A stretch of DNA of 64,000 nt. It comes from Edaphochlamys debaryana. Lineage: Eukaryota > Chlorophyta > Chlorophyceae > Chlamydomonadales. Positions 1-64,000 of this stretch are shown one piece after another. The notes beneath the pieces were generated by a model, which did no database searches, was not told the DNA's origin, and saw nothing but the letters and a program-made list of their open reading frames with translations. Location: assembly GCA_016858145.1 (NCBI GenBank), contig JAEHOE010000141.1:62001-126000 (forward strand), read 5' to 3'. The position numbers and the translations under genes are program-made. Within the stretch, counting starts at the first letter, position 1; every line of letters starts with the position of its first letter.

Positions 1-5
1 CACTG

Positions 6-1244
6 GTGCGCGTGGCAGGCGCGCTAGCGCTGCTGCCCCGGGCCCAAGTGATTGCTCCCATGCCAGCCGGAGCCTGGGTCTACAATGCACCGCTTTGGGG
101 CAACCCAGCCCTGCCCGCGGGGAACATCGACAACAACGCCCCAAGCTGGGGCCTCGAAGGCGAGTTCACAGATCTGTTCGCGGTTCCGGGACTGCGGACA
201 GTAGGCACGGCAGTCCGCTGCCTAGATGAGCTTGAGCGCATCCGAGGGATGCACGGGCTGGAGGGCAGCATAGGCCGGGCTCTCGCACGGGCGAGGGCCC
301 AGATCAACAGGTCATATACCGAAAGGGTAGTACAGAGCATTTTGGGCACGCAGGTGGGAGCACTCCCGCAAGCACTCCGCAATGGACTAGACATGGGACA
401 GCGCCTGGGCGCGCTTATTAGCCGGCTCCCGGCCGGGTGGGCCGAAGCAGCACGGGGGGTGGACGATCAGGCGGCCGCCCCAGGGGAAGAAGAGGCTTGG
501 GCGAACATTGCCAGGGGCATAGGCTGGGAGGACGTCAGCTTGGCAAAGATGACAGTTAGCCTGGCCACGCACTTGCAATTGGGACCGGCTCGGGTTAAGC
601 TAGCACGGAAGCATGCACTTTACATTCAGGAGGCGTACGGCACAGACACGGCATCAGCAGAAGCAGTGGCAAGTCTGAAAGCGGTTTGGCCGAGGTTGTG
701 GGGCATTAAGTGGGATCCGGGCAATAAAGAGCCCTTGTGGAGGCTGGCGATGGATGGCTTCCCGGGATTTGGCATGCACCGGAGCCAGTTAGGAACTGAG
801 AACGTGGCGAGGTGTCCGTGTGGGCGGGCCATGGAGCAAGGCGATCGGCTCCACCATTTCTGGTATTGTCCAGCCGCTGTGGCTGTTCGTATGCGCCTCA
901 GTCATGGTATTGGCAGGGCGGTGAAACGACACGAGGTGTGGCTTGCTGTGCCCCCAGAGGGCACCGGGATTCATGCGCGAGTGTGGGACGTGGTGTGTCT
1001 GGCCGCGATATGCGCGATGGACCGGGCCAGAAGGTACAAGTATGCGCACAGGGACGCTCAGGACCACTCCTTGATGATGGCACAGGCTTTAGCAGTAGCA
1101 CGAGGCGAGTTTGAGGGCCGTTTGCAGTGTTTTGCGGAGGTTGGGCTCACGCACAGGGGCTGGGATGAGGTCCCAACCGACCACCCTTTCCTAGCGGCCA
1201 GGGCGGACGGATCAGTGCAGTATGCAGGCCCGGACGCCCCTTGA
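6..1244 (+). pseudogene. C-terminal fragment of a LINE (L1-like) retrotransposon ORF
   Basis: This is an open frame of about 412 codons that begins at the window edge, so its true 5' part may lie outside. The product looks like the region after the reverse transcriptase in L1-type non-LTR elements. An early stretch has the pattern APLWGNP followed by GLEGEFTDLF, typical of the post-RT linker. Near residues 235-290 there is a zf-RVT-like zinc-binding module: a W-rich lead (LWRLAMDGFPGFGMHR), then CPCG, then HHFWYC. No RT catalytic YADD or endonuclease motif is present, so it is only the 3' portion. Family level is inferred from motif spacing. The stop at 1242-1244 is followed by a short repeat-bearing stretch and then by a second LINE fragment on the other strand. 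Confidence 0.55.
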
Positions 1245-1264
1245 TGGAGGCGGGGCACACCCTG

Positions 1265-1344
1265 CGGCGCATAACAAACGGGAGGGAGCCGCAGGGGGGG
1301 GGGGGCTCGCCCGGCGGCGCATAACAAACGGGAGGGAGCCGCAG
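1265..1344. repeat. Two copies of a 30-bp direct repeat
   Basis: A 30-bp unit beginning CGGCGCATAACAAACGGG occurs at 1265-1294 and again at 1315-1344, 50 bp apart, with a run of about 12 G between them. It sits just after the stop of the plus-strand LINE fragment, so it may be part of that element's 3' UTR. Confidence 0.85.
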
Positions 1345-1519
1345 AGTGGGAGTGAATGTGGGGTCGGGAGAGCCAGGATCGAGAGGTGTACGGCCAACAG
1401 TGTGAGCACATGATGAACGGTGAACGGTTACTGGTAGGAGGCGCGGCCGAGGAGGGGCCATCGATACACGCTGAGCATGGTCATTGCGTGCCAAGGACTA
1501 AGGTGGGACCTGAGTGTGG

Positions 1520-2419
1520 TCAGTGCAAGTTATGACAGGGACTTGCGTTCTGGCTTGCAGGGGGCAAGCCCGTGAGGTGGGTCGCTTGGCCCCAGCGTTC
1601 AGCGCTGTGACCCCAGGGGGGTCCTTCATTGTAAACACCGAGGACTTGTCGCATCCGCTCATAACCCTCACACTCGAACAACACATGAAGCTCATCTTCA
1701 ACACCTTGATGGCATAATTTGCACACACGCTCAGACCGCTGCACTCGACTAGCATCACGGGAAACGGCCAAAGGCCAAGCACACACCCTAAACCTCGCCA
1801 TTGCACGCATGTGCTCAAGGGGCACAGCAGATCGAAGATACCGCGCAGCTCCAGCAGCCATCATCCAAGCACTGTACCGGCACAACGTCACTCCTTCCCC
1901 GGTCCAAGTGCGAGGATCCGAGTGCTCCTGCGGCCCCGTCCATTCCGCCAACAAACGCTGTCGAAACGCATCCAAAACCCACTCAACATTGATCACATGA
2001 GCCGTGTACTGCAGATGAGGAGCCGCATCACCACCACCCGCCGGCCACTCGTACCCAAGAGCACCTAATACCCGAATCATCTTGTCAGCCCAACAATCTA
2101 ACTCCGGCCGCCCCTTAAACTTCAAGGCCAACCCTACATCAGCCACGAACGTGGTTCGATAAGCAGACCCAGGATCCTTCACTAACCGGTTCCAGAAACC
2201 ACACGCCAACGATAACCAATAATACTGCAACGGAAGCTGCCCACACTCACGAAACATCAGCCTCAACGGAGGCTTGGCCGCGCCCACACACGCCTTCAAG
2301 AAATCAACCTGCACCCCCACCAAGTCGTCCTTGCACGCCCGCGAGAAGAGCGTTTCACGGCTCCGCCCCTCCAACAAGCGTGCAACACGATCCGGTCCCG
2401 CCCCACAACTCAGCGCCAT
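1520..2419 (-). pseudogene. C-terminal fragment of a second LINE retrotransposon ORF
   Basis: A 299-codon minus-strand frame resembles the C-terminal region of L1-type elements. It ends with a zinc-binding segment, CKLCHQGVEDELHVLFEC (C-x2-C...H...C), preceded by MARFRVCAWPL. Upstream of 2419 the typical LINE stretch VRAVLSYGAE can be read in another frame (about 2420-2450), so the element is frameshifted there and probably extends to about 2500, where that frame hits a stop. RT motifs are absent, so this is a decayed 3' fragment. It faces the plus-strand LINE fragment tail to tail. The encoded zinc segment is not identical to that of the neighbour, so the two fragments come from different families. 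Confidence 0.6.
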
Positions 2420-2582
2420 AAGACAACACAGCCCTCACCTGCGTCTCAAAACAGGAATGGACTGGCGCTTGTAGCTGCAACCCGCCGGCTCACCCAGCTC
2501 AACCCATGCACTACTCATCCGCATTCGTGTTGGGACCCAGTCCTTGCAAGGACGAGGCATGGTTAGGTGCGTTACACCACCC

Positions 2583-2860
2583 GCCCTGTAACACCGGCCG
2601 GCTCGCGTCACCCTCTCGCGTCAAGCAACCCGCCAACCCGGTGTTTTAGCACGGGTTTGGGGCCCCCATGGCCAACCCGTGCGTCGCATTACACTGCCCT
2701 GTAACACCGGCCGGCTCGCGTCACCCTCTCGCGTCAAGCAACCCGCCAACCCGGTGTTTTAGCACGGGTTTGGGGCCCCCATGGCCAACCCGTCGCATTA
2801 CACTGCCCTGTAACACCGGCGGGCTCGCGTCACCCTCTCGCGTCAAGCAACCCGCCTTTC
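2583..2860. repeat. Tandem repeat, about 113-bp unit, 2.5 copies
   Basis: Units begin with GCCCTGTAACACCGG at 2583, 2696 and 2805. The first two are 113 bp; the second lacks four bases near its end, giving 109 bp spacing to the third, which breaks off near 2860. Each unit contains CTCGCGTCAAGCAACCCGCC and GTGTTTTAGCACGGG. No coding sense was seen. Confidence 0.9.
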
Positions 2861-2947
2861 TGTCACAACACGGCCGCTTAACACCGGGACCGCCTGCAGT
2901 TCCGTGTCAAACCAGTAACGCGACGGATCAGCGTCGGTTGGCATGGG

Positions 2948-3485
2948 TTGGAGCGGGTTGGCGGCGTGTTAGGCCTTGACACGTGTTGGCGCGGGTTAAG
3001 AATCGTGTTGGAGCTGTCCACGAGCCGTAGGGAGTTGCTAGGGCCTGGGAGCAAGATCAGCACCATTTACACGGAAGGGGTGCTGGTGAAGGTGGAAGAC
3101 ACCCTGCTACCGGTCTACCCTTTACCAGCTGTAGCTGAGATGAGTCTGGGATACACCCGGGAGTCGATCATGCACAACTCAGCAACTAACGCAGCGATGC
3201 TCTGACCTCAAAGTGGCGATTGAGGAACTGTGCTCTGGGAGCCCGCAAAAAGACCTCTACACCTGCCTCTCTTCAGATGCGGTCATGATGGGGGCCCTGA
3301 AGGCAGCCTTCTCAGCTCTGATGGACTACATTGTGGGTCAGTCCAGTGAGAAGCCAAACGCCATGTCAGCCACCACCACCACCACCACCACCACCGCCAA
3401 TGCCAACACTGCCAACGCCACTGGAGCCAAAGCAGCACCGCCCAAGAAGGTATTAACCTCAAACCTCCATACAATAGCTGTGTAG
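2948..3485 (+). pseudogene. Gene-like region broken by a frameshift
   Basis: Two frames that look coding abut near 3203. The first (from about 3006) reads LELSTSRRELLGPGSKIS and continues through VKVEDTLLPVYPLPAVAEMS to a stop at 3203. One base over, a second frame opens with DLKVAIEELCSGSPQKDLY and runs through a helical stretch (ALKAAFSALMDYIVG) into a Thr-rich tract encoded by a CCA microsatellite. Joined, they would make one protein of at least 150 residues. The junction shows no good splice donor, so I read it as a one-base frameshift, although an unusual intron is possible. The protein was not recognised. Confidence 0.35.
3370..3395. repeat. CCA trinucleotide microsatellite
   Basis: About eight consecutive CCA/ACC units. 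In the plus frame they encode a Thr tract within the broken gene-like region. Confidence 0.95.
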
Positions 3486-3778
3486 CTGTTAGCTGTCCGC
3501 CCTGGCATGGGTGAAGGAGGGCGGGTGGCTTCCACTACTTCCACGCATCCAGGGGAGGCATTGTACGTTGTGTGCCTCTCACCAGGGTAACCAGGGGCAA
3601 TGTACGCACACTGCAGTTAGGACCCAGCTGCCATCATCACGTCGCTTCGTAAGATGATGCTGAGTGACATGTCCCCTTGCGGTAGCAGAACCAGGGGAGA
3701 CGCATGGTGGACAGAGTGCGGAAGGCCACTTGAAAGCCAGGTCCAGCTTCCGGCACCTGATGGTGTCAATCCAGTGTA

Positions 3779-4241
3779 ATTTCTGGACATCAGGCACGGT
3801 CCCGCACCATGCACATCAACTGATGACAGCTCATCGGATAAGCAGCAGACTAAAAGGCAGAAAATGCTGGATACAAAGCCGCCCGAAAATGATTTCCACT
3901 TCTGTTGCCTTGTGTGCAACAGTGCAAATGCAATTGCTGTAGCCAACCTAACCAATGTCTCAGACATAAGAAGCCACTGTGTCTCTCAAAACCACCAGCG
4001 AGGCATGCAGGTGGCTGACTGTGCGTGGCAATGTGCAGGCGGCTCGCTTAGGATACCTGGTGTCGACACGATACATCCTTGCAGCACTATCGCCCGACGA
4101 CAAGGCATCCTACAACTGGCAAAAAAATGGCTCACCTACAGCAAGCTCAAACTGTCCTTTCAACTTCACGTTGCTCCCATACATATCCTAGGTACCGAAC
4201 ACCGGAAAGCAGCCAGACAGCTTCCAACGATGGCGCAATAA
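3779..4241 (+). CDS. Possible exon with a BED/C2H2-like zinc finger
   Basis: An open frame starts after a TAA near 3776-3778 and reads through an acidic/basic lead (DDSSSDKQQTKRQKM) into FHFCCLVCNSANAIA and then DIRSHCVSQNHQRGM. The C-x2-C, a spacer of about 18 residues, and H-x-x-x-x-x-H fit a BED-like or U1-like C2H2 finger, as found in hAT-type transposases and some nuclear proteins. The finger ends near 4010 and the rest of the frame to 4241 is unremarkable. No intact transposase core was found. It may be the next exon of the broken gene at 2948-3485, which lies in the same orientation, or a decayed transposon fragment. Confidence 0.3.
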
Positions 4242-5344
4242 CGGATTTGATCACCTGTCCCACAAGGCCACCTTTGGATGGCGTGGCGTCAAAGGTTTGG
4301 ACTGCATATCAGCAAGTGTATTCCGATTACCACGAAGCTGCAAAACATGTCAAGGCCCCCTCATCTGCCACTCAACCAACGGTTGATTTAGTGGCCCCTG
4401 TGAGTGGGACGCCCTCAGTGCTAGGTGGTCCGGCCAGTAATGTTGATAGCGGTGGCAAAGCGGAGGCGGGGGATCCAAATAAGGCTAATAAGGCTTCTTG
4501 ACTTGCTGCGCATGCAGTGCTATTCATGCGGACACGGTCATGCTCCAAACTGCTGCTGCGGACTTGAGCCCCTCCGTATTGTTAATGACCAGGCTTGGCA
4601 GCAATGGCAGACGGGTGAAGTCGTATGTGTGTAATTCCCATCAAGCTGGACTCTTGGCGAGCTATTAATGGCTTGCTCTGATTACTCTGATCGATTGCGG
4701 TTGCGCTGTAAACAACAAGTCGATGTACAGGGCAACCGTGTGCAAGCCTTCACGTATGCTGCGCACGCATGCTGCGCAGGCGCAGCCTTTGCCACGTTTT
4801 ATTCCCCACAGCTTGCTGCAAGGCGCCTGCGATTGGCAGCTGGGGCAGCTGAGCTTTCGACACAGCTGCCGCAAGGTGGCGCTCAGTAGTGTATGGAAGA
4901 CCGGCCAAGGGGAAGAGCGGCAGCTGGGGCCGGCGGCTAGCTGAGCGTCTGGTCGAGCGGGGAGCGAGCGAGCGGGGCGCTTTGTGGACAGCGGCTTTTT
5001 GAGTCCCACCCTGTGGCGCTGGGGGCTCCTCCACCCGCCGGCACAACAGGTGAGGGCAGCACAGCAGGCGTACGTGCGTGCGACTGAGGCGCGGCTGCAC
5101 CCAGCCCCGTGGGTTTCGTTGCTGATCTCCTTTGCACGCACCTTCCTGCCTTACGCCTAAGCACACACGCTCCCTTCGTTCCGCTATAAGCCCGTGCTTA
5201 CCGTTCTCGCTTATGGTTGTCCGACCCGGCCTGACCGCTGCGTGTTCCGCAAACCCAACGCAGGTCGGGGACGCACGTGAGATAGAGCGAGAGCCGTGCT
5301 CGCTGCGGCAGCTGGGGCCGGCGGCTGAGCGTCTGGGCGAGCGG
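4242..5344. other. Non-genic stretch with GC-rich dispersed repeat copies
   Basis: No convincing gene was found. Two related GC-rich segments lie at 4919-4995 and 5306-5346, both containing GGCAGCTGGGGCCGGCGG followed shortly by GAGCGTCTGG. A third, related 47-bp segment is at 7799-7846, with two mismatches to 4947-4993. Confidence 0.6.
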
Positions 5345-5407
5345 GGCTCCGTAGCTTAATCGGCAGAGCAACCGGTGTCAAACCGGGAAGGTGCGGCCAC
5401 AGGAGCC
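5345..5407 (+). other. tRNA-like hairpin (tRNA pseudogene or SINE head)
   Basis: An acceptor-like stem GGCTCC (5345-5350) pairs with GGAGCC (5402-5407). A D-arm-like segment containing TAGCTTAATCGG (5352-5363) resembles the Pol III A box. An anticodon-like stem ACCGG/CCGGG (5371-5375, 5383-5387) encloses a 7-base loop TGTCAAA. The T arm is missing or collapsed: only about 14 bases lie between the anticodon-like stem and the acceptor strand, there is no B-box GGTTCGA, and the loop lacks U33. I therefore read it as a decayed tRNA or a tRNA-derived SINE head rather than a working tRNA. Confidence 0.35.
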
Positions 5408-7690
5408 ACCCAGCAGGCTGTGCTGGGCGGTTGAGGTCGTTTGACGCGTTGAGCGGTTAAGTGGTGCATGGAATGACGCGGGTAGACTGTCCTTGGTAGA
5501 CTGTCCAGGAGTTGCCGAGCTAGAAAGCGTCAGCACCCTAAACAAGTAACTACCAGAAATTTTTCGCGTGTGGGGTAGCGTGCCTGAGTGGTCGATGGTG
5601 CTTAGGCTGCCGTGGAACGTTGCTGTAGATATATAGAACACTGCGACGCCCGGGGCGCGACGTATGAAGACGTGTGACCCGTTCCCTTTGGGGTGGGCTT
5701 AGTCAGGGGCTGGTAGCGTACCCGATGACTAAGGCCCGTGCGGTAGTACGGTGGGGCTCAGGCCGTACTGTTGCGGGTTATATGCGGAAGCGTTAACGGT
5801 TGATTGGGGGTCGAGGGGCACACAGGTGCACACGAGGGTGCGTGACCCAGACCAATAAGTAGGACTGGCCTGTGGGCGGTACAAGTACTGCGTAGGTCCA
5901 CGTCACGTACTCTTGTACTGTTGTACTGATGTATGACCAAGGTACTGATGACCCTGTCACACTGTAGTCACTGGGCGTTGAAGAGGCCAGATGACTGAAG
6001 AGGTCGAAGGGAGCAGGAGATGAAGGGGTTTGGCAAGCGAAGGGCCAAGGGCGCTCGCTGCCGCTCGCGCCTGAGTAGGCACGCGAGACGGGGACAGGTG
6101 GCACGCTAAGTATGCAAGTGCACACGTGTCCGCAGCACAAGAGGGCTGCGAGGCTGTAAATATTACAGCTGATGTTGACCCAAGCCCTGTGTATGAGGCA
6201 CCAGGGTGTGGGGTGACCTTGCGGTGGCCCAAGGGGTAGACAGGGGGAAGGGAAGGGAAGGCAGGCAGCGTACAACCAAGTACGGAGAGGTACGAAGGTG
6301 TCGGTGACCTGGCTTCACAAAGGCTTGGCTTGATGAAGACCGGAAGCCTTGCTTGCTTGCTTTGCTCAAAGGGAGGGACAAGGGTGAAGGTGTGTGTGTG
6401 TGTGTGTGTATGCAGGACGGGGAAGGGGTGCGAAGGAAGGGAGCAGGAGGGTGTCGAGGGCCGAGCGAGGGCGCTCGCCTCCGCTCGCGCCTAAGGCACT
6501 CTCAGGCGAAGGTAGGCAGCCTTAGCTCGATAGGAGCGAAGGGCAGCAGGCCCTGACTCGTGCGGGGCTGACGGCAATCGGGCAGAGTAACGTCTAGGAT
6601 TGCGGGACAGCAGGGCACGGGAAACAGCCCAGGCTCACGGGGGCGAGGGCTGAGCCCGCACAACTGACGTGCTGGCGGCTGGAGGTAATCGGGCAGCGTA
6701 ACGCCCTGTATCCAGAAAGTGGGGCTGACTTACAGCTTGGGTGCACGACGGCACTTGACACAAGGCTTGGGCACCTGAGGGCTTGGGCCGTCGAGAGGTG
6801 GGGGCACTGCTACGCTGCACGGGGCTGAGCGAGCAGGCGCTAAGAGCCTCAAGGGCTATCCGCCTAAGTTCCTGGCAAGGGTCGGGACTGAGGGCTATAC
6901 TCGCGCTTACATAGTCACTACAGACAGCCTTGCTCCTATGTTGCTTCAGTGTACTCCAGTCGACCGCTTTGTTGGTCCGGGGGCGCCCAGACTGCCGTAC
7001 AGCACTAACCCACGCGTTTCCCGCCTCTCCCACTCGCTCGGGGGCGCCCAGACTGCCGTACAGCACTAACCCACGCGTTTCCCGCCTCTCCCCCGGCCAC
7101 ACAAAACGTCTCCCCTCCGCCAACTCCTTGCGCTTCGCGCCCTCAAACCCAGCCACCCGCCTTCCTCCTGATATCAACTGCTTAGGTTGCGCGACTCGCG
7201 GCAAACAGGGACTATGAATCCCGGTGACCAGTGGGGGTCTGGGCGCGTGCCAAACACGCCCATACACACCTTACCCGCGCTTGCTGCACCGCTTCCCCCG
7301 CGCCCCCTCCTTGCTCCGTCCGTGCCTCAAACCGCACCCCCCGCATAATTATCCAAGCACAGGTGGTATGAGTGCGAACGTCTGCTAAAGTCGTGATCTC
7401 AAAGCTGCTCACACCCGGGGCCCGGCTCTACTCAGGCCCAGCTTAGGCCCACCAGGGGTCCAGCCCGCCCCGACCACAAGTCCCGATGGCTGGGTGATGC
7501 CCCAAAATCCATCCCTTGCCTGTCTCTTCCACTAAAACGTGTTGCTCTCCGCTTAGATATGTTGATCCAGAAGGCTCCACCCCGCGCGAAGCGGGCTCCG
7601 TTTTGGGTGGTCACCCTATCGGCGTGGCTACCGTGGCAGCCTGGGCAGAGTGCGATCCTAAAATCGTAGCGTCCCCAGCGTTGATGCGGC
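5408..7690. other. Long non-genic stretch with small repeats
   Basis: No ORF here shows recognisable protein features. Structures seen are a TG dinucleotide run at 6390-6409; two similar segments of about 60 bp near 6005-6080 and 6435-6495, each with GGGAGCAGGAG followed by GGGCGCTCGC and CCGCTCGCGCCT; and a 61-bp-spaced direct repeat at 6979-7092. The longest minus frame (6635-7267) runs across that repeat and looks like chance. Confidence 0.6.
6979..7092. repeat. Direct repeat, 53-bp unit spaced 61 bp
   Basis: The unit starting GGGGGCGCCCAGACTGCCG is at 6979-7031 and again at 7040-7092, with near-identical sequence through CCACGCGTTTCCCGCCTC. Confidence 0.9.
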
Positions 7691-7800
7691 GTGGTTCTAC
7701 CAACGAGACTGGTAGACAATGGTGGTCGCGCCTAACCAGCGGACCTTCCTTAACTCACGCCAGGGCGCGCCCGGCGTTGTAATTTCTAATTTCTAATTTC
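7690..7800 (+). mobile_element. 5'-truncated 3' end of a LINE related to the 12.7-kb element
   Basis: The plus-strand sequence aligns by eye with the 3' end of the large minus-strand element. Both carry ATGGTGG, an ACCAACC/AACCAGC block, then CTTAAC(C/T)CACGCCAGGG, CCCGGCGTT and a short tandem tail. Here the tail is three units of TAATTTC (about 7780-7800); in the large element it is ATATTTCTATTTCTATT. Upstream of about 7690 similarity fades, consistent with a severe 5' truncation during target-primed reverse transcription. The tail abuts a GC-rich repeat at 7799-7846 that has relatives at 4947 and 5330, probably the insertion target. Confidence 0.6.
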
Positions 7801-7846
7801 TGGGCGAGCGGGGAGCGAGCGAGCGGGGCGCTTGGTGGACAGCGGA

Positions 7847-8796
7847 TACACCCGGGAGTCGATGTTCGGAAGCGATACGTGCGAGAGTAGAAGTCTGGAA
7901 TGTTTTCGTCGTCGTCCCCACCGCGCCATCGCTTTTCCTTAAGTTTGAGCGAAGCTGTGGAGGTCTGCGAGGCTGAGTTGATTGTACAAGCTGCCGTACC
8001 TGTGCCGGGCGAAGCGTGCCGCCGCACGCCGGCCAATTCGCCCCCGGCCCGGCCCCCCGGTCCCCCGCGCCGAGAGACAGGCCCCGTATGTATGGCTTGT
8101 AGGAGAGAAGGGCTGGGTGGGCACAGCAGGTCATTGAGGCCATGCATTGGGGGAATGGAAAGCAGCACGGGCCCTGCCCTAATGGCCCCTGGGCCATGCC
8201 GTGGGCAAGAGAGTCTATTTGCTGCCTCCGCTGTTACTGAGCTGAGCGGCGGTAGGTGGGATCAGTGGACCGGATGGCAAACAGAAGGGACCCAACCTAC
8301 CTGACGTCCAGCGGGCCCCGCTAGCCCCGCTGCAGGCTAGGCTGCACCCAACAGCCATCACACCAACACGACAGCGCGCCCAGAGGCAAGAGGCCCGCTC
8401 GCTGGCGCCCACTTTCGCACAACGCAAGCTGCAACACCGAATTGTTCGTTCGCCCCTACCTCAGCAACACAACCGCCCGCCCCTCTGCAAGCATCCCTGG
8501 TTCTGAACACCGCAAGGGCAAGATAGAAAAGATGCGATTTCGGCCCTACGGGGTAATTATCTTGGGCTGGCGTGACCTCAACTCCGACCCTAGCGGAGCA
8601 TGCGGGTGACCCAGTAATCTTGCACACCAAATGCGTGGATAACCAGTAGAACCCGCCAACCTACTGCAAGGCGCCTGCAAGCGTCCAGCGTCTCATGGCA
8701 GGAGATGGTGAGCCTCCTGCCAGGAGGCCTTGCTCAAACCGTTCTCATGTGATGCACACACATTATCACTCCTGTGGACCGGGGAGCCAACCCTCT
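7847..8796. other. Non-genic stretch
   Basis: No supported gene. A 19-20 bp string GGATACACCCGGGAGTCGAT at about 7844-7863 also occurs at 3148-3167. The rest is mixed GC-rich sequence without repeats that I could see. Confidence 0.55.
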
Positions 8797-9841
8797 ATGT
8801 GTATCCGGCGGGTGCCCGGAGTTGAAGAGGGCGCTGTACACCCGTCGCCCACTCCCGTTCGCCGTACGTGTGACAAGTGTGACCCGTCTGACGGGTGGCG
8901 TGCTCCACAAAGCACGCCGGCCGCTCTCCGCCCCTGCGCGTCGACGAGTAGACGGGTCGGACTTGGCAACATCCCGCAAGACAGCTGAGCCAAAAGCTTT
9001 GAGCACGCAAAATGCAGTTCATTCCGTTTGGGTCCCTGCTGGCCACCGACTACGCTCACCGTATCCTCATTGAGCGACCCTTTGGCTCCAATCACAAGCG
9101 CTGGGCGGGCTCCGCGGTGGCTAGTCGCTGCCTTGCGCGCGCGGCTGCCCGCTGCATGTTGGTGGGTGCATCGTGAGCGCGAACCTCACGGCTCTCGCTC
9201 TGCTGGACCTTCCTGGTGTCAGGCAAGTGGGTATGAGCTACAAGCATTACAAAACACCGGCCGTGGGGCACTAAGGCTCATGTCGGCGGGTGCCTATGGC
9301 CCTGCGCCGCATGCTGACAGCCATGTTCGGCCCACGACTTGTCCGCTACCAACAACCCCCCTTGCAGCCGAATTGCGAGCAATTGAGACCTTAGGTATCC
9401 ATCAGCAATCCCCCCCACTTTCCCCCGCGATCCGCAAGCATCTGCACCGTATCCATCACCCACCAACATGCTTCCCACCTGCCAATTTGTCAGTTTCGCA
9501 TGACTTGCAGCGCGGCTAGTGCGATAACTCCGACCACTTGCAGTACGCCCTTCGTAAGCGTACATATATCTCCTCGCAACGCCCGCACCAAACCCCGAGT
9601 AAGGGTACAGCAGGGCTTGTGCCGCACCACCTCCCGCCCCCCCCCCCCCTTGTGCCCCCGTTGCTGCCAGCCCATGCCCCTTCCCCAGGCTTGCAAGTGC
9701 CCTGCAGCCCCACGGGACGCATCAGCGATACGCATCCTCGGGGTAGTTCCCGTCCGCCGCGAGGATGGCGGGGAGGGTGGTGGCAAAGAGCCGCTTGACG
9801 GTCGCCATGCCTCACTCGGGGGTCAGAGCAGTGTCCCTGAA
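8797..9841. repeat. Copy 1 of a ~1.1-kb tandem duplication (left part, split by the retrotransposon)
   Basis: The segment starting ATGTGTATCCGGCGGG is nearly identical to 22665-23716. Differences are mainly small indels, for example in a C run (about 9642-9651 versus 23510-23524). The copy is cut by the LINE after the target-site duplication and resumes at 22515-22603. It includes a plus-strand frame starting ATG at 9011 (MQFIPFGSLLATDY..., 54 codons) present in both copies; the protein is unrecognised. Confidence 0.9.
9830..9841. repeat. Target-site duplication, left copy (AGTGTCCCTGAA)
   Basis: The 12 bases AGTGTCCCTGAA match 22503-22514 exactly. The empty site in repeat copy 2 (23705-23716, continuing GATCTCCC) contains the string once. 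Confidence 0.93.
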
Positions 9842-9943
9842 ATAGAAATAGAAATATCTAACGCCGGGTTACCCCTGGCGTGGGTTAAGGAGGGCGGGTT
9901 GGTCAGACCCGCCACCATGGGGGTGCCTCCGCACCCTTTGTGC

Positions 9944-10190
9944 TCATCCTGGCCGGAGGGTCCTGTAGGTTTTCACGATGCTCTTGAGGCGGCTCACCGC
10001 GTGCCGGTGCAGGCTGTGGCAGCAGGCTTTTGCCTCGGTGGCCGTGACGCCCAGTGTCTTAAGCAGGGGGTTGAGGGTGAGGGGCACAGTGCCGGTGTGC
10101 CCTAGTGTGACGATGGTCTGTCGGGAGTAGTGGACGGTCCAGCCGTCGCTCCGCAGCAGCTCGGCGAGGTGCGCGTGTTGTGAAGCAGAT
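9944..10190 (-). CDS. C-terminal tail of the LINE polyprotein (frame 0 resumed)
   Basis: This frame is the same one used by the 3779-codon ORF, after an excursion into +1 for RNase H. It reads AHLAELLRSDGWTVHYSRQT, then a segment ending in KSIVKTYRTLRPG with the stop at 9944-9946. A Trp/His-containing segment followed by a helical LGVTATEAKACCHSLHRHAV stretch is usual for the extreme C terminus of algal LINEs after the zinc finger, in my reading. The switch from the RNase H frame must fall between about 10230 and 10180. The start given is approximate because no ATG is needed here. Confidence 0.55.
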
Positions 10191-11136
10191 GTCCGATGGT
10201 CCCGCACCGCCGTTCGCCGTTGGCGCTGTGGCAGTGGGGGCAGTTGCTGTCGGGGACGTGGCCGTAGCGTTTGGCTAGGGCGGGGCAGTACATGGTGCCG
10301 TACCTCGCGCCCAGTACTGCGCTTAGGGTCCAGGGGTCGCCGTGCGGTTTCGCGCAGGTCAGGTTGCTGGAGGTCGGGCAGAGGTCGGGGGTGGCCTGTC
10401 GCCAGAGTTCGCTGAACACGCCTTCGTTGGTGTAGCCCGCATGGGCGCTGGGTGGTATCGCCTGGGTGAGTGCCCTTCCCATGTCGCTGACATAACGGAG
10501 CCCGGGGTGGGTCAGCCACCACAGGCGGGAGAAGGGGTTTGGGTCGGCGTGCTCAATCACGTCGCAGCCCTCATGGTCGGCTGCAGCCTCCTCGGCTCCC
10601 TTGTCTGCTTGTTCGTTTCCATACAGTCCAGTATGCGACACCACCTTCACTAGGCGCACGGGCACGTTTTGCGAGGCGAGTTCCTCTAGCGCATCGACGA
10701 TAGCGAACAGTAGCGCTCGTGCCTTTGACAGGCGCAGCTTACGAGGCTCCTTGATTGCGCATAGGATGAGGTCCAGCGAGGCTTGCGAGTCGCTGGCGAT
10801 GGTCAGCTCGTCACAGTCGCGGCCGAGCTCGACTAGCCCTGCTCGTATTCCAGAGAGCTCAGCGCGCGTGATTGTGTCGGTGCCACCTTCTTCGGAGCCG
10901 TTGGGGTCGATGAGGAGCACGCGGCCGATGGACCAGGCACATGCGCCTGTGCGGGTGCGTTCTCGGCCGTTCACCTCCACGGAGCTTTTGCTGCCGTCAG
11001 TCCATACAATGGTGTTGGGGTTGAATCGTAGCGGGAGGCGTGCCGGGAACGTGTCCGCGGCCCAGCCGCTGGGCAGGGGGCCAACTACGGTCGCGGGCGG
11101 GTCGGGCGGTGGTTGGGCCCGGAGGCTACGTGCCCT
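10102..11136 (-). CDS. LINE RNase H domain plus zinc-finger-like motif (+1 frame)
   Basis: The frame is open from 11136 (after a TGA at 11137-11139) to a stop at 10102-10104. It reads a Pro-rich linker, then VWTDGSKSS (first catalytic Asp, codon 10996-10998), TITRAELSGI (Glu), IASDSQASL (Asp) and HTGLYGNEQADKGAEEAA (last Asp), the full D-E-D-D set of an RNase HI fold. After it come CPHCHSANGER and GTIGHLLHN, a C2H2-like finger as in many LINE C termini. It would remove the RNA strand after reverse transcription. It overlaps the end of the large ORF by about 11 bases in a different frame. There is no sensible ATG before the first catalytic Asp (the first one, at 10980, lies after it), so translation should come from the large ORF or the frame is artificially shifted. 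Confidence 0.8.
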   Translation of the reverse strand, partial: RARSLRAQPPPDPPATVVGPLPSGWAADTFPARLPLRFNPNTIVWTDGSKSSVEVNGRERTRTGACAWSIGRVLLIDPNGSEEGGTDTITRAELSGIRAGLVELGRDCDELTIASDSQASLDLILCAIKEPRKLRLSKARALLFAIVDALEELASQNVPVRLVKVVSHTGLYGNEQADKGAEEAAADHEGCDVIEHADPNPFSRLWWLTHPGLRYVSDMGRALTQAIPPSAHAGYTNEGVFSELWRQATPDLCPTSSNLTCAKPHGDPWTLSAVLGARYGTMYCPALAKRYGHVPDSNCPHCHSANGERRCGTIGHLLHNTRTSPSCCGATAGPSTTPDRPSSH

Positions 11137-14100
11137 TCAGCGCGCCTCGTGGGGCACAAGCCGGGGCGCGGCTGGTGTCACCGGTCGTTCGTGGGCGGGC
11201 ACGAGCCTGGGCGGGGCAAGCTTCGTGGCACCTCTGTTTAGGCTCAGTCCTGAGGGTCGCCCAGCGGCTTGAACCTTCACCTGCGCCGCTCCCGTTCAGG
11301 GCGGCTATACCGTCATCATTGGCAACGAGCACCAGGCGCATGCCGTGCCGGGGGCCGGGGCGGTTTTCAGGTAGTCCAATCCCGGTGGTGAGGGGGCAGA
11401 TGCTGTCTGGCAGCCGGGCGAGGGAGTGCACGTGGCGGTGGTTGAGGAGGCGGGTATAGGGGGCGGTGTTGCTCCAGGGGAGCACCAGCAGGCTGACGGT
11501 GGGGGCGCCGGAGCCGTTGCTGACTTCCGTGCTGGCCGCTGCCCACTGCAGGGCCTTCAACCCCGAGGCGGGGTCGTGCGGTGGGTGGGCCATGGACAGG
11601 CCCGCCATGAGGGTGGAGTAGGCCTCGCCAGCGGCTCCAAACAGGCGGTCTTCTTCGCGGGCGCTGCAGTAGGTGGTGGTGAACCTGGCGCAGGTGAGCG
11701 GGGAGGCAAAGCGTTCCACCACGGGTCCGGCCAGCGGGACGGAGGCGAGGGCGCGCAGAAGCAGGAGCCGGGTCCAGGGGCAGAGGCAGTCTTGTCCTCG
11801 CGGGGCCGTCTTTGCTCGTTTGCCGCCGGGGACCTCGCCCCAGTAGTACGACAGTAGGCGAGCGACGTATTCGGCGAACACGTGGGGCGGGGGGCACATA
11901 TTCGGGTCGCTCTGTGTGGCCTGGTGGCGCTGGTGGAGGACCCACAGGCGGCTGACGGGCAGTTGGCCCAACAGGGTTCCGTTGGGGGAGTAGACAAAGG
12001 CGGGGTCCGGGTCCGTGGTGTCGGCCTGGGAGCGGCGGCGGCCGGCCTGAATGGTGTAGCGCCCGGGGGGGTGGATGTCCGCGTATGGGTTGCAGGGGGT
12101 GCGTTGGACAGTGGTGTTGGCCATGATGCGGCGTGTGCGTGCTGCGGGGTCCTCTGCCGGGCTCTCCCATCGTCCTTGCCTCTGCGCGTTAGTGAGGTTG
12201 GCGTCCGGGCGGGCCGTCGGGGCGGCTGCAGCGGGGCCTGGGCGCGGGGTTGCATTGTACTGTGCGAGTGCGGCAGTCCAGGAGTCGCAGTTTGTGAGGG
12301 CCTCCAGGGGCGCCCACATTGGTTTCCATGTGACGTATCGAAAGTTCTGGTCTATCCCCCTTCCGTACAGGGGTTTGCGGGCGGGCTCCGTGCCTCGGGG
12401 AGTGGGCCGCTGCGAGGCTTTGGCGACGGTCTCTGTCACCAAGCCCATCTCTTCGTAGCACTCCAGGGCACCGGTGGGTATGAGGGAGGGGCGCCAGCGC
12501 ACCAAGTACTGTATCTGCACCCTCTCTCTGGGGGTGGGGTTGTGGCCATCGGCTCGTAGCGCGGCTATTTGCTCTGCCGTCAGGCCGACGTAGGTGGGGC
12601 CGGCCAGGACAGATTCCACGTCGTCTAGTTCGTGGTACAGGTCATAGGTGATCTGTGTCGCTCCAACACTCCGGTTTTCCCCTTGCCCCGCTTTGACGGC
12701 CGCAGGTGAGGGCCACGGGATGGCGCATCGTAGGAGCTGCTCTCGGGCGACTTTCCAGCGCGGCCATCCTAGCTGGCCCCACTTCTTCGCCGCGTACTGG
12801 ACACGCTTTGGTGTGCTTTTTCGGGTGTCGGCGGTGAGGCGGGGGCTGGGGTGGGTGTGGGGCTCTGGGGGGCCGGGGGCGGGCGGGTCGTCAGGGGTTG
12901 CGCTGTTGTTGGGTACGAGTGCCCGCTGGCGGGTGAGGAGTGTGGCGGACAAGCCGCGCCGGGGTGGCGGCGCCTGCCGCGCGGGGGGACGGCGGTCTGT
13001 TGTGGGGTTGAAGGGCCCTTGCCATGCTTGTCCTTTCGCCACCCGTAGGGCCCCAAGGTTGGGGACACTCTGGTTGCAGTCGGTCATTAGGCTTTCGAAC
13101 GCACGCCGGGGGCACAGGCCGCCTTCACCACCAGGGGCGCCGTCGGGATCCGTGAAGCCGGCTCCGTGCGCTTGCGCTCCTACGGTGAGCACTCCGCGGG
13201 GCGCGGTGTCAATGACTATAGCGTGCGCCCGCTTGCGCTTCGGGGGGTTGCTCCCACCGGGGGTCGTGCGTTTCTCTGGGCGCGGTTGGGGGGCAGCGGG
13301 GACGTGCTGGTTACGGGCCGCACGTGTAGCGTTGCGCCGAGGCGGCGGCTCGGCAGGGGCGGGGTCCTGGGGGGCCTGGGCTGCGGCCTCAGGCGCCTCC
13401 GCGGGCTCTTGTTCGTCTGACTCGTTCCCGCCCACTTCTGCGCCCTCCGCAGCTGCAGGCGGGGCCTCGTCGTTGCGGTTGGTGGCGTTGGCGTCTGGCA
13501 TCCGCTGTTGGGCCCTGAGGAACTTGTCCAAGGTGGGTTGGGTGAGGCCCGTCGGGCGGGCGGAGGGGTCACGGAAGCCCGCAAAGCAGGGTGCGTCAGG
13601 GAGCTGGCGGTGGTCAGCTGGGAGGGGCTGGGTCGTGTAGCAGTCTGTGGGGTCGAGGTTGTGCGGTGCGGGCGTGCAGGCGCGGCTGAGGGCCAGGCTT
13701 AGGCGGTTGAGGGCGACCAGGTGTTGGGGTCTCACCCGGGCGCTGTTGTTCCGGGCAAGGGTGCGGAGCTCCGTGGTAGAGATAATGTGGCGCTTTGTGC
13801 GCTTGTCGAGTAGGTCGTAAGGGCTGAGGCCGAGCTCCATGAGTGGCGTCAGGTCTAGGTGGGCCAGGCAGGGGGCCTGGCTTTGTCGGGCCGCGGCTAG
13901 GGCGGCGCCGACTAGGGGGTCGGTAGGGGCGGCGAAGGTTGCGCCCTGGTCCGTGAGGTGCAAGCCGTTGGCTTCGGCGTTCTGTAGCATGCGTAGGGTG
14001 CAGTAGTAGCTGGCTTGTTTGGCGCGTCCCTGGACTGACGTCTTGCCCCACCTCGCGGATTGCAGGCAGAGCATCGCTGCCGAGACAACGCCGAGCCGGC

Positions 14101-17100
14101 CCTCATCGTTCAGTGACGTAACAAGGGCTTTGGCGGCAGTCTCTGCGTACTGGACACGGAGGCTTTGGATACCGGCGCCGTACTCGGTGGGTGGGAGCAG
14201 GAGGGCTCGGGTAGGGAAGCCGCGTGGGAGGTTTAGAGCCCGCCGGGCGGCTTGTGCAATCTTGGCGTCCAGGGCGGCAATATCGCTGGGGCCGTACGGC
14301 ATGACGGGGAAGCCGTATTTGATGACGGCTTTCACGCACTGCTGCAGGAGGCGAATCTTCTGTGGCGCGGATGCCAGGGAGCCATTGACGCAGTCAATCT
14401 TTTCCACGACCTTGCGTGTGATGGCGGCGATGTGGGCGCCCCAGTGCAGGGTGAGCGTGAGCTGGACCCCTAGGTACTTGTATGGCACGGTCGGGGCTTG
14501 GTAGGGGAGCGATGTGCCATTGATTTTGATCTGCCCCTCAAGGGCCGGTCTGAGTGTGCGGGGGCAGCAGGGCCCGTTCAGCCCGCGGTCGCTCCAGGCC
14601 TGTCGGTGGAGGATGCCGCTCACGGCGCACTTGCTGTGGTTGACCGCAAGGCCGGCCCAGTTTGAGTATTCTTCAACCTTCTGCGCTTGTACCTTCAGGT
14701 CGGCCACCGAGTTGGTGAGGACGGCAAGGTCGTCCGCGTATGCTGCAGAGCTGCAGTGCCATTGCTGGTTGTCCTGTGCGGTGAGGCAGCCGTACCGGTA
14801 GCCCCGGCCACCCACGTGGAGCCAGCGGATCAGCGGCTCTGCAAAGACCAGGAAGAGGACGGGGGACAGGGTGTCGCCCTGGATCGTGCCTCGCTCGACG
14901 GGGATGGGTGCTGTGCACCCGTGCTCGGTGTGGACCTGTGTCCGGGCCTGGCTGTACAGGTCCTGTACGACATCAATTAGATCGGCGGGGAGGCCCAGGT
15001 CCCACATGATCTGTAGGAGCTTGTCGTGGTTTACTGTGTTGAAGGCGGCGCTGAAGTCTAGGTACATGACGTACAGGTCTTGCCGCGTCAACCCTGCATC
15101 TTCGATGGCGTGGACGACATTGAGCAGTTGACGGGTCGTGTTCTTATAGGCCTGAAACCCCTCTTGGGTGTCGCTGATCAGCTGCATCCAATCCTGTACG
15201 GTACCGATGCTGACGGTGATTAGGCTGGTGTATAGTTTGTAGCAGGTGTTGGCGAGGGCGATAGGGCGTTTGTTTTTGAGCAGGGTGGGGTCCCCGTCTT
15301 TGGGGAGGAGCACCGTGGTGGAGACGGTCCACGTGGCGGGGGTGGTGGCCCGCACGTAGATAACGGTCATGAAGTGGTGCAGGACCTCTTTTAGGTCGGG
15401 TGGCAGGCAGCGCAGGAGTTCGTTGGGCAGTCCGTCGGGGCCGGGCGCTTTGTTCTTTGCAAGGTGCCCTATGCAGCGCTCGTAGTTCGCGGGGTCGGCT
15501 ATTGCTGAGAGCAGGCTGTGGGCCGTGGGGTCGATGGTACGGTGCAGAGTGAATGGGTCGGGCGCGCCTGGGGCCTCAAATGGGTAGTGGCGTGGGGCTT
15601 CCTCGGGGCGGAAGCGCCCTGTCCGGTTGCCCGCGGACAGTTTACGGTAGTAGGCATGGACAGTGTCCAGGATGGACGAGGGCGTGGTCTGCATCTGTCC
15701 TTGGCAGTCTTGTACGGCGGGCAGCCCCCGTTCCAGCTCTTGGGTGGTGAAGATCTTCTTGTGGGCCTGGCGCGGCCGGGTGGCGAGTTCCTTTTGCAAT
15801 TGCTCTCGGGCCCTGCGCTGTCTTTGAGATGAGCCTTGTTTGGCCAGGGCCTTCAGTTGGAGGCCGGTCTGGCGGACCTGTTCTCTGAGCGCCGTTACGT
15901 GGGCAGGGGCGGGGCCTGGCCGTCGTGGGCCCAGGCCGCATTGTTCCATGGCCGCTGTCAGGTCGGACTTTTGGGATGCGTGGGTCTGGTTCAGTTTTTC
16001 ATACTCCCTGCTGACGGATCGTCGCATCCACCATCGCCGGTCGGCAGGCTTCTTTGTGCATTCGTCGTATAGGGTGTCGTAGCATGCGTTGAGGGTGTGG
16101 TTGATGGCGTTGGCGGCCTCGTCGATGCTAACCCCGGCCACCGTTGGGTTGGCGCGGAGCCGTTGGATCAGGCCAGTGGCGTCGGTGCTTTGGGTGGTCA
16201 CGAAGGTGTTGAGTTCTGCACGTACGGCCCCCATGGCTTGTGCCAGGCTTTCGCAGAGAGAGGCCATGGCCTCGGGCCATTGGCTGGCCATCATTCGGGC
16301 TTGTGCGGCGTCGAGTGCGGTCTGAGACACGGGGAGGCTTACGTTTTGCCACGAGCGGGCGTCGCGGGCTTGGGGAGGCGCCGGCGTAGCGGGCGGGTCC
16401 CACAGACGGATGGCCGTGGTCGCCAGGGAGAGCAGGATGGCGCGGTGGTCGCAGCTCCCGCCGGCCGCCATTACGGACTCAAGGGCGCGCGGGGGATGGT
16501 TGCTGCCCCCCGCGTTTGGCCCAACGGCCTTGCGCAGGGCAGGGGAGAGCAAGATGTCGTCAATTCGGCTGTAGTGCGTGCCTTCTCCGTGTTGGGTTTG
16601 CATGAACGTCCATGCGCGGGGTGCGTTGGGGCTGGTGTGGAGTGCTGCGAAGCGGCTCTTCTTGAGGAAGGCCTGGTGTGAGCGGTCAGCCGTGTCGCAT
16701 GCTCCTGTCGTGCGGTCGTGGGCGCTAGCCACAGCGTTGAAGTCTCCGCCCGCCGCGAGGTGGGCGCCTTGCGCTGCTGCTGTCCGGTGCGCGGTTTGCA
16801 GGTATTCGTATACGGCCAGGCGGAGGGCCGAGTTTTCGGGTATGTATACGCCGACTATGTGAAGGGGCGTGCTGCCCGGTGTCCGTATGATCACATGCGA
16901 AACGTATCCGGCGAGATGGGCGGGGGTGTTGATTTGTCGGGTGCAGCCGGCTTGGCAGTAGCGGCCGGCGATTGCGATGGCCACGCCGGCGTGGGGCCGG
17001 GTGTTGCTGCGGGTGGCTGGGGCTGATGAGCAGAAGAGCCGGTAGCCGCGTTCTTCAGACGCGAGTCGTGTCCGGATCCAGGTGGTGCGTTTTCCGGTCT

Positions 17101-20100
17101 TTGTCTCAGTGAGAATTACGGCGTCCGCCGCCCAGGCACGCATGTTGCAGATTACCGAGTCGGCATTGGCCCAGAGGCCGCGGACATTGTGGGTGGCAAT
17201 GCGGAGGGTGGGGCAGGAGTTTTCCCGTTCACTGTCGGGGGAATTGGCGGGGCAGGAGGGGGCGGAGGGGTCCGCTTGGGGCGCGCCTGCCCCGTTTGTG
17301 TTGGGGGCAGAGGCAGTGCGTGCCCATAGTTTGTCAAGGGTTCGCTGTTTTTTGGCAGGCTGGCGAGGGGGTGGGGGGGGTGTTTGGCGGGCGGGGTTGG
17401 CGGGGGGGTCCGTTGGGTTGGTGGGCGGCAACGCGTTGTCAGGGAGCCAGTACTCGTTCCCGTCTCTCTGCCGCACCCATTTGCCGCGGGCGGCGGAGTC
17501 TGGGGCGGGGGTCGCGTTGTGCGCGTCGTTGCTATTCGGTGGTCTGGGGTGGCCGCTTCCGTGGGGGTTTTGGGTTTTCTGGCGTTTCAAGTGGGGCTGA
17601 GCGCCGGAAGCGGGCCCGGGGGCACGGGCAGGGGGTGCTGGGGGCCGGGGGGGGGATGGGGGGCGGGGCGGGGGGCCGCCGGGGGGAGGGGGTGGCGGGC
17701 CAGCGGGTGGCGGGAGCGTCAGTGGCGCCGTGCCGTCTGCCCGGGTGGGGTTTGCGGTTTTACGGCGTTTACTTCGAGGGTGGGCGGTGGGTGCGGGCCC
17801 GGGGGCGGGGGGTGCTGAGGGACCGCGGGTGGGCGTTGGGCGGGGTGGCGGGCCCCTGGGGGTTGGGGCTGTCAGCAGGTCAGCGGTTGTCTGTCGTTTC
17901 GGTTGGGGTTGGGCAGGGTCGGGCCCGGCGGTGAGGGCTGGGGGTGCTGGTGATCCACGTGGGGGTGGGGGCGAGTGAGCGGGGGGCTGTGGGTGGCTGG
18001 GTGCCCAGGGGCTGGGGATGCGTGCCAGGGGGCCGAGCGCCCATTGCCTAACACTTGCTGTCATGTTTGTTAGGTGCTCCTTGAAGATGGAGGAGGGGAT
18101 GCGGAGTTGGCCTTCGATGGCCGCCCAGTCGCTGTCGGTCATCGGGCGTGGGGCATGGTTGCGTGAGTCGCTGTGGTACCATGTGCCATTCACCCAACGC
18201 ACCGCGTAGGTATGGTCAACGCCGTGGACGGTGAAGCCGCCGGGCCCTCTGGGGTCGTACTGCAGGCCGTCAAGCCTGTTGAGAATGGATGTTCGGGTGG
18301 AGCCTCGCTGTGCGGTGAGGTTAATTTTGCGGGAGACGCTGCGCCAGGTTTGGGAGGTTTCGTTGTGAGCTAGGTAGTGATTGAGGAATTCGGTGGTCAT
18401 GCCTTCGCTTGGGTTGAATGATTGCGCCCACAGGCACCGCGCGTCCCCGGTGAGGGTGTCGAGCCCTGCTTGGTGGTAGGCAAGGAGGTGTGCGTGATCA
18501 ATTGCTGCGCAGCCGTGTAGGTTGTTCCAGGCGTGGACCTCGCAGAGGGCGCCTTGTTGGCATTCGTGGTAGAGCGAGGCGCTGGTGCTGTCGGGGGCCA
18601 CGTAGCAGGCGCTGTCGGAGTAGGTGTGGGTGTTCAATGGCGGCCGGCCACGGCTCCCAGGCGGGGGGGTGGCAGGTGTCACGTTTGTGCCAGGCATCCC
18701 ACGCAGCTGCAGCGGGGGGGCCGGGGTGACATGAGGGGTGCTGGGGACCAGCAGGTTGATTGCCAGGCAGAGGACGCCTAGTGTGTTAACGGTCGGGTGC
18801 CAGGGGGGAGTCTGTGGCGTGGGTGCTATAGCCCAGGGTGTGGTGGTGGGCATGGTGTAGCCGTGTGCGTGCCACGCCTGGTATGTCCAATCCGCGCACG
18901 GCGGGGGCGTTGCTTGGGGGGCGGGGGCGCAGAGGGTGGAGGTGATGAGGGCTATGAGCGCAAGGGCGCCCGCGTGGTGTGCGAGCGTGCGGGCGAGTGG
19001 TGTTGCGGCGGGGGCGCAGCTGGCCAGGAGCTGCGTGCCTAGGAGGGTTGCGGCGATGAGGCCTGTGGTGAGGGCGATGGTGGCGGTGGTGTACAGGATG
19101 GCCGCCCAAGCAAGTGGCTGCGAGCATGTCGCGTAGACGAGGGGCAGGGCAGATGCTCCAGTGAGGCACAGGGTGCATGCCAGCCGAACGGGCGTGTCTG
19201 GTGAGTGTGGCCGCCGTAGCGGGTTGTGGGTGCTGACCCAGGTGTGTAGGAGGTGGTTGACGGCTGCGACTGCCGGCAGGGCGCATGTGGCCCAGACGCA
19301 CCCTGCGGTGGCGTAGGTTACTAATGCGGGGGCGAGTTTGAGCGCTGTCCATAGTGCAGCGAGGGCAATCGCTAGGGCGCAGGCGGCGAGGGTGAGGGCG
19401 ATTGCGAGGGACAGGGCGGCCGTGGCCAGGAGCAGGGTTGTGGCGTGTGCAGCTGTGTTGTAACAGATCAGGCATACGACGGTGGCGAGGAGGCCCCAGA
19501 CAGCCTGAAGACGACTAGTATAGGTGGCGGTGCGCGCGCAGAGGCCGAGGGCCCGGGCTAGCGGGGTGGGCAGCACTCGCAAGAGGGGACTGTCGTGCAG
19601 GGCGCGGCTGATGTCCAGCAGGACCATCAGGGTCAAAGGGAGTGTCGCGGCTAAACAGGCGGTGCCGAGGCTGATGCGTTCAGTCCAGTCAACCTGGCAT
19701 GCGGCAAGGAGTTGTAGGTCCCTAACGAGCAGCGCAGTGGGGTTGGGGGCTGGGGGCAGCCGCCAGGCCCATGTGCTGCGGGGTGCAACGGGGTGGTCAG
19801 GGTCTCGACATGGGCTGAGTGGGGTCAAGCGGGCGGAGTGCGGTAGGGGCAGGCTGTAGTCCAGGCGCGTCCCCATGGGGGTGCGGTTTAGCCCGCTCGG
19901 GGCCGCACGGGCGAGCCCAGTGGTAGCGTTGCAGCCAGTCGTTACATTGGTTACGCTTAGCCCATGCTTGTGGGCAGCAGTACGGTAGGGCACGCGGCAG
20001 CCGTCCGTCTCATCAGGCCAGCGCCCGTGGGCAACGGACATCCGTGCCCCAGGGTCAGACACACCCGATTTGGGAAGCCAGAAATCATCACCCGCTCGCG

Positions 20101-22465
20101 GTGCGGCGCAACCATCCGTCTCATCAGGCCAGCGCTCGTGGGCAACAGGCATACACGCCCCAGGGGCGAACACACGCACTTTAGGAGGCCCAGGCTCGTC
20201 ACTCATCCGAGGCGCGTCGCATCCCTCCATCTCAGGCCAACGTCCGAGGGCACCAGGCACCCAAGTCCCAGAGGCAAGCATTCGCAGTTTAAAGGTCCAG
20301 GACTCATCACACACCCGTAGCGCATCCCACCCACTTGACGCAAGCCAGCGCCCACGGGCAGCAGGCACCCACGTCCCGCAAGCAGGCGTACGCAGGTTAC
20401 GAAACCAGGACTCATCGTCCATCCAGGGCGCGATGCACCCCCCCGTCTCAAGCCAGCGCCCGTGGGCGACAGGCATCCATGTCCCAAAGGCAGGCACACG
20501 CAGTTCGACAGACCAGAACTCATCACACACCCGTGGCGCGTCGCATCCACTTATCGCGAGCCAGGGCCCGCGGGCATCAGGCGCCCACGCCCCGCAAGCA
20601 GGCGTACACAAGTTACGAAACCAGGACTCATCACCCATCCAAGGCGCGTCGCATCCCTCCGTCTCAAGCCAGCGTCCCTGAGCAACAGTCGCCCATGCCC
20701 CGGGGTCGGGCCCATGCAGGTCGATGGGACAAAGCGCAATGTAGTGCGATGGCGTATGACGCGCGGGCACTACGGACCAGCGCCCGTGCGCAGCAGACAC
20801 CCGTATTCCAAAGACAAGCGCACACAATATTGTAGGGCAGGGCAGGCCGCCCTCCCGAGTCACACCGCTGGCTGCAATTCCGCACCAACGACCTAGGGTG
20901 GCCGGCTCCAATTCTCCAGGAGCTGGCGCCCTCGAGGCGTGGGTCACGTGTGCAACGGGCACACAGTGCCAAGCGCCGGGGGCTACAAGGCGCGGCGCCG
21001 TAGCCGGCGCAGACGGCGTGTTGGGTGGCGTGGGGCTGGCGAACTGGGCGAGCTTGAGGTTGTCGGTCCTGGTGCTGGCAGTCACCTTGCAGTGGCCGGC
21101 CCCGGGGGGGAGCAGGCTCTTCACCTTTTCCACGGTGGCCTCCGCAGAGATGAGGGCCTTGACTGCGGGCGGGCGGGCCGTGCGGGGGGAGGTGAGTTGG
21201 GGCAGGGGCCAGAGGGGTGCGGGGTGCGGGGCGAGCGGGGGCGCGAGGTTGGGAGGGGGCGCCGAGTGCGAGACTCGGCTGTCGCAGGCTGCAAGCAAGA
21301 CTGTAGGATGGAAGCGCTCACCCTCGTGGTCGGCCTGTGCCTGGGCGGCGGCCGACCATTCTTGCCGCGCCACCGAGCTGGCGCCTGCGTTCTTCTGGCG
21401 CTCCTTCGCGTTGTCCGCCGTGGATAGGCCCGAGAGCGTAACGTGCACGCAACCCAGCGAGCCCAGGCATCCGTTGACCGCGGGCAGGCCGTAGCCCGCG
21501 CTCAGGAAGATAATTTCTGGCATATCGGGCATCTCGCGGTCCAGGGCCTGAGCGACTATGGGCTGCAGGTGGAGGTGCTGCTGCACGGCCTCCTCATCCA
21601 TGTTGAGAGCCTGGCTCGCGGTGAAGGCGAGACGGGCCGCCGGGAGATCGGCGACGCCGAAGGAGAGCATGTGGCAGCCAGGGGCACCGGCATAGTGCTC
21701 GATAGGTGTGTTTGCGGTGAGTTTGTGAAGCTCAATACTGCCGTTTGGTACGCCATTGCGAGTGCGGGCCCCCACGGCCGCGATGGCTGGGTAGGAGCGA
21801 CTCTGCATGTCAGCTGACTGGGGGCAAGCGCAGCAGTAGTGGGGCTGTGGCAGGAGGCGGTCGCTTAAGGTATAAGTGGAGAGTGTGTCGCCGGCATCGG
21901 GGTCAAATCGGAGGTGCGCAAGGCCGTACTCCAGCGCTCCGCCCGGGGCGCCCAGGGTGTGGTGGTTGTGGATTTGACTGCCGTGTGTGGCAGGGGAGCT
22001 TGCGGTGGGGGGTGCGGCAGGGCCGGGGGCGTGTGCGGGGGATGTGCACAGGCAGGATACGGCCTGGGCCGCGTGAGCCTGTGGGCTGGTTGTAACGAGC
22101 TGTAGGAGGAAAGCAACAAGCAGGGCGGGGACGAGAGACGGGGTAGGAGAGCGGGCCCATGTTTGGCGCTGTAGCCTCTCGCGCAACGGATCCGCCGCGG
22201 TCTTTTGCAGGCTCGAGAATGGCAGCGTGTGCTTGCGTTGCGGAGGCACCCTATCGCCTTCCAGCGCAGCCTTTGCCGGCAGCCGCGTTTCCCGCGATGG
22301 GCGCGTGCTCCGGTCCCGGCCCGCTTTCCGGCTAAGGGGCTGATCCCTGTAGGTGCCAGGCAGGTGCTCCACGGCGGCTGTGCTCAGTGGGGCGCCGCGC
22401 CAGCCCTCCTTGGTCGCCATGCTGCTAAGTCTCGTTGCCGCGACGGGGTTGTTGGTACTAGGCAT
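11126..22465 (-). CDS. Giant LINE polyprotein: Josephin-like protease, APE endonuclease, RT, chromo-like and PCIF1-like domains
   Basis: A single frame of 3779 codons. Visible order: hydrophobic segment about 110-126; eight Trp-rich 36-residue repeats about 555-816; about eight predicted membrane helices 928-1241; Josephin-like protease about 1285-1460 (Q1303, C1308, H1418, D1433); Pro-rich linker with basic motifs and QRTLDKLW near 1707; APE endonuclease about 1751-2016 (THNVRG, LTETK, GGDFN with D1908, SRIDD, CDHR); RT about 2330-2620 (NKAPGPDGLP, LDFSAAFNTVNH, GTIQGDTLSPVLF, YADD at 2576-2579) plus thumb; QPTLDKFL near 2976; acidic/basic linker with PPKRKR; chromo-like about 3280-3400 (YLVRW...WAPLEALTNC); PCIF1-like about 3580-3720. 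Endonuclease and RT would nick DNA and prime cDNA at the target. The start follows an in-frame TGA. Ubiquitin, chromatin and methyltransferase roles are inferred from fold resemblance only. Confidence 0.9.
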   Translation of the reverse strand: MPSTNNPVAATRLSSMATKEGWRGAPLSTAAVEHLPGTYRDQPLSRKAGRDRSTRPSRETRLPAKAALEGDRVPPQRKHTLPFSSLQKTAADPLRERLQRQTWARSPTPSLVPALLVAFLLQLVTTSPQAHAAQAVSCLCTSPAHAPGPAAPPTASSPATHGSQIHNHHTLGAPGGALEYGLAHLRFDPDAGDTLSTYTLSDRLLPQPHYCCACPQSADMQSRSYPAIAAVGARTRNGVPNGSIELHKLTANTPIEHYAGAPGCHMLSFGVADLPAARLAFTASQALNMDEEAVQQHLHLQPIVAQALDREMPDMPEIIFLSAGYGLPAVNGCLGSLGCVHVTLSGLSTADNAKERQKNAGASSVARQEWSAAAQAQADHEGERFHPTVLLAACDSRVSHSAPPPNLAPPLAPHPAPLWPLPQLTSPRTARPPAVKALISAEATVEKVKSLLPPGAGHCKVTASTRTDNLKLAQFASPTPPNTPSAPATAPRLVAPGAWHCVPVAHVTHASRAPAPGELEPATLGRWCGIAASGVTREGGLPCPTILCALVFGIRVSAAHGRWSVVPARHTPSHYIALCPIDLHGPDPGAWATVAQGRWLETEGCDAPWMGDESWFRNLCTPACGAWAPDARGPWLAISGCDAPRVCDEFWSVELRVPAFGTWMPVAHGRWLETGGCIAPWMDDESWFRNLRTPACGTWVPAARGRWLASSGWDALRVCDESWTFKLRMLASGTWVPGALGRWPEMEGCDAPRMSDEPGPPKVRVFAPGACMPVAHERWPDETDGCAAPRAGDDFWLPKSGVSDPGARMSVAHGRWPDETDGCRVPYRTAAHKHGLSVTNVTTGCNATTGLARAAPSGLNRTPMGTRLDYSLPLPHSARLTPLSPCRDPDHPVAPRSTWAWRLPPAPNPTALLVRDLQLLAACQVDWTERISLGTACLAATLPLTLMVLLDISRALHDSPLLRVLPTPLARALGLCARTATYTSRLQAVWGLLATVVCLICYNTAAHATTLLLATAALSLAIALTLAACALAIALAALWTALKLAPALVTYATAGCVWATCALPAVAAVNHLLHTWVSTHNPLRRPHSPDTPVRLACTLCLTGASALPLVYATCSQPLAWAAILYTTATIALTTGLIAATLLGTQLLASCAPAATPLARTLAHHAGALALIALITSTLCAPAPQATPPPCADWTYQAWHAHGYTMPTTTPWAIAPTPQTPPWHPTVNTLGVLCLAINLLVPSTPHVTPAPPLQLRGMPGTNVTPATPPPGSRGRPPLNTHTYSDSACYVAPDSTSASLYHECQQGALCEVHAWNNLHGCAAIDHAHLLAYHQAGLDTLTGDARCLWAQSFNPSEGMTTEFLNHYLAHNETSQTWRSVSRKINLTAQRGSTRTSILNRLDGLQYDPRGPGGFTVHGVDHTYAVRWVNGTWYHSDSRNHAPRPMTDSDWAAIEGQLRIPSSIFKEHLTNMTASVRQWALGPLARIPSPWAPSHPQPPAHSPPPPRGSPAPPALTAGPDPAQPQPKRQTTADLLTAPTPRGPPPRPTPTRGPSAPPAPGPAPTAHPRSKRRKTANPTRADGTAPLTLPPPAGPPPPPPGGPPPRPPSPPRPPAPPARAPGPASGAQPHLKRQKTQNPHGSGHPRPPNSNDAHNATPAPDSAARGKWVRQRDGNEYWLPDNALPPTNPTDPPANPARQTPPPPPRQPAKKQRTLDKLWARTASAPNTNGAGAPQADPSAPSCPANSPDSERENSCPTLRIATHNVRGLWANADSVICNMRAWAADAVILTETKTGKRTTWIRTRLASEERGYRLFCSSAPATRSNTRPHAGVAIAIAGRYCQAGCTRQINTPAHLAGYVSHVIIRTPGSTPLHIVGVYIPENSALRLAVYEYLQTAHRTAAAQGAHLAAGGDFNAVASAHDRTTGACDTADRSHQAFLKKSRFAALHTSPNAPRAWTFMQTQHGEGTHYSRIDDILLSPALRKAVGPNAGGSNHPPRALESVMAAGGSCDHRAILLSLATTAIRLWDPPATPAPPQARDARSWQNVSLPVSQTALDAAQARMMASQWPEAMASLCESLAQAMGAVRAELNTFVTTQSTDATGLIQRLRANPTVAGVSIDEAANAINHTLNACYDTLYDECTKKPADRRWWMRRSVSREYEKLNQTHASQKSDLTAAMEQCGLGPRRPGPAPAHVTALREQVRQTGLQLKALAKQGSSQRQRRAREQLQKELATRPRQAHKKIFTTQELERGLPAVQDCQGQMQTTPSSILDTVHAYYRKLSAGNRTGRFRPEEAPRHYPFEAPGAPDPFTLHRTIDPTAHSLLSAIADPANYERCIGHLAKNKAPGPDGLPNELLRCLPPDLKEVLHHFMTVIYVRATTPATWTVSTTVLLPKDGDPTLLKNKRPIALANTCYKLYTSLITVSIGTVQDWMQLISDTQEGFQAYKNTTRQLLNVVHAIEDAGLTRQDLYVMYLDFSAAFNTVNHDKLLQIMWDLGLPADLIDVVQDLYSQARTQVHTEHGCTAPIPVERGTIQGDTLSPVLFLVFAEPLIRWLHVGGRGYRYGCLTAQDNQQWHCSSAAYADDLAVLTNSVADLKVQAQKVEEYSNWAGLAVNHSKCAVSGILHRQAWSDRGLNGPCCPRTLRPALEGQIKINGTSLPYQAPTVPYKYLGVQLTLTLHWGAHIAAITRKVVEKIDCVNGSLASAPQKIRLLQQCVKAVIKYGFPVMPYGPSDIAALDAKIAQAARRALNLPRGFPTRALLLPPTEYGAGIQSLRVQYAETAAKALVTSLNDEGRLGVVSAAMLCLQSARWGKTSVQGRAKQASYYCTLRMLQNAEANGLHLTDQGATFAAPTDPLVGAALAAARQSQAPCLAHLDLTPLMELGLSPYDLLDKRTKRHIISTTELRTLARNNSARVRPQHLVALNRLSLALSRACTPAPHNLDPTDCYTTQPLPADHRQLPDAPCFAGFRDPSARPTGLTQPTLDKFLRAQQRMPDANATNRNDEAPPAAAEGAEVGGNESDEQEPAEAPEAAAQAPQDPAPAEPPPRRNATRAARNQHVPAAPQPRPEKRTTPGGSNPPKRKRAHAIVIDTAPRGVLTVGAQAHGAGFTDPDGAPGGEGGLCPRRAFESLMTDCNQSVPNLGALRVAKGQAWQGPFNPTTDRRPPARQAPPPRRGLSATLLTRQRALVPNNSATPDDPPAPGPPEPHTHPSPRLTADTRKSTPKRVQYAAKKWGQLGWPRWKVAREQLLRCAIPWPSPAAVKAGQGENRSVGATQITYDLYHELDDVESVLAGPTYVGLTAEQIAALRADGHNPTPRERVQIQYLVRWRPSLIPTGALECYEEMGLVTETVAKASQRPTPRGTEPARKPLYGRGIDQNFRYVTWKPMWAPLEALTNCDSWTAALAQYNATPRPGPAAAAPTARPDANLTNAQRQGRWESPAEDPAARTRRIMANTTVQRTPCNPYADIHPPGRYTIQAGRRRSQADTTDPDPAFVYSPNGTLLGQLPVSRLWVLHQRHQATQSDPNMCPPPHVFAEYVARLLSYYWGEVPGGKRAKTAPRGQDCLCPWTRLLLLRALASVPLAGPVVERFASPLTCARFTTTYCSAREEDRLFGAAGEAYSTLMAGLSMAHPPHDPASGLKALQWAAASTEVSNGSGAPTVSLLVLPWSNTAPYTRLLNHRHVHSLARLPDSICPLTTGIGLPENRPGPRHGMRLVLVANDDGIAALNGSGAGEGSSRWATLRTEPKQRCHEACPAQARARPRTTGDTSRAPACAPRGALKGT
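20010..20800 (-). repeat. Eight 108-bp coding repeats (36-residue Trp-rich unit)
   Basis: On the plus strand, strings like CCAGCGCCCGTGGGC recur at 20018, 20129, 20237, 20345, 20453, 20561, 20669 and 20777: spacing 108 bp, once 111. The period is a multiple of three and stays in frame in the large ORF. The encoded unit has the pattern GTW-x-P-VAHGRW-x5-GCDAPR-x2-DE-x-W. Divergence between units indicates age, while the exact phase indicates selection for protein. Confidence 0.92.
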
Positions 22466-22502
22466 TCATCTAGCTATTGTGCATAGCCCTTGCTCCTCTT
22501 TT

Positions 22503-22514
22503 AGTGTCCCTGAA
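22503..22514. repeat. Target-site duplication, right copy (AGTGTCCCTGAA)
   Basis: Exact 12-base match to 9830-9841. It is followed by GATCTCCCAGG as in the empty site at 23717. Confidence 0.93.
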
Positions 22515-22603
22515 GATCTCCCAGGACAGCTTGAATCCAGCGCCGGGCTTGTAAAGCAGCGGATCTAGATCCCCTGAATGGTGGGCGGGCATGATCCTGC
22601 AAG
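22515..22603. repeat. Copy 1 of the ~1.1-kb duplication (right part)
   Basis: Identical in order to 23717-23805, ending in CCTGCAAG, after which copy 1 runs into G homopolymers. Confidence 0.88.
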
Positions 22604-22664
22604 GGGGGGGGGGGGGGGGGGGGGGGAGACCGGGGGGGGGGGGGGGGGAGTCAGGGCGTGTGCC
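22604..22664. other. G homopolymer junction between the duplicated units
   Basis: Two G runs of roughly 20 bases each (about 22603-22626 and 22632-22648) separated by AGACC, then a short unique piece. This may be a real low-complexity junction or a poorly resolved assembly join. Confidence 0.8.
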
Positions 22665-23805
22665 ATGTGTATCCGGCGGGTGCCCGGAGTTGAAGAGGGC
22701 GCTGTACACCCGTCGCCCGCTCCCGTTCGCCGTACGTGTGACAAGTGTGACCCGTCTGACGGGTGGCGTGCTCCACAAAGCACGCCGGCCGCTCTCCGCC
22801 CCTGCTGCGCGTCGACGAGTAGACGGGTCGGACTTGGCAACATCCCGCAAGACAGCTGAGCCAAAAGCTTTGAGCACGCAAAATGCAGTTCATTCCGTTT
22901 GGGTCCCTGCTGGCCACCGACTACGCTCACCGTATCCTCATTGAGCGACCCTTTGGCTCCAATCACAAGCGCTGGGCGGGCTCCGCGGTGGCTAGTCGCT
23001 GCCTTGCGCGCGCGGCTGCCCGCTGCATGTTGGTGGGTGCATCGTGAGCGCGAACCTCACGGCTCTCGCTCTGCTGGACCTTCCTGGTGTCAGGCAAGTG
23101 GGTATGAGCTACAAGCATTACAAAACACCGGCCGTGGGGCACTAAGGCTCATGTCGGCGGGTGCCTATGGCCCTGCGCCGCATGCTGACAGCCATGTTCG
23201 GCCCACGACTTGTCCGCTACCAACAACCCCCCTTGCAGCCGAATTGCGAGCAATTGAGACCTTAGGTATCCATCAGCAATCCCCCCCACTTTCCCCCGCG
23301 ATCCGCAAGCATCTGCACCGTATCCATCACCCACCAACATGCTTCCCACCTGCCAATTTGTCAGTTTCGCATGACTTGCAGCGCGGCTAGTGCGATAACT
23401 CCGACCACTTGCAGTATGCCCTTCGTAAGCGTACATATATCTCCTCGCAACGCCCGCACCAAACCCCGAGTAAGGGTACAGCAGGGCTTGTGCCGCACCA
23501 CCTCCCGCCCCCCCCCCCCCCCCCTTGTGCCCCCGTTGCTGCCAGCCCATGCCCCTTCCCCAGGCTTGCAAGTGCCCTGCAGCCCCACGGGACGCATCAG
23601 CGATACGCATCCTCGGGGTAGTTCCCGTCCGCCGCAAGGATGGCGGGGAGGGTGGTGGCAAAGAGCCGCTTGACGGTCGCCATGCCTCACTCGGGGGTCA
23701 GAGCAGTGTCCCTGAAGATCTCCCAGGACAGCTTGAATCCAGCGCCGGGCTTGTAAAGCAGCGGATCTAGATCCCCTGAATGGTGGGCGGGCATGATCCT
23801 GCAAG
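22665..23805. repeat. Copy 2 of the ~1.1-kb tandem duplication (intact, carries the empty insertion site)
   Basis: Matches 8797-9841 followed by 22515-22603. Because it lacks the LINE it acts as an internal pre-insertion reference: 23701-23724 reads through the target without interruption. Confidence 0.92.
23691..23798 (-). CDS. Candidate 36-codon exon inside the duplicated unit
   Basis: On the minus strand, an acceptor (CTTGCAG before 23798) and a donor (GA then GTGAGG, exon end 23691) enclose 108 bases with 35 complete codons: IMPAHHSGDLDPLLYKPGAG, then FKLSWEIFRDTALTP. The exon has one leading and two trailing bases, so it keeps phase. The rest of the gene was not assembled from the neighbouring sequence and the protein is unrecognised. 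In copy 1 the LINE interrupts this same exon within the codons for FRDT, so copy 1 would be inactive. Confidence 0.4.
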
Positions 23806-25765
23806 CCCTGCCAGTGGATGGGGGTATAACGACGACTAACAACCGCCAAACTATTGTGGCTAACTAAACCTCAGCGGAACACCCTCAAACAGCGTGAAAC
23901 TACGGCTAACAGCATTTAGCGCAAGTTCTGGAACGACCGGCGTGGGGTTGTTGACGTTGTTACACCGGCATCCTGAGATCGCGTTTGAACTACAATTCAA
24001 GGCTCAAACTACGCCCAAACAGAGTTCGTAACCAACCTCGGAACAAGCTGGAAGCGGTAACATGCTCTGGAGCCGCAAACAGCGCTCAAACACCGTTTGT
24101 AATCACGCTCAGGGGTCACTTCTGAACCAACAAACACGTTGTGTCCCAGTAACAGGTTGCGGTATAAACGATTGCGCTTGTTACGGTAACAAGGATCTGT
24201 GGGCTGCAAACAGCGCTCAACATGCATTTAACTACGCTCAGAGGAAGCCACTGAGCTAACAGACATGCTGTGTCCCAGCACCAGGATTCGGAACAAGGCC
24301 CCGACCACTTGAAAGAGAATGCGAGGGGTTTGCTGGAAGGGCTTGCTCGTCAGCGTGCATGGGCGTTTCTTGTGCACAAGCCTCTATCAACCCCGCAGCA
24401 AAGAAGGCCGGAAAACCTGCTGACTTGCTTGCCAATCACGCAAGGACTGTTCACAGAGTGGTCCCAGCAGGTTTGGCAAGGCTGTATGCCCAAGTGCATG
24501 ACTCCTGCTTCTCTCTCGTCGACAGAACAGAAGTTAAGGCGTGTGGGGCGAGGCGGGCGCAAGAGGGGCAAGGGTGGGTGGGGTAGGGCTGCAGGTTATG
24601 ACTGGAGGGGGAGCCGGGCATAGCAAACCATGGCTAGCTAAGTAAAAACTTCCTTTCCCCTGCCTCCCCCTCCCACCTCTTCTTCCACCCTTCCTCCGCT
24701 GTTCCCCTCTCTTACCTTTCCCACCTCCGCCTGCCCCACCACCTTCACCATTGAGTACAACGTACCGCTTGTAAGTTGCTACGTCGCCGAAGAAGATGAA
24801 CCCGCTAACGTATGCTAAAGAGTGCCAGTGTGTAAAGGTACGTCACCATTGAAGGGGGTTTATTTCCCCCGCTTCACGGGGTCTCCCCCTTACAGTGCCA
24901 CTCGGGCTGCATGTAGGGGTTGGGGCAGGAGAGGGGGTGGTGGCACAGCGAGGGACGGGCACGTCAGGTAGGAGCAGCAGGTGAGGGCAGCAAGGGCCAC
25001 CGCCCGGCCTCGATAGGGCCTCGCTCAGCAAAAACCTGCCCCTGCAGCAGGCGCTGGCCAACCAGACATGTCGCCAGGAGCCGCTCAAGACCCATCCGGT
25101 AATACGCGCGCTCTGCTACTTGCCCACTTCACAATGACTTCCTGCTTTGCCACGGCCGCGAGGTGACTGGGGGCCTGGAGCCAAGCGTGCCATCGTGCTC
25201 TGCGCTGCATTGCGCTTTGCTTTTCACCCCCCTCTACGCACCCCGCCAATGTGCGCCTGCCAGTCCATACGTGCGGTTAGTGTGGTTGCGGCATACTATG
25301 CGCGGGGGTAGTACCACCCCCGCCCTCTGCCTCGCACCTGCAATCAACCTCGTGCCCCCGACCTCCCAACCCGAACCCCTCTCAATTTCCACACACCAAC
25401 CTGGGCGTCTCCCGCCCTTGTGGAGCATCGGGGCGTCCCTATGCCAGCCAAACTGGGGGTCACCCCCTATAGTCAGCGACAACGACCCCGTCAACGAGGC
25501 ACAGTAGTCAACAAGATAGTCAGATCGGTGTCAAGGAGTAGTCAGGTCGACGTCAAGGAGGCGTCAGCTTTCCAACAATCGCTACAACCTGACGACCCAT
25601 CGTGGGTAACGACCCACCGCGGTTAACGACCCACTGCGGTTAACGACCCTCGTCCGCGCCAACGACCATAGTCAAGTACCGGCCCCGTCCCGGCCCGGTC
25701 CCGCTCTGTTAGCCCCCCGCGGCGCACTCGCCCCCCCCACCCCCACCGGCCCTGAGACCCTGCAC
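23806..25765. other. Non-genic stretch with a diverged ~130-bp tandem repeat
   Basis: Less GC-rich than its surroundings at the start. GCAAACAGCGCTCAA occurs at 24075 and 24206, and TGTGTCCCAG at 24139 and 24269, giving a period of about 130 bp; weaker relatives lie near 23887 and 24010. Around 25595-25650 there are three short units of TAACGACCCAC(C/T)GCGGT type. A plus-strand acceptor/donor pair near 25042-25098 could bound a small exon, but nothing links to it. Confidence 0.6.
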
Positions 25766-27200
25766 CTAAACCCCTCGCCACTTAGGCACCGGCGCCGCGG
25801 CGCGCCGAGGGCTGTCACTTTGGCAGCGACTGTTGCTGGAGGCCCGCCTGCTGGCTTGCCTTCCGCCTCCGGCTTTTAGGGCGTACACAATGCCGCCCTG
25901 GGCGTCCTGCACTTTCCTCACGTCGTTCCACTTGATCCCCGCGGCGGACAGCCTGCACAGCAGGGGCGAAGGGTGTTAATACAGAAGTAGCAGAGCAGCG
26001 AGTTGCAAAGCAAAAGCAGCCAAGCATGCCCGAGCAGTAAGGCGGCAACTCCCGGCCAACCCGGACACCGGTGTCCCGGAGTCATTCCCGTAGGACACCG
26101 TGTCGGCACGATGTCTGTTGACTTACGGAGGCCAGGGTGCACAGCAGGGGCCCATCACCAGCGTAAGACCACTAAATCGCCATGTCATGGTACCCCTGAC
26201 ATTACCCCTGTCGTCAACCCTCGATAGGCCACTCACACGAGAGAGTTCGCCTGGTTAAGCCAGGCCTGCACCGGATTGCCCGGGCAGTCGCGTGTCGACC
26301 TGACCGGGATCCACACTGCCACGAGGTCGGTTTTCGCCACAATGTCCGGCGCCAGCTTCTTGGCCGCGGCGAGGTTCTTAACGTGGGCGTCCTCGGTCGC
26401 AGCCGACGTTGCCTTCTTCTTGCCGCCCTTCTTGGGCGCCGCCGCCCTGCCGAGGGTGGGAGGCGCGGGGCGGGGGAGGGTGGTTGTTGCGGGGTTGCAT
26501 GCGCACCCTTCCGCACTGTTCCAACGCTATCGAGTGAAGACCTACACAAGCTTCCCCCCCAGCTGCGCGTACATGTCAGAACAAGGAATCCCCTATCACG
26601 CGTTAGAATGGACATCTGATTTTATCGCATTCCGGTCAAATTTTCGTGTAAGCTGACCGAGACACATGGCCACAGTTCCTGCACCCACCGTTCCGCCTCC
26701 TCGAAGGCGTCTCGCATGGCGTCAACGACCTCCTCGGCGGACATCTCGCCCATGCCCCCCTGCAGCAGCACCATCCGCACGCCCAGGCGCTTGTTCTCCA
26801 CCCAGTACTTGCAGAGCATGTCGCAGAAGTAAGTGTACGTCATGCGCCTCCGAGAGAGGTAGAGGTCGAGGTCTCCAATCGCGCGGGCGCTCAAGAGCGA
26901 GGCCACCAGCACCGGCACCAGATCTGTCTGCTCGAACTCTACGAAGCTCCCTGGGCCAATGCCGTGGCTGTTACGTCCGCTGCGTGGCTGAGATGGCTGG
27001 CCTAGGCCCTGGTCAAACGAAGGGTGTAGCACCCCGTTCGCCGAGCTCCCGGCCGAGGGCAGCCCGTAGGGCCCCGGCCAAGGCGAGCCTCCATTGAGAG
27101 ACTGAGAATGCGTGTCATAGGGGCCACCGTAAGCCCCATTGTGTTGGCCCGGCGGGGGCAGAGCGTAAGACATTCTCAGAGAGCGACCATCAGAAAGCAA
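25766..27200 (-). CDS. Three-exon gene, unknown function (about 302 aa)
   Basis: Exons 27200-26689, 26446-26237 and 25952-25766. Splice phases agree at both introns: exon 1 ends CG before GTGGGT and exon 2 starts G after GGCAG; exon 2 ends GT before GTGAGT and exon 3 starts G after GTGCAG. The N terminus is Gly/Pro/Ser-rich (start at 27200, or the second ATG at 27173). It is followed by a structured part, FVEFEQTDLVPVLVASLL then DLYLSRRRMTYTYFCDMLCK, a Lys/Ala linker (APKKGGKKKATSAA), LVAVWIPVRSTRDCPGNPVQ and, in the last exon, LSAAGIKWNDVRKVQDAQGG. I do not recognise the family. Consistent phase, a terminal stop and a change from disordered to structured sequence support a real gene. Confidence 0.6.
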
Positions 27201-27459
27201 CCATTACGACCTATAGTGGACTATGTATGTATGTGTAAGGTTCTATGTGTGTTGGATGTGCTCCCACTTCGCAGTGGAGGAGCTGGCCCTCAATGTCCCA
27301 ATCGCGTACTCACGATCCCACGCAACGTAGACCCCCCCCCCCGCTCAGCCCCGGGGAAAGCGCGCAATCGTTCCATAGTCCTGTGTAGGCGAAGAGTCGA
27401 CAGAGCACCTAGCTTTACGCAGCGCGCAGCGCGCGTCCGTAGTCGAATGTCAAAATAGG

Positions 27460-28819
27460 ATGCCCCGAATCCGAAGTGTGTTGCTCTTAACGACAGTGTA
27501 TAGCATGTCACGACGACTCCCGCGTGTGGCGCCGGTCGCGCCCCAGTTGCCTGGCGCGGCGGCTGGCAATGGCTCGCCCGGACTTAGAGCGACTGGCCCT
27601 GGTCTCGCATTCGACTTCGGCTTTTCGCCAATACGCGGTGTAGAGCCCGCGGTATCCCCCCAGAGCCCTGGCGTCGGGTCCGTCGGGTTGCGCCCAGCCC
27701 GGTTGCCCCGTGGCGCTCCTCGTCCCGCTGGTCTCCCACGGATACTGCGAGGCGCCTCTCCCTGGCCTCTCCCGTCAGACGCATCCCCGCAAGCTGGGTC
27801 TGTCCTGGATCCCTTCCCTGCTGGGCGATACGACCTGCGGCCCACACAGTCCCGCATGAACAGCCAGGCACAGCGGCAGTCCTTCCTCGCATCAGTGCTG
27901 CGCGCGCGCACCCAATCCGGCGGGATATCCCCGGACGCCGCGGCCGGGGGTGCTCTGCCCGACCCCGTGCCCCTGATCCCCGGTCCCGCCGTTGCACCGG
28001 GGCCCTGGGCCGAAGCAACCGGCACTGACGTGGCCCCCGAAGAGTTCAGGCCCACACTACCACGTACCGGTGAGTGACGACAGGAAAGCTGCCGTGCCTG
28101 GCCTGGTGCCTGCGCTATGTTTAAGAGGACTCACGTTGGATCGCTTTCCCAGCAGGCGGGCGAGCAGCCGGCGGGCCCGCAGCAGCAGGCGGGGCCGCAG
28201 CCGGCGGGCCCGCAGCAGCCGGCGGGCCCGCAGCAACCGGCAGGCCCGCAGCAACCGGCGGGGTTGCAGGCGGCGGCACCGCAGCCGGTGGGGCCGCAGC
28301 CGGTGGGCCAGCAGCCGGCAGGCCCGCAGCAGCGGGCGGGCCCGCAGCAGTGGGCGGGGCAGCAGCCGGCGGGGTTGCAGCCGGTGGGGTCGCAGCCGGT
28401 GGGGCCGCAGCACCCCGCGGACAGCAACGACAGCGATGTCAGCGCTGTCTCGTCCGACGGAGACGGGGCGGAGGATGACAGCCTCGGCAGCGGTGCCGGT
28501 GCAGTAGAGGCCAGCGAGGAAGAGGAGGAGGCGGCCCCCATGGACGTGGAGGTGGGGCCTGGGCGGTTTTGGGTTGGTGACGCCCGTGGGGTGTTGAAGC
28601 TGACCAATCCACTGAAGCTGACCTAGCAAACTGAAGCTGACCTAGCAAACTGAAGCTGACCAGGCAAGGAAGCTGACCTGACTGCCCATGCGCAGGGGCC
28701 GGGAGCACCAACGCCGGGGGAGTGCAAGGTGCTCATGGTCAACCTGGCTGTCGTCGAGGCCAGGATGAACAAAGCGACCGCCCCCCTTGGCGAGGGTGCC
28801 TACGCCAAGGTCTGGAGCG
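27460..28819 (+). CDS. Kinase-like gene, 5' exons (Gln/Pro-rich N terminus and Gly loop)
   Basis: A likely first exon runs from ATG 27460 to a strong donor at 28069 (ACCG then GTGAGTG). A second exon from about 28150 carries a QPAGPQ-type repeat, then an acidic Ser/Glu tract (SDGDGAEDDS, EASEEEEEA), and ends near 28590. A third exon, 28696-28819, follows GCGCAG and ends AGCG before GTGAGA; it reads VNLAVVEARMNKATAPLGEG, AYAKVWS. That is the start of a protein-kinase fold with the Gly-rich loop GEGAYAKV. The phase between the first and second exon does not fit in my reading, so the 5' structure is uncertain; the third exon's donor phase fits the next exon. Confidence 0.42.
28150..28412 (+). 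repeat. Coding minisatellite (QPAGP-type units)
   Basis: Imperfect 12-24 base units such as CAGCAGCCGGCGGGCCCG repeat across the exon, encoding QQPAGP with V, L and W variants. The reverse strand gives an apparent Cys/Pro-rich frame that is only its shadow. Confidence 0.85.
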
Positions 28820-28832
28820 GTGAGAAGAGCAC

Positions 28833-29098
28833 TGGGCCGGGGCCGGGCCGGGGCGGGCTGGGGCCGGGGCCGGGGCCGGGGATGGGGCCAGGGGCGGGGC
28901 CGGGGATGGGGCCGGGGGGCGGGGCCGGGACGGGGCCGGGCCGGGCCGGGACGGGGACGGGGACAGGCCAGGGCCGGGGCAGGGGATGGGGCCAGGGGCG
29001 GGGCCGGGGGCGGGGCCGGGGCCGGGCCGGGCCGGGACCGGGCCGTGCTGAGGGCGGGGCGGGGCGGAATAGGGCCGGGCAGGGGCCGGGCAGGGGCC
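28833..29098 (+). repeat. Intronic GGGGCC/GGGGCNGG repeat tract
   Basis: The intron between 28820 and 29135 is largely made of GGGGCCGGGGCCGG-like units with ATGGGGCC and ACGGGG interruptions. It has many closely spaced runs of three or more G, a G-quadruplex-prone pattern on the coding strand. Confidence 0.85.
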
Positions 29099-29135
29099 GC
29101 GTGCCGATTCAGACATCCTGCCTGTGTCCTCGCAG

Positions 29136-29430
29136 TGGACCTCCCCGGCCTCGGCGAGGTGGTCTACAAGGAATGGGGCCCTGGCGTCGCCTCCGCTTCG
29201 GCGTTCAGTTCCATTGCTGTCGGTATCATGGCACGCGGCGACAACGTTCTCCCGCTACTCGGGGCGGTCGTAGGCCCGGGCGGACAGTACACGGGTGCCA
29301 TCTACCCGAGAATCCCGTCCGCACGCACACTGGAGTGTGCCGAGGCTGCCCTTTCGCGACTACCTCCTTTTCTTTGTCCACGTGGCAAGGGGGCTGACCA
29401 CCATGCACTCTGACGGTTACGGCAGGCACG
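29136..29430 (+). pseudogene. Kinase-like gene, N-lobe to helix-E exon (frameshifted)
   Basis: The exon starts after CTCGCAG with TG, completing the codon left by the previous exon. It reads VDLPGLGEVVYKEWGPG, with VVYK in the place of the VAIK lysine, then GDNVLPLLGAVVG resembling the strand 4-5 region. After about 29340 the kinase-like sense continues one base over: LPFRDYLLFFVHVARGLTTM followed by HSDG, which looks like helix E before the HRD loop. No HRD or DFG was found downstream. Either a small insertion or deletion near 29315-29345 broke the gene or an intron boundary is misread. The family is inferred from motif order only. Confidence 0.42.
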
Positions 29431-30325
29431 CAATACACTGCGACGGCAGGGCATGGCTTGGGATACGAGCCCATTAGACTGGAGGGCGCGGGAGCGGCGG
29501 GACTGTGCGATAGCAGTCCGAGGGACGATCTCTGAGTTTGGTGCGGTGCAAGGGTGGAGGGAGTCGTTAGCAATCATAGGACGGGACTGCTACTGAGCAT
29601 GGGCGCATGCGTTGTACGGCCAGCGGTACGGAGGGATTCTCAACGCCGCTGGCAGGGAGGAAGGGTCCCCTCTCGGACAGGATGGGCGGCGGCGGCCCCG
29701 CTGCAGATGCAGGGGCTGGCGGAGGCCGGGAGCTGGCGGCTGTAGTTGGAATGCGTGGGGATACTATGCGGTGTGCAGTGCGGGTTTACTCGGGGTGTGT
29801 TGGGGGCGGGGCGGCGGGATAATCCGCTCTCTGCCTTCTTGGGCCCTGACTAGCGTGTTACTAAGCAAGGTATCTGTGCAAATGTGGAGAGCCCCCACGA
29901 GCCACGCACCCGCCTGGCCACCTTGCCGGCCTCGACCGGCTCGACAGCCCACAACGGTCGGTCACTACTCCCAACAACGTTCGAGAGTCCATTAGACCAC
30001 AACGGCCCCACATCAATTCACAAGTGCATTGTTGCTTCGACCTCAACCTCCTTGAACATACTGTACATCTGGCGGTATGGCATGTGGCACGGCAGTCCGG
30101 ATTCTGGAGTCCTGTCCGGCTGTCCAGGGTCAGCGCGTCAGCCACGCTCGATCTCGCCAACAACGTGCCGGTACCTCTAGCATAGCGGTCAAGCCGTGGT
30201 CAGTGGCACCCCCTAGCCTTGAACCCTCGAGCCCCTTGAGCCCCGAGAGCCCCGCACAGCATTTTGCGCTCGCTGGGTGTCCACACTTCAAGGCGGGCTC
30301 AAAAGGCTTCAGTCGTCACGCGTAT
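29431..30325. other. Non-genic stretch
   Basis: No supported coding exon, RNA or repeat was found. The sequence becomes strongly GC- and GCGGC-rich after about 30330, which belongs to the opposite-strand gene. Confidence 0.5.
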
Positions 30326-32144
30326 CTACGCAACCGGCAGTGGCTCTGGGCCGTCGGCAGCAGCTGGCAGCACCGCCGGCGGGGGCGCCGCCAGGCGAGC
30401 TGCGGTGCCCCGTGCCGACGGCGGCCGTGGCGGCCATGGCGGCGGCGGCAGCGGCGGCAGGTGGCCCGACGGCGGCGCCTGCGCCTGCTCCAGCTCGAGC
30501 GGCTGGCGGCACGGCACCGCCGGCTCGACGGCGGCTGCTTCTGTCGACGGCCGAGGCGACGGCCGCTGGGAGGAGCGCGCGGACGACGCCTCTCGCCCCA
30601 ACTCCGACTCGGGTGGGGACGAGGAGGCGGCCCTCGGGGGGGCCGCGGCCAGGGTGGGGGACAGCGGCGAGGGCGGGCGGGAGCCGGTTGCGCTCGGCGG
30701 CGGAGGAGGCGAGGAGGAGGCGGAGGCGCAGGAAGAGGCGGAGGAGCGTGAGGATTCGGCTCGAGTCCGAGGCGCAGGTGGCGGGACCACGCCCGGGGGC
30801 GTCATGCGCCACAGGCAAGCGGCCGGCGCCTGTCCGGGCCGGTGCGGGCGCAGGGACGAGTGCTGCCGCGTGCCGAGCTCCCCCTCGCCTTCGCCGCCCT
30901 CCTCGTCCCCTCCCGCGCCTCCTGCTTCCCCCTCCTCATCTGCCCCCTGCTCCGGCAGGCTGGCGGGGTGGGGCTGCAGCAGGGCGCGCCGCGGCGGGGG
31001 CGCGGGGCCCCCGGCCTCGGCCCCGGCCTCGGGGATGCGGACTCGCATGGAGGTGCTGGGCTGGCCCCAGGTGGGCAGCGGGGGGCGGCGCTCGAAGTAG
31101 TGGCAGCCCTCGCCGGCCTCGGCGGGGCAGCCCAGCACGGGCCCGCCCTGGCGGGCTTGGGCGTTGACAGAGGTCGGCAGGCCTGCAAGCGTGGGAAGCA
31201 CCGCGGGGAGGTGAGAGAGTGGGTGAGAGTGCAGGGGCGGAGGCCGCCCGGCGGCGCTGCGCTCAAGAAACTGTCGAGGCACGCACGGCCAGGGCCGTGG
31301 AGTGATGGTGGCAGCGGCGGCCCAAGAACTTTAGACAAATGCTAGTTGTTCGTTCACATGCCCATGAGCAAGCTCCAGTTGAGCGTTTCCCCGTGCGGCC
31401 CGGGGGCAAGCAATGCTCACCCAGGGTGCTTTCCGGCTCCCCCACGACTGCCATGAGTTGGGCGGGGGTCATAAGCATGGAAATTCCTGTGGTGGCAGGC
31501 TGGTGGGGGGCTGTACGGCTGGTACATTTGCGGAACTCACGTCAATCCCCGCCTTGATCAGGTGTTCGACGTCGGGGGGGTTGGAGACGGCGAAGTAGGC
31601 GTCCTCAGGGAGGATCTTGGCGGGCCGGACGTCGCAGAACCGGAAGTACGTGGCCCAGGCAGAGGTGAACTGGAAGGCCGCAAACATGTCCGCCTCTTTG
31701 GCGGCCTTGGAGAGGGTCACCACCTGTGGCCAGGTGGATTTGTGGATTGGAGTAGTCCAGCGGGAGAATCCGTGGCGAGAGGGGCATGGGAGGCGGGACA
31801 GCAGGTGGCATGGGACGCTGGCAGAGCGCCGGGTGCCGGGGGCGGGGGGGGGGGGGGGGGGGGGCGGGCACGGCACGGGAGGACAGGGCCGGTTGAGCGA
31901 GACGCCGCACCTTTAGAGCGTAGCGATACTTGTCGGTAGCGTGCTCGACATAGCCGTTTTCGAAAAACTCGGCCAGGTCCCCCACAACTGGGGAGTCGGC
32001 CCCCTCCGAGGCTCGCAGCCACTCAAAGACTTTCGCTACGGCCTTGCTGTAGTATGGTATGTACATGTCATTGGTGCCCGCCATGTACAGTGCTAGCGGG
32101 CCGGGCATTAGCGGCACGCCGTCGCCGGCGTACAAGGGGTTCAT
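30326..32144 (-). CDS. Four-exon gene, unknown function, long disordered C terminus
   Basis: Proposed exons: 32144-31911, 31723-about 31541, 31486-31421 and 31182-30326. Exon 1 reads NPLYAGDGVPLMPGPLALYM and KAVAKVFEWLRASEGADSP, ending DKYRYALK. Exon 2 continues in phase, VVTLSKAAKEADMFAAFQFT and DVRPAKILPEDAYFAVSNPP. Exon 3 gives ISMLMTPAQLMAVVGEPEST. Exon 4 joins in phase, GLPTSVNAQARQGGPVLGCP and GCHYFERRPPLPTWGQPSTS, then a long Pro/Ser/Ala/Glu-rich tail to the stop. The exon 2 to exon 3 join does not keep phase with the best donor (GTGAGT at 31540); a weaker site four bases on would. The first exon may start earlier, as its frame is open through LLSAALSAPSW. No family was recognised. Confidence 0.5.
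31844..31864. repeat. G homopolymer in intron 1 of the 30.3-32.1 kb gene
   Basis: About 20 consecutive G bases on the plus strand (a C run in the transcript), between the donor at 31910 and the acceptor at 31724. Confidence 0.9.
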
Positions 32145-33062
32145 GATTGCCCAGCTTGGCGCCGACAGTGCCGCGCTCAGCAGTGGCTGGCTGGCTGGCT
32201 GTGTACTACCTACTGAGCAGGTCAGCGTTTACGCGCTGTAGGCGCGCGAACCTGTCCGGCGGCCTGAGGAGGTCTCTCTCTGCATCTAAGCAATGCGGTG
32301 GCTCGCCGAGAGAACTTGCCTTTGCCCTTCGATACTTAGTCGACCCGCGCGATTACTGTTGCTCAGAGGGCATTACTTTTGGTTCGAGTCGTCAGTCTGC
32401 GAGTGCGGACGTAAACTCAGGGAGCATTGCGCTCATAGCGCGCCCCACTGTGCTGCCACGTCCAGTCAATTGTAGAATAGCTACGGCCCTATCGATCTCG
32501 CGAGAAACATTGGGCGGGACTGCCACTTTACGTGCCGGGACGCGGCCGGGCCGAGTGTCCCGGCCCGGGCGGGGGGGGTAACGACCCGGGGTCAACGACG
32601 TCGCTGGGGGGGTGCCGAGGTCGCGCGACAAAGTCGCGTGTTTCGATATCCCCTCAACAACATCTGTTAGCGCATTGCGTAAACACGCATTTGCGCATAA
32701 GAGCGAGCCGGTGTGCTCGGGGTGGGGGCCAGGTGGCCGACGAGGGTACGACGAGGGTAGTCAACCCCGCCAAGCGGAGGGTGACCCCAATTTGGCTGCT
32801 ATAGGGCGTGAGGATGCTGCAGCATCATCAGTGGGGATGATCCCCACTTGGGGAGCGGCGATGGGGGGAGGGAAAAGACGGTCGTGAGCCGGGTGAAATA
32901 GGTGAAGGGGAGAGGACGAACGGTGCGGGGGTTACGCTGAGGGCAAGGTTAAGGCAGGGATGACAGGCGGTCGTGAGCCCGGTGAGAGGAGAGGAGAGGC
33001 GAAGGAGAAGAGAGATTGGATAGGCGTTTTGTGTGGAAGGAGACGGAAAAGTCTAGTGCCGT
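32145..33062. other. Non-genic stretch
   Basis: Holds a GGCT microsatellite (about 32186-32201), a purine-rich zone at about 32860-33050 and a short TAACGACCC-type string near 32579 that also occurs near 25610. No gene was seen. Confidence 0.5.
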
Positions 33063-34491
33063 CTAAGCAAACAGACCGCAAAGGGCCGTACGTGGGAAGC
33101 CCTGGCGAGCAACGCGGACGTGCACGCTAGCCGAGAGACCCGTGTCGCCTACATTATGCGCCTCGTCGCGGGTTGCAGTGCAGCGGGGTGCACATGCAGT
33201 GCCGCTCACGGCCTCGCTCTCCCGGTGGCCCCTGTGCAGCCCGCGACCCACTGGCGACTCACCGCCGGCCACTGGCATGTATGGCATGCACACCCAACCC
33301 CAAGTCCAGCTCCCCAAAGATGGGGGGCAGGCCCCGACTGCTGCGCAGCTCAGTGGTTATGGGTAGCGTTACTGGGGGCAGTCCTGAGTTTTACCTCTCG
33401 AAACGCCCACCATTGACAACGTGTACAGAAGGGTGCTCAGGAGGTCGCGATCTTTCAGCTCCAGCAAGCAACCAGCTTCCCCGACACAGAAGCCTCACCT
33501 GGGCCCCCGTATGGGATGCAGGGAGCGGGGCAAGGGAGACGTCGAGGTAGTCAAGGACAGGCCTAGACAAGAAAGCGAGAGAGGCGTTTACTACGCCGTG
33601 CACAATAGTCGCGCAGTTAGCGTTGCTAGCTCCCTCAGCCGCCTTGCCACCGGGAACGCAAGCAACCAGCAATCGAGGGGTGCGACGCGGACTAGGTAGG
33701 GCTGCTGATCCAACGAGGTCCATCGATCCCTATCGCTCTGGGGCGGTCCCCACCCACCCCCTACGGACCCCCCACCCAGCGGCCGGGGGCCCGTTGGGGG
33801 TGGGTGGGGGTGGGGGTCCGTCGGGGTCCACGGCACCCCCCCCCACCGACCCCCGACCACCGCGGGGGGCCGAACGGATTGTTGGGGTATTGGACCCCGT
33901 GCGGACCCCGTACGGGGGCAATCAAACCGCAAGCTACCGCAATGCTTTAAATGCTGCTGGTAGGCTGGTAGGGGTCGGGCCACTGGTATCACGACTGCCT
34001 TGCTTTCTGGCCCCCTCACTGAGTTTGCCCGCTGCAGTGGTCCTTGAAAGGCCCTGCTGGGAAATAGCTACTGTGGTGCCATGGTGCAATGGCCGCAGGA
34101 GACAGCAGGCGAGTAGGTACTTGCGGGCCTGTACAATACAAAATAAAGGTTGCATTTGCAAGGGTGCATTCGCAAGGGTGCATTCGCAAGGGTAGGTGCG
34201 GGGGTAGGGTGTGGAGCGTTGACGACTCTGTGCGGAGGGGTGGTGTGGGAAGGGTGGGGACGACGGGGCTACTCCAGTGCCACAGTGCAAGACTCGCATG
34301 TGCCCCCAACCGACATCCGCGTGCCTGGGGTTATTGGGCTTGTTTTGGCTTATTTAGGGTCGTTTGCCATGACGCGGGCCTGCCCACCTTGGAAATGGCG
34401 CCAAAGCGTCCATGGCTTCCTTGGCGGTCTCCAAGCAGCGGTCGTACTCCAACGCCAACCTGTCTTGCTGCTGAGGCGTCATGGTAGTCAT
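33063..34491 (-). CDS. Five-exon gene for a small protein of about 121 aa, unknown function
   Basis: Exons 34491-34388, 33562-33499, 33458-33411, 33348-33263 and 33126-33063. All four junctions keep phase: exon 1 ends AG (GTGGGC donor) and exon 2 starts G (TTGTCTAG acceptor); exon 2 ends on a codon (CAG, GTGAGG donor) and exon 3 starts on one; exon 3 ends ATG before GTGGGC; exon 4 starts CTG after CACTGAG; exon 4 ends CG (GTGAGT) and exon 5 starts C (CGGCTAG). The protein starts MTTMTPQQQDRLALEYDRCL and a helical ETAKEAMDALAPFP, continues PVLDYLDVSLAPLPASHTG, LKDRDLLSTLLYTLSM and GLPPIFGELDLGLGVHAI, and stops after ALCGLFA. An upstream exon cannot be excluded because the frame stays open to an ATG at 34548. 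The family is unknown to me. Confidence 0.5.
34148..34194. repeat. 14-bp tandem repeat, three copies
   Basis: GCATTTGCAAGGGT is followed by two copies of GCATTCGCAAGGGT. It lies in the first intron of the small gene. Confidence 0.9.
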
Positions 34492-35317
34492 GGAGGCTCC
34501 TCCGGGACCCAAGCACGGCGGTCTGCAAACCATCTGCGCGACTTGCACATTTCCTGTCGCCTTGCTGGCTCCTGTTTGTATGAATGATGGTTAAAGTGGC
34601 ATTGGTGAAAGAGTTTGGGGAAAAGGTGCGTCTGCGTCGATTTGATTCGTCCCCACCGCGCGGTGGGGACAATCCGATAAAGCGCTGAATGCATGTGCGC
34701 AAGCCGAGCAAGGCATGCCACGCTAATTGCTTACATTGATGTCTATGTAATTCCTCGGGGAACAGGGAGAAAGCAGGGACCAGCAGCATTGCCAGAAGTT
34801 GACAAGTTGCGCGCACAGGCGGAGTCGACTGCCCCCAGAAGGTGCCTATGCGCTTTTATGCATTATGAGGCCGGTTTCGGGCCTTGGAGGGCTTCAAAGC
34901 GGTTGGTCGCGGGCGCATGTCGGCGGACGTTTGGCGGGCGACCTGCGCTGAAGTCGCTGAACTCCCAGAAGTCTCGCCAGATCTCTCTCGGTAGTTGCTC
35001 CTAGTCAGCATGGCGCTTGGAAGCGCTCGCGGGTGGTCGCGAGCCCTGAGGTCGGGCAGGCCGACGCCCCTAGCCAACCTCAATCCGGGGTCGATGAAGG
35101 GTAACAGCATTGGAGGTAACAATCTGCCTTATGGTGTGGTCAGTCGCTTGACTGTCTCTTTCCTGGGAGGTTTAGGGGGCACGGGGTGTGGGGACCAGGG
35201 TTGGGCCATGGAGGGGCGTGAGGCAAGTTCCAGTCAGGGCGAGGGGGGCCAAGGAGCGTGGAGTACGTAGCCAGGAGGGCACGCGGATCGAGGCTGCATA
35301 TTCCAAAGAACATCATG
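34492..35317. other. Non-genic stretch before the satellite array
   Basis: Unique sequence with no supported exon. It ends in a GGGG-rich stretch (about 35170-35260) that passes directly into the first, partial satellite monomer at 35318. Confidence 0.5.
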
Positions 35318-38300
35318 GAGGGGCGCTGGGGGAACATATCTCGGGGCGCAAGCCCAATCCGAGGCACGCCTAGGCCTGGTAGCAATGCAGATGCAGGCCT
35401 GAAGGGACGTGGACCGAAGAGGGGCGCTGGGGGAACATACCTGGGGGCGCAAGCCCAGTTCTGGGCACGCCTAGGCCTGGTAGCAATGCAGATGCAGGCC
35501 TGAAGGGACGTGGACCGAAGAGGGGCGCTGGGGGAACATATCTCGGGGCGCAAGCCCAGTTCTGGGCACGCCTAGGCCTGGTAGCAATGCAGATGCAGGC
35601 CTGAAGGGACGTGGACCGAAGAGGGGCGCTGGGGAACATACCTGGGGGCGCAAGCCCAATCCGAGGCACGCCTAGGCCTGGTAGCAATGCAGATGCAGGC
35701 CTGAAGGGACGTGGACCGAAGAGGGGCGCTGGGGGAACATACCTGGGGGCGCAAGCCCAGTTCTGGGCACGCCTAGGCCTGGTAGCAATGCAGATGCAGG
35801 CCTGAAGGGACGTGGACCGAAGAGGGGCGCTGGGGGAACATATCTCGGGGCGCAAGCCCAATCCGAGGCACGCCTAGGCCTGGTAGCAATGCAGATGCAG
35901 GCCTGAAGGGACGTGGACCGAAGAGGGGCGCTGGGGGAACATACCTGGGGGCGCAAGCCCAGTTCTGGGCACGCCTAGGCCTGGTAGCAATGCAGATGCA
36001 GGCCTGAAGGGACGTGGACCGAAGAGGGGCGCTGGGGGAACATACCTGGGGGCGCAAGCCCAATCCGAGGCACGCCTAGGCCTGGTAGCAATGCAGATGC
36101 AGGCCTGAAGGGACGTGGAACGAAGAGGGGCGCTGGGGGAACATATCTCGGGGCGCAAGCCCAATCCGAGGCACGCCTAGGCCTGGTAGCAATGCAGATG
36201 CAGGCCTGAAGGGACGTGGACCGAAGAGGGGCGCTGGGGGAACATACCTGGGGGCGCAAGCCCAGTTCTGGGCACGCCTAGGCCTGGTAGCAATGCAGAT
36301 GCAGGCCTGAAGGGACGTGGACCGAAGAGGGGCGCTGGGGGAACATACCTGGGGGCGCAAGCCCAATCCGAGGCACGCCTAGGCCTGGTAGCAATGCAGA
36401 TGCAGGCCTGAAGGGACGTGGACCGAAGAGGGGCGCTGGGGGAACATATCTGGGGGCGCAAGCCCAATCCGAGGCACGCCTAGGCCTGGTAGCAATGCAG
36501 ATGCAGGCCTGAAGGGACGTGGACCGAAGAGGGGCGCTGGGGGAACATATCTGGGGGCGCAAGCCCAATCCGAGGCACGCCCAGGCCTGGTAGCAATGCA
36601 GATGCAGGCCTGAAGGGACGTGGACCGAAGAGGGGCACTGAGGGAACATATCTCGGGGCGCAAGCCCAGTTCTGGGCACGCCTAGGCCTGGTAGCAATGC
36701 AGATGCAGGCCTGAAGGGACGTGGAACGAAGAGGGGCGCTGGGGGAACATATCTCGGGGCGCAAGCCCAGTTCTGGGCACGCCCAGGCCTGGTAGCAATG
36801 CAGATGCAGGCCTGAAGGGACGTGGACCGAAGAGGGGCGCTGGGGGAACATATCTGGGGGCGCAAGCCCAGTTCTGGGCACGCCTAGGCCTGGTAGCAAT
36901 GCAGATGCAGGCCTGAAGGGACGTGGACCAAAGAGGGGCGCTGGGGGAACATACCTGGGGGCGCAAGCCCAGTTCTGGGCACGCCTAGGCCTGGTAGCAA
37001 TGCAGATGCAGGCCAGAAGGGACGTGGACCGAAGAGGGGCGCTGGGGGAACATACCTGGGGGCGCAAGCCCAGTTCTGGGCACGCCTAGGCCTGGTAGCA
37101 ATGCAGATGCAGGCCTGAAGGGACGTGGACCGAAGAGGGGCGCTGGGGGAACATATCTGGGGGCGCAAGCCCAATCCGAGGCACGCCCAGGCCTGGTAGC
37201 AATGCAGATGCAGGCCTGAAGGGACGTGGACCGAAGAGGGGCGCTGGGGGAACATACCTGGGGGCGCAAGCCCAGTTCTGGGCACGCCTAGGCCTGGTAG
37301 CAATGCAGATGCAGGCCTGAAGGGACGTGGACCGAAGAGGGGCGCTGGGGGAACATATCTCGGGGCGCAAGCCCAATCCGAGGCACGCCTAGGCCTGGTA
37401 GCAATGCAGATGCAGGCCTGAAGGGACGTGGACCGAAGAGGGGCGCTGGGGGAACATATCTGGGGGCGCAAGCCCAATCCGAGGCACGCCTAGGCCTGGT
37501 AGCAATGCAGATGCAGGCCTGAAGGGACGTGGACCGAAGAGGGGCGCTGGGGGAACATATCTGGGGGCGCAAGCCCAATCCGAGGCACGCCCAGGCCTGG
37601 TAGCAATGCAGATGCAGGCCTGAAGGGACGTGGACCGAAGAGGGGCGCTGGGGGAACATATCTCGGGGCGCAAGCCCAGTTCTGGGCACGCCTAGGCCTG
37701 GTAGCAATGCAGATGCAGGCCTGAAGGGACGTGGAACGAAGAGGGGCGCTGGGGGGAACATATCTCGGGGCGCAAGCCCAGTTCTGGGCACGCCCTAGGC
37801 CTGGTAGCAATGCAGATGCAGGCCTGAAGGGACGTGGACCGAAGAGGGGCGCTGGGGGAACATATCTGGGGGCGCAAGCCCAGTTCTGGGCACGCCTAGG
37901 CCTGGTAGCAATGCAGATGCAGGCCTGAAGGGACGTGGACCGAAGAGGGGCGCTGGGGGAACATACCTGGGGGCGCAAGCCCAGTTCTGGGCACGCCTAG
38001 GCCTGGTAGCAATGCAGATGCAGGCCTGAAGGGACGTGGAACGAAGAGGGGCGCTGGGGGAACATACCTGGGGGCGCAAGCCCAGTTCTGGGCACGCCTA
38101 GGCCTGGTAGCAATGCAGATGCAGGCCTGAAGGGACGTGGACCGAAGAGGGGCGCTGGGGGAACATATCTGGGGGCGCAAGCCCAGTTCTGGGCACGCCT
38201 AGGCCTGGTAGCAATGCAGATGCAGGCCTGAAGGGACGTGGACCGAAGAGGGGCGCTGGGGGAACATACCTGGGGGCGCAAGCCCAATCCGAGGCACGCC

Positions 38301-41300
38301 TAGGCCTGGTAGCAATGCAGATGCAGGCCTGAAGGGACGTGGACCGAAGAGGGGCGCTGGGGGAACATACCTCGGGGCGCAAGCCCAGTTCTGGGCACGC
38401 CTAGGCCTGGTAGCAATGCAGATGCAGGCCTGAAGGGACGTGGACCGAAGAGGGGCGCTGGGGGAACATATCTCGGGGCGCAAGCCCAATCCGAGGCACG
38501 CCTAGGCCTGGTAGCAATGCAGATGCAGGCCTGAAGGGACGTGGACCGAAGAGGGGCGCTGGGGGAACATACCTGGGGGCGCAAGCCCAGTTCTGGGCAC
38601 GCCTAGGCCTGGTAGCAATGCAGATGCAGGCCTGAAGGGACGTGGACCGAAGAGGGGCGCTGGGGGAACATATCTCGGGGGCGCAAGCCCAGTTCTGGGC
38701 ACGCCTAGGCCTGGTAGCAATGCAGATGCAGGCCTGAAGGGACGTGGACCGAAGAGGGGCGCTGGGGGAACATATCTCGGGGCGCAAGCCCAGTTCTGGG
38801 CACGCCTAGGCCTGGTAGCAATGCAGATGCAGGCCTGAAGGGACGTGGACCGAAGAGGGGCGCTGGGGGAACATATCTGGGGGCGCAAGCCCAGTTCTGG
38901 GCACGCCTAGGCCTGGTAGCAATGCAGATGCAGGCCTGAAGGGACGTGGACCGAAGAGGGGCGCTGGGGGAACATACCTGGGGGCGCAAGCCCAGTTCTG
39001 GGCACGCCTAGGCCTGGTAGCAATGCAGATGCAGGCCTGAAGGGACGTGGACCGAAGAGGGGCGCTGGGGGAACATATCTGGGGGCGCAAGCCCAGTTCT
39101 GGGCACGCCTAGGCCTGGTAGCAATGCAGATGCAGGCCTGAAGGGACGTGGACCGAAGAGGGGCGCTGGGGGAACATATCTGGGGGCGCAAGCCCAATCC
39201 GAGGCACGCCTAGGCCTGGTAGCAATGCAGATGCAGGCCTGAAGGGACGTGGACCGAAGAGGGGCGCTGGGGGAACATACCTGGGGGCGCAAGCCCAGTT
39301 CTGGGCACGCCTAGGCCTGGTAGCAATGCAGATGCAGGCCTGAAGGGACGTGGACCGAAGAGGGGCGCTGGGGGAACATATCTCGGGGCGCAAGCCCAAT
39401 CCGAGGCACGCCTAGGCCTGGTAGCAATGCAGATGCAGGCCTGAAGGGACGTGGACCGAAGAGGGGCGCTGGGGGAACATATCTGGGGGCGCAAGCCCAA
39501 TCCGAGGCACGCCTAGGCCTGGTAGCAATGCAGATGCAGGCCTGAAGGGACGTGGACCGAAGAGGGGCGCTGGGGGAACATATCTGGGGGCGCAAGCCCA
39601 GTTCTGGGCACGCCTAGGCCTGGTAGCAATGCAGATGCAGGCCTGAAGGGACGTGGACCGAAGAGGGGCGCTGGGGGAACATATCTGGGGGCGCAAGCCC
39701 AGTTCTGGGCACGCCTAGGCCTGGTAGCAATGCAGATGCAGGCCTGAAGGGACGTGGACCGAAGAGGGGCGCTGGGGGAACATATCTGGGGGCGCAAGCC
39801 CAATCCGAGGCACGCCCAGGCCTGGTAGCAATGCAGATGCAGGCCTGAAGGGACGTGGACCGAAGAGGGGCGCTGGGGGAACATATCTGGGGGCGCAAGC
39901 CCAGTTCTGGGCACGCCTAGGCCTGGTAGCAATGCAGATGCAGGCCTGAAGGGACGTGGACCGAAGAGGGGCGCTGGGGGAACATATCTGGGGGCGCAAG
40001 CCCAGTTCTGGGCACGCCTAGGCCTGGTAGCAATGCAGATGCAGGCCTGAAGGGACGTGGACCGAAGAGGGGCGCTGGGGGAACATATCCTGGGGGCGCA
40101 AGCCCAGTTCTGGGCACGCCTAGGCCTGGTAGCAATGCAGATGCAGGCCTGAAGGGACGTGGACCGAAGAGGGGCGCTGGGGGAACATACCTGGGGGCGC
40201 AAGCCCAATCCGAGGCACGCCTAGGCCTGGTAGCAATGCAGATGCAGGCCTGAAGGGACGTGGACCGAAGAGGGGCGCTGGGGGAACATATCCTCGGGGG
40301 CGCAAGCCCAGTTCTGGGCACGCCTAGGCCTGGTAGCAATGCAGATGCAGGCCTGAAGGGACGTGGACCGAAGAGGGGCGCTGGGGGAACATATCTCGGG
40401 GCGCAAGCCCAATCCGAGGCACGCCTAGGCCTGGTAGCAATGCAGATGCAGGCCTGAAGGGACGTGGACCGAAGAGGGGCGCTGGGGGAACATACCTGGG
40501 GGCGCAAGCCCAGTTCTGGGCACGCCTAGGCCTGGTAGCAATGCAGATGCAGGCCTGAAGGGACGTGGACCGAAGAGGGGCGCTGGGGGAACATATCTGG
40601 GGGCGCAAGCCCAATCCGAGGCACGCCTAGGCCTGGTAGCAATGCAGATGCAGGCCTGAAGGGACGTGGACCGAAGAGGGGCGCTGGGGGAACATATCTG
40701 GGGGCGCAAGCCCAGATCCGAGGCACGCCTAGGCCTGGTAGCAATGCAGATGCAGGCCTGAAGGGACGTGGACCGAAGAGGGGCGCTGGGGGAACATATC
40801 TGGGGGCGCAAGCCCAGTTCCTGAGGCACGCCTAGGCCTGGTAGCAATGCAGATGCAGGCCTGAAGGGACGTGGACCGAAGAGGGGCGCTGGGGGAACAT
40901 ATCTGGGGGCGCAAGCCCAGTTCTGGGCACGCCTAGGCCTGGTAGCAATGCAGATGCAGGCCTGAAGGGACGTGGACCGAAGAGGGGCGCTGGGGGAACA
41001 TATCTGGGGGCGCAAGCCCAGTCCTGAGGCACGCCTAGGCCTGGTAGCAATGCAGATGCAGGCCTGAAGGGACGTGGACCGAAGAGGGGCGCTGGGGGAA
41101 CATATCTGGGGGCGCAAGCCCAATTCGAGGCACGCCTAGGCCTGGTAGCAATGCAGATGCAGGCCTGAAGGGACGTGGACCGAAGAGGGGCGCTGGGGGA
41201 ACATATCTGGGGGCGCAAGCCCAGTTCTGGGCACGCCTAGGCCTGGTAGCAATGCAGATGCAGGCCTGAAGGGACGTGGACCGAAGAGGGGCGCTGGGGG

Positions 41301-44300
41301 AACATATCTGGGGGCGCAAGCCCAATCCGAGGCACGCCTAGGCCTGGTAGCAATGCAGATGCAGGCCTGAAGGGACGTGGACCGAAGAGGGGCGCTGGGG
41401 GAACATATCTGGGGGCGCAAGCCCAGTTCTGGGCACGCCTAGGCCTGGTAGCAATGCAGATGCAGGCCTGAAGGGACGTGGACCGAAGAGGGGCGCTGGG
41501 GGAACATATCTGGGGGCGCAAGCCCAGTTCTGGGCACGCCTAGGCCTGGTAGCAATGCAGATGCAGGCCTGAAGGGACGTGGACCGAAGAGGGGCGCTGG
41601 GGGAACATATCTGGGGGCGCAAGCCCAGTTCTGAGGCACGCCTAGGCCTGGTAGCAATGCAGATGCAGGCCTGAAGGGACGTGGACCGAAGAGGGGCGCT
41701 GGGGGAACATAAGTGGGGGGGCAAGCCCAAGACTGGGGACGCCTAGGCCTGGTAGCAATGCAGATGCAGGCCTGAAGGGACGTGGACCGAAGAGGGGCGC
41801 TGGGGGAACATATCTGGGGGCGCAAGCCCAGTTCTGGGCACGCCTAGGCCTGGTAGCAATGCAGATGCAGGCCTGAAGGGACGTGGACCGAAGAGGGGCG
41901 CTGGGGGAACATATCTCGGGGCGCAAGCCCAATCCGAGGCACGCCTAGGCCTGGTAGCAATGCAGATGCAGGCCTGAAGGGACGTGGACCGAAGAGGGGC
42001 GCTGGGGGAACATATCTGGGGGCGCAAGCCCAGTTCTGGGCACGCCTAGGCCTGGTAGCAATGCAGATGCAGGCCTGAAGGGACGTGGACCGAAGAGGGG
42101 CGCTGGGGGAACATATCTGGGGGCGCAAGCCCAGTTCTGGGCACGCCTAGGCCTGGTAGCAATGCAGATGCAGGCCTGAAGGGACGTGGACCGAAGAGGG
42201 GCGCTGGGGGAACATATCTGGGGGCGCAAGCCCAGTTCTGGGCACGCCTAGGCCTGGTAGCAATGCAGATGCAGGCCTGAAGGGACGTGGACCGAAGAGG
42301 GGCGCTGGGGGAACATATCTGGGGGCGCAAGCCCAGTCCGAGGCACGCCTAGGCCTGGTAGCAATGCAGATGCAGGCCTGAAGGGACGTGGACCGAAGAG
42401 GGGCGCTGGGGGAACATATCTGGGGCGCAAGCCCAGTTCTGGGCACGCCTAGGCCTGGTAGCAATGCAGATGCAGGCCTGAAGGGACGTGGACCGAAGAG
42501 GGGCGCTGGGGGAACATATCTGGGGCGCAAGCCCAGTTCTGGGCACGCCTAGGCCTGGTAGCAATGCAGATGCAGGCCTGAAGGGACGTGGACCGAAGAG
42601 GGGCGCTGGGGGAACATATCTGGGGGCGCAAGCCCAGTTCTGGGCACGCCTAGGCCTGGTAGCAATGCAGATGCAGGCCTGAAGGGACGTGGACCGAAGA
42701 GGGGCGCTGGGGGAACATATCTGGGGGCGCAAGCCCAGTTCCTGAGGCACGCCTAGGCCTGGTAGCAATGCAGATGCAGGCCTGAAGGGACGTGGACCGA
42801 AGAGGGGCGCTGGGGGAACATATCTGGGGGCGCAAGCCCAGTTCTGGGCACGCCTAGGCCTGGTAGCAATGCAGATGCAGGCCTGAAGGGACGTGGACCG
42901 AAGAGGGGCGCTGGGGGAACATATCTGGGGGCGCAAGCCCAGTTCTGGGCACGCCTAGGCCTGGTAGCAATGCAGATGCAGGCCTGAAGGGACGTGGACC
43001 GAAGAGGGGCGCTGGGGGAACATATCTCGGGGGCGCAAGCCCAATCCGAGGCACGCCTAGGCCTGGTAGCAATGCAGATGCAGGCCTGAAGGGACGTGGA
43101 CCGAAGAGGGGCGCTGGGGGAACATATCTGGGGGCGCAAGCCCAGTTCTGGGCACGCCTAGGCCTGGTAGCAATGCAGATGCAGGCCTGAAGGGACGTGG
43201 ACCGAAGAGGGGCGCTGGGGGAACATATCTGGGGGCGCAAGCCCAGTTCTGGGCACGCCTAGGCCTGGTAGCAATGCAGATGCAGGCCTGAAGGGACGTG
43301 GACCGAAGAGGGGCGCTGGGGGAACATATCTGGGGGCGCAAGCCCAGTTCTGGGCACGCCTAGGCCTGGTAGCAATGCAGATGCAGGCCTGAAGGGACGT
43401 GGACCGAAGAGGGGCGCTGGGGGAACATATCTGGGGGCGCAAGCCCAGTTCTGGGCACGCCTAGGCCTGGTAGCAATGCAGATGCAGGCCTGAAGGGACG
43501 TGGACCGAAGAGGGGCGCTGGGGGAACATATCTGGGGGCGCAAGCCCAAGTCCGAGGCACGCCTAGGCCTGGTAGCAATGCAGATGCAGGCCTGAAGGGA
43601 CGTGGACCGAAGAGGGGCGCTGGGGGAACATATCTGGGGGCGCAAGCCCAGTTCTGGGCACGCCTAGGCCTGGTAGCAATGCAGATGCAGGCCTGAAGGG
43701 ACGTGGACAGAAGAGGGGCGCTGGGGGAACATATCTCGGGGCGCAAGCCCAGTTCTGGGCACGCCTAGGCCTGGTAGCAATGCAGATGCAGGCCTGAAGG
43801 GACGTGGACCGAAGAGGGGCGCTGGGGGAACATATCTCGGGGGCGCAAGCCCAATTCCGAGGCACGCCTAGGCCTGGTAGCAATGCAGATGCAGGCCTGA
43901 AGGGACGTGGACCGAAGAGGGGCGCTGGGGGAACATATCTGGGGGCGCAAGCCCAGTTCTGGGCACGCCTAGGCCTGGTAGCAATGCAGATGCAGGCCTG
44001 AAGGGACGTGGACCGAAGAGGGGCGCTGGGGGAACATATCTGGGGGCGCAAGCCCAATCCGAGGCACGCCTAGGCCTGGTAGCAATGCAGATGCAGGCCT
44101 GAAGGGACGTGGACCGAAGAGGGGCGCTGGGGGAACATATCTGGGGGCGCAAGCCCAGTTCTGGGCACGCCTAGGCCTGGTAGCAATGCAGATGCAGGCC
44201 TGAAGGGACGTGGACCGAAGAGGGGCGCTGGGGGAACATATCTCGGGGGCGCAAGCCCAGTTCGGGGCACGCCTAGGCCTGGTAGCAATGCAGATGCAGG

Positions 44301-47300
44301 CCTGAAGGGACGTGGACCGAAGAGGGGCGCTGGGGGAACATATCTGGGGGCGCAAGCCCAGTTCCTGAGGCACGCCTAGGCCTGGTAGCAATGCAGATGC
44401 AGGCCTGAAGGGACGTGGACCGAAGAGGGGCGCTGGGGGAACATATCTGGGGGCGCAAGCCCAGTTCTGGGCACGCCTAGGCCTGGTAGCAATGCAGATG
44501 CAGGCCTGAAGGGACGTGGACCGAAGAGGGGCGCTGGGGGAACATATCTGGGGGCGCAAGCCCAAGTTCTGGGCACGCCTAGGCCTGGTAGCAATGCAGA
44601 TGCAGGCCTGAAGGGACGTGGACCGAAGAGGGGCGCTGGGGGAACATATCTCGGGGCGCAAGCCCAGTCCTGGGCACGCCTAGGCCTGGTAGCAATGCAG
44701 ATGCAGGCCTGAAGGGACGTGGACCGAAGAGGGGCGCTGGGGGAACATATCTCGGGGGCGCAAGCCCAGTTCTGGGCACGCCTAGGCCTGGTAGCAATGC
44801 AGATGCAGGCCTGAAGGGACGTGGACCGAAGAGGGGCGCTGGGGGAACATATCTCGGGGCGCAAGCCCAATCCGAGGCACGCCTAGGCCTGGTAGCAATG
44901 CAGATGCAGGCCTGAAGGGACGTGGACCGAAGAGGGGCGCTGGGGGAACATATCTGGGGGCGCAAGCCCAGTTCTGGGCACGCCTAGGCCTGGTAGCAAT
45001 GCAGATGCAGGCCTGAAGGGACGTGGACCGAAGAGGGGCGCTGGGGGAACATATCTCGGGGCGCAAGCCCAGTTCTGGGCACGCCTAGGCCTGGTAGCAA
45101 TGCAGATGCAGGCCTGAAGGGACGTGGACCGAAGAGGGGCGCTGGGGGAACATATCTGGGGGCGCAAGCCCAGTTCTGAGGCACGCCTAGGCCTGGTAGC
45201 AATGCAGATGCAGGCCTGAAGGGACGTGGACCGAAGAGGGGCGCTGGGGGAACATATCTGGGGGCGCAAGCCCAGTTCTGGGCACGCCTAGGCCTGGTAG
45301 CAATGCAGATGCAGGCCTGAAGGGACGTGGACCGAAGAGGGGCGCTGGGGGAACATATCTCGGGGGCGCAAGCCCAGTCCGAGGCACGCCTAGGCCTGGT
45401 AGCAATGCAGATGCAGGCCTGAAGGGACGTGGACCGAAGAGGGGCGCTGGGGGAACATATCTGGGGGCGCAAGCCCAGTTCTGGGCACGCCTAGGCCTGG
45501 TAGCAATGCAGATGCAGGCCTGAAGGGACGTGGACCGAAGAGGGGCGCTGGGGGAACATATCTGGGGGCGCAAGCCCAGTTCTGGGCACGCCTAGGCCTG
45601 GTAGCAATGCAGATGCAGGCCTGAAGGGACGTGGACCGAAGAGGGGCGCTGGGGGAACATATCTGGGGGCGCAAGCCCAGTCCTGAGGCACGCCTAGGCC
45701 TGGTAGCAATGCAGATGCAGGCCTGAAGGGACGTGGACCGAAGAGGGGCGCTGGGGGAACATATCTGGGGGCGCAAGCCCAGTTCTGAGGCACGCCTAGG
45801 CCTGGTAGCAATGCAGATGCAGGCCTGAAGGGACGTGGACCGAAGAGGGGCGCTGGGGGAACATATCCTGGGGGCGCAAGCCCAAGTCCTGAGGCACGCC
45901 TAGGCCTGGTAGCAATGCAGATGCAGGCCTGAAGGGACGTGGACCGAAGAGGGGCGCTGGGGGAACATATCTCGGGGGCGCAAGCCCAGTTCTGGGCACG
46001 CCTAGGCCTGGTAGCAATGCAGATGCAGGCCTGAAGGGACGTGGACCGAAGAGGGGCGCTGGGGGAACATATCTGGGGGCGCAAGCCCAGTTCTGGGCAC
46101 GCCTAGGCCTGGTAGCAATGCAGATGCAGGCCTGAAGGGACGTGGACCGAAGAGGGGCGCTGGGGGAACATATCTCGGGGGCGCAAGCCCAGTTCTGGGC
46201 ACGCCTAGGCCTGGTAGCAATGCAGATGCAGGCCTGAAGGGACGTGGACCGAAGAGGGGCGCTGGGGGAACATATCTGGGGGCGCAAGCCCAGTTCTGGG
46301 CACGCCTAGGCCTGGTAGCAATGCAGATGCAGGCCTGAAGGGACGTGGACCGAAGAGGGGCGCTGGGGGAACATATCTCGGGGGCGCAAGCCCAATCCGA
46401 GGCACGCCTAGGCCTGGTAGCAATGCAGATGCAGGCCTGAAGGGACGTGGACCGAAGAGGGGCGCTGGGGGAACATATCTGGGGGCGCAAGCCCAGTTCT
46501 GGGCACGCCTAGGCCTGGTAGCAATGCAGATGCAGGCCTGAAGGGACGTGGACCGAAGAGGGGCGCTGGGGGAACATATCTCGGGGGCGCAAGCCCAAGT
46601 TCTGAGGCACGCCTAGGCCTGGTAGCAATGCAGATGCAGGCCTGAAGGGACGTGGACCGAAGAGGGGCGCTGGGGGAACATATCTGGGGGCGCAAGCCCA
46701 ATCCGAGGCACGCCTAGGCCTGGTAGCAATGCAGATGCAGGCCTGAAGGGACGTGGACCGAAGAGGGGCGCTGGGGGAACATATCTGGGGGCGCAAGCCC
46801 AGTTCTGGGCACGCCTAGGCCTGGTAGCAATGCAGATGCAGGCCTGAAGGGACGTGGACCGAAGAGGGGCGCTGGGGGAACATATCTGGGGGCGCAAGCC
46901 CAGTTCTGGGCACGCCTAGGCCTGGTAGCAATGCAGATGCAGGCCTGAAGGGACGTGGACCGAAGAGGGGCGCTGGGGGAACATATCTGGGGGCGCAAGC
47001 CCAATCCGAGGCACGCCTAGGCCTGGTAGCAATGCAGATGCAGGCCTGAAGGGACGTGGACCGAAGAGGGGCGCTGGGGGGAACATATCTGGGGGCGCAA
47101 GCCCAGTTCTGGGCACGCCTAGGCCTGGTAGCAATGCAGATGCAGGCCTGAAGGGACGTGGACCGAAGAGGGGCGCTGGGGGAACATATCTGGGGGCGCA
47201 AGCCCAGTCTGGGCACGCCTAGGCCTGGTAGCAATGCAGATGCAGGCCTGAAGGGACGTGGACCGAAGAGGGGCGCTGGGGGAACATATCTGGGGGCGCA

Positions 47301-50300
47301 AGCCCAGTTCTGGGCACGCCTAGGCCTGGTAGCAATGCAGATGCAGGCCTGAAGGGACGTGGACCGAAGAGGGGCGCTGGGGGAACATATCTGGGGGCGC
47401 AAGCCCAGTTCTGGGCACGCCTAGGCCTGGTAGCAATGCAGATGCAGGCCTGAAGGGACGTGGACCGAAGAGGGGCGCTGGGGGAACATATCTCGGGGGC
47501 GCAAGCCCAGTTCTGGGCACGCCTAGGCCTGGTAGCAATGCAGATGCAGGCCTGAAGGGACGTGGACCGAAGAGGGGCGCTGGGGGAACATATCTGGGGG
47601 CGCAAGCCCAGTTCTGGGCACGCCTAGGCCTGGTAGCAATGCAGATGCAGGCCTGAAGGGACGTGGACCGAAGAGGGGCGCTGGGGGAACATATCTGGGG
47701 GCGCAAGCCCAATCCGAGGCACGCCTAGGCCTGGTAGCAATGCAGATGCAGGCCTGAAGGGACGTGGACCGAAGAGGGGCGCTGGGGGAACATATCTCGG
47801 GGGCGCAAGCCCAGTTCTGGGCACGCCTAGGCCTGGTAGCAATGCAGATGCAGGCCTGAAGGGACGTGGACCGAAGAGGGGCGCTGGGGGAACATATCTG
47901 GGGGCGCAAGCCCAGTTCTGAGGCACGCCTAGGCCTGGTAGCAATGCAGATGCAGGCCTGAAGGGACGTGGACCGAAGAGGGGCGCTGGGGGAACATATC
48001 TGGGGGCGCAAGCCCAGTTCTGGGCACGCCTAGGCCTGGTAGCAATGCAGATGCAGGCCTGAAGGGACGTGGACCGAAGAGGGGCGCTGGGGGAACATAT
48101 CTGGGGGCGCAAGCCCAGTTCTGGGCACGCCTAGGCCTGGTAGCAATGCAGATGCAGGCCTGAAGGGACGTGGAACGAAGAGGGGCGCTGGGGGAACATA
48201 CCTCGGGGCGCAAGCCCAGTTCTGGGCACGCCTAGGCCTGGTAGCAATGCAGATGCAGGCCTGAAGGGACGTGGACCGAAGAGGGGCGCTGGGGGAACAT
48301 ATCTCGGGGCGCAAGCCCAGTTCTGGGCACGCCTAGGCCTGGTAGCAATGCAGATGCAGGCCTGAAGGGACGTGGACCGAAGAGGGGCGCTGGGGGAACA
48401 TATCTCGGGGCGCAAGCCCAATCCGAGGCACGCCTAGGCCTGGTAGCAATGCAGATGCAGGCCTGAAGGGACGTGGACCGAAGAGGGGCGCTGGGGGAAC
48501 ATATCTGGGGGCGCAAGCCCAGTTCTGGGCACGCCTAGGCCTGGTAGCAATGCAGATGCAGGCCTGAAGGGACGTGGACCGAAGAGGGGCGCTGGGGGAA
48601 CATATCTGGGGGCGCAAGCCCAGTTCGAGGCACGCCTAGGCCTGGTAGCAATGCAGATGCAGGCCTGAAGGGACGTGGACCGAAGAGGGGCGCTGGGGGA
48701 ACATATCTGGGGGCGCAAGCCCAGTCCGAGGCACGCCTAGGCCTGGTAGCAATGCAGATGCAGGCCTGAAGGGACGTGGACCGAAGAGGGGCGCTGGGGG
48801 AACATATCTCGGGGCGCAAGCCCAGTTCTGGGCACGCCTAGGCCTGGTAGCAATGCAGATGCAGGCCTGAAGGGACGTGGACCGAAGAGGGGCGCTGGGG
48901 GAACATATCTGGGGGCGCAAGCCCAATCCGAGGCACGCCTAGGCCTGGTAGCAATGCAGATGCAGGCCTGAAGGGACGTGGACCGAAGAGGGGCGCTGGG
49001 GGAACATATCTGGGGGCGCAAGCCCAGTTCTGGGCACGCCTAGGCCTGGTAGCAATGCAGATGCAGGCCTGAAGGGACGTGGACCGAAGAGGGGCGCTGG
49101 GGGAACATATCTGGGGGCGCAAGCCCAATTCTGAGGCACGCCTAGGCCTGGTAGCAATGCAGATGCAGGCCTGAAGGGACGTGGACCGAAGAGGGGCGCT
49201 GGGGGAACATATCTCGGGGCGCAAGCCCAGTTCTGGGCACGCCTAGGCCTGGTAGCAATGCAGATGCAGGCCTGAAGGGACGTGGACCGAAGAGGGGCGC
49301 TGGGGGAACATATCTCGGGGCGCAAGCCCAGTTCTGGGCACGCCTAGGCCTGGTAGCAATGCAGATGCAGGCCTGAAGGGACGTGGACCGAAGAGGGGCG
49401 CTGGGGGAACATATCTCGGGGCGCAAGCCCAATTCCTGAGGCACGCCTAGGCCTGGTAGCAATGCAGATGCAGGCCTGAAGGGACGTGGACCGAAGAGGG
49501 GCGCTGGGGGAACATATCTGGGGGCGCAAGCCCAGTTCTGGGCACGCCTAGGCCTGGTAGCAATGCAGATGCAGGCCTGAAGGGACGTGGACCGAAGAGG
49601 GGCGCTGGGGGAACATATCTGGGGGCGCAAGCCCAGTTCTGGGCACGCCTAGGCCTGGTAGCAATGCAGATGCAGGCCTGAAGGGACGTGGACCGAAGAG
49701 GGGCGCTGGGGGAACATATCTCGGGGCGCAAGCCCAGTTCTGGGCACGCCTAGGCCTGGTAGCAATGCAGATGCAGGCCTGAAGGGACGTGGACCGAAGA
49801 GGGGCGCTGGGGGAACATATCTGGGGGCGCAAGCCCAGTTCTGGGCACGCCTAGGCCTGGTAGCAATGCAGATGCAGGCCTGAAGGGACGTGGACCGAAG
49901 AGGGGCGCTGGGGGAACATATCTCGGGGCGCAAGCCCAGTTCTGGGCACGCCTAGGCCTGGTAGCAATGCAGATGCAGGCCTGAAGGGACGTGGACCGAA
50001 GAGGGGCGCTGGGGGAACATATCTCGGGGCGCAAGCCCAGTTCTGGGCACGCCTAGGCCTGGTAGCAATGCAGATGCAGGCCTGAAGGGACGTGGACCGA
50101 AGAGGGGCGCTGGGGGAACATACCTGGGGGCGCAAGCCCAATCCGAGGCACGCCTAGGCCTGGTAGCAATGCAGATGCAGGCCTGAAGGGACGTGGACCG
50201 AAGAGGGGCGCTGGGGGAACATATCTCGGGGCGCAAGCCCAGTTCTGGGCACGCCTAGGCCTGGTAGCAATGCAGATGCAGGCCTGAAGGGACGTGGACC

Positions 50301-53300
50301 GAAGAGGGGCGCTGGGGGAACATATCTGGGGGCGCAAGCCCAGTTCTGGGCACGCCTAGGCCTGGTAGCAATGCAGATGCAGGCCTGAAGGGACGTGGAC
50401 CGAAGAGGGGCGCTGGGGGAACATATCTGGGGGCGCAAGCCCAGTTCTGGGCACGCCTAGGCCTGGTAGCAATGCAGATGCAGGCCTGAAGGGACGTGGA
50501 CCGAAGAGGGGCGCTGGGGGAACATATCTGGGGGCGCAAGCCCAGTTCTGGGCACGCCTAGGCCTGGTAGCAATGCAGATGCAGGCCTGAAGGGACGTGG
50601 ACCGAAGAGGGGCGCTGGGGGAACATATCTGGGGGCGCAAGCCCAGTTCTGGGCACGCCTAGGCCTGGTAGCAATGCAGATGCAGGCCTGAAGGGACGTG
50701 GACCGAAGAGGGGCGCTGGGGGAACATATCTCGGGGCGCAAGCCCAATCCGAGGCACGCCTAGGCCTGGTAGCAATGCAGATGCAGGCCTGAAGGGACGT
50801 GGACCGAAGAGGGGCGCTGGGGGAACATATCTCGGGGCGCAAGCCCAGTTCTGGGCACGCCTAGGCCTGGTAGCAATGCAGATGCAGGCCTGAAGGGACG
50901 TGGACCGAAGAGGGGCGCTGGGGGAACATATCTGGGGGCGCAAGCCCAGTTCTGGGCACGCCTAGGCCTGGTAGCAATGCAGATGCAGGCCTGAAGGGAC
51001 GTGGACCGAAGAGGGGCGCTGGGGGAACATACCCTGGGGCGCAAGCCCAGTTCTGGGCACGCCTAGGCCTGGTAGCAATGCAGATGCAGGCCTGAAGGGA
51101 CGTGGACCGAAGAGGGGCGCTGGGGGAACATATCTGGGGGCGCAAGCCCAGTTCTGGGCACGCCTAGGCCTGGTAGCAATGCAGATGCAGGCCTGAAGGG
51201 ACGTGGACCGAAGAGGGGCGCTGGGGGAACATATCTGGGGGCGCAAGCCCAGTTCTGGGCACGCCTAGGCCTGGTAGCAATGCAGATGCAGGCCTGAAGG
51301 GACGTGGACCGAAGAGGGGCGCTGGGGGAACATATCTCGGGGGCGCAAGCCCAGTTCTGGGCACGCCTAGGCCTGGTAGCAATGCAGATGCAGGCCTGAA
51401 GGGACGTGGACCGAAGAGGGGCGCTGGGGGAACATATCTCGGGGCGCAAGCCCAAGTTCTGGGCACGCCTAGGCCTGGTAGCAATGCAGATGCAGGCCTG
51501 AAGGGACGTGGACCGAAGAGGGGCGCTGGGGGAACATATCTGGGGGCGCAAGCCCAGTTCTGGGCACGCCTAGGCCTGGTAGCAATGCAGATGCAGGCCT
51601 GAAGGGACGTGGACCGAAGAGGGGCGCTGGGGGAACATATCTGGGGGCGCAAGCCCAGTTCTGGGCACGCCTAGGCCTGGTAGCAATGCAGATGCAGGCC
51701 TGAAGGGACGTGGACCGAAGAGGGGCGCTGGGGGAACATATCTGGGGGCGCAAGCCCAGTTCTGGGCACGCCTAGGCCTGGTAGCAATGCAGATGCAGGC
51801 CTGAAGGGACGTGGACCGAAGAGGGGCGCTGGGGGAACATATCTCGGGGGCGCAAGCCCAGTTCTGGGCACGCCTAGGCCTGGTAGCAATGCAGATGCAG
51901 GCCTGAAGGGACGTGGACCGAAGAGGGGCGCTGGGGGAACATATCTCGGGGCGCAAGCCCAGTTCTGGGCACGCCTAGGCCTGGTAGCAATGCAGATGCA
52001 GGCCTGAAGGGACGTGGACCGAAGAGGGGCGCTGGGGGAACATATCTGGGGGCGCAAGCCCAGTTCTGGGCACGCCTAGGCCTGGTAGCAATGCAGATGC
52101 AGGCCTGAAGGGACGTGGACCGAAGAGGGGCGCTGGGGGAACATATCTCGGGGGCGCAAGCCCAGTTCTGAGGCACGCCTAGGCCTGGTAGCAATGCAGA
52201 TGCAGGCCTGAAGGGACGTGGACCGAAGAGGGGCGCTGGGGGAACATATCTGGGGGCGCAAGCCCAGTTCTGGGCACGCCTAGGCCTGGTAGCAATGCAG
52301 ATGCAGGCCTGAAGGGACGTGGACCGAAGAGGGGCGCTGGGGGAACATATCTGGGGGCGCAAGCCCAGTTCTGGGCACGCCTAGGCCTGGTAGCAATGCA
52401 GATGCAGGCCTGAAGGGACGTGGACCGAAGAGGGGCGCTGGGGGAACATATCTGGGGCGCAAGCCCAGTTCTGGGCACGCCTAGGCCTGGTAGCAATGCA
52501 GATGCAGGCCTGAAGGGACGTGGACCGAAGAGGGGCGCTGGGGGAACATATCTGGGGGCGCAAGCCCAGTTCTGGGCACGCCTAGGCCTGGTAGCAATGC
52601 AGATGCAGGCCTGAAGGGACGTGGACCGAAGAGGGGCGCTGGGGGAACATATCTGGGGGCGCAAGCCCAGTTCTGGGCACGCCTAGGCCTGGTAGCAATG
52701 CAGATGCAGGCCTGAAGGGACGTGGACCGAAGAGGGGCGCTGGGGGAACATATCTGGGGCGCAAGCCCAGTCCTGAGGCACGCCTAGGCCTGGTAGCAAT
52801 GCAGATGCAGGCCTGAAGGGACGTGGACCGAAGAGGGGCGCTGGGGGAACATATCTCGGGGGCGCAAGCCCAGTTCTGGGCACGCCTAGGCCTGGTAGCA
52901 ATGCAGATGCAGGCCTGAAGGGACGTGGACCGAAGAGGGGCGCTGGGGGAACATATCTGGGGGCGCAAGCCCAGTTCTGGGCACGCCTAGGCCTGGTAGC
53001 AATGCAGATGCAGGCCTGAAGGGACGTGGACCGAAGAGGGGCGCTGGGGGAACATACTCTGGGGGCGCAAGCCCAGTTCTGGGCACGCCTAGGCCTGGTA
53101 GCAATGCAGATGCAGGCCTGAAGGGACGTGGACCGAAGAGGGGCGCTGGGGGAACATATCTGGGGGCGCAAGCCCAGTTCTGGGCACGCCTAGGCCTGGT
53201 AGCAATGCAGATGCAGGCCTGAAGGGACGTGGACCGAAGAGGGGCGCTGGGGGAACATATCTGGGGGCGCAAGCCCAAGTCTGAGGCACGCCTAGGCCTG

Positions 53301-56300
53301 GTAGCAATGCAGATGCAGGCCTGAAGGGACGTGGACCGAAGAGGGGCGCTGGGGGAACATATCTGGGGGCGCAAGCCCAGTTCTGGGCACGCCTAGGCCT
53401 GGTAGCAATGCAGATGCAGGCCTGAAGGGACGTGGACCGAAGAGGGGCGCTGGGGGAACATATCTGGGGCGCAAGCCCAGTTCTGGGCACGCCTAGGCCT
53501 GGTAGCAATGCAGATGCAGGCCTGAAGGGACGTGGACCGAAGAGGGGCGCTGGGGGAACATATCTGGGGGCGCAAGCCCAGTTCTGGGCACGCCTAGGCC
53601 TGGTAGCAATGCAGATGCAGGCCTGAAGGGACGTGGACCGAAGAGGGGCGCTGGGGGAACATATCTGGGGGCGCAAGCCCAGTTCTGGGCACGCCTAGGC
53701 CTGGTAGCAATGCAGATGCAGGCCTGAAGGGACGTGGACCGAAGAGGGGCGCTGGGGGAACATATCTCGGGGGCGCAAGCCCAGTTCTGGGCACGCCTAG
53801 GCCTGGTAGCAATGCAGATGCAGGCCTGAAGGGACGTGGACCGAAGAGGGGCGCTGGGGGAACATATCTCGGGGCGCAAGCCCAAGACTGGGGACGCCTA
53901 CGCCTGGTAGCAATGCAGATGCAGGCCTGAAGGGACGTGGACCGAAGAGGGGCGCTGGGGGAACATATCTGGGGGCGCAAGCCCAGTTCTGGGCACGCCT
54001 AGGCCTGGTAGCAATGCAGATGCAGGCCTGAAGGGACGTGGACCGAAGAGGGGCGCTGGGGGAACATATCTCGGGGCGCAAGCCCAGTTCTGGGCACGCC
54101 TAGGCCTGGTAGCAATGCAGATGCAGGCCTGAAGGGACGTGGACCGAAGAGGGGCGCTGGGGGAACATATCTCGGGGCGCAAGCCCAGTTCTGAGGCACG
54201 CCTAGGCCTGGTAGCAATGCAGATGCAGGCCTGAAGGGACGTGGACCGAAGAGGGGCGCTGGGGGAACATATCTGGGGGCGCAAGCCCAGTTCTGGGCAC
54301 GCCTAGGCCTGGTAGCAATGCAGATGCAGGCCTGAAGGGACGTGGACCGAAGAGGGGCGCTGGGGGAACATATCTGGGGGCGCAAGCCCAGTTCTGGGCA
54401 CGCCTAGGCCTGGTAGCAATGCAGATGCAGGCCTGAAGGGACGTGGACCGAAGAGGGGCGCTGGGGGAACATATCTGGGGGCGCAAGCCCAGTTCTGGGC
54501 ACGCCTAGGCCTGGTAGCAATGCAGATGCAGGCCTGAAGGGACGTGGACCGAAGAGGGGCGCTGGGGGAACATATCTGGGGGCGCAAGCCCAGTTCTGGG
54601 CACGCCTAGGCCTGGTAGCAATGCAGATGCAGGCCTGAAGGGACGTGGACCGAAGAGGGGCGCTGGGGGAACATATCTGGGGGCGCAAGCCCAATCCGAG
54701 GCACGCCTAGGCCTGGTAGCAATGCAGATGCAGGCCTGAAGGGACGTGGACCGAAGAGGGGCGCTGGGGGAACATATCTGGGGGCGCAAGCCCAGTTCTG
54801 GGCACGCCTAGGCCTGGTAGCAATGCAGATGCAGGCCTGAAGGGACGTGGACCGAAGAGGGGCGCTGGGGGAACATATCTCGGGGCGCAAGCCCAGTTCT
54901 GGGCACGCCTAGGCCTGGTAGCAATGCAGATGCAGGCCTGAAGGGACGTGGACCGAAGAGGGGCGCTGGGGGAACATACCTGGGGGCGCAAGCCCAGTTC
55001 TGGGCACGCCTAGGCCTGGTAGCAATGCAGATGCAGGCCTGAAGGGACGTGGACCGAAGAGGGGCGCTGGGGGAACATATCTGGGGGCGCAAGCCCAGTT
55101 CTGGGCACGCCTAGGCCTGGTAGCAATGCAGATGCAGGCCTGAAGGGACGTGGACCGAAGAGGGGCGCTGGGGGAACATATCTCGGGGCGCAAGCCCAAG
55201 TTCCTGAGGCACGCCTAGGCCTGGTAGCAATGCAGATGCAGGCCTGAAGGGACGTGGACCGAAGAGGGGCGCTGGGGGAACATATCTCGGGGGCGCAAGC
55301 CCAGTTCTGGGCACGCCTAGGCCTGGTAGCAATGCAGATGCAGGCCTGAAGGGACGTGGACCGAAGAGGGGCGCTGGGGGAACATATCTGGGGGCGCAAG
55401 CCCAGTTCTGGGCACGCCTAGGCCTGGTAGCAATGCAGATGCAGGCCTGAAGGGACGTGGACCGAAGAGGGGCGCTGGGGGAACATATCTCGGGGGCGCA
55501 AGCCCAGTTCTGGGCACGCCTAGGCCTGGTAGCAATGCAGATGCAGGCCTGAAGGGACGTGGACCGAAGAGGGGCGCTGGGGGAACATATCTGGGGGCGC
55601 AAGCCCAATCCGAGGCACGCCTAGGCCTGGTAGCAATGCAGATGCAGGCCTGAAGGGACGTGGACCGAAGAGGGGCGCTGGGGGAACATATCTCGGGGGC
55701 GCAAGCCCAGTTCTGAGGCACGCCTAGGCCTGGTAGCAATGCAGATGCAGGCCTGAAGGGACGTGGACCGAAGAGGGGCGCTGGGGGAACATATCTCGGG
55801 GCGCAAGCCCAGTTCTGGGCACGCCTAGGCCTGGTAGCAATGCAGATGCAGGCCTGAAGGGACGTGGACCGAAGAGGGGCGCTGGGGGAACATATCTCGG
55901 GGCGCAAGCCCAGTTCTGGGCACGCCTAGGCCTGGTAGCAATGCAGATGCAGGCCTGAAGGGACGTGGACCGAAGAGGGGCGCTGGGGGAACATATCTGG
56001 GGGCGCAAGCCCAGTTCTGGGCACGCCTAGGCCTGGTAGCAATGCAGATGCAGGCCTGAAGGGACGTGGACCGAAGAGGGGCGCTGGGGGAACATATCTC
56101 GGGGCGCAAGCCCAGTTCTGGGCACGCCTAGGCCTGGTAGCAATGCAGATGCAGGCCTGAAGGGACGTGGACCGAAGAGGGGCGCTGGGGGAACATATCT
56201 GGGGGCGCAAGCCCAGTTCTGGGCACGCCTAGGCCTGGTAGCAATGCAGATGCAGGCCTGAAGGGACGTGGACCGAAGAGGGGCGCTGGGGGAACATATC

Positions 56301-59300
56301 TGGGGGCGCAAGCCCAGTTCTGGGCACGCCTAGGCCTGGTAGCAATGCAGATGCAGGCCTGAAGGGACGTGGACCGAAGAGGGGCGCTGGGGGAACATAT
56401 CCTGGGGGCGCAAGCCCAGTTCTGGGCACGCCTAGGCCTGGTAGCAATGCAGATGCAGGCCTGAAGGGACGTGGACCGAAGAGGGGCGCTGGGGGAACAT
56501 ATCTCGGGGGCGCAAGCCCAGTTCTGGGCACGCCTAGGCCTGGTAGCAATGCAGATGCAGGCCTGAAGGGACGTGGACCGAAGAGGGGCGCTGGGGGAAC
56601 ATATCTCGGGGCGCAAGCCCAGTTCTGGGCACGCCTAGGCCTGGTAGCAATGCAGATGCAGGCCTGAAGGGACGTGGACCGAAGAGGGGCGCTGGGGGAA
56701 CATATCTGGGGGCGCAAGCCCAGTTCTGGGCACGCCTAGGCCTGGTAGCAATGCAGATGCAGGCCTGAAGGGACGTGGACCGAAGAGGGGCGCTGGGGGA
56801 ACATATCTCGGGGCGCAAGCCCAGTCCGAGGCACGCCTAGGCCTGGTAGCAATGCAGATGCAGGCCTGAAGGGACGTGGACCGAAGAGGGGCGCTGGGGG
56901 AACATATCTCGGGGGCGCAAGCCCAGTTCTGGGCACGCCTAGGCCTGGTAGCAATGCAGATGCAGGCCTGAAGGGACGTGGACCGAAGAGGGGCGCTGGG
57001 GGAACATATCTCGGGGGCGCAAGCCCAGTTCTGGGCACGCCTAGGCCTGGTAGCAATGCAGATGCAGGCCTGAAGGGACGTGGACCGAAGAGGGGCGCTG
57101 GGGGAACATATCTGGGGGCGCAAGCCCAGTTCTGGGCACGCCTAGGCCTGGTAGCAATGCAGATGCAGGCCTGAAGGGACGTGGACCGAAGAGGGGCGCT
57201 GGGGGAACATATCTCGGGGGCGCAAGCCCAAGTCCTGAGGCACGCCTAGGCCTGGTAGCAATGCAGATGCAGGCCTGAAGGGACGTGGACCGAAGAGGGG
57301 CGCTGGGGGAACATATCTGGGGGCGCAAGCCCAGTCTGAGGCACGCCTAGGCCTGGTAGCAATGCAGATGCAGGCCTGAAGGGACGTGGACCGAAGAGGG
57401 GCGCTGGGGGAACATATCTGGGGGCGCAAGCCCAGTTCTGGGCACGCCTAGGCCTGGTAGCAATGCAGATGCAGGCCTGAAGGGACGTGGACCGAAGAGG
57501 GGCGCTGGGGGAACATATCTCGGGGGCGCAAGCCCAGTTCTGGGCACGCCTAGGCCTGGTAGCAATGCAGATGCAGGCCTGAAGGGACGTGGACCGAAGA
57601 GGGGCGCTGGGGGAACATATCTGGGGGCGCAAGCCCAGTTCTGGGCACGCCTAGGCCTGGTAGCAATGCAGATGCAGGCCTGAAGGGACGTGGACCGAAG
57701 AGGGGCGCTGGGGGAACATATCTCGGGGGCGCAAGCCCAGTTCTGGGCACGCCTAGGCCTGGTAGCAATGCAGATGCAGGCCTGAAGGGACGTGGACCGA
57801 AGAGGGGCGCTGGGGGAACATATCTCGGGGCGCAAGCCCAGTTCTGGGCACGCCTAGGCCTGGTAGCAATGCAGATGCAGGCCTGAAGGGACGTGGACCG
57901 AAGAGGGGCGCTGGGGGAACATATCTGGGGGCGCAAGCCCAGTTCCTGGGCACGCCTAGGCCTGGTAGCAATGCAGATGCAGGCCTGAAGGGACGTGGAC
58001 CGAAGAGGGGCGCTGGGGGAACATATCTGGGGGCGCAAGCCCAGTTCTGGGCACGCCTAGGCCTGGTAGCAATGCAGATGCAGGCCTGAAGGGACGTGGA
58101 CCGAAGAGGGGCGCTGGGGGAACATATCCTGGGGGCGCAAGCCCAGTTCTGGGCACGCCTAGGCCTGGTAGCAATGCAGATGCAGGCCTGAAGGGACGTG
58201 GACCGAAGAGGGGCGCTGGGGGAACATATCTCGGGGCGCAAGCCCAGTTCTGGGCACGCCTAGGCCTGGTAGCAATGCAGATGCAGGCCTGAAGGGACGT
58301 GGACCGAAGAGGGGCGCTGGGGGAACATATCTGGGGGCGCAAGCCCAGTTCTGGGCACGCCTAGGCCTGGTAGCAATGCAGATGCAGGCCTGAAGGGACG
58401 TGGACCGAAGAGGGGCGCTGGGGGAACATATCTGGGGGCGCAAGCCCAATCCGAGGCACGCCTAGGCCTGGTAGCAATGCAGATGCAGGCCTGAAGGGAC
58501 GTGGACCGAAGAGGGGCGCTGGGGGAACATATCTGGGGGCGCAAGCCCAGTTCTGGGCACGCCTAGGCCTGGTAGCAATGCAGATGCAGGCCTGAAGGGA
58601 CGTGGACCGAAGAGGGGCGCTGGGGGAACATATCTGGGGGCGCAAGCCCAGTCCGAGGCACGCCTAGGCCTGGTAGCAATGCAGATGCAGGCCTGAAGGG
58701 ACGTGGACCGAAGAGGGGCGCTGGGGGAACATATCTGGGGGCGCAAGCCCAGTTCTGGGCACGCCTAGGCCTGGTAGCAATGCAGATGCAGGCCTGAAGG
58801 GACGTGGACCGAAGAGGGGCGCTGGGGGAACATATCTGGGGGCGCAAGCCCAGTTCTGGGCACGCCTAGGCCTGGTAGCAATGCAGATGCAGGCCTGAAG
58901 GGACGTGGACCGAAGAGGGGCGCTGGGGGAACATACTCTGGGGGCGCAAGCCCAGTTCTGGGCACGCCTAGGCCTGGTAGCAATGCAGATGCAGGCCTGA
59001 AGGGACGTGGACCGAAGAGGGGCGCTGGGGGAACATATCTGGGGGCGCAAGCCCAGTTCTGGGCACGCCTAGGCCTGGTAGCAATGCAGATGCAGGCCTG
59101 AAGGGACGTGGACCGAAGAGGGGCGCTGGGGGAACATATCTCGGGGCGCAAGCCCAGTTCCTGAGGCACGCCTAGGCCTGGTAGCAATGCAGATGCAGGC
59201 CTGAAGGGACGTGGACCGAAGAGGGGCGCTGGGGGAACATATCTGGGGGCGCAAGCCCAGTTCTGGGCACGCCTAGGCCTGGTAGCAATGCAGATGCAGG

Positions 59301-62300
59301 CCTGAAGGGACGTGGACCGAAGAGGGGCGCTGGGGGAACATATCTCGGGGGCGCAAGCCCAGTTCTGGGCACGCCTAGGCCTGGTAGCAATGCAGATGCA
59401 GGCCTGAAGGGACGTGGACCGAAGAGGGGCGCTGGGGGAACATATCTGGGGGCGCAAGCCCAATTCTGAGGCACGCCTAGGCCTGGTAGCAATGCAGATG
59501 CAGGCCTGAAGGGACGTGGACCGAAGAGGGGCGCTGGGGGAACATATCTGGGGGCGCAAGCCCAGTTCTGGGCACGCCTAGGCCTGGTAGCAATGCAGAT
59601 GCAGGCCTGAAGGGACGTGGACCGAAGAGGGGCGCTGGGGGAACATATCTGGGGGCGCAAGCCCAGTTCTGGGCACGCCTAGGCCTGGTAGCAATGCAGA
59701 TGCAGGCCTGAAGGGACGTGGACCGAAGAGGGGCGCTGGGGGAACATATCTGGGGGCGCAAGCCCAGTCCTGGGCACGCCTAGGCCTGGTAGCAATGCAG
59801 ATGCAGGCCTGAAGGGACGTGGACCGAAGAGGGGCGCTGGGGGAACATATCTGGGGGCGCAAGCCCAGTTCTGGGCACGCCTAGGCCTGGTAGCAATGCA
59901 GATGCAGGCCTGAAGGGACGTGGACCGAAGAGGGGCGCTGGGGGAACATATCCTGGGGGCGCAAGCCCAGTTCTGGGCACGCCTAGGCCTGGTAGCAATG
60001 CAGATGCAGGCCTGAAGGGACGTGGACCGAAGAGGGGCGCTGGGGGAACATATCTGGGGGCGCAAGCCCAGTTCTGGGCACGCCTAGGCCTGGTAGCAAT
60101 GCAGATGCAGGCCTGAAGGGACGTGGACCGAAGAGGGGCGCTGGGGGAACATATCTGGGGGCGCAAGCCCAGTCTGAGGCACGCCTAGGCCTGGTAGCAA
60201 TGCAGATGCAGGCCTGAAGGGACGTGGACCGAAGAGGGGCGCTGGGGGAACATATCTGGGGGCGCAAGCCCAGTTCTGGGCACGCCTAGGCCTGGTAGCA
60301 ATGCAGATGCAGGCCTGAAGGGACGTGGACCGAAGAGGGGCGCTGGGGGAACATATCTGGGGGCGCAAGCCCAGTTCTGGGCACGCCTAGGCCTGGTAGC
60401 AATGCAGATGCAGGCCTGAAGGGACGTGGACCGAAGAGGGGCGCTGGGGGAACATATCTGGGGGCGCAAGCCCAGTTCTGGGCACGCCTAGGCCTGGTAG
60501 CAATGCAGATGCAGGCCTGAAGGGACGTGGACCGAAGAGGGGCGCTGGGGGAACATATCTGGGGGCGCAAGCCCAGTTCTGGGCACGCCTAGGCCTGGTA
60601 GCAATGCAGATGCAGGCCTGAAGGGACGTGGACCGAAGAGGGGCGCTGGGGGAACATATCTGGGGGCGCAAGCCCAGTTCTGGGCACGCCTAGGCCTGGT
60701 AGCAATGCAGATGCAGGCCTGAAGGGACGTGGACCGAAGAGGGGCGCTGGGGGAACATATCTGGGGGCGCAAGCCCAGTTCTGGGCACGCCTAGGCCTGG
60801 TAGCAATGCAGATGCAGGCCTGAAGGGACGTGGACCGAAGAGGGGCGCTGGGGGAACATATCTGGGGCGCAAGCCCAGTTCTGGGCACGCCTAGGCCTGG
60901 TAGCAATGCAGATGCAGGCCTGAAGGGACGTGGACCGAAGAGGGGCGCTGGGGGAACATATCTGGGGGCGCAAGCCCAGTTCTGGGCACGCCTAGGCCTG
61001 GTAGCAATGCAGATGCAGGCCTGAAGGGACGTGGACCGAAGAGGGGCGCTGGGGGAACATACTCTGGGGGCGCAAGCCCAGTTCTGGGCACGCCTAGGCC
61101 TGGTAGCAATGCAGATGCAGGCCTGAAGGGACGTGGACCGAAGAGGGGCGCTGGGGGAACATATCTGGGGGCGCAAGCCCAAGTTCCTGAGGCACGCCTA
61201 GGCCTGGTAGCAATGCAGATGCAGGCCTGAAGGGACGTGGACCGAAGAGGGGCGCTGGGGGAACATATCTCGGGGCGCAAGCCCAGTTCTGGGCACGCCT
61301 AGGCCTGGTAGCAATGCAGATGCAGGCCTGAAGGGACGTGGACCGAAGAGGGGCGCTGGGGGAACATATCTCGGGGGCGCAAGCCCAGTTCTGGGCACGC
61401 CTAGGCCTGGTAGCAATGCAGATGCAGGCCTGAAGGGACGTGGACCGAAGAGGGGCGCTGGGGGAACATATCTCGGGGGCGCAAGCCCAGTTCTGAGGCA
61501 CGCCTAGGCCTGGTAGCAATGCAGATGCAGGCCTGAAGGGACGTGGACCGAAGAGGGGCGCTGGGGGAACATATCTCGGGGCGCAAGCCCAGTTCTGGGC
61601 ACGCCTAGGCCTGGTAGCAATGCAGATGCAGGCCTGAAGGGACGTGGACCGAAGAGGGGCGCTGGGGGAACATATCTGGGGGCGCAAGCCCAATCCGAGG
61701 CACGCCTAGGCCTGGTAGCAATGCAGATGCAGGCCTGAAGGGACGTGGACCGAAGAGGGGCGCTGGGGGAACATACCTGGGGGCGCAAGCCCAGTTCTGG
61801 GCACGCCTAGGCCTGGTAGCAATGCAGATGCAGGCCTGAAGGGACGTGGACCGAAGAGGGGCGCTGGGGGAACATATCTGGGGCGCAAGCCCAGTTCTGG
61901 GCACGCCTAGGCCTGGTAGCAATGCAGATGCAGGCCTGAAGGGACGTGGACCGAAGAGGGGCGCTGGGGGAACATATCTGGGGGCGCAAGCCCAGTTCTG
62001 AGGCACGCCTAGGCCTGGTAGCAATGCAGATGCAGGCCTGAAGGGACGTGGACCGAAGAGGGGCGCTGGGGGAACATATCTGGGGGCGCAAGCCCAGTTC
62101 TGGGCACGCCTAGGCCTGGTAGCAATGCAGATGCAGGCCTGAAGGGACGTGGACCGAAGAGGGGCGCTGGGGGAACATATCTGGGGGCGCAAGCCCAGTT
62201 CTGGGCACGCCTAGGCCTGGTAGCAATGCAGATGCAGGCCTGAAGGGACGTGGACCGAAGAGGGGCGCTGGGGGAACATATCTGGGGGCGCAAGCCCAGT

Positions 62301-64000
62301 TCTGGGCACGCCTAGGCCTGGTAGCAATGCAGATGCAGGCCTGAAGGGACGTGGACCGAAGAGGGGCGCTGGGGGAACATATCTGGGGGCGCAAGCCCAA
62401 GTCCTGAGGCACGCCTAGGCCTGGTAGCAATGCAGATGCAGGCCTGAAGGGACGTGGACCGAAGAGGGGCGCTGGGGGAACATATCTGGGGGCGCAAGCC
62501 CAGTTCTGGGCACGCCTAGGCCTGGTAGCAATGCAGATGCAGGCCTGAAGGGACGTGGACCGAAGAGGGGCGCTGGGGGAACATATCCTCGGGGCGCAAG
62601 CCCAGTTCTGGGCACGCCTAGGCCTGGTAGCAATGCAGATGCAGGCCTGAAGGGACGTGGACCGAAGAGGGGCGCTGGGGGAACATATCTCGGGGCGCAA
62701 GCCCAGTTCTGGGCACGCCTAGGCCTGGTAGCAATGCAGATGCAGGCCTGAAGGGACGTGGACCGAAGAGGGGCGCTGGGGGAACATACCTGGGGGCGCA
62801 AGCCCAGTTCTGGGCACGCCTAGGCCTGGTAGCAATGCAGATGCAGGCCTGAAGGGACGTGGACCGAAGAGGGGCGCTGGGGGAACATACCTGGGGGCGC
62901 AAGCCCAATCCGAGGCACGCCTAGGCCTGGTAGCAATGCAGATGCAGGCCTGAAGGGACGTGGACCGAAGAGGGGCGCTGGGGGAACATATCTCGGGGCG
63001 CAAGCCCAGTTCTGGGCACGCCTAGGCCTGGTAGCAATGCAGATGCAGGCCTGAAGGGACGTGGACCGAAGAGGGGCGCTGGGGGAACATATCTCGGGGC
63101 GCAAGCCCAGTTCTGGGCACGCCTAGGCCTGGTAGCAATGCAGATGCAGGCCTGAAGGGACGTGGACCGAAGAGGGGCGCTGGGCGATCATACTCGGGGG
63201 CGCAAGCCCAGTCCTGGGCACGCCTAGGCCTGGTAGCAATGCAGATGCAGGCCTGAAGGGACGTGGACCGAAGAGGGGCGCTGGGGGAACATATCTGGGG
63301 GCGCAAGCCCAGTTCTGGGCACGCCTAGGCCTGGTAGCAATGCAGATGCAGGCCTGAAGGGACGTGGACCGAAGAGGGGCGCTGGGGGAACATATCTGGG
63401 GCGCAAGCCCAGTTCTGGGCACGCCTAGGCCTGGTAGCAATGCAGATGCAGGCCTGAAGGGACGTGGACCGAAGAGGGGCGCTGGGGGAACATATCCTGG
63501 GGGCGCAAGCCCAGTTCTGGGCACGCCTAGGCCTGGTAGCAATGCAGATGCAGGCCTGAAGGGACGTGGACCGAAGAGGGGCGCTGGGGGAACATATCTG
63601 GGGGCGCAAGCCCAGTTCTGGGCACGCCTAGGCCTGGTAGCAATGCAGATGCAGGCCTGAAGGGACGTGGACCGAAGAGGGGCGCTGGGGGAACATATCT
63701 GGGGGCGCAAGCCCAGTTCTGGGCACGCCTAGGCCTGGTAGCAATGCAGATGCAGGCCTGAAGGGACGTGGACCGAAGAGGGGCGCTGGGGGAACATATC
63801 TCGGGGCGCAAGCCCAGTTCTGGGCACGCCTAGGCCTGGTAGCAATGCAGATGCAGGCCTGAAGGGACGTGGACCGAAGAGGGGCGCTGGGGGAACATAT
63901 CTGGGGGCGCAAGCCCAGTTCTGGGCACGCCTAGGCCTGGTAGCAATGCAGATGCAGGCCTGAAGGGACGTGGACCGAAGAGGGGCGCTGGGGGAACATA
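35318..64000. repeat. 101-bp satellite array, about 283 copies, runs off the window
   Basis: Each monomer contains GAGGGGCGCTGGGGGAACAT, CGCAAGCCCA, GGCACGCCTAGGCCTGGTAG, CAATGCAGATGCAGGCCTGA and AGGGACGTGGACCGAA in that order. Spacing is exactly 101 bp in the first copies (35318, 35419, and so on). Two sites vary: site A after ACAT (ACCTGGGGG, ATCTCGGGG or ATCTGGGGG) and site B after AGCCCA (GTTCTGGGC or ATCCGAGGC). GTGGACCGAA is occasionally GTGGAACGAA. As 101 is not a multiple of 3, the minus strand shows overlapping frames of about 94 codons ending LHLHCYQA; these are by-products. A location in a centromeric, subtelomeric or other heterochromatic block is plausible but cannot be told from the sequence. 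Confidence 0.98.

Follow-up and report, generated by a model that had tools for sequence, protein, structure and literature searches.

A domain at about residues 1291-1465 of the long open frame of a LINE retrotransposon in the green alga Edaphochlamys debaryana is, by profile comparison and predicted structure, a genuine Josephin-family cysteine-protease domain. Our best reading, to which we give a probability of roughly 55%, is that this captured Josephin would be a slow ubiquitin isopeptidase acting in cis on the element's own membrane-associated polyprotein. The window, i.e. the whole stretch of DNA that was analysed, spans 64,000 nucleotides (positions 62,001 to 126,000 of contig JAEHOE010000141.1), and coordinates are given within it. 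The original prediction was of a Josephin-like deubiquitinase domain inside a LINE polyprotein; the sequence strings that it quoted are present in a minus-strand frame of 3,779 residues, in which Pfam also finds an APE endonuclease and a reverse transcriptase (RT). The element and its parts are as follows.

9842..22664, minus strand: LINE element, with a length of about 12.8 kb provided that the direct repeat on its flanks, from which the 5' end (22664) is taken, marks that end; the low end is the start of the match to other copies
11126..22465, minus strand: open frame of 3,779 amino acids (P0001), from the ORF listing
18611..19825, minus strand: predicted membrane-like region, residues 881-1285 (Kyte-Doolittle scan)
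18071..18595, minus strand: Josephin domain, residues 1291-1465 (Pfam, PDB profile, structure comparison)
17216..18070, minus strand: proline-rich basic linker, residues 1466-1750 (composition; KRRK, KRQK and KKQR stretches)
16526..17197, minus strand: APE-type endonuclease (Exo_endo_phos; Pfam E 4.1e-7)
14462..15304, minus strand: reverse transcriptase (RVT_1; Pfam E 4.5e-27)
11468..11719, minus strand: weak PCIF1-like region (PF12237), residues 3583-3666 (E 2.9e-4 for the excised segment, which scores 20.9 bits against a cut-off of 31.1)
10105..11136, minus strand: RNase H, not in frame with the long ORF (Pfam E 8.3e-11)

The APE endonuclease, LINE RT, RNase H (encoded in another frame in the window copy) and dispersed copies together identify an APE-type LINE; blastn matches to the copies at C51 and C2 start at 9842 and 9839, respectively.

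The Josephin profile expected from the original prediction was recovered, with the cut-out window domain scoring 24.5 bits against PF02099 (E 2.6e-5; Pfam cut-off 26) and the whole window protein giving E 0.0095. Four of five other copies scanned with Pfam lie above the cut-off, L019 being slightly below it at 25.4 bits; scores for related proteins are 40.9 (P0003), 27.4 (P0004), 26.7 (P0002), 31.5 (L021), 31.4 (L022), 26.8 (L026) and 26.6 bits (L016). Josephin matches at E<=0.1 were found in 9/10 members of alignment A5, the tenth presumably being C63b, which has no Pfam match. When compared with the PDB, a 10-row profile of the LINE family matched Josephin-2 (E 3.2e-13) and ataxin-3 (E 8.4e-9). 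The predicted model has a papain-like, Josephin-type fold, and its nearest solved structures are Josephins, which occupy the top 19 PDB rows in Foldseek. From the Pfam E-values, the related copies and the family profile, we judge the similarity of the window domain to Josephins to exceed chance.

Alignment with ataxin-3, a cellular enzyme that strips ubiquitin from proteins, places the active-site residues at exactly the polyprotein positions originally claimed; the ataxin-3 counterparts are those that we take to be equivalent.

18557..18559, minus strand: Q1303, oxyanion-hole glutamine (ataxin-3 Q9)
18542..18544, minus strand: C1308, catalytic cysteine (C14)
18212..18214, minus strand: H1418, catalytic histidine (H119), followed by the non-aromatic T1419
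18167..18169, minus strand: D1433, third catalytic residue (N134; Josephin-2 also has D)

These four residues are identical in 14/14 LINE rows, some of which are near-copies and two of which come from outside the E. debaryana genome; the spacing of the glutamine differs in two groups of LINE Josephins. The count excludes the near-copies C51, C2, C116, C104, C106 and C89m (kept in alignment A1), the two C220 fragments, the C324 fragment and C63:425093, as well as C9 and C150, which have internal stops, and P0002, the C-terminal part of which could not be aligned. In the helical part of the domain, the LINE rows share a W (13/14, with a stop at that position in the remaining row) and an N (14/14), neither of which is present in ataxin-3.

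Caution as to the activity of the LINE Josephins is called for in that the residue directly after the catalytic histidine is T, V or A in every one of the 14 rows, such that the aromatic gatekeeper is absent, whereas it is W in ataxin-3 and in both host Josephin genes and F in the bacterial PaJOS. An aromatic residue at this position is typical of deubiquitinases, and its mutation lowers the activity of USPs (PMC10643670, in excerpt). According to the same excerpt, the bacterial Josephins SnJos1/2 (Simkania) also lack the gatekeeper, yet cleave ubiquitin chains slowly, and introduction of W at the gatekeeper position lowered their activity (PMC10643670). Given the missing gatekeeper, the LINE Josephins may be slow enzymes or may favour another substrate; the same feature makes them a natural test of what determines Josephin specificity.

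The domain recurs across the E. debaryana genome, of which 141.9 Mb in 502 contigs were searched. With the window domain as query, 21 rows at 19 loci were obtained, comprising a near group with 76-100% identity to the query (67-72% for the C220 fragments), a C94/C125 group (38-41%) and a C89-type group (29-36%). Group D, first met upstream of the C63 RT, has four loci (C63, C105, C27 and C120), and C324 has an additional Josephin fragment of 66 residues, giving a genome total of 24 Josephin loci in four groups. An RT of the same clade lies downstream on the same strand at 20 of these 24 (16/19 at 2.07-3.33 kb; 4/4 in group D at 2.3-2.6 kb), the loci with no RT listed being C63:425093, the two C220 fragments and the C324 fragment. 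Viewed from the RT, 17 of 37 rows have a Josephin within 8 kb upstream, or 21 once the four group-D loci are included, in a census that excluded ten fragment rows (36-96% identity) and 80 rows at 23-29%. Four more loci of the RT clade were examined over 6 kb upstream, with a Josephin present in C63b only; none was found within 6 kb upstream of the RT at C145, C221 and C96. Since Josephin-less RT loci may be 5'-truncated, we do not claim that the domain is present throughout the clade.

Two relatives elsewhere have the same arrangement. The best two for the endonuclease-RT part, among the matches listed, are P0003 (from a JGI contig) and P0004 (PLESTB_001761100 of the volvocacean alga Pleodorina starrii, the nearest named source of a protein relative), both with the order Josephin-endonuclease-RT seen in the window. 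UniRef names P0004 'ubiquitinyl hydrolase 1', which shows that its Josephin domain had been machine-annotated before. The 277-residue protein P0002, encoded on an ENA contig of 1.2 kb, contains the N-terminal half of a Josephin domain, and the stretch that precedes this half is shared with P0003. Among the 120 relatives listed of 170, a Josephin was found only in P0003 and P0004 by a profile search, with which Pfam agrees, the profile itself including these two and hence being circular for them. The motif at the start of the endonuclease was found, within P0003-P0015, only in P0003, P0004 and P0011; in the last it lies at residue 117 and neither profile nor Pfam finds a Josephin, so not all relatives carry one. 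When the window Josephin region alone was compared with long proteins, no relatives were returned, which we ascribe to the limit of exact-word seeding, because P0003 and P0004 were missed by this query and recovered with the endonuclease-RT query. Alignment A1 found no relative in IMG/VR viral contigs (68 pattern stretches) or GTDB species genomes (51).

Substitution patterns indicate that the LINE Josephin frame is under purifying selection. Its dN/dS is below 1 in all 17 chosen pairs (0.06-0.59); near-copies among them are separated by few changes, and saturation is close in the deepest pairs. Between the window and C44, the ratio is 0.27 in frame, compared with 1.15 and 1.47 in the shifted frames and 1.07, 0.46 and 1.25 in the antisense frames. 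The two halves of the linker, at 0.74 and 0.52, have the highest values among the segments compared for this pair; for C89p and C92 the linker (0.36) is hardly freer than the Josephin (0.25), unlike for the window and C44 (0.74 versus 0.27).

Synonymous divergence is uneven along the elements. Between the window and C44, dS is 0.59 in the Josephin (18071-18595) versus 0.01-0.04 in the endonuclease and RT (14462-17197), and between C89p and C92 it is 1.1 in the Josephin versus 0.1 in the endonuclease part. Such an excess points to a mosaic history, in which the 5' module seems to have been exchanged between LINE families.

The host genome also has ataxin-3-like and JOSD-like genes, which are distinct from the LINE Josephins and, their pieces being in different frames, look intron-bearing. 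In a tree that has long branches and no more than three rows of cellular origin, ten LINE rows are split from the host Josephins and human ataxin-3 on a branch with 100/99 support, which fits one capture. A cellular Josephin was probably captured by a chlamydomonadalean green-algal LINE lineage and then kept, the tree giving weak support to this having happened once.

Upstream of the coding part, at 19997-20702, are tandem repeats of 108 bp, which resemble the 5'-UTR promoter monomers of some LINEs. Differences from C51 by codon position are 5,3,5 over residues 560-880 and 2,3,9 over residues 881-1285; those from C2 (1,0,0 and 2,3,3) are too few to discriminate. The first ~880 residues of the frame are thus probably 5' untranslated repeats read through, with translation probably starting near residue 880, since the comparison with C51 gives no coding signal in the repeat region. 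Between residues 931 and 1183 the window protein has five hydrophobic 19-mers, defined by a mean Kyte-Doolittle hydropathy of at least 1.6 and counted up to 400 residues before the Josephin cysteine. By the same count, P0003 has 5, P0004 6, C94 5, C89p 1, C63b 1 and the fragment P0002 0, i.e. a membrane-like stretch is predicted ahead of the Josephin in six of the seven proteins scanned. Shuffled proteins gave a mean of 0.1-1.25 hydrophobic segments per whole length; in the frame control on the window ORF, the two other sense frames gave 0 and the antisense frames 6, 4 and 1. In composition-adjusted BLASTP of the pre-Josephin stretches, E was below 0.01 only for C94-window (2.3e-4) and P0002-P0003 (4e-12). 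We read these data as a predicted membrane region that adjoins the Josephin.

The functional reading that we prefer, like that of self-cleavage considered below, is drawn from position and family; we infer that the domain is catalytically active, that its substrate is ubiquitin, that it acts in cis and that the polyprotein is inserted in a membrane. The Josephin lies between the predicted membrane region and the basic linker to the endonuclease and RT, where it could take ubiquitin off the element's own polyprotein and the proteins bound to it. The de-ubiquitinated polyprotein would then avoid ER- or proteasome-linked destruction and might survive long enough for the next copy of the element.

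The main alternative is that the Josephin is the element's own polyprotein protease and cuts in cis to separate the membrane region from the endonuclease-RT part, which, with the basic linker, would be freed for nuclear import. Papain-like proteases adjoin membrane segments in some RNA-virus polyproteins, and the location of the domain after the membrane-like region and, in the window protein, before the basic linker would suit such a role, as would the missing aromatic gatekeeper. Bacterial Josephin 'clippases' (PDB 9f5t and 9g7g, by title) likewise suggest that the fold can cut another bond. A limited inspection of GG pairs as a cleavage site gave nothing usable, however, and no conserved cleavage motif was found in it. 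We also know of no Josephin that processes a polyprotein, and consider this alternative unlikely. A broader proposal encompasses either activity: a green-algal LINE lineage with a membrane-inserted polyprotein, the gatekeeper-less Josephin of which cuts or de-ubiquitinates its own protein, the layout being multi-pass region, Josephin, basic linker, endonuclease, RT, methyltransferase-like region and RNase H. We advance it tentatively; if true, the element would have a virus-like membrane-protease-replicase layout, known to us from no LINE, and a Josephin specificity unlike that of known deubiquitinases.

Another reading is that the domain works in trans where the element integrates, on host proteins of chromatin, repair or silencing that carry ubiquitin; such a role has been proposed for OTU and Ulp1 domains in DNA transposons (PMC2836005, in excerpt). 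We regard it as decidedly improbable here, because the predicted membrane tether beside the Josephin favours local action. Still more doubtful is a catalytically dead domain whose function would be to bind ubiquitin or other proteins; the loss of the gatekeeper would be in keeping with this, whereas the invariant Q, C, H and D would be superfluous for mere binding. That the similarity is due to chance, or to a host-gene fragment where the LINE landed, is extremely improbable: the window copy alone falls below the Pfam cut-off, but 24 loci in four groups, 20 of them with an RT downstream, two other sources, and distinct host Josephins that look intron-bearing all argue against it.

With respect to known systems, ataxin-3 and Josephin-1/2 (PF02099) resemble the LINE domain in profile, fold and the Q/C/H/(N or D) residues; the LINE domain differs in lying within a LINE polyprotein and in lacking the aromatic residue after the histidine. 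The bacterial SnJos1/2, PaJOS, BpJOS and PcJOS (two PDB entries titled 'clippase') have the same fold and stand outside retrotransposons. Ulp1 (clan CE) and OTU proteases in mobile elements are known precedents in kind, to which the Josephin is a further protease family. NeSL and Utopia-1_TSP are known LINEs with an Ulp1-like protease; as in the window LINE, the RT is preceded on its N-terminal side by a cellular protease of the kind that acts on ubiquitin-like modifiers. They differ in having Ulp1 rather than a Josephin and in being of RLE type and nematode, and the descriptions in the excerpted text include no membrane region (PMC4640811). Ubiquitin/SUMO proteases have likewise been acquired by Ginger1, Mutator and Helitron, which carry OTU or Ulp1 domains, and by a Trichomonas transposase with a peptidase C19 domain; these are DNA transposons with other protease families, and the excerpted text gives the roles of such proteases only as the authors' proposals (PMC2836005).

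A Josephin in a retrotransposon was not found in the open-access literature searched by title and abstract, among the matches listed; those obtained for Josephin together with retrotransposons seem to reflect the name Josephine or copies of the ataxin-3 gene. The domain had originally been called unusual, which holds within the libraries searched, but it is common to several LINE families rather than confined to the window copy. The Dualen/RandI LINEs of Chlamydomonas, reportedly described by Kojima and Fujiwara in 2005, are likewise green-algal with APE and RT; what defines Dualen is an additional endonuclease of the restriction-like type, which was not noticed by eye downstream in the window LINE. 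A Josephin in a retrotransposon, kept under selection beside a predicted membrane region, adds a protease family to mobile elements. A C1308A variant, together with the near-identical genomic copies and the transformable relative Chlamydomonas, would allow a clean comparison on whether LINEs must defeat ubiquitin.

Several minor features of the element were observed. By eye, a PIP-box-like QxxL/IxxxF/W string (QRTLDKLW in the window; residues ~1690-1730) precedes the endonuclease in several families. The RNase H carries a C-terminal zinc-knuckle-like stretch and, in copy C150, shares its reading frame with the PCIF1-like region. The latter is also weak in L040, L044, L042, P0005 and P0009, is precomputed for P0009 and P0012, and was not found by Pfam at E 0.1 in P0003, P0004 and P0011. 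At the position of the PCIF1 motif, NPPF, the regions looked at by eye are of AHP type, except in P0012, and so the PCIF1-like region is perhaps no working methyltransferase. The LINE is flanked by a direct repeat of 1.05 kb (8797-9841 and 22665-23716; 99% identical), the inner edge of which coincides with the low end of the element to within a few bases; it is either a target-site duplication of remarkable length or a sign that the LINE inserted between tandem repeats.
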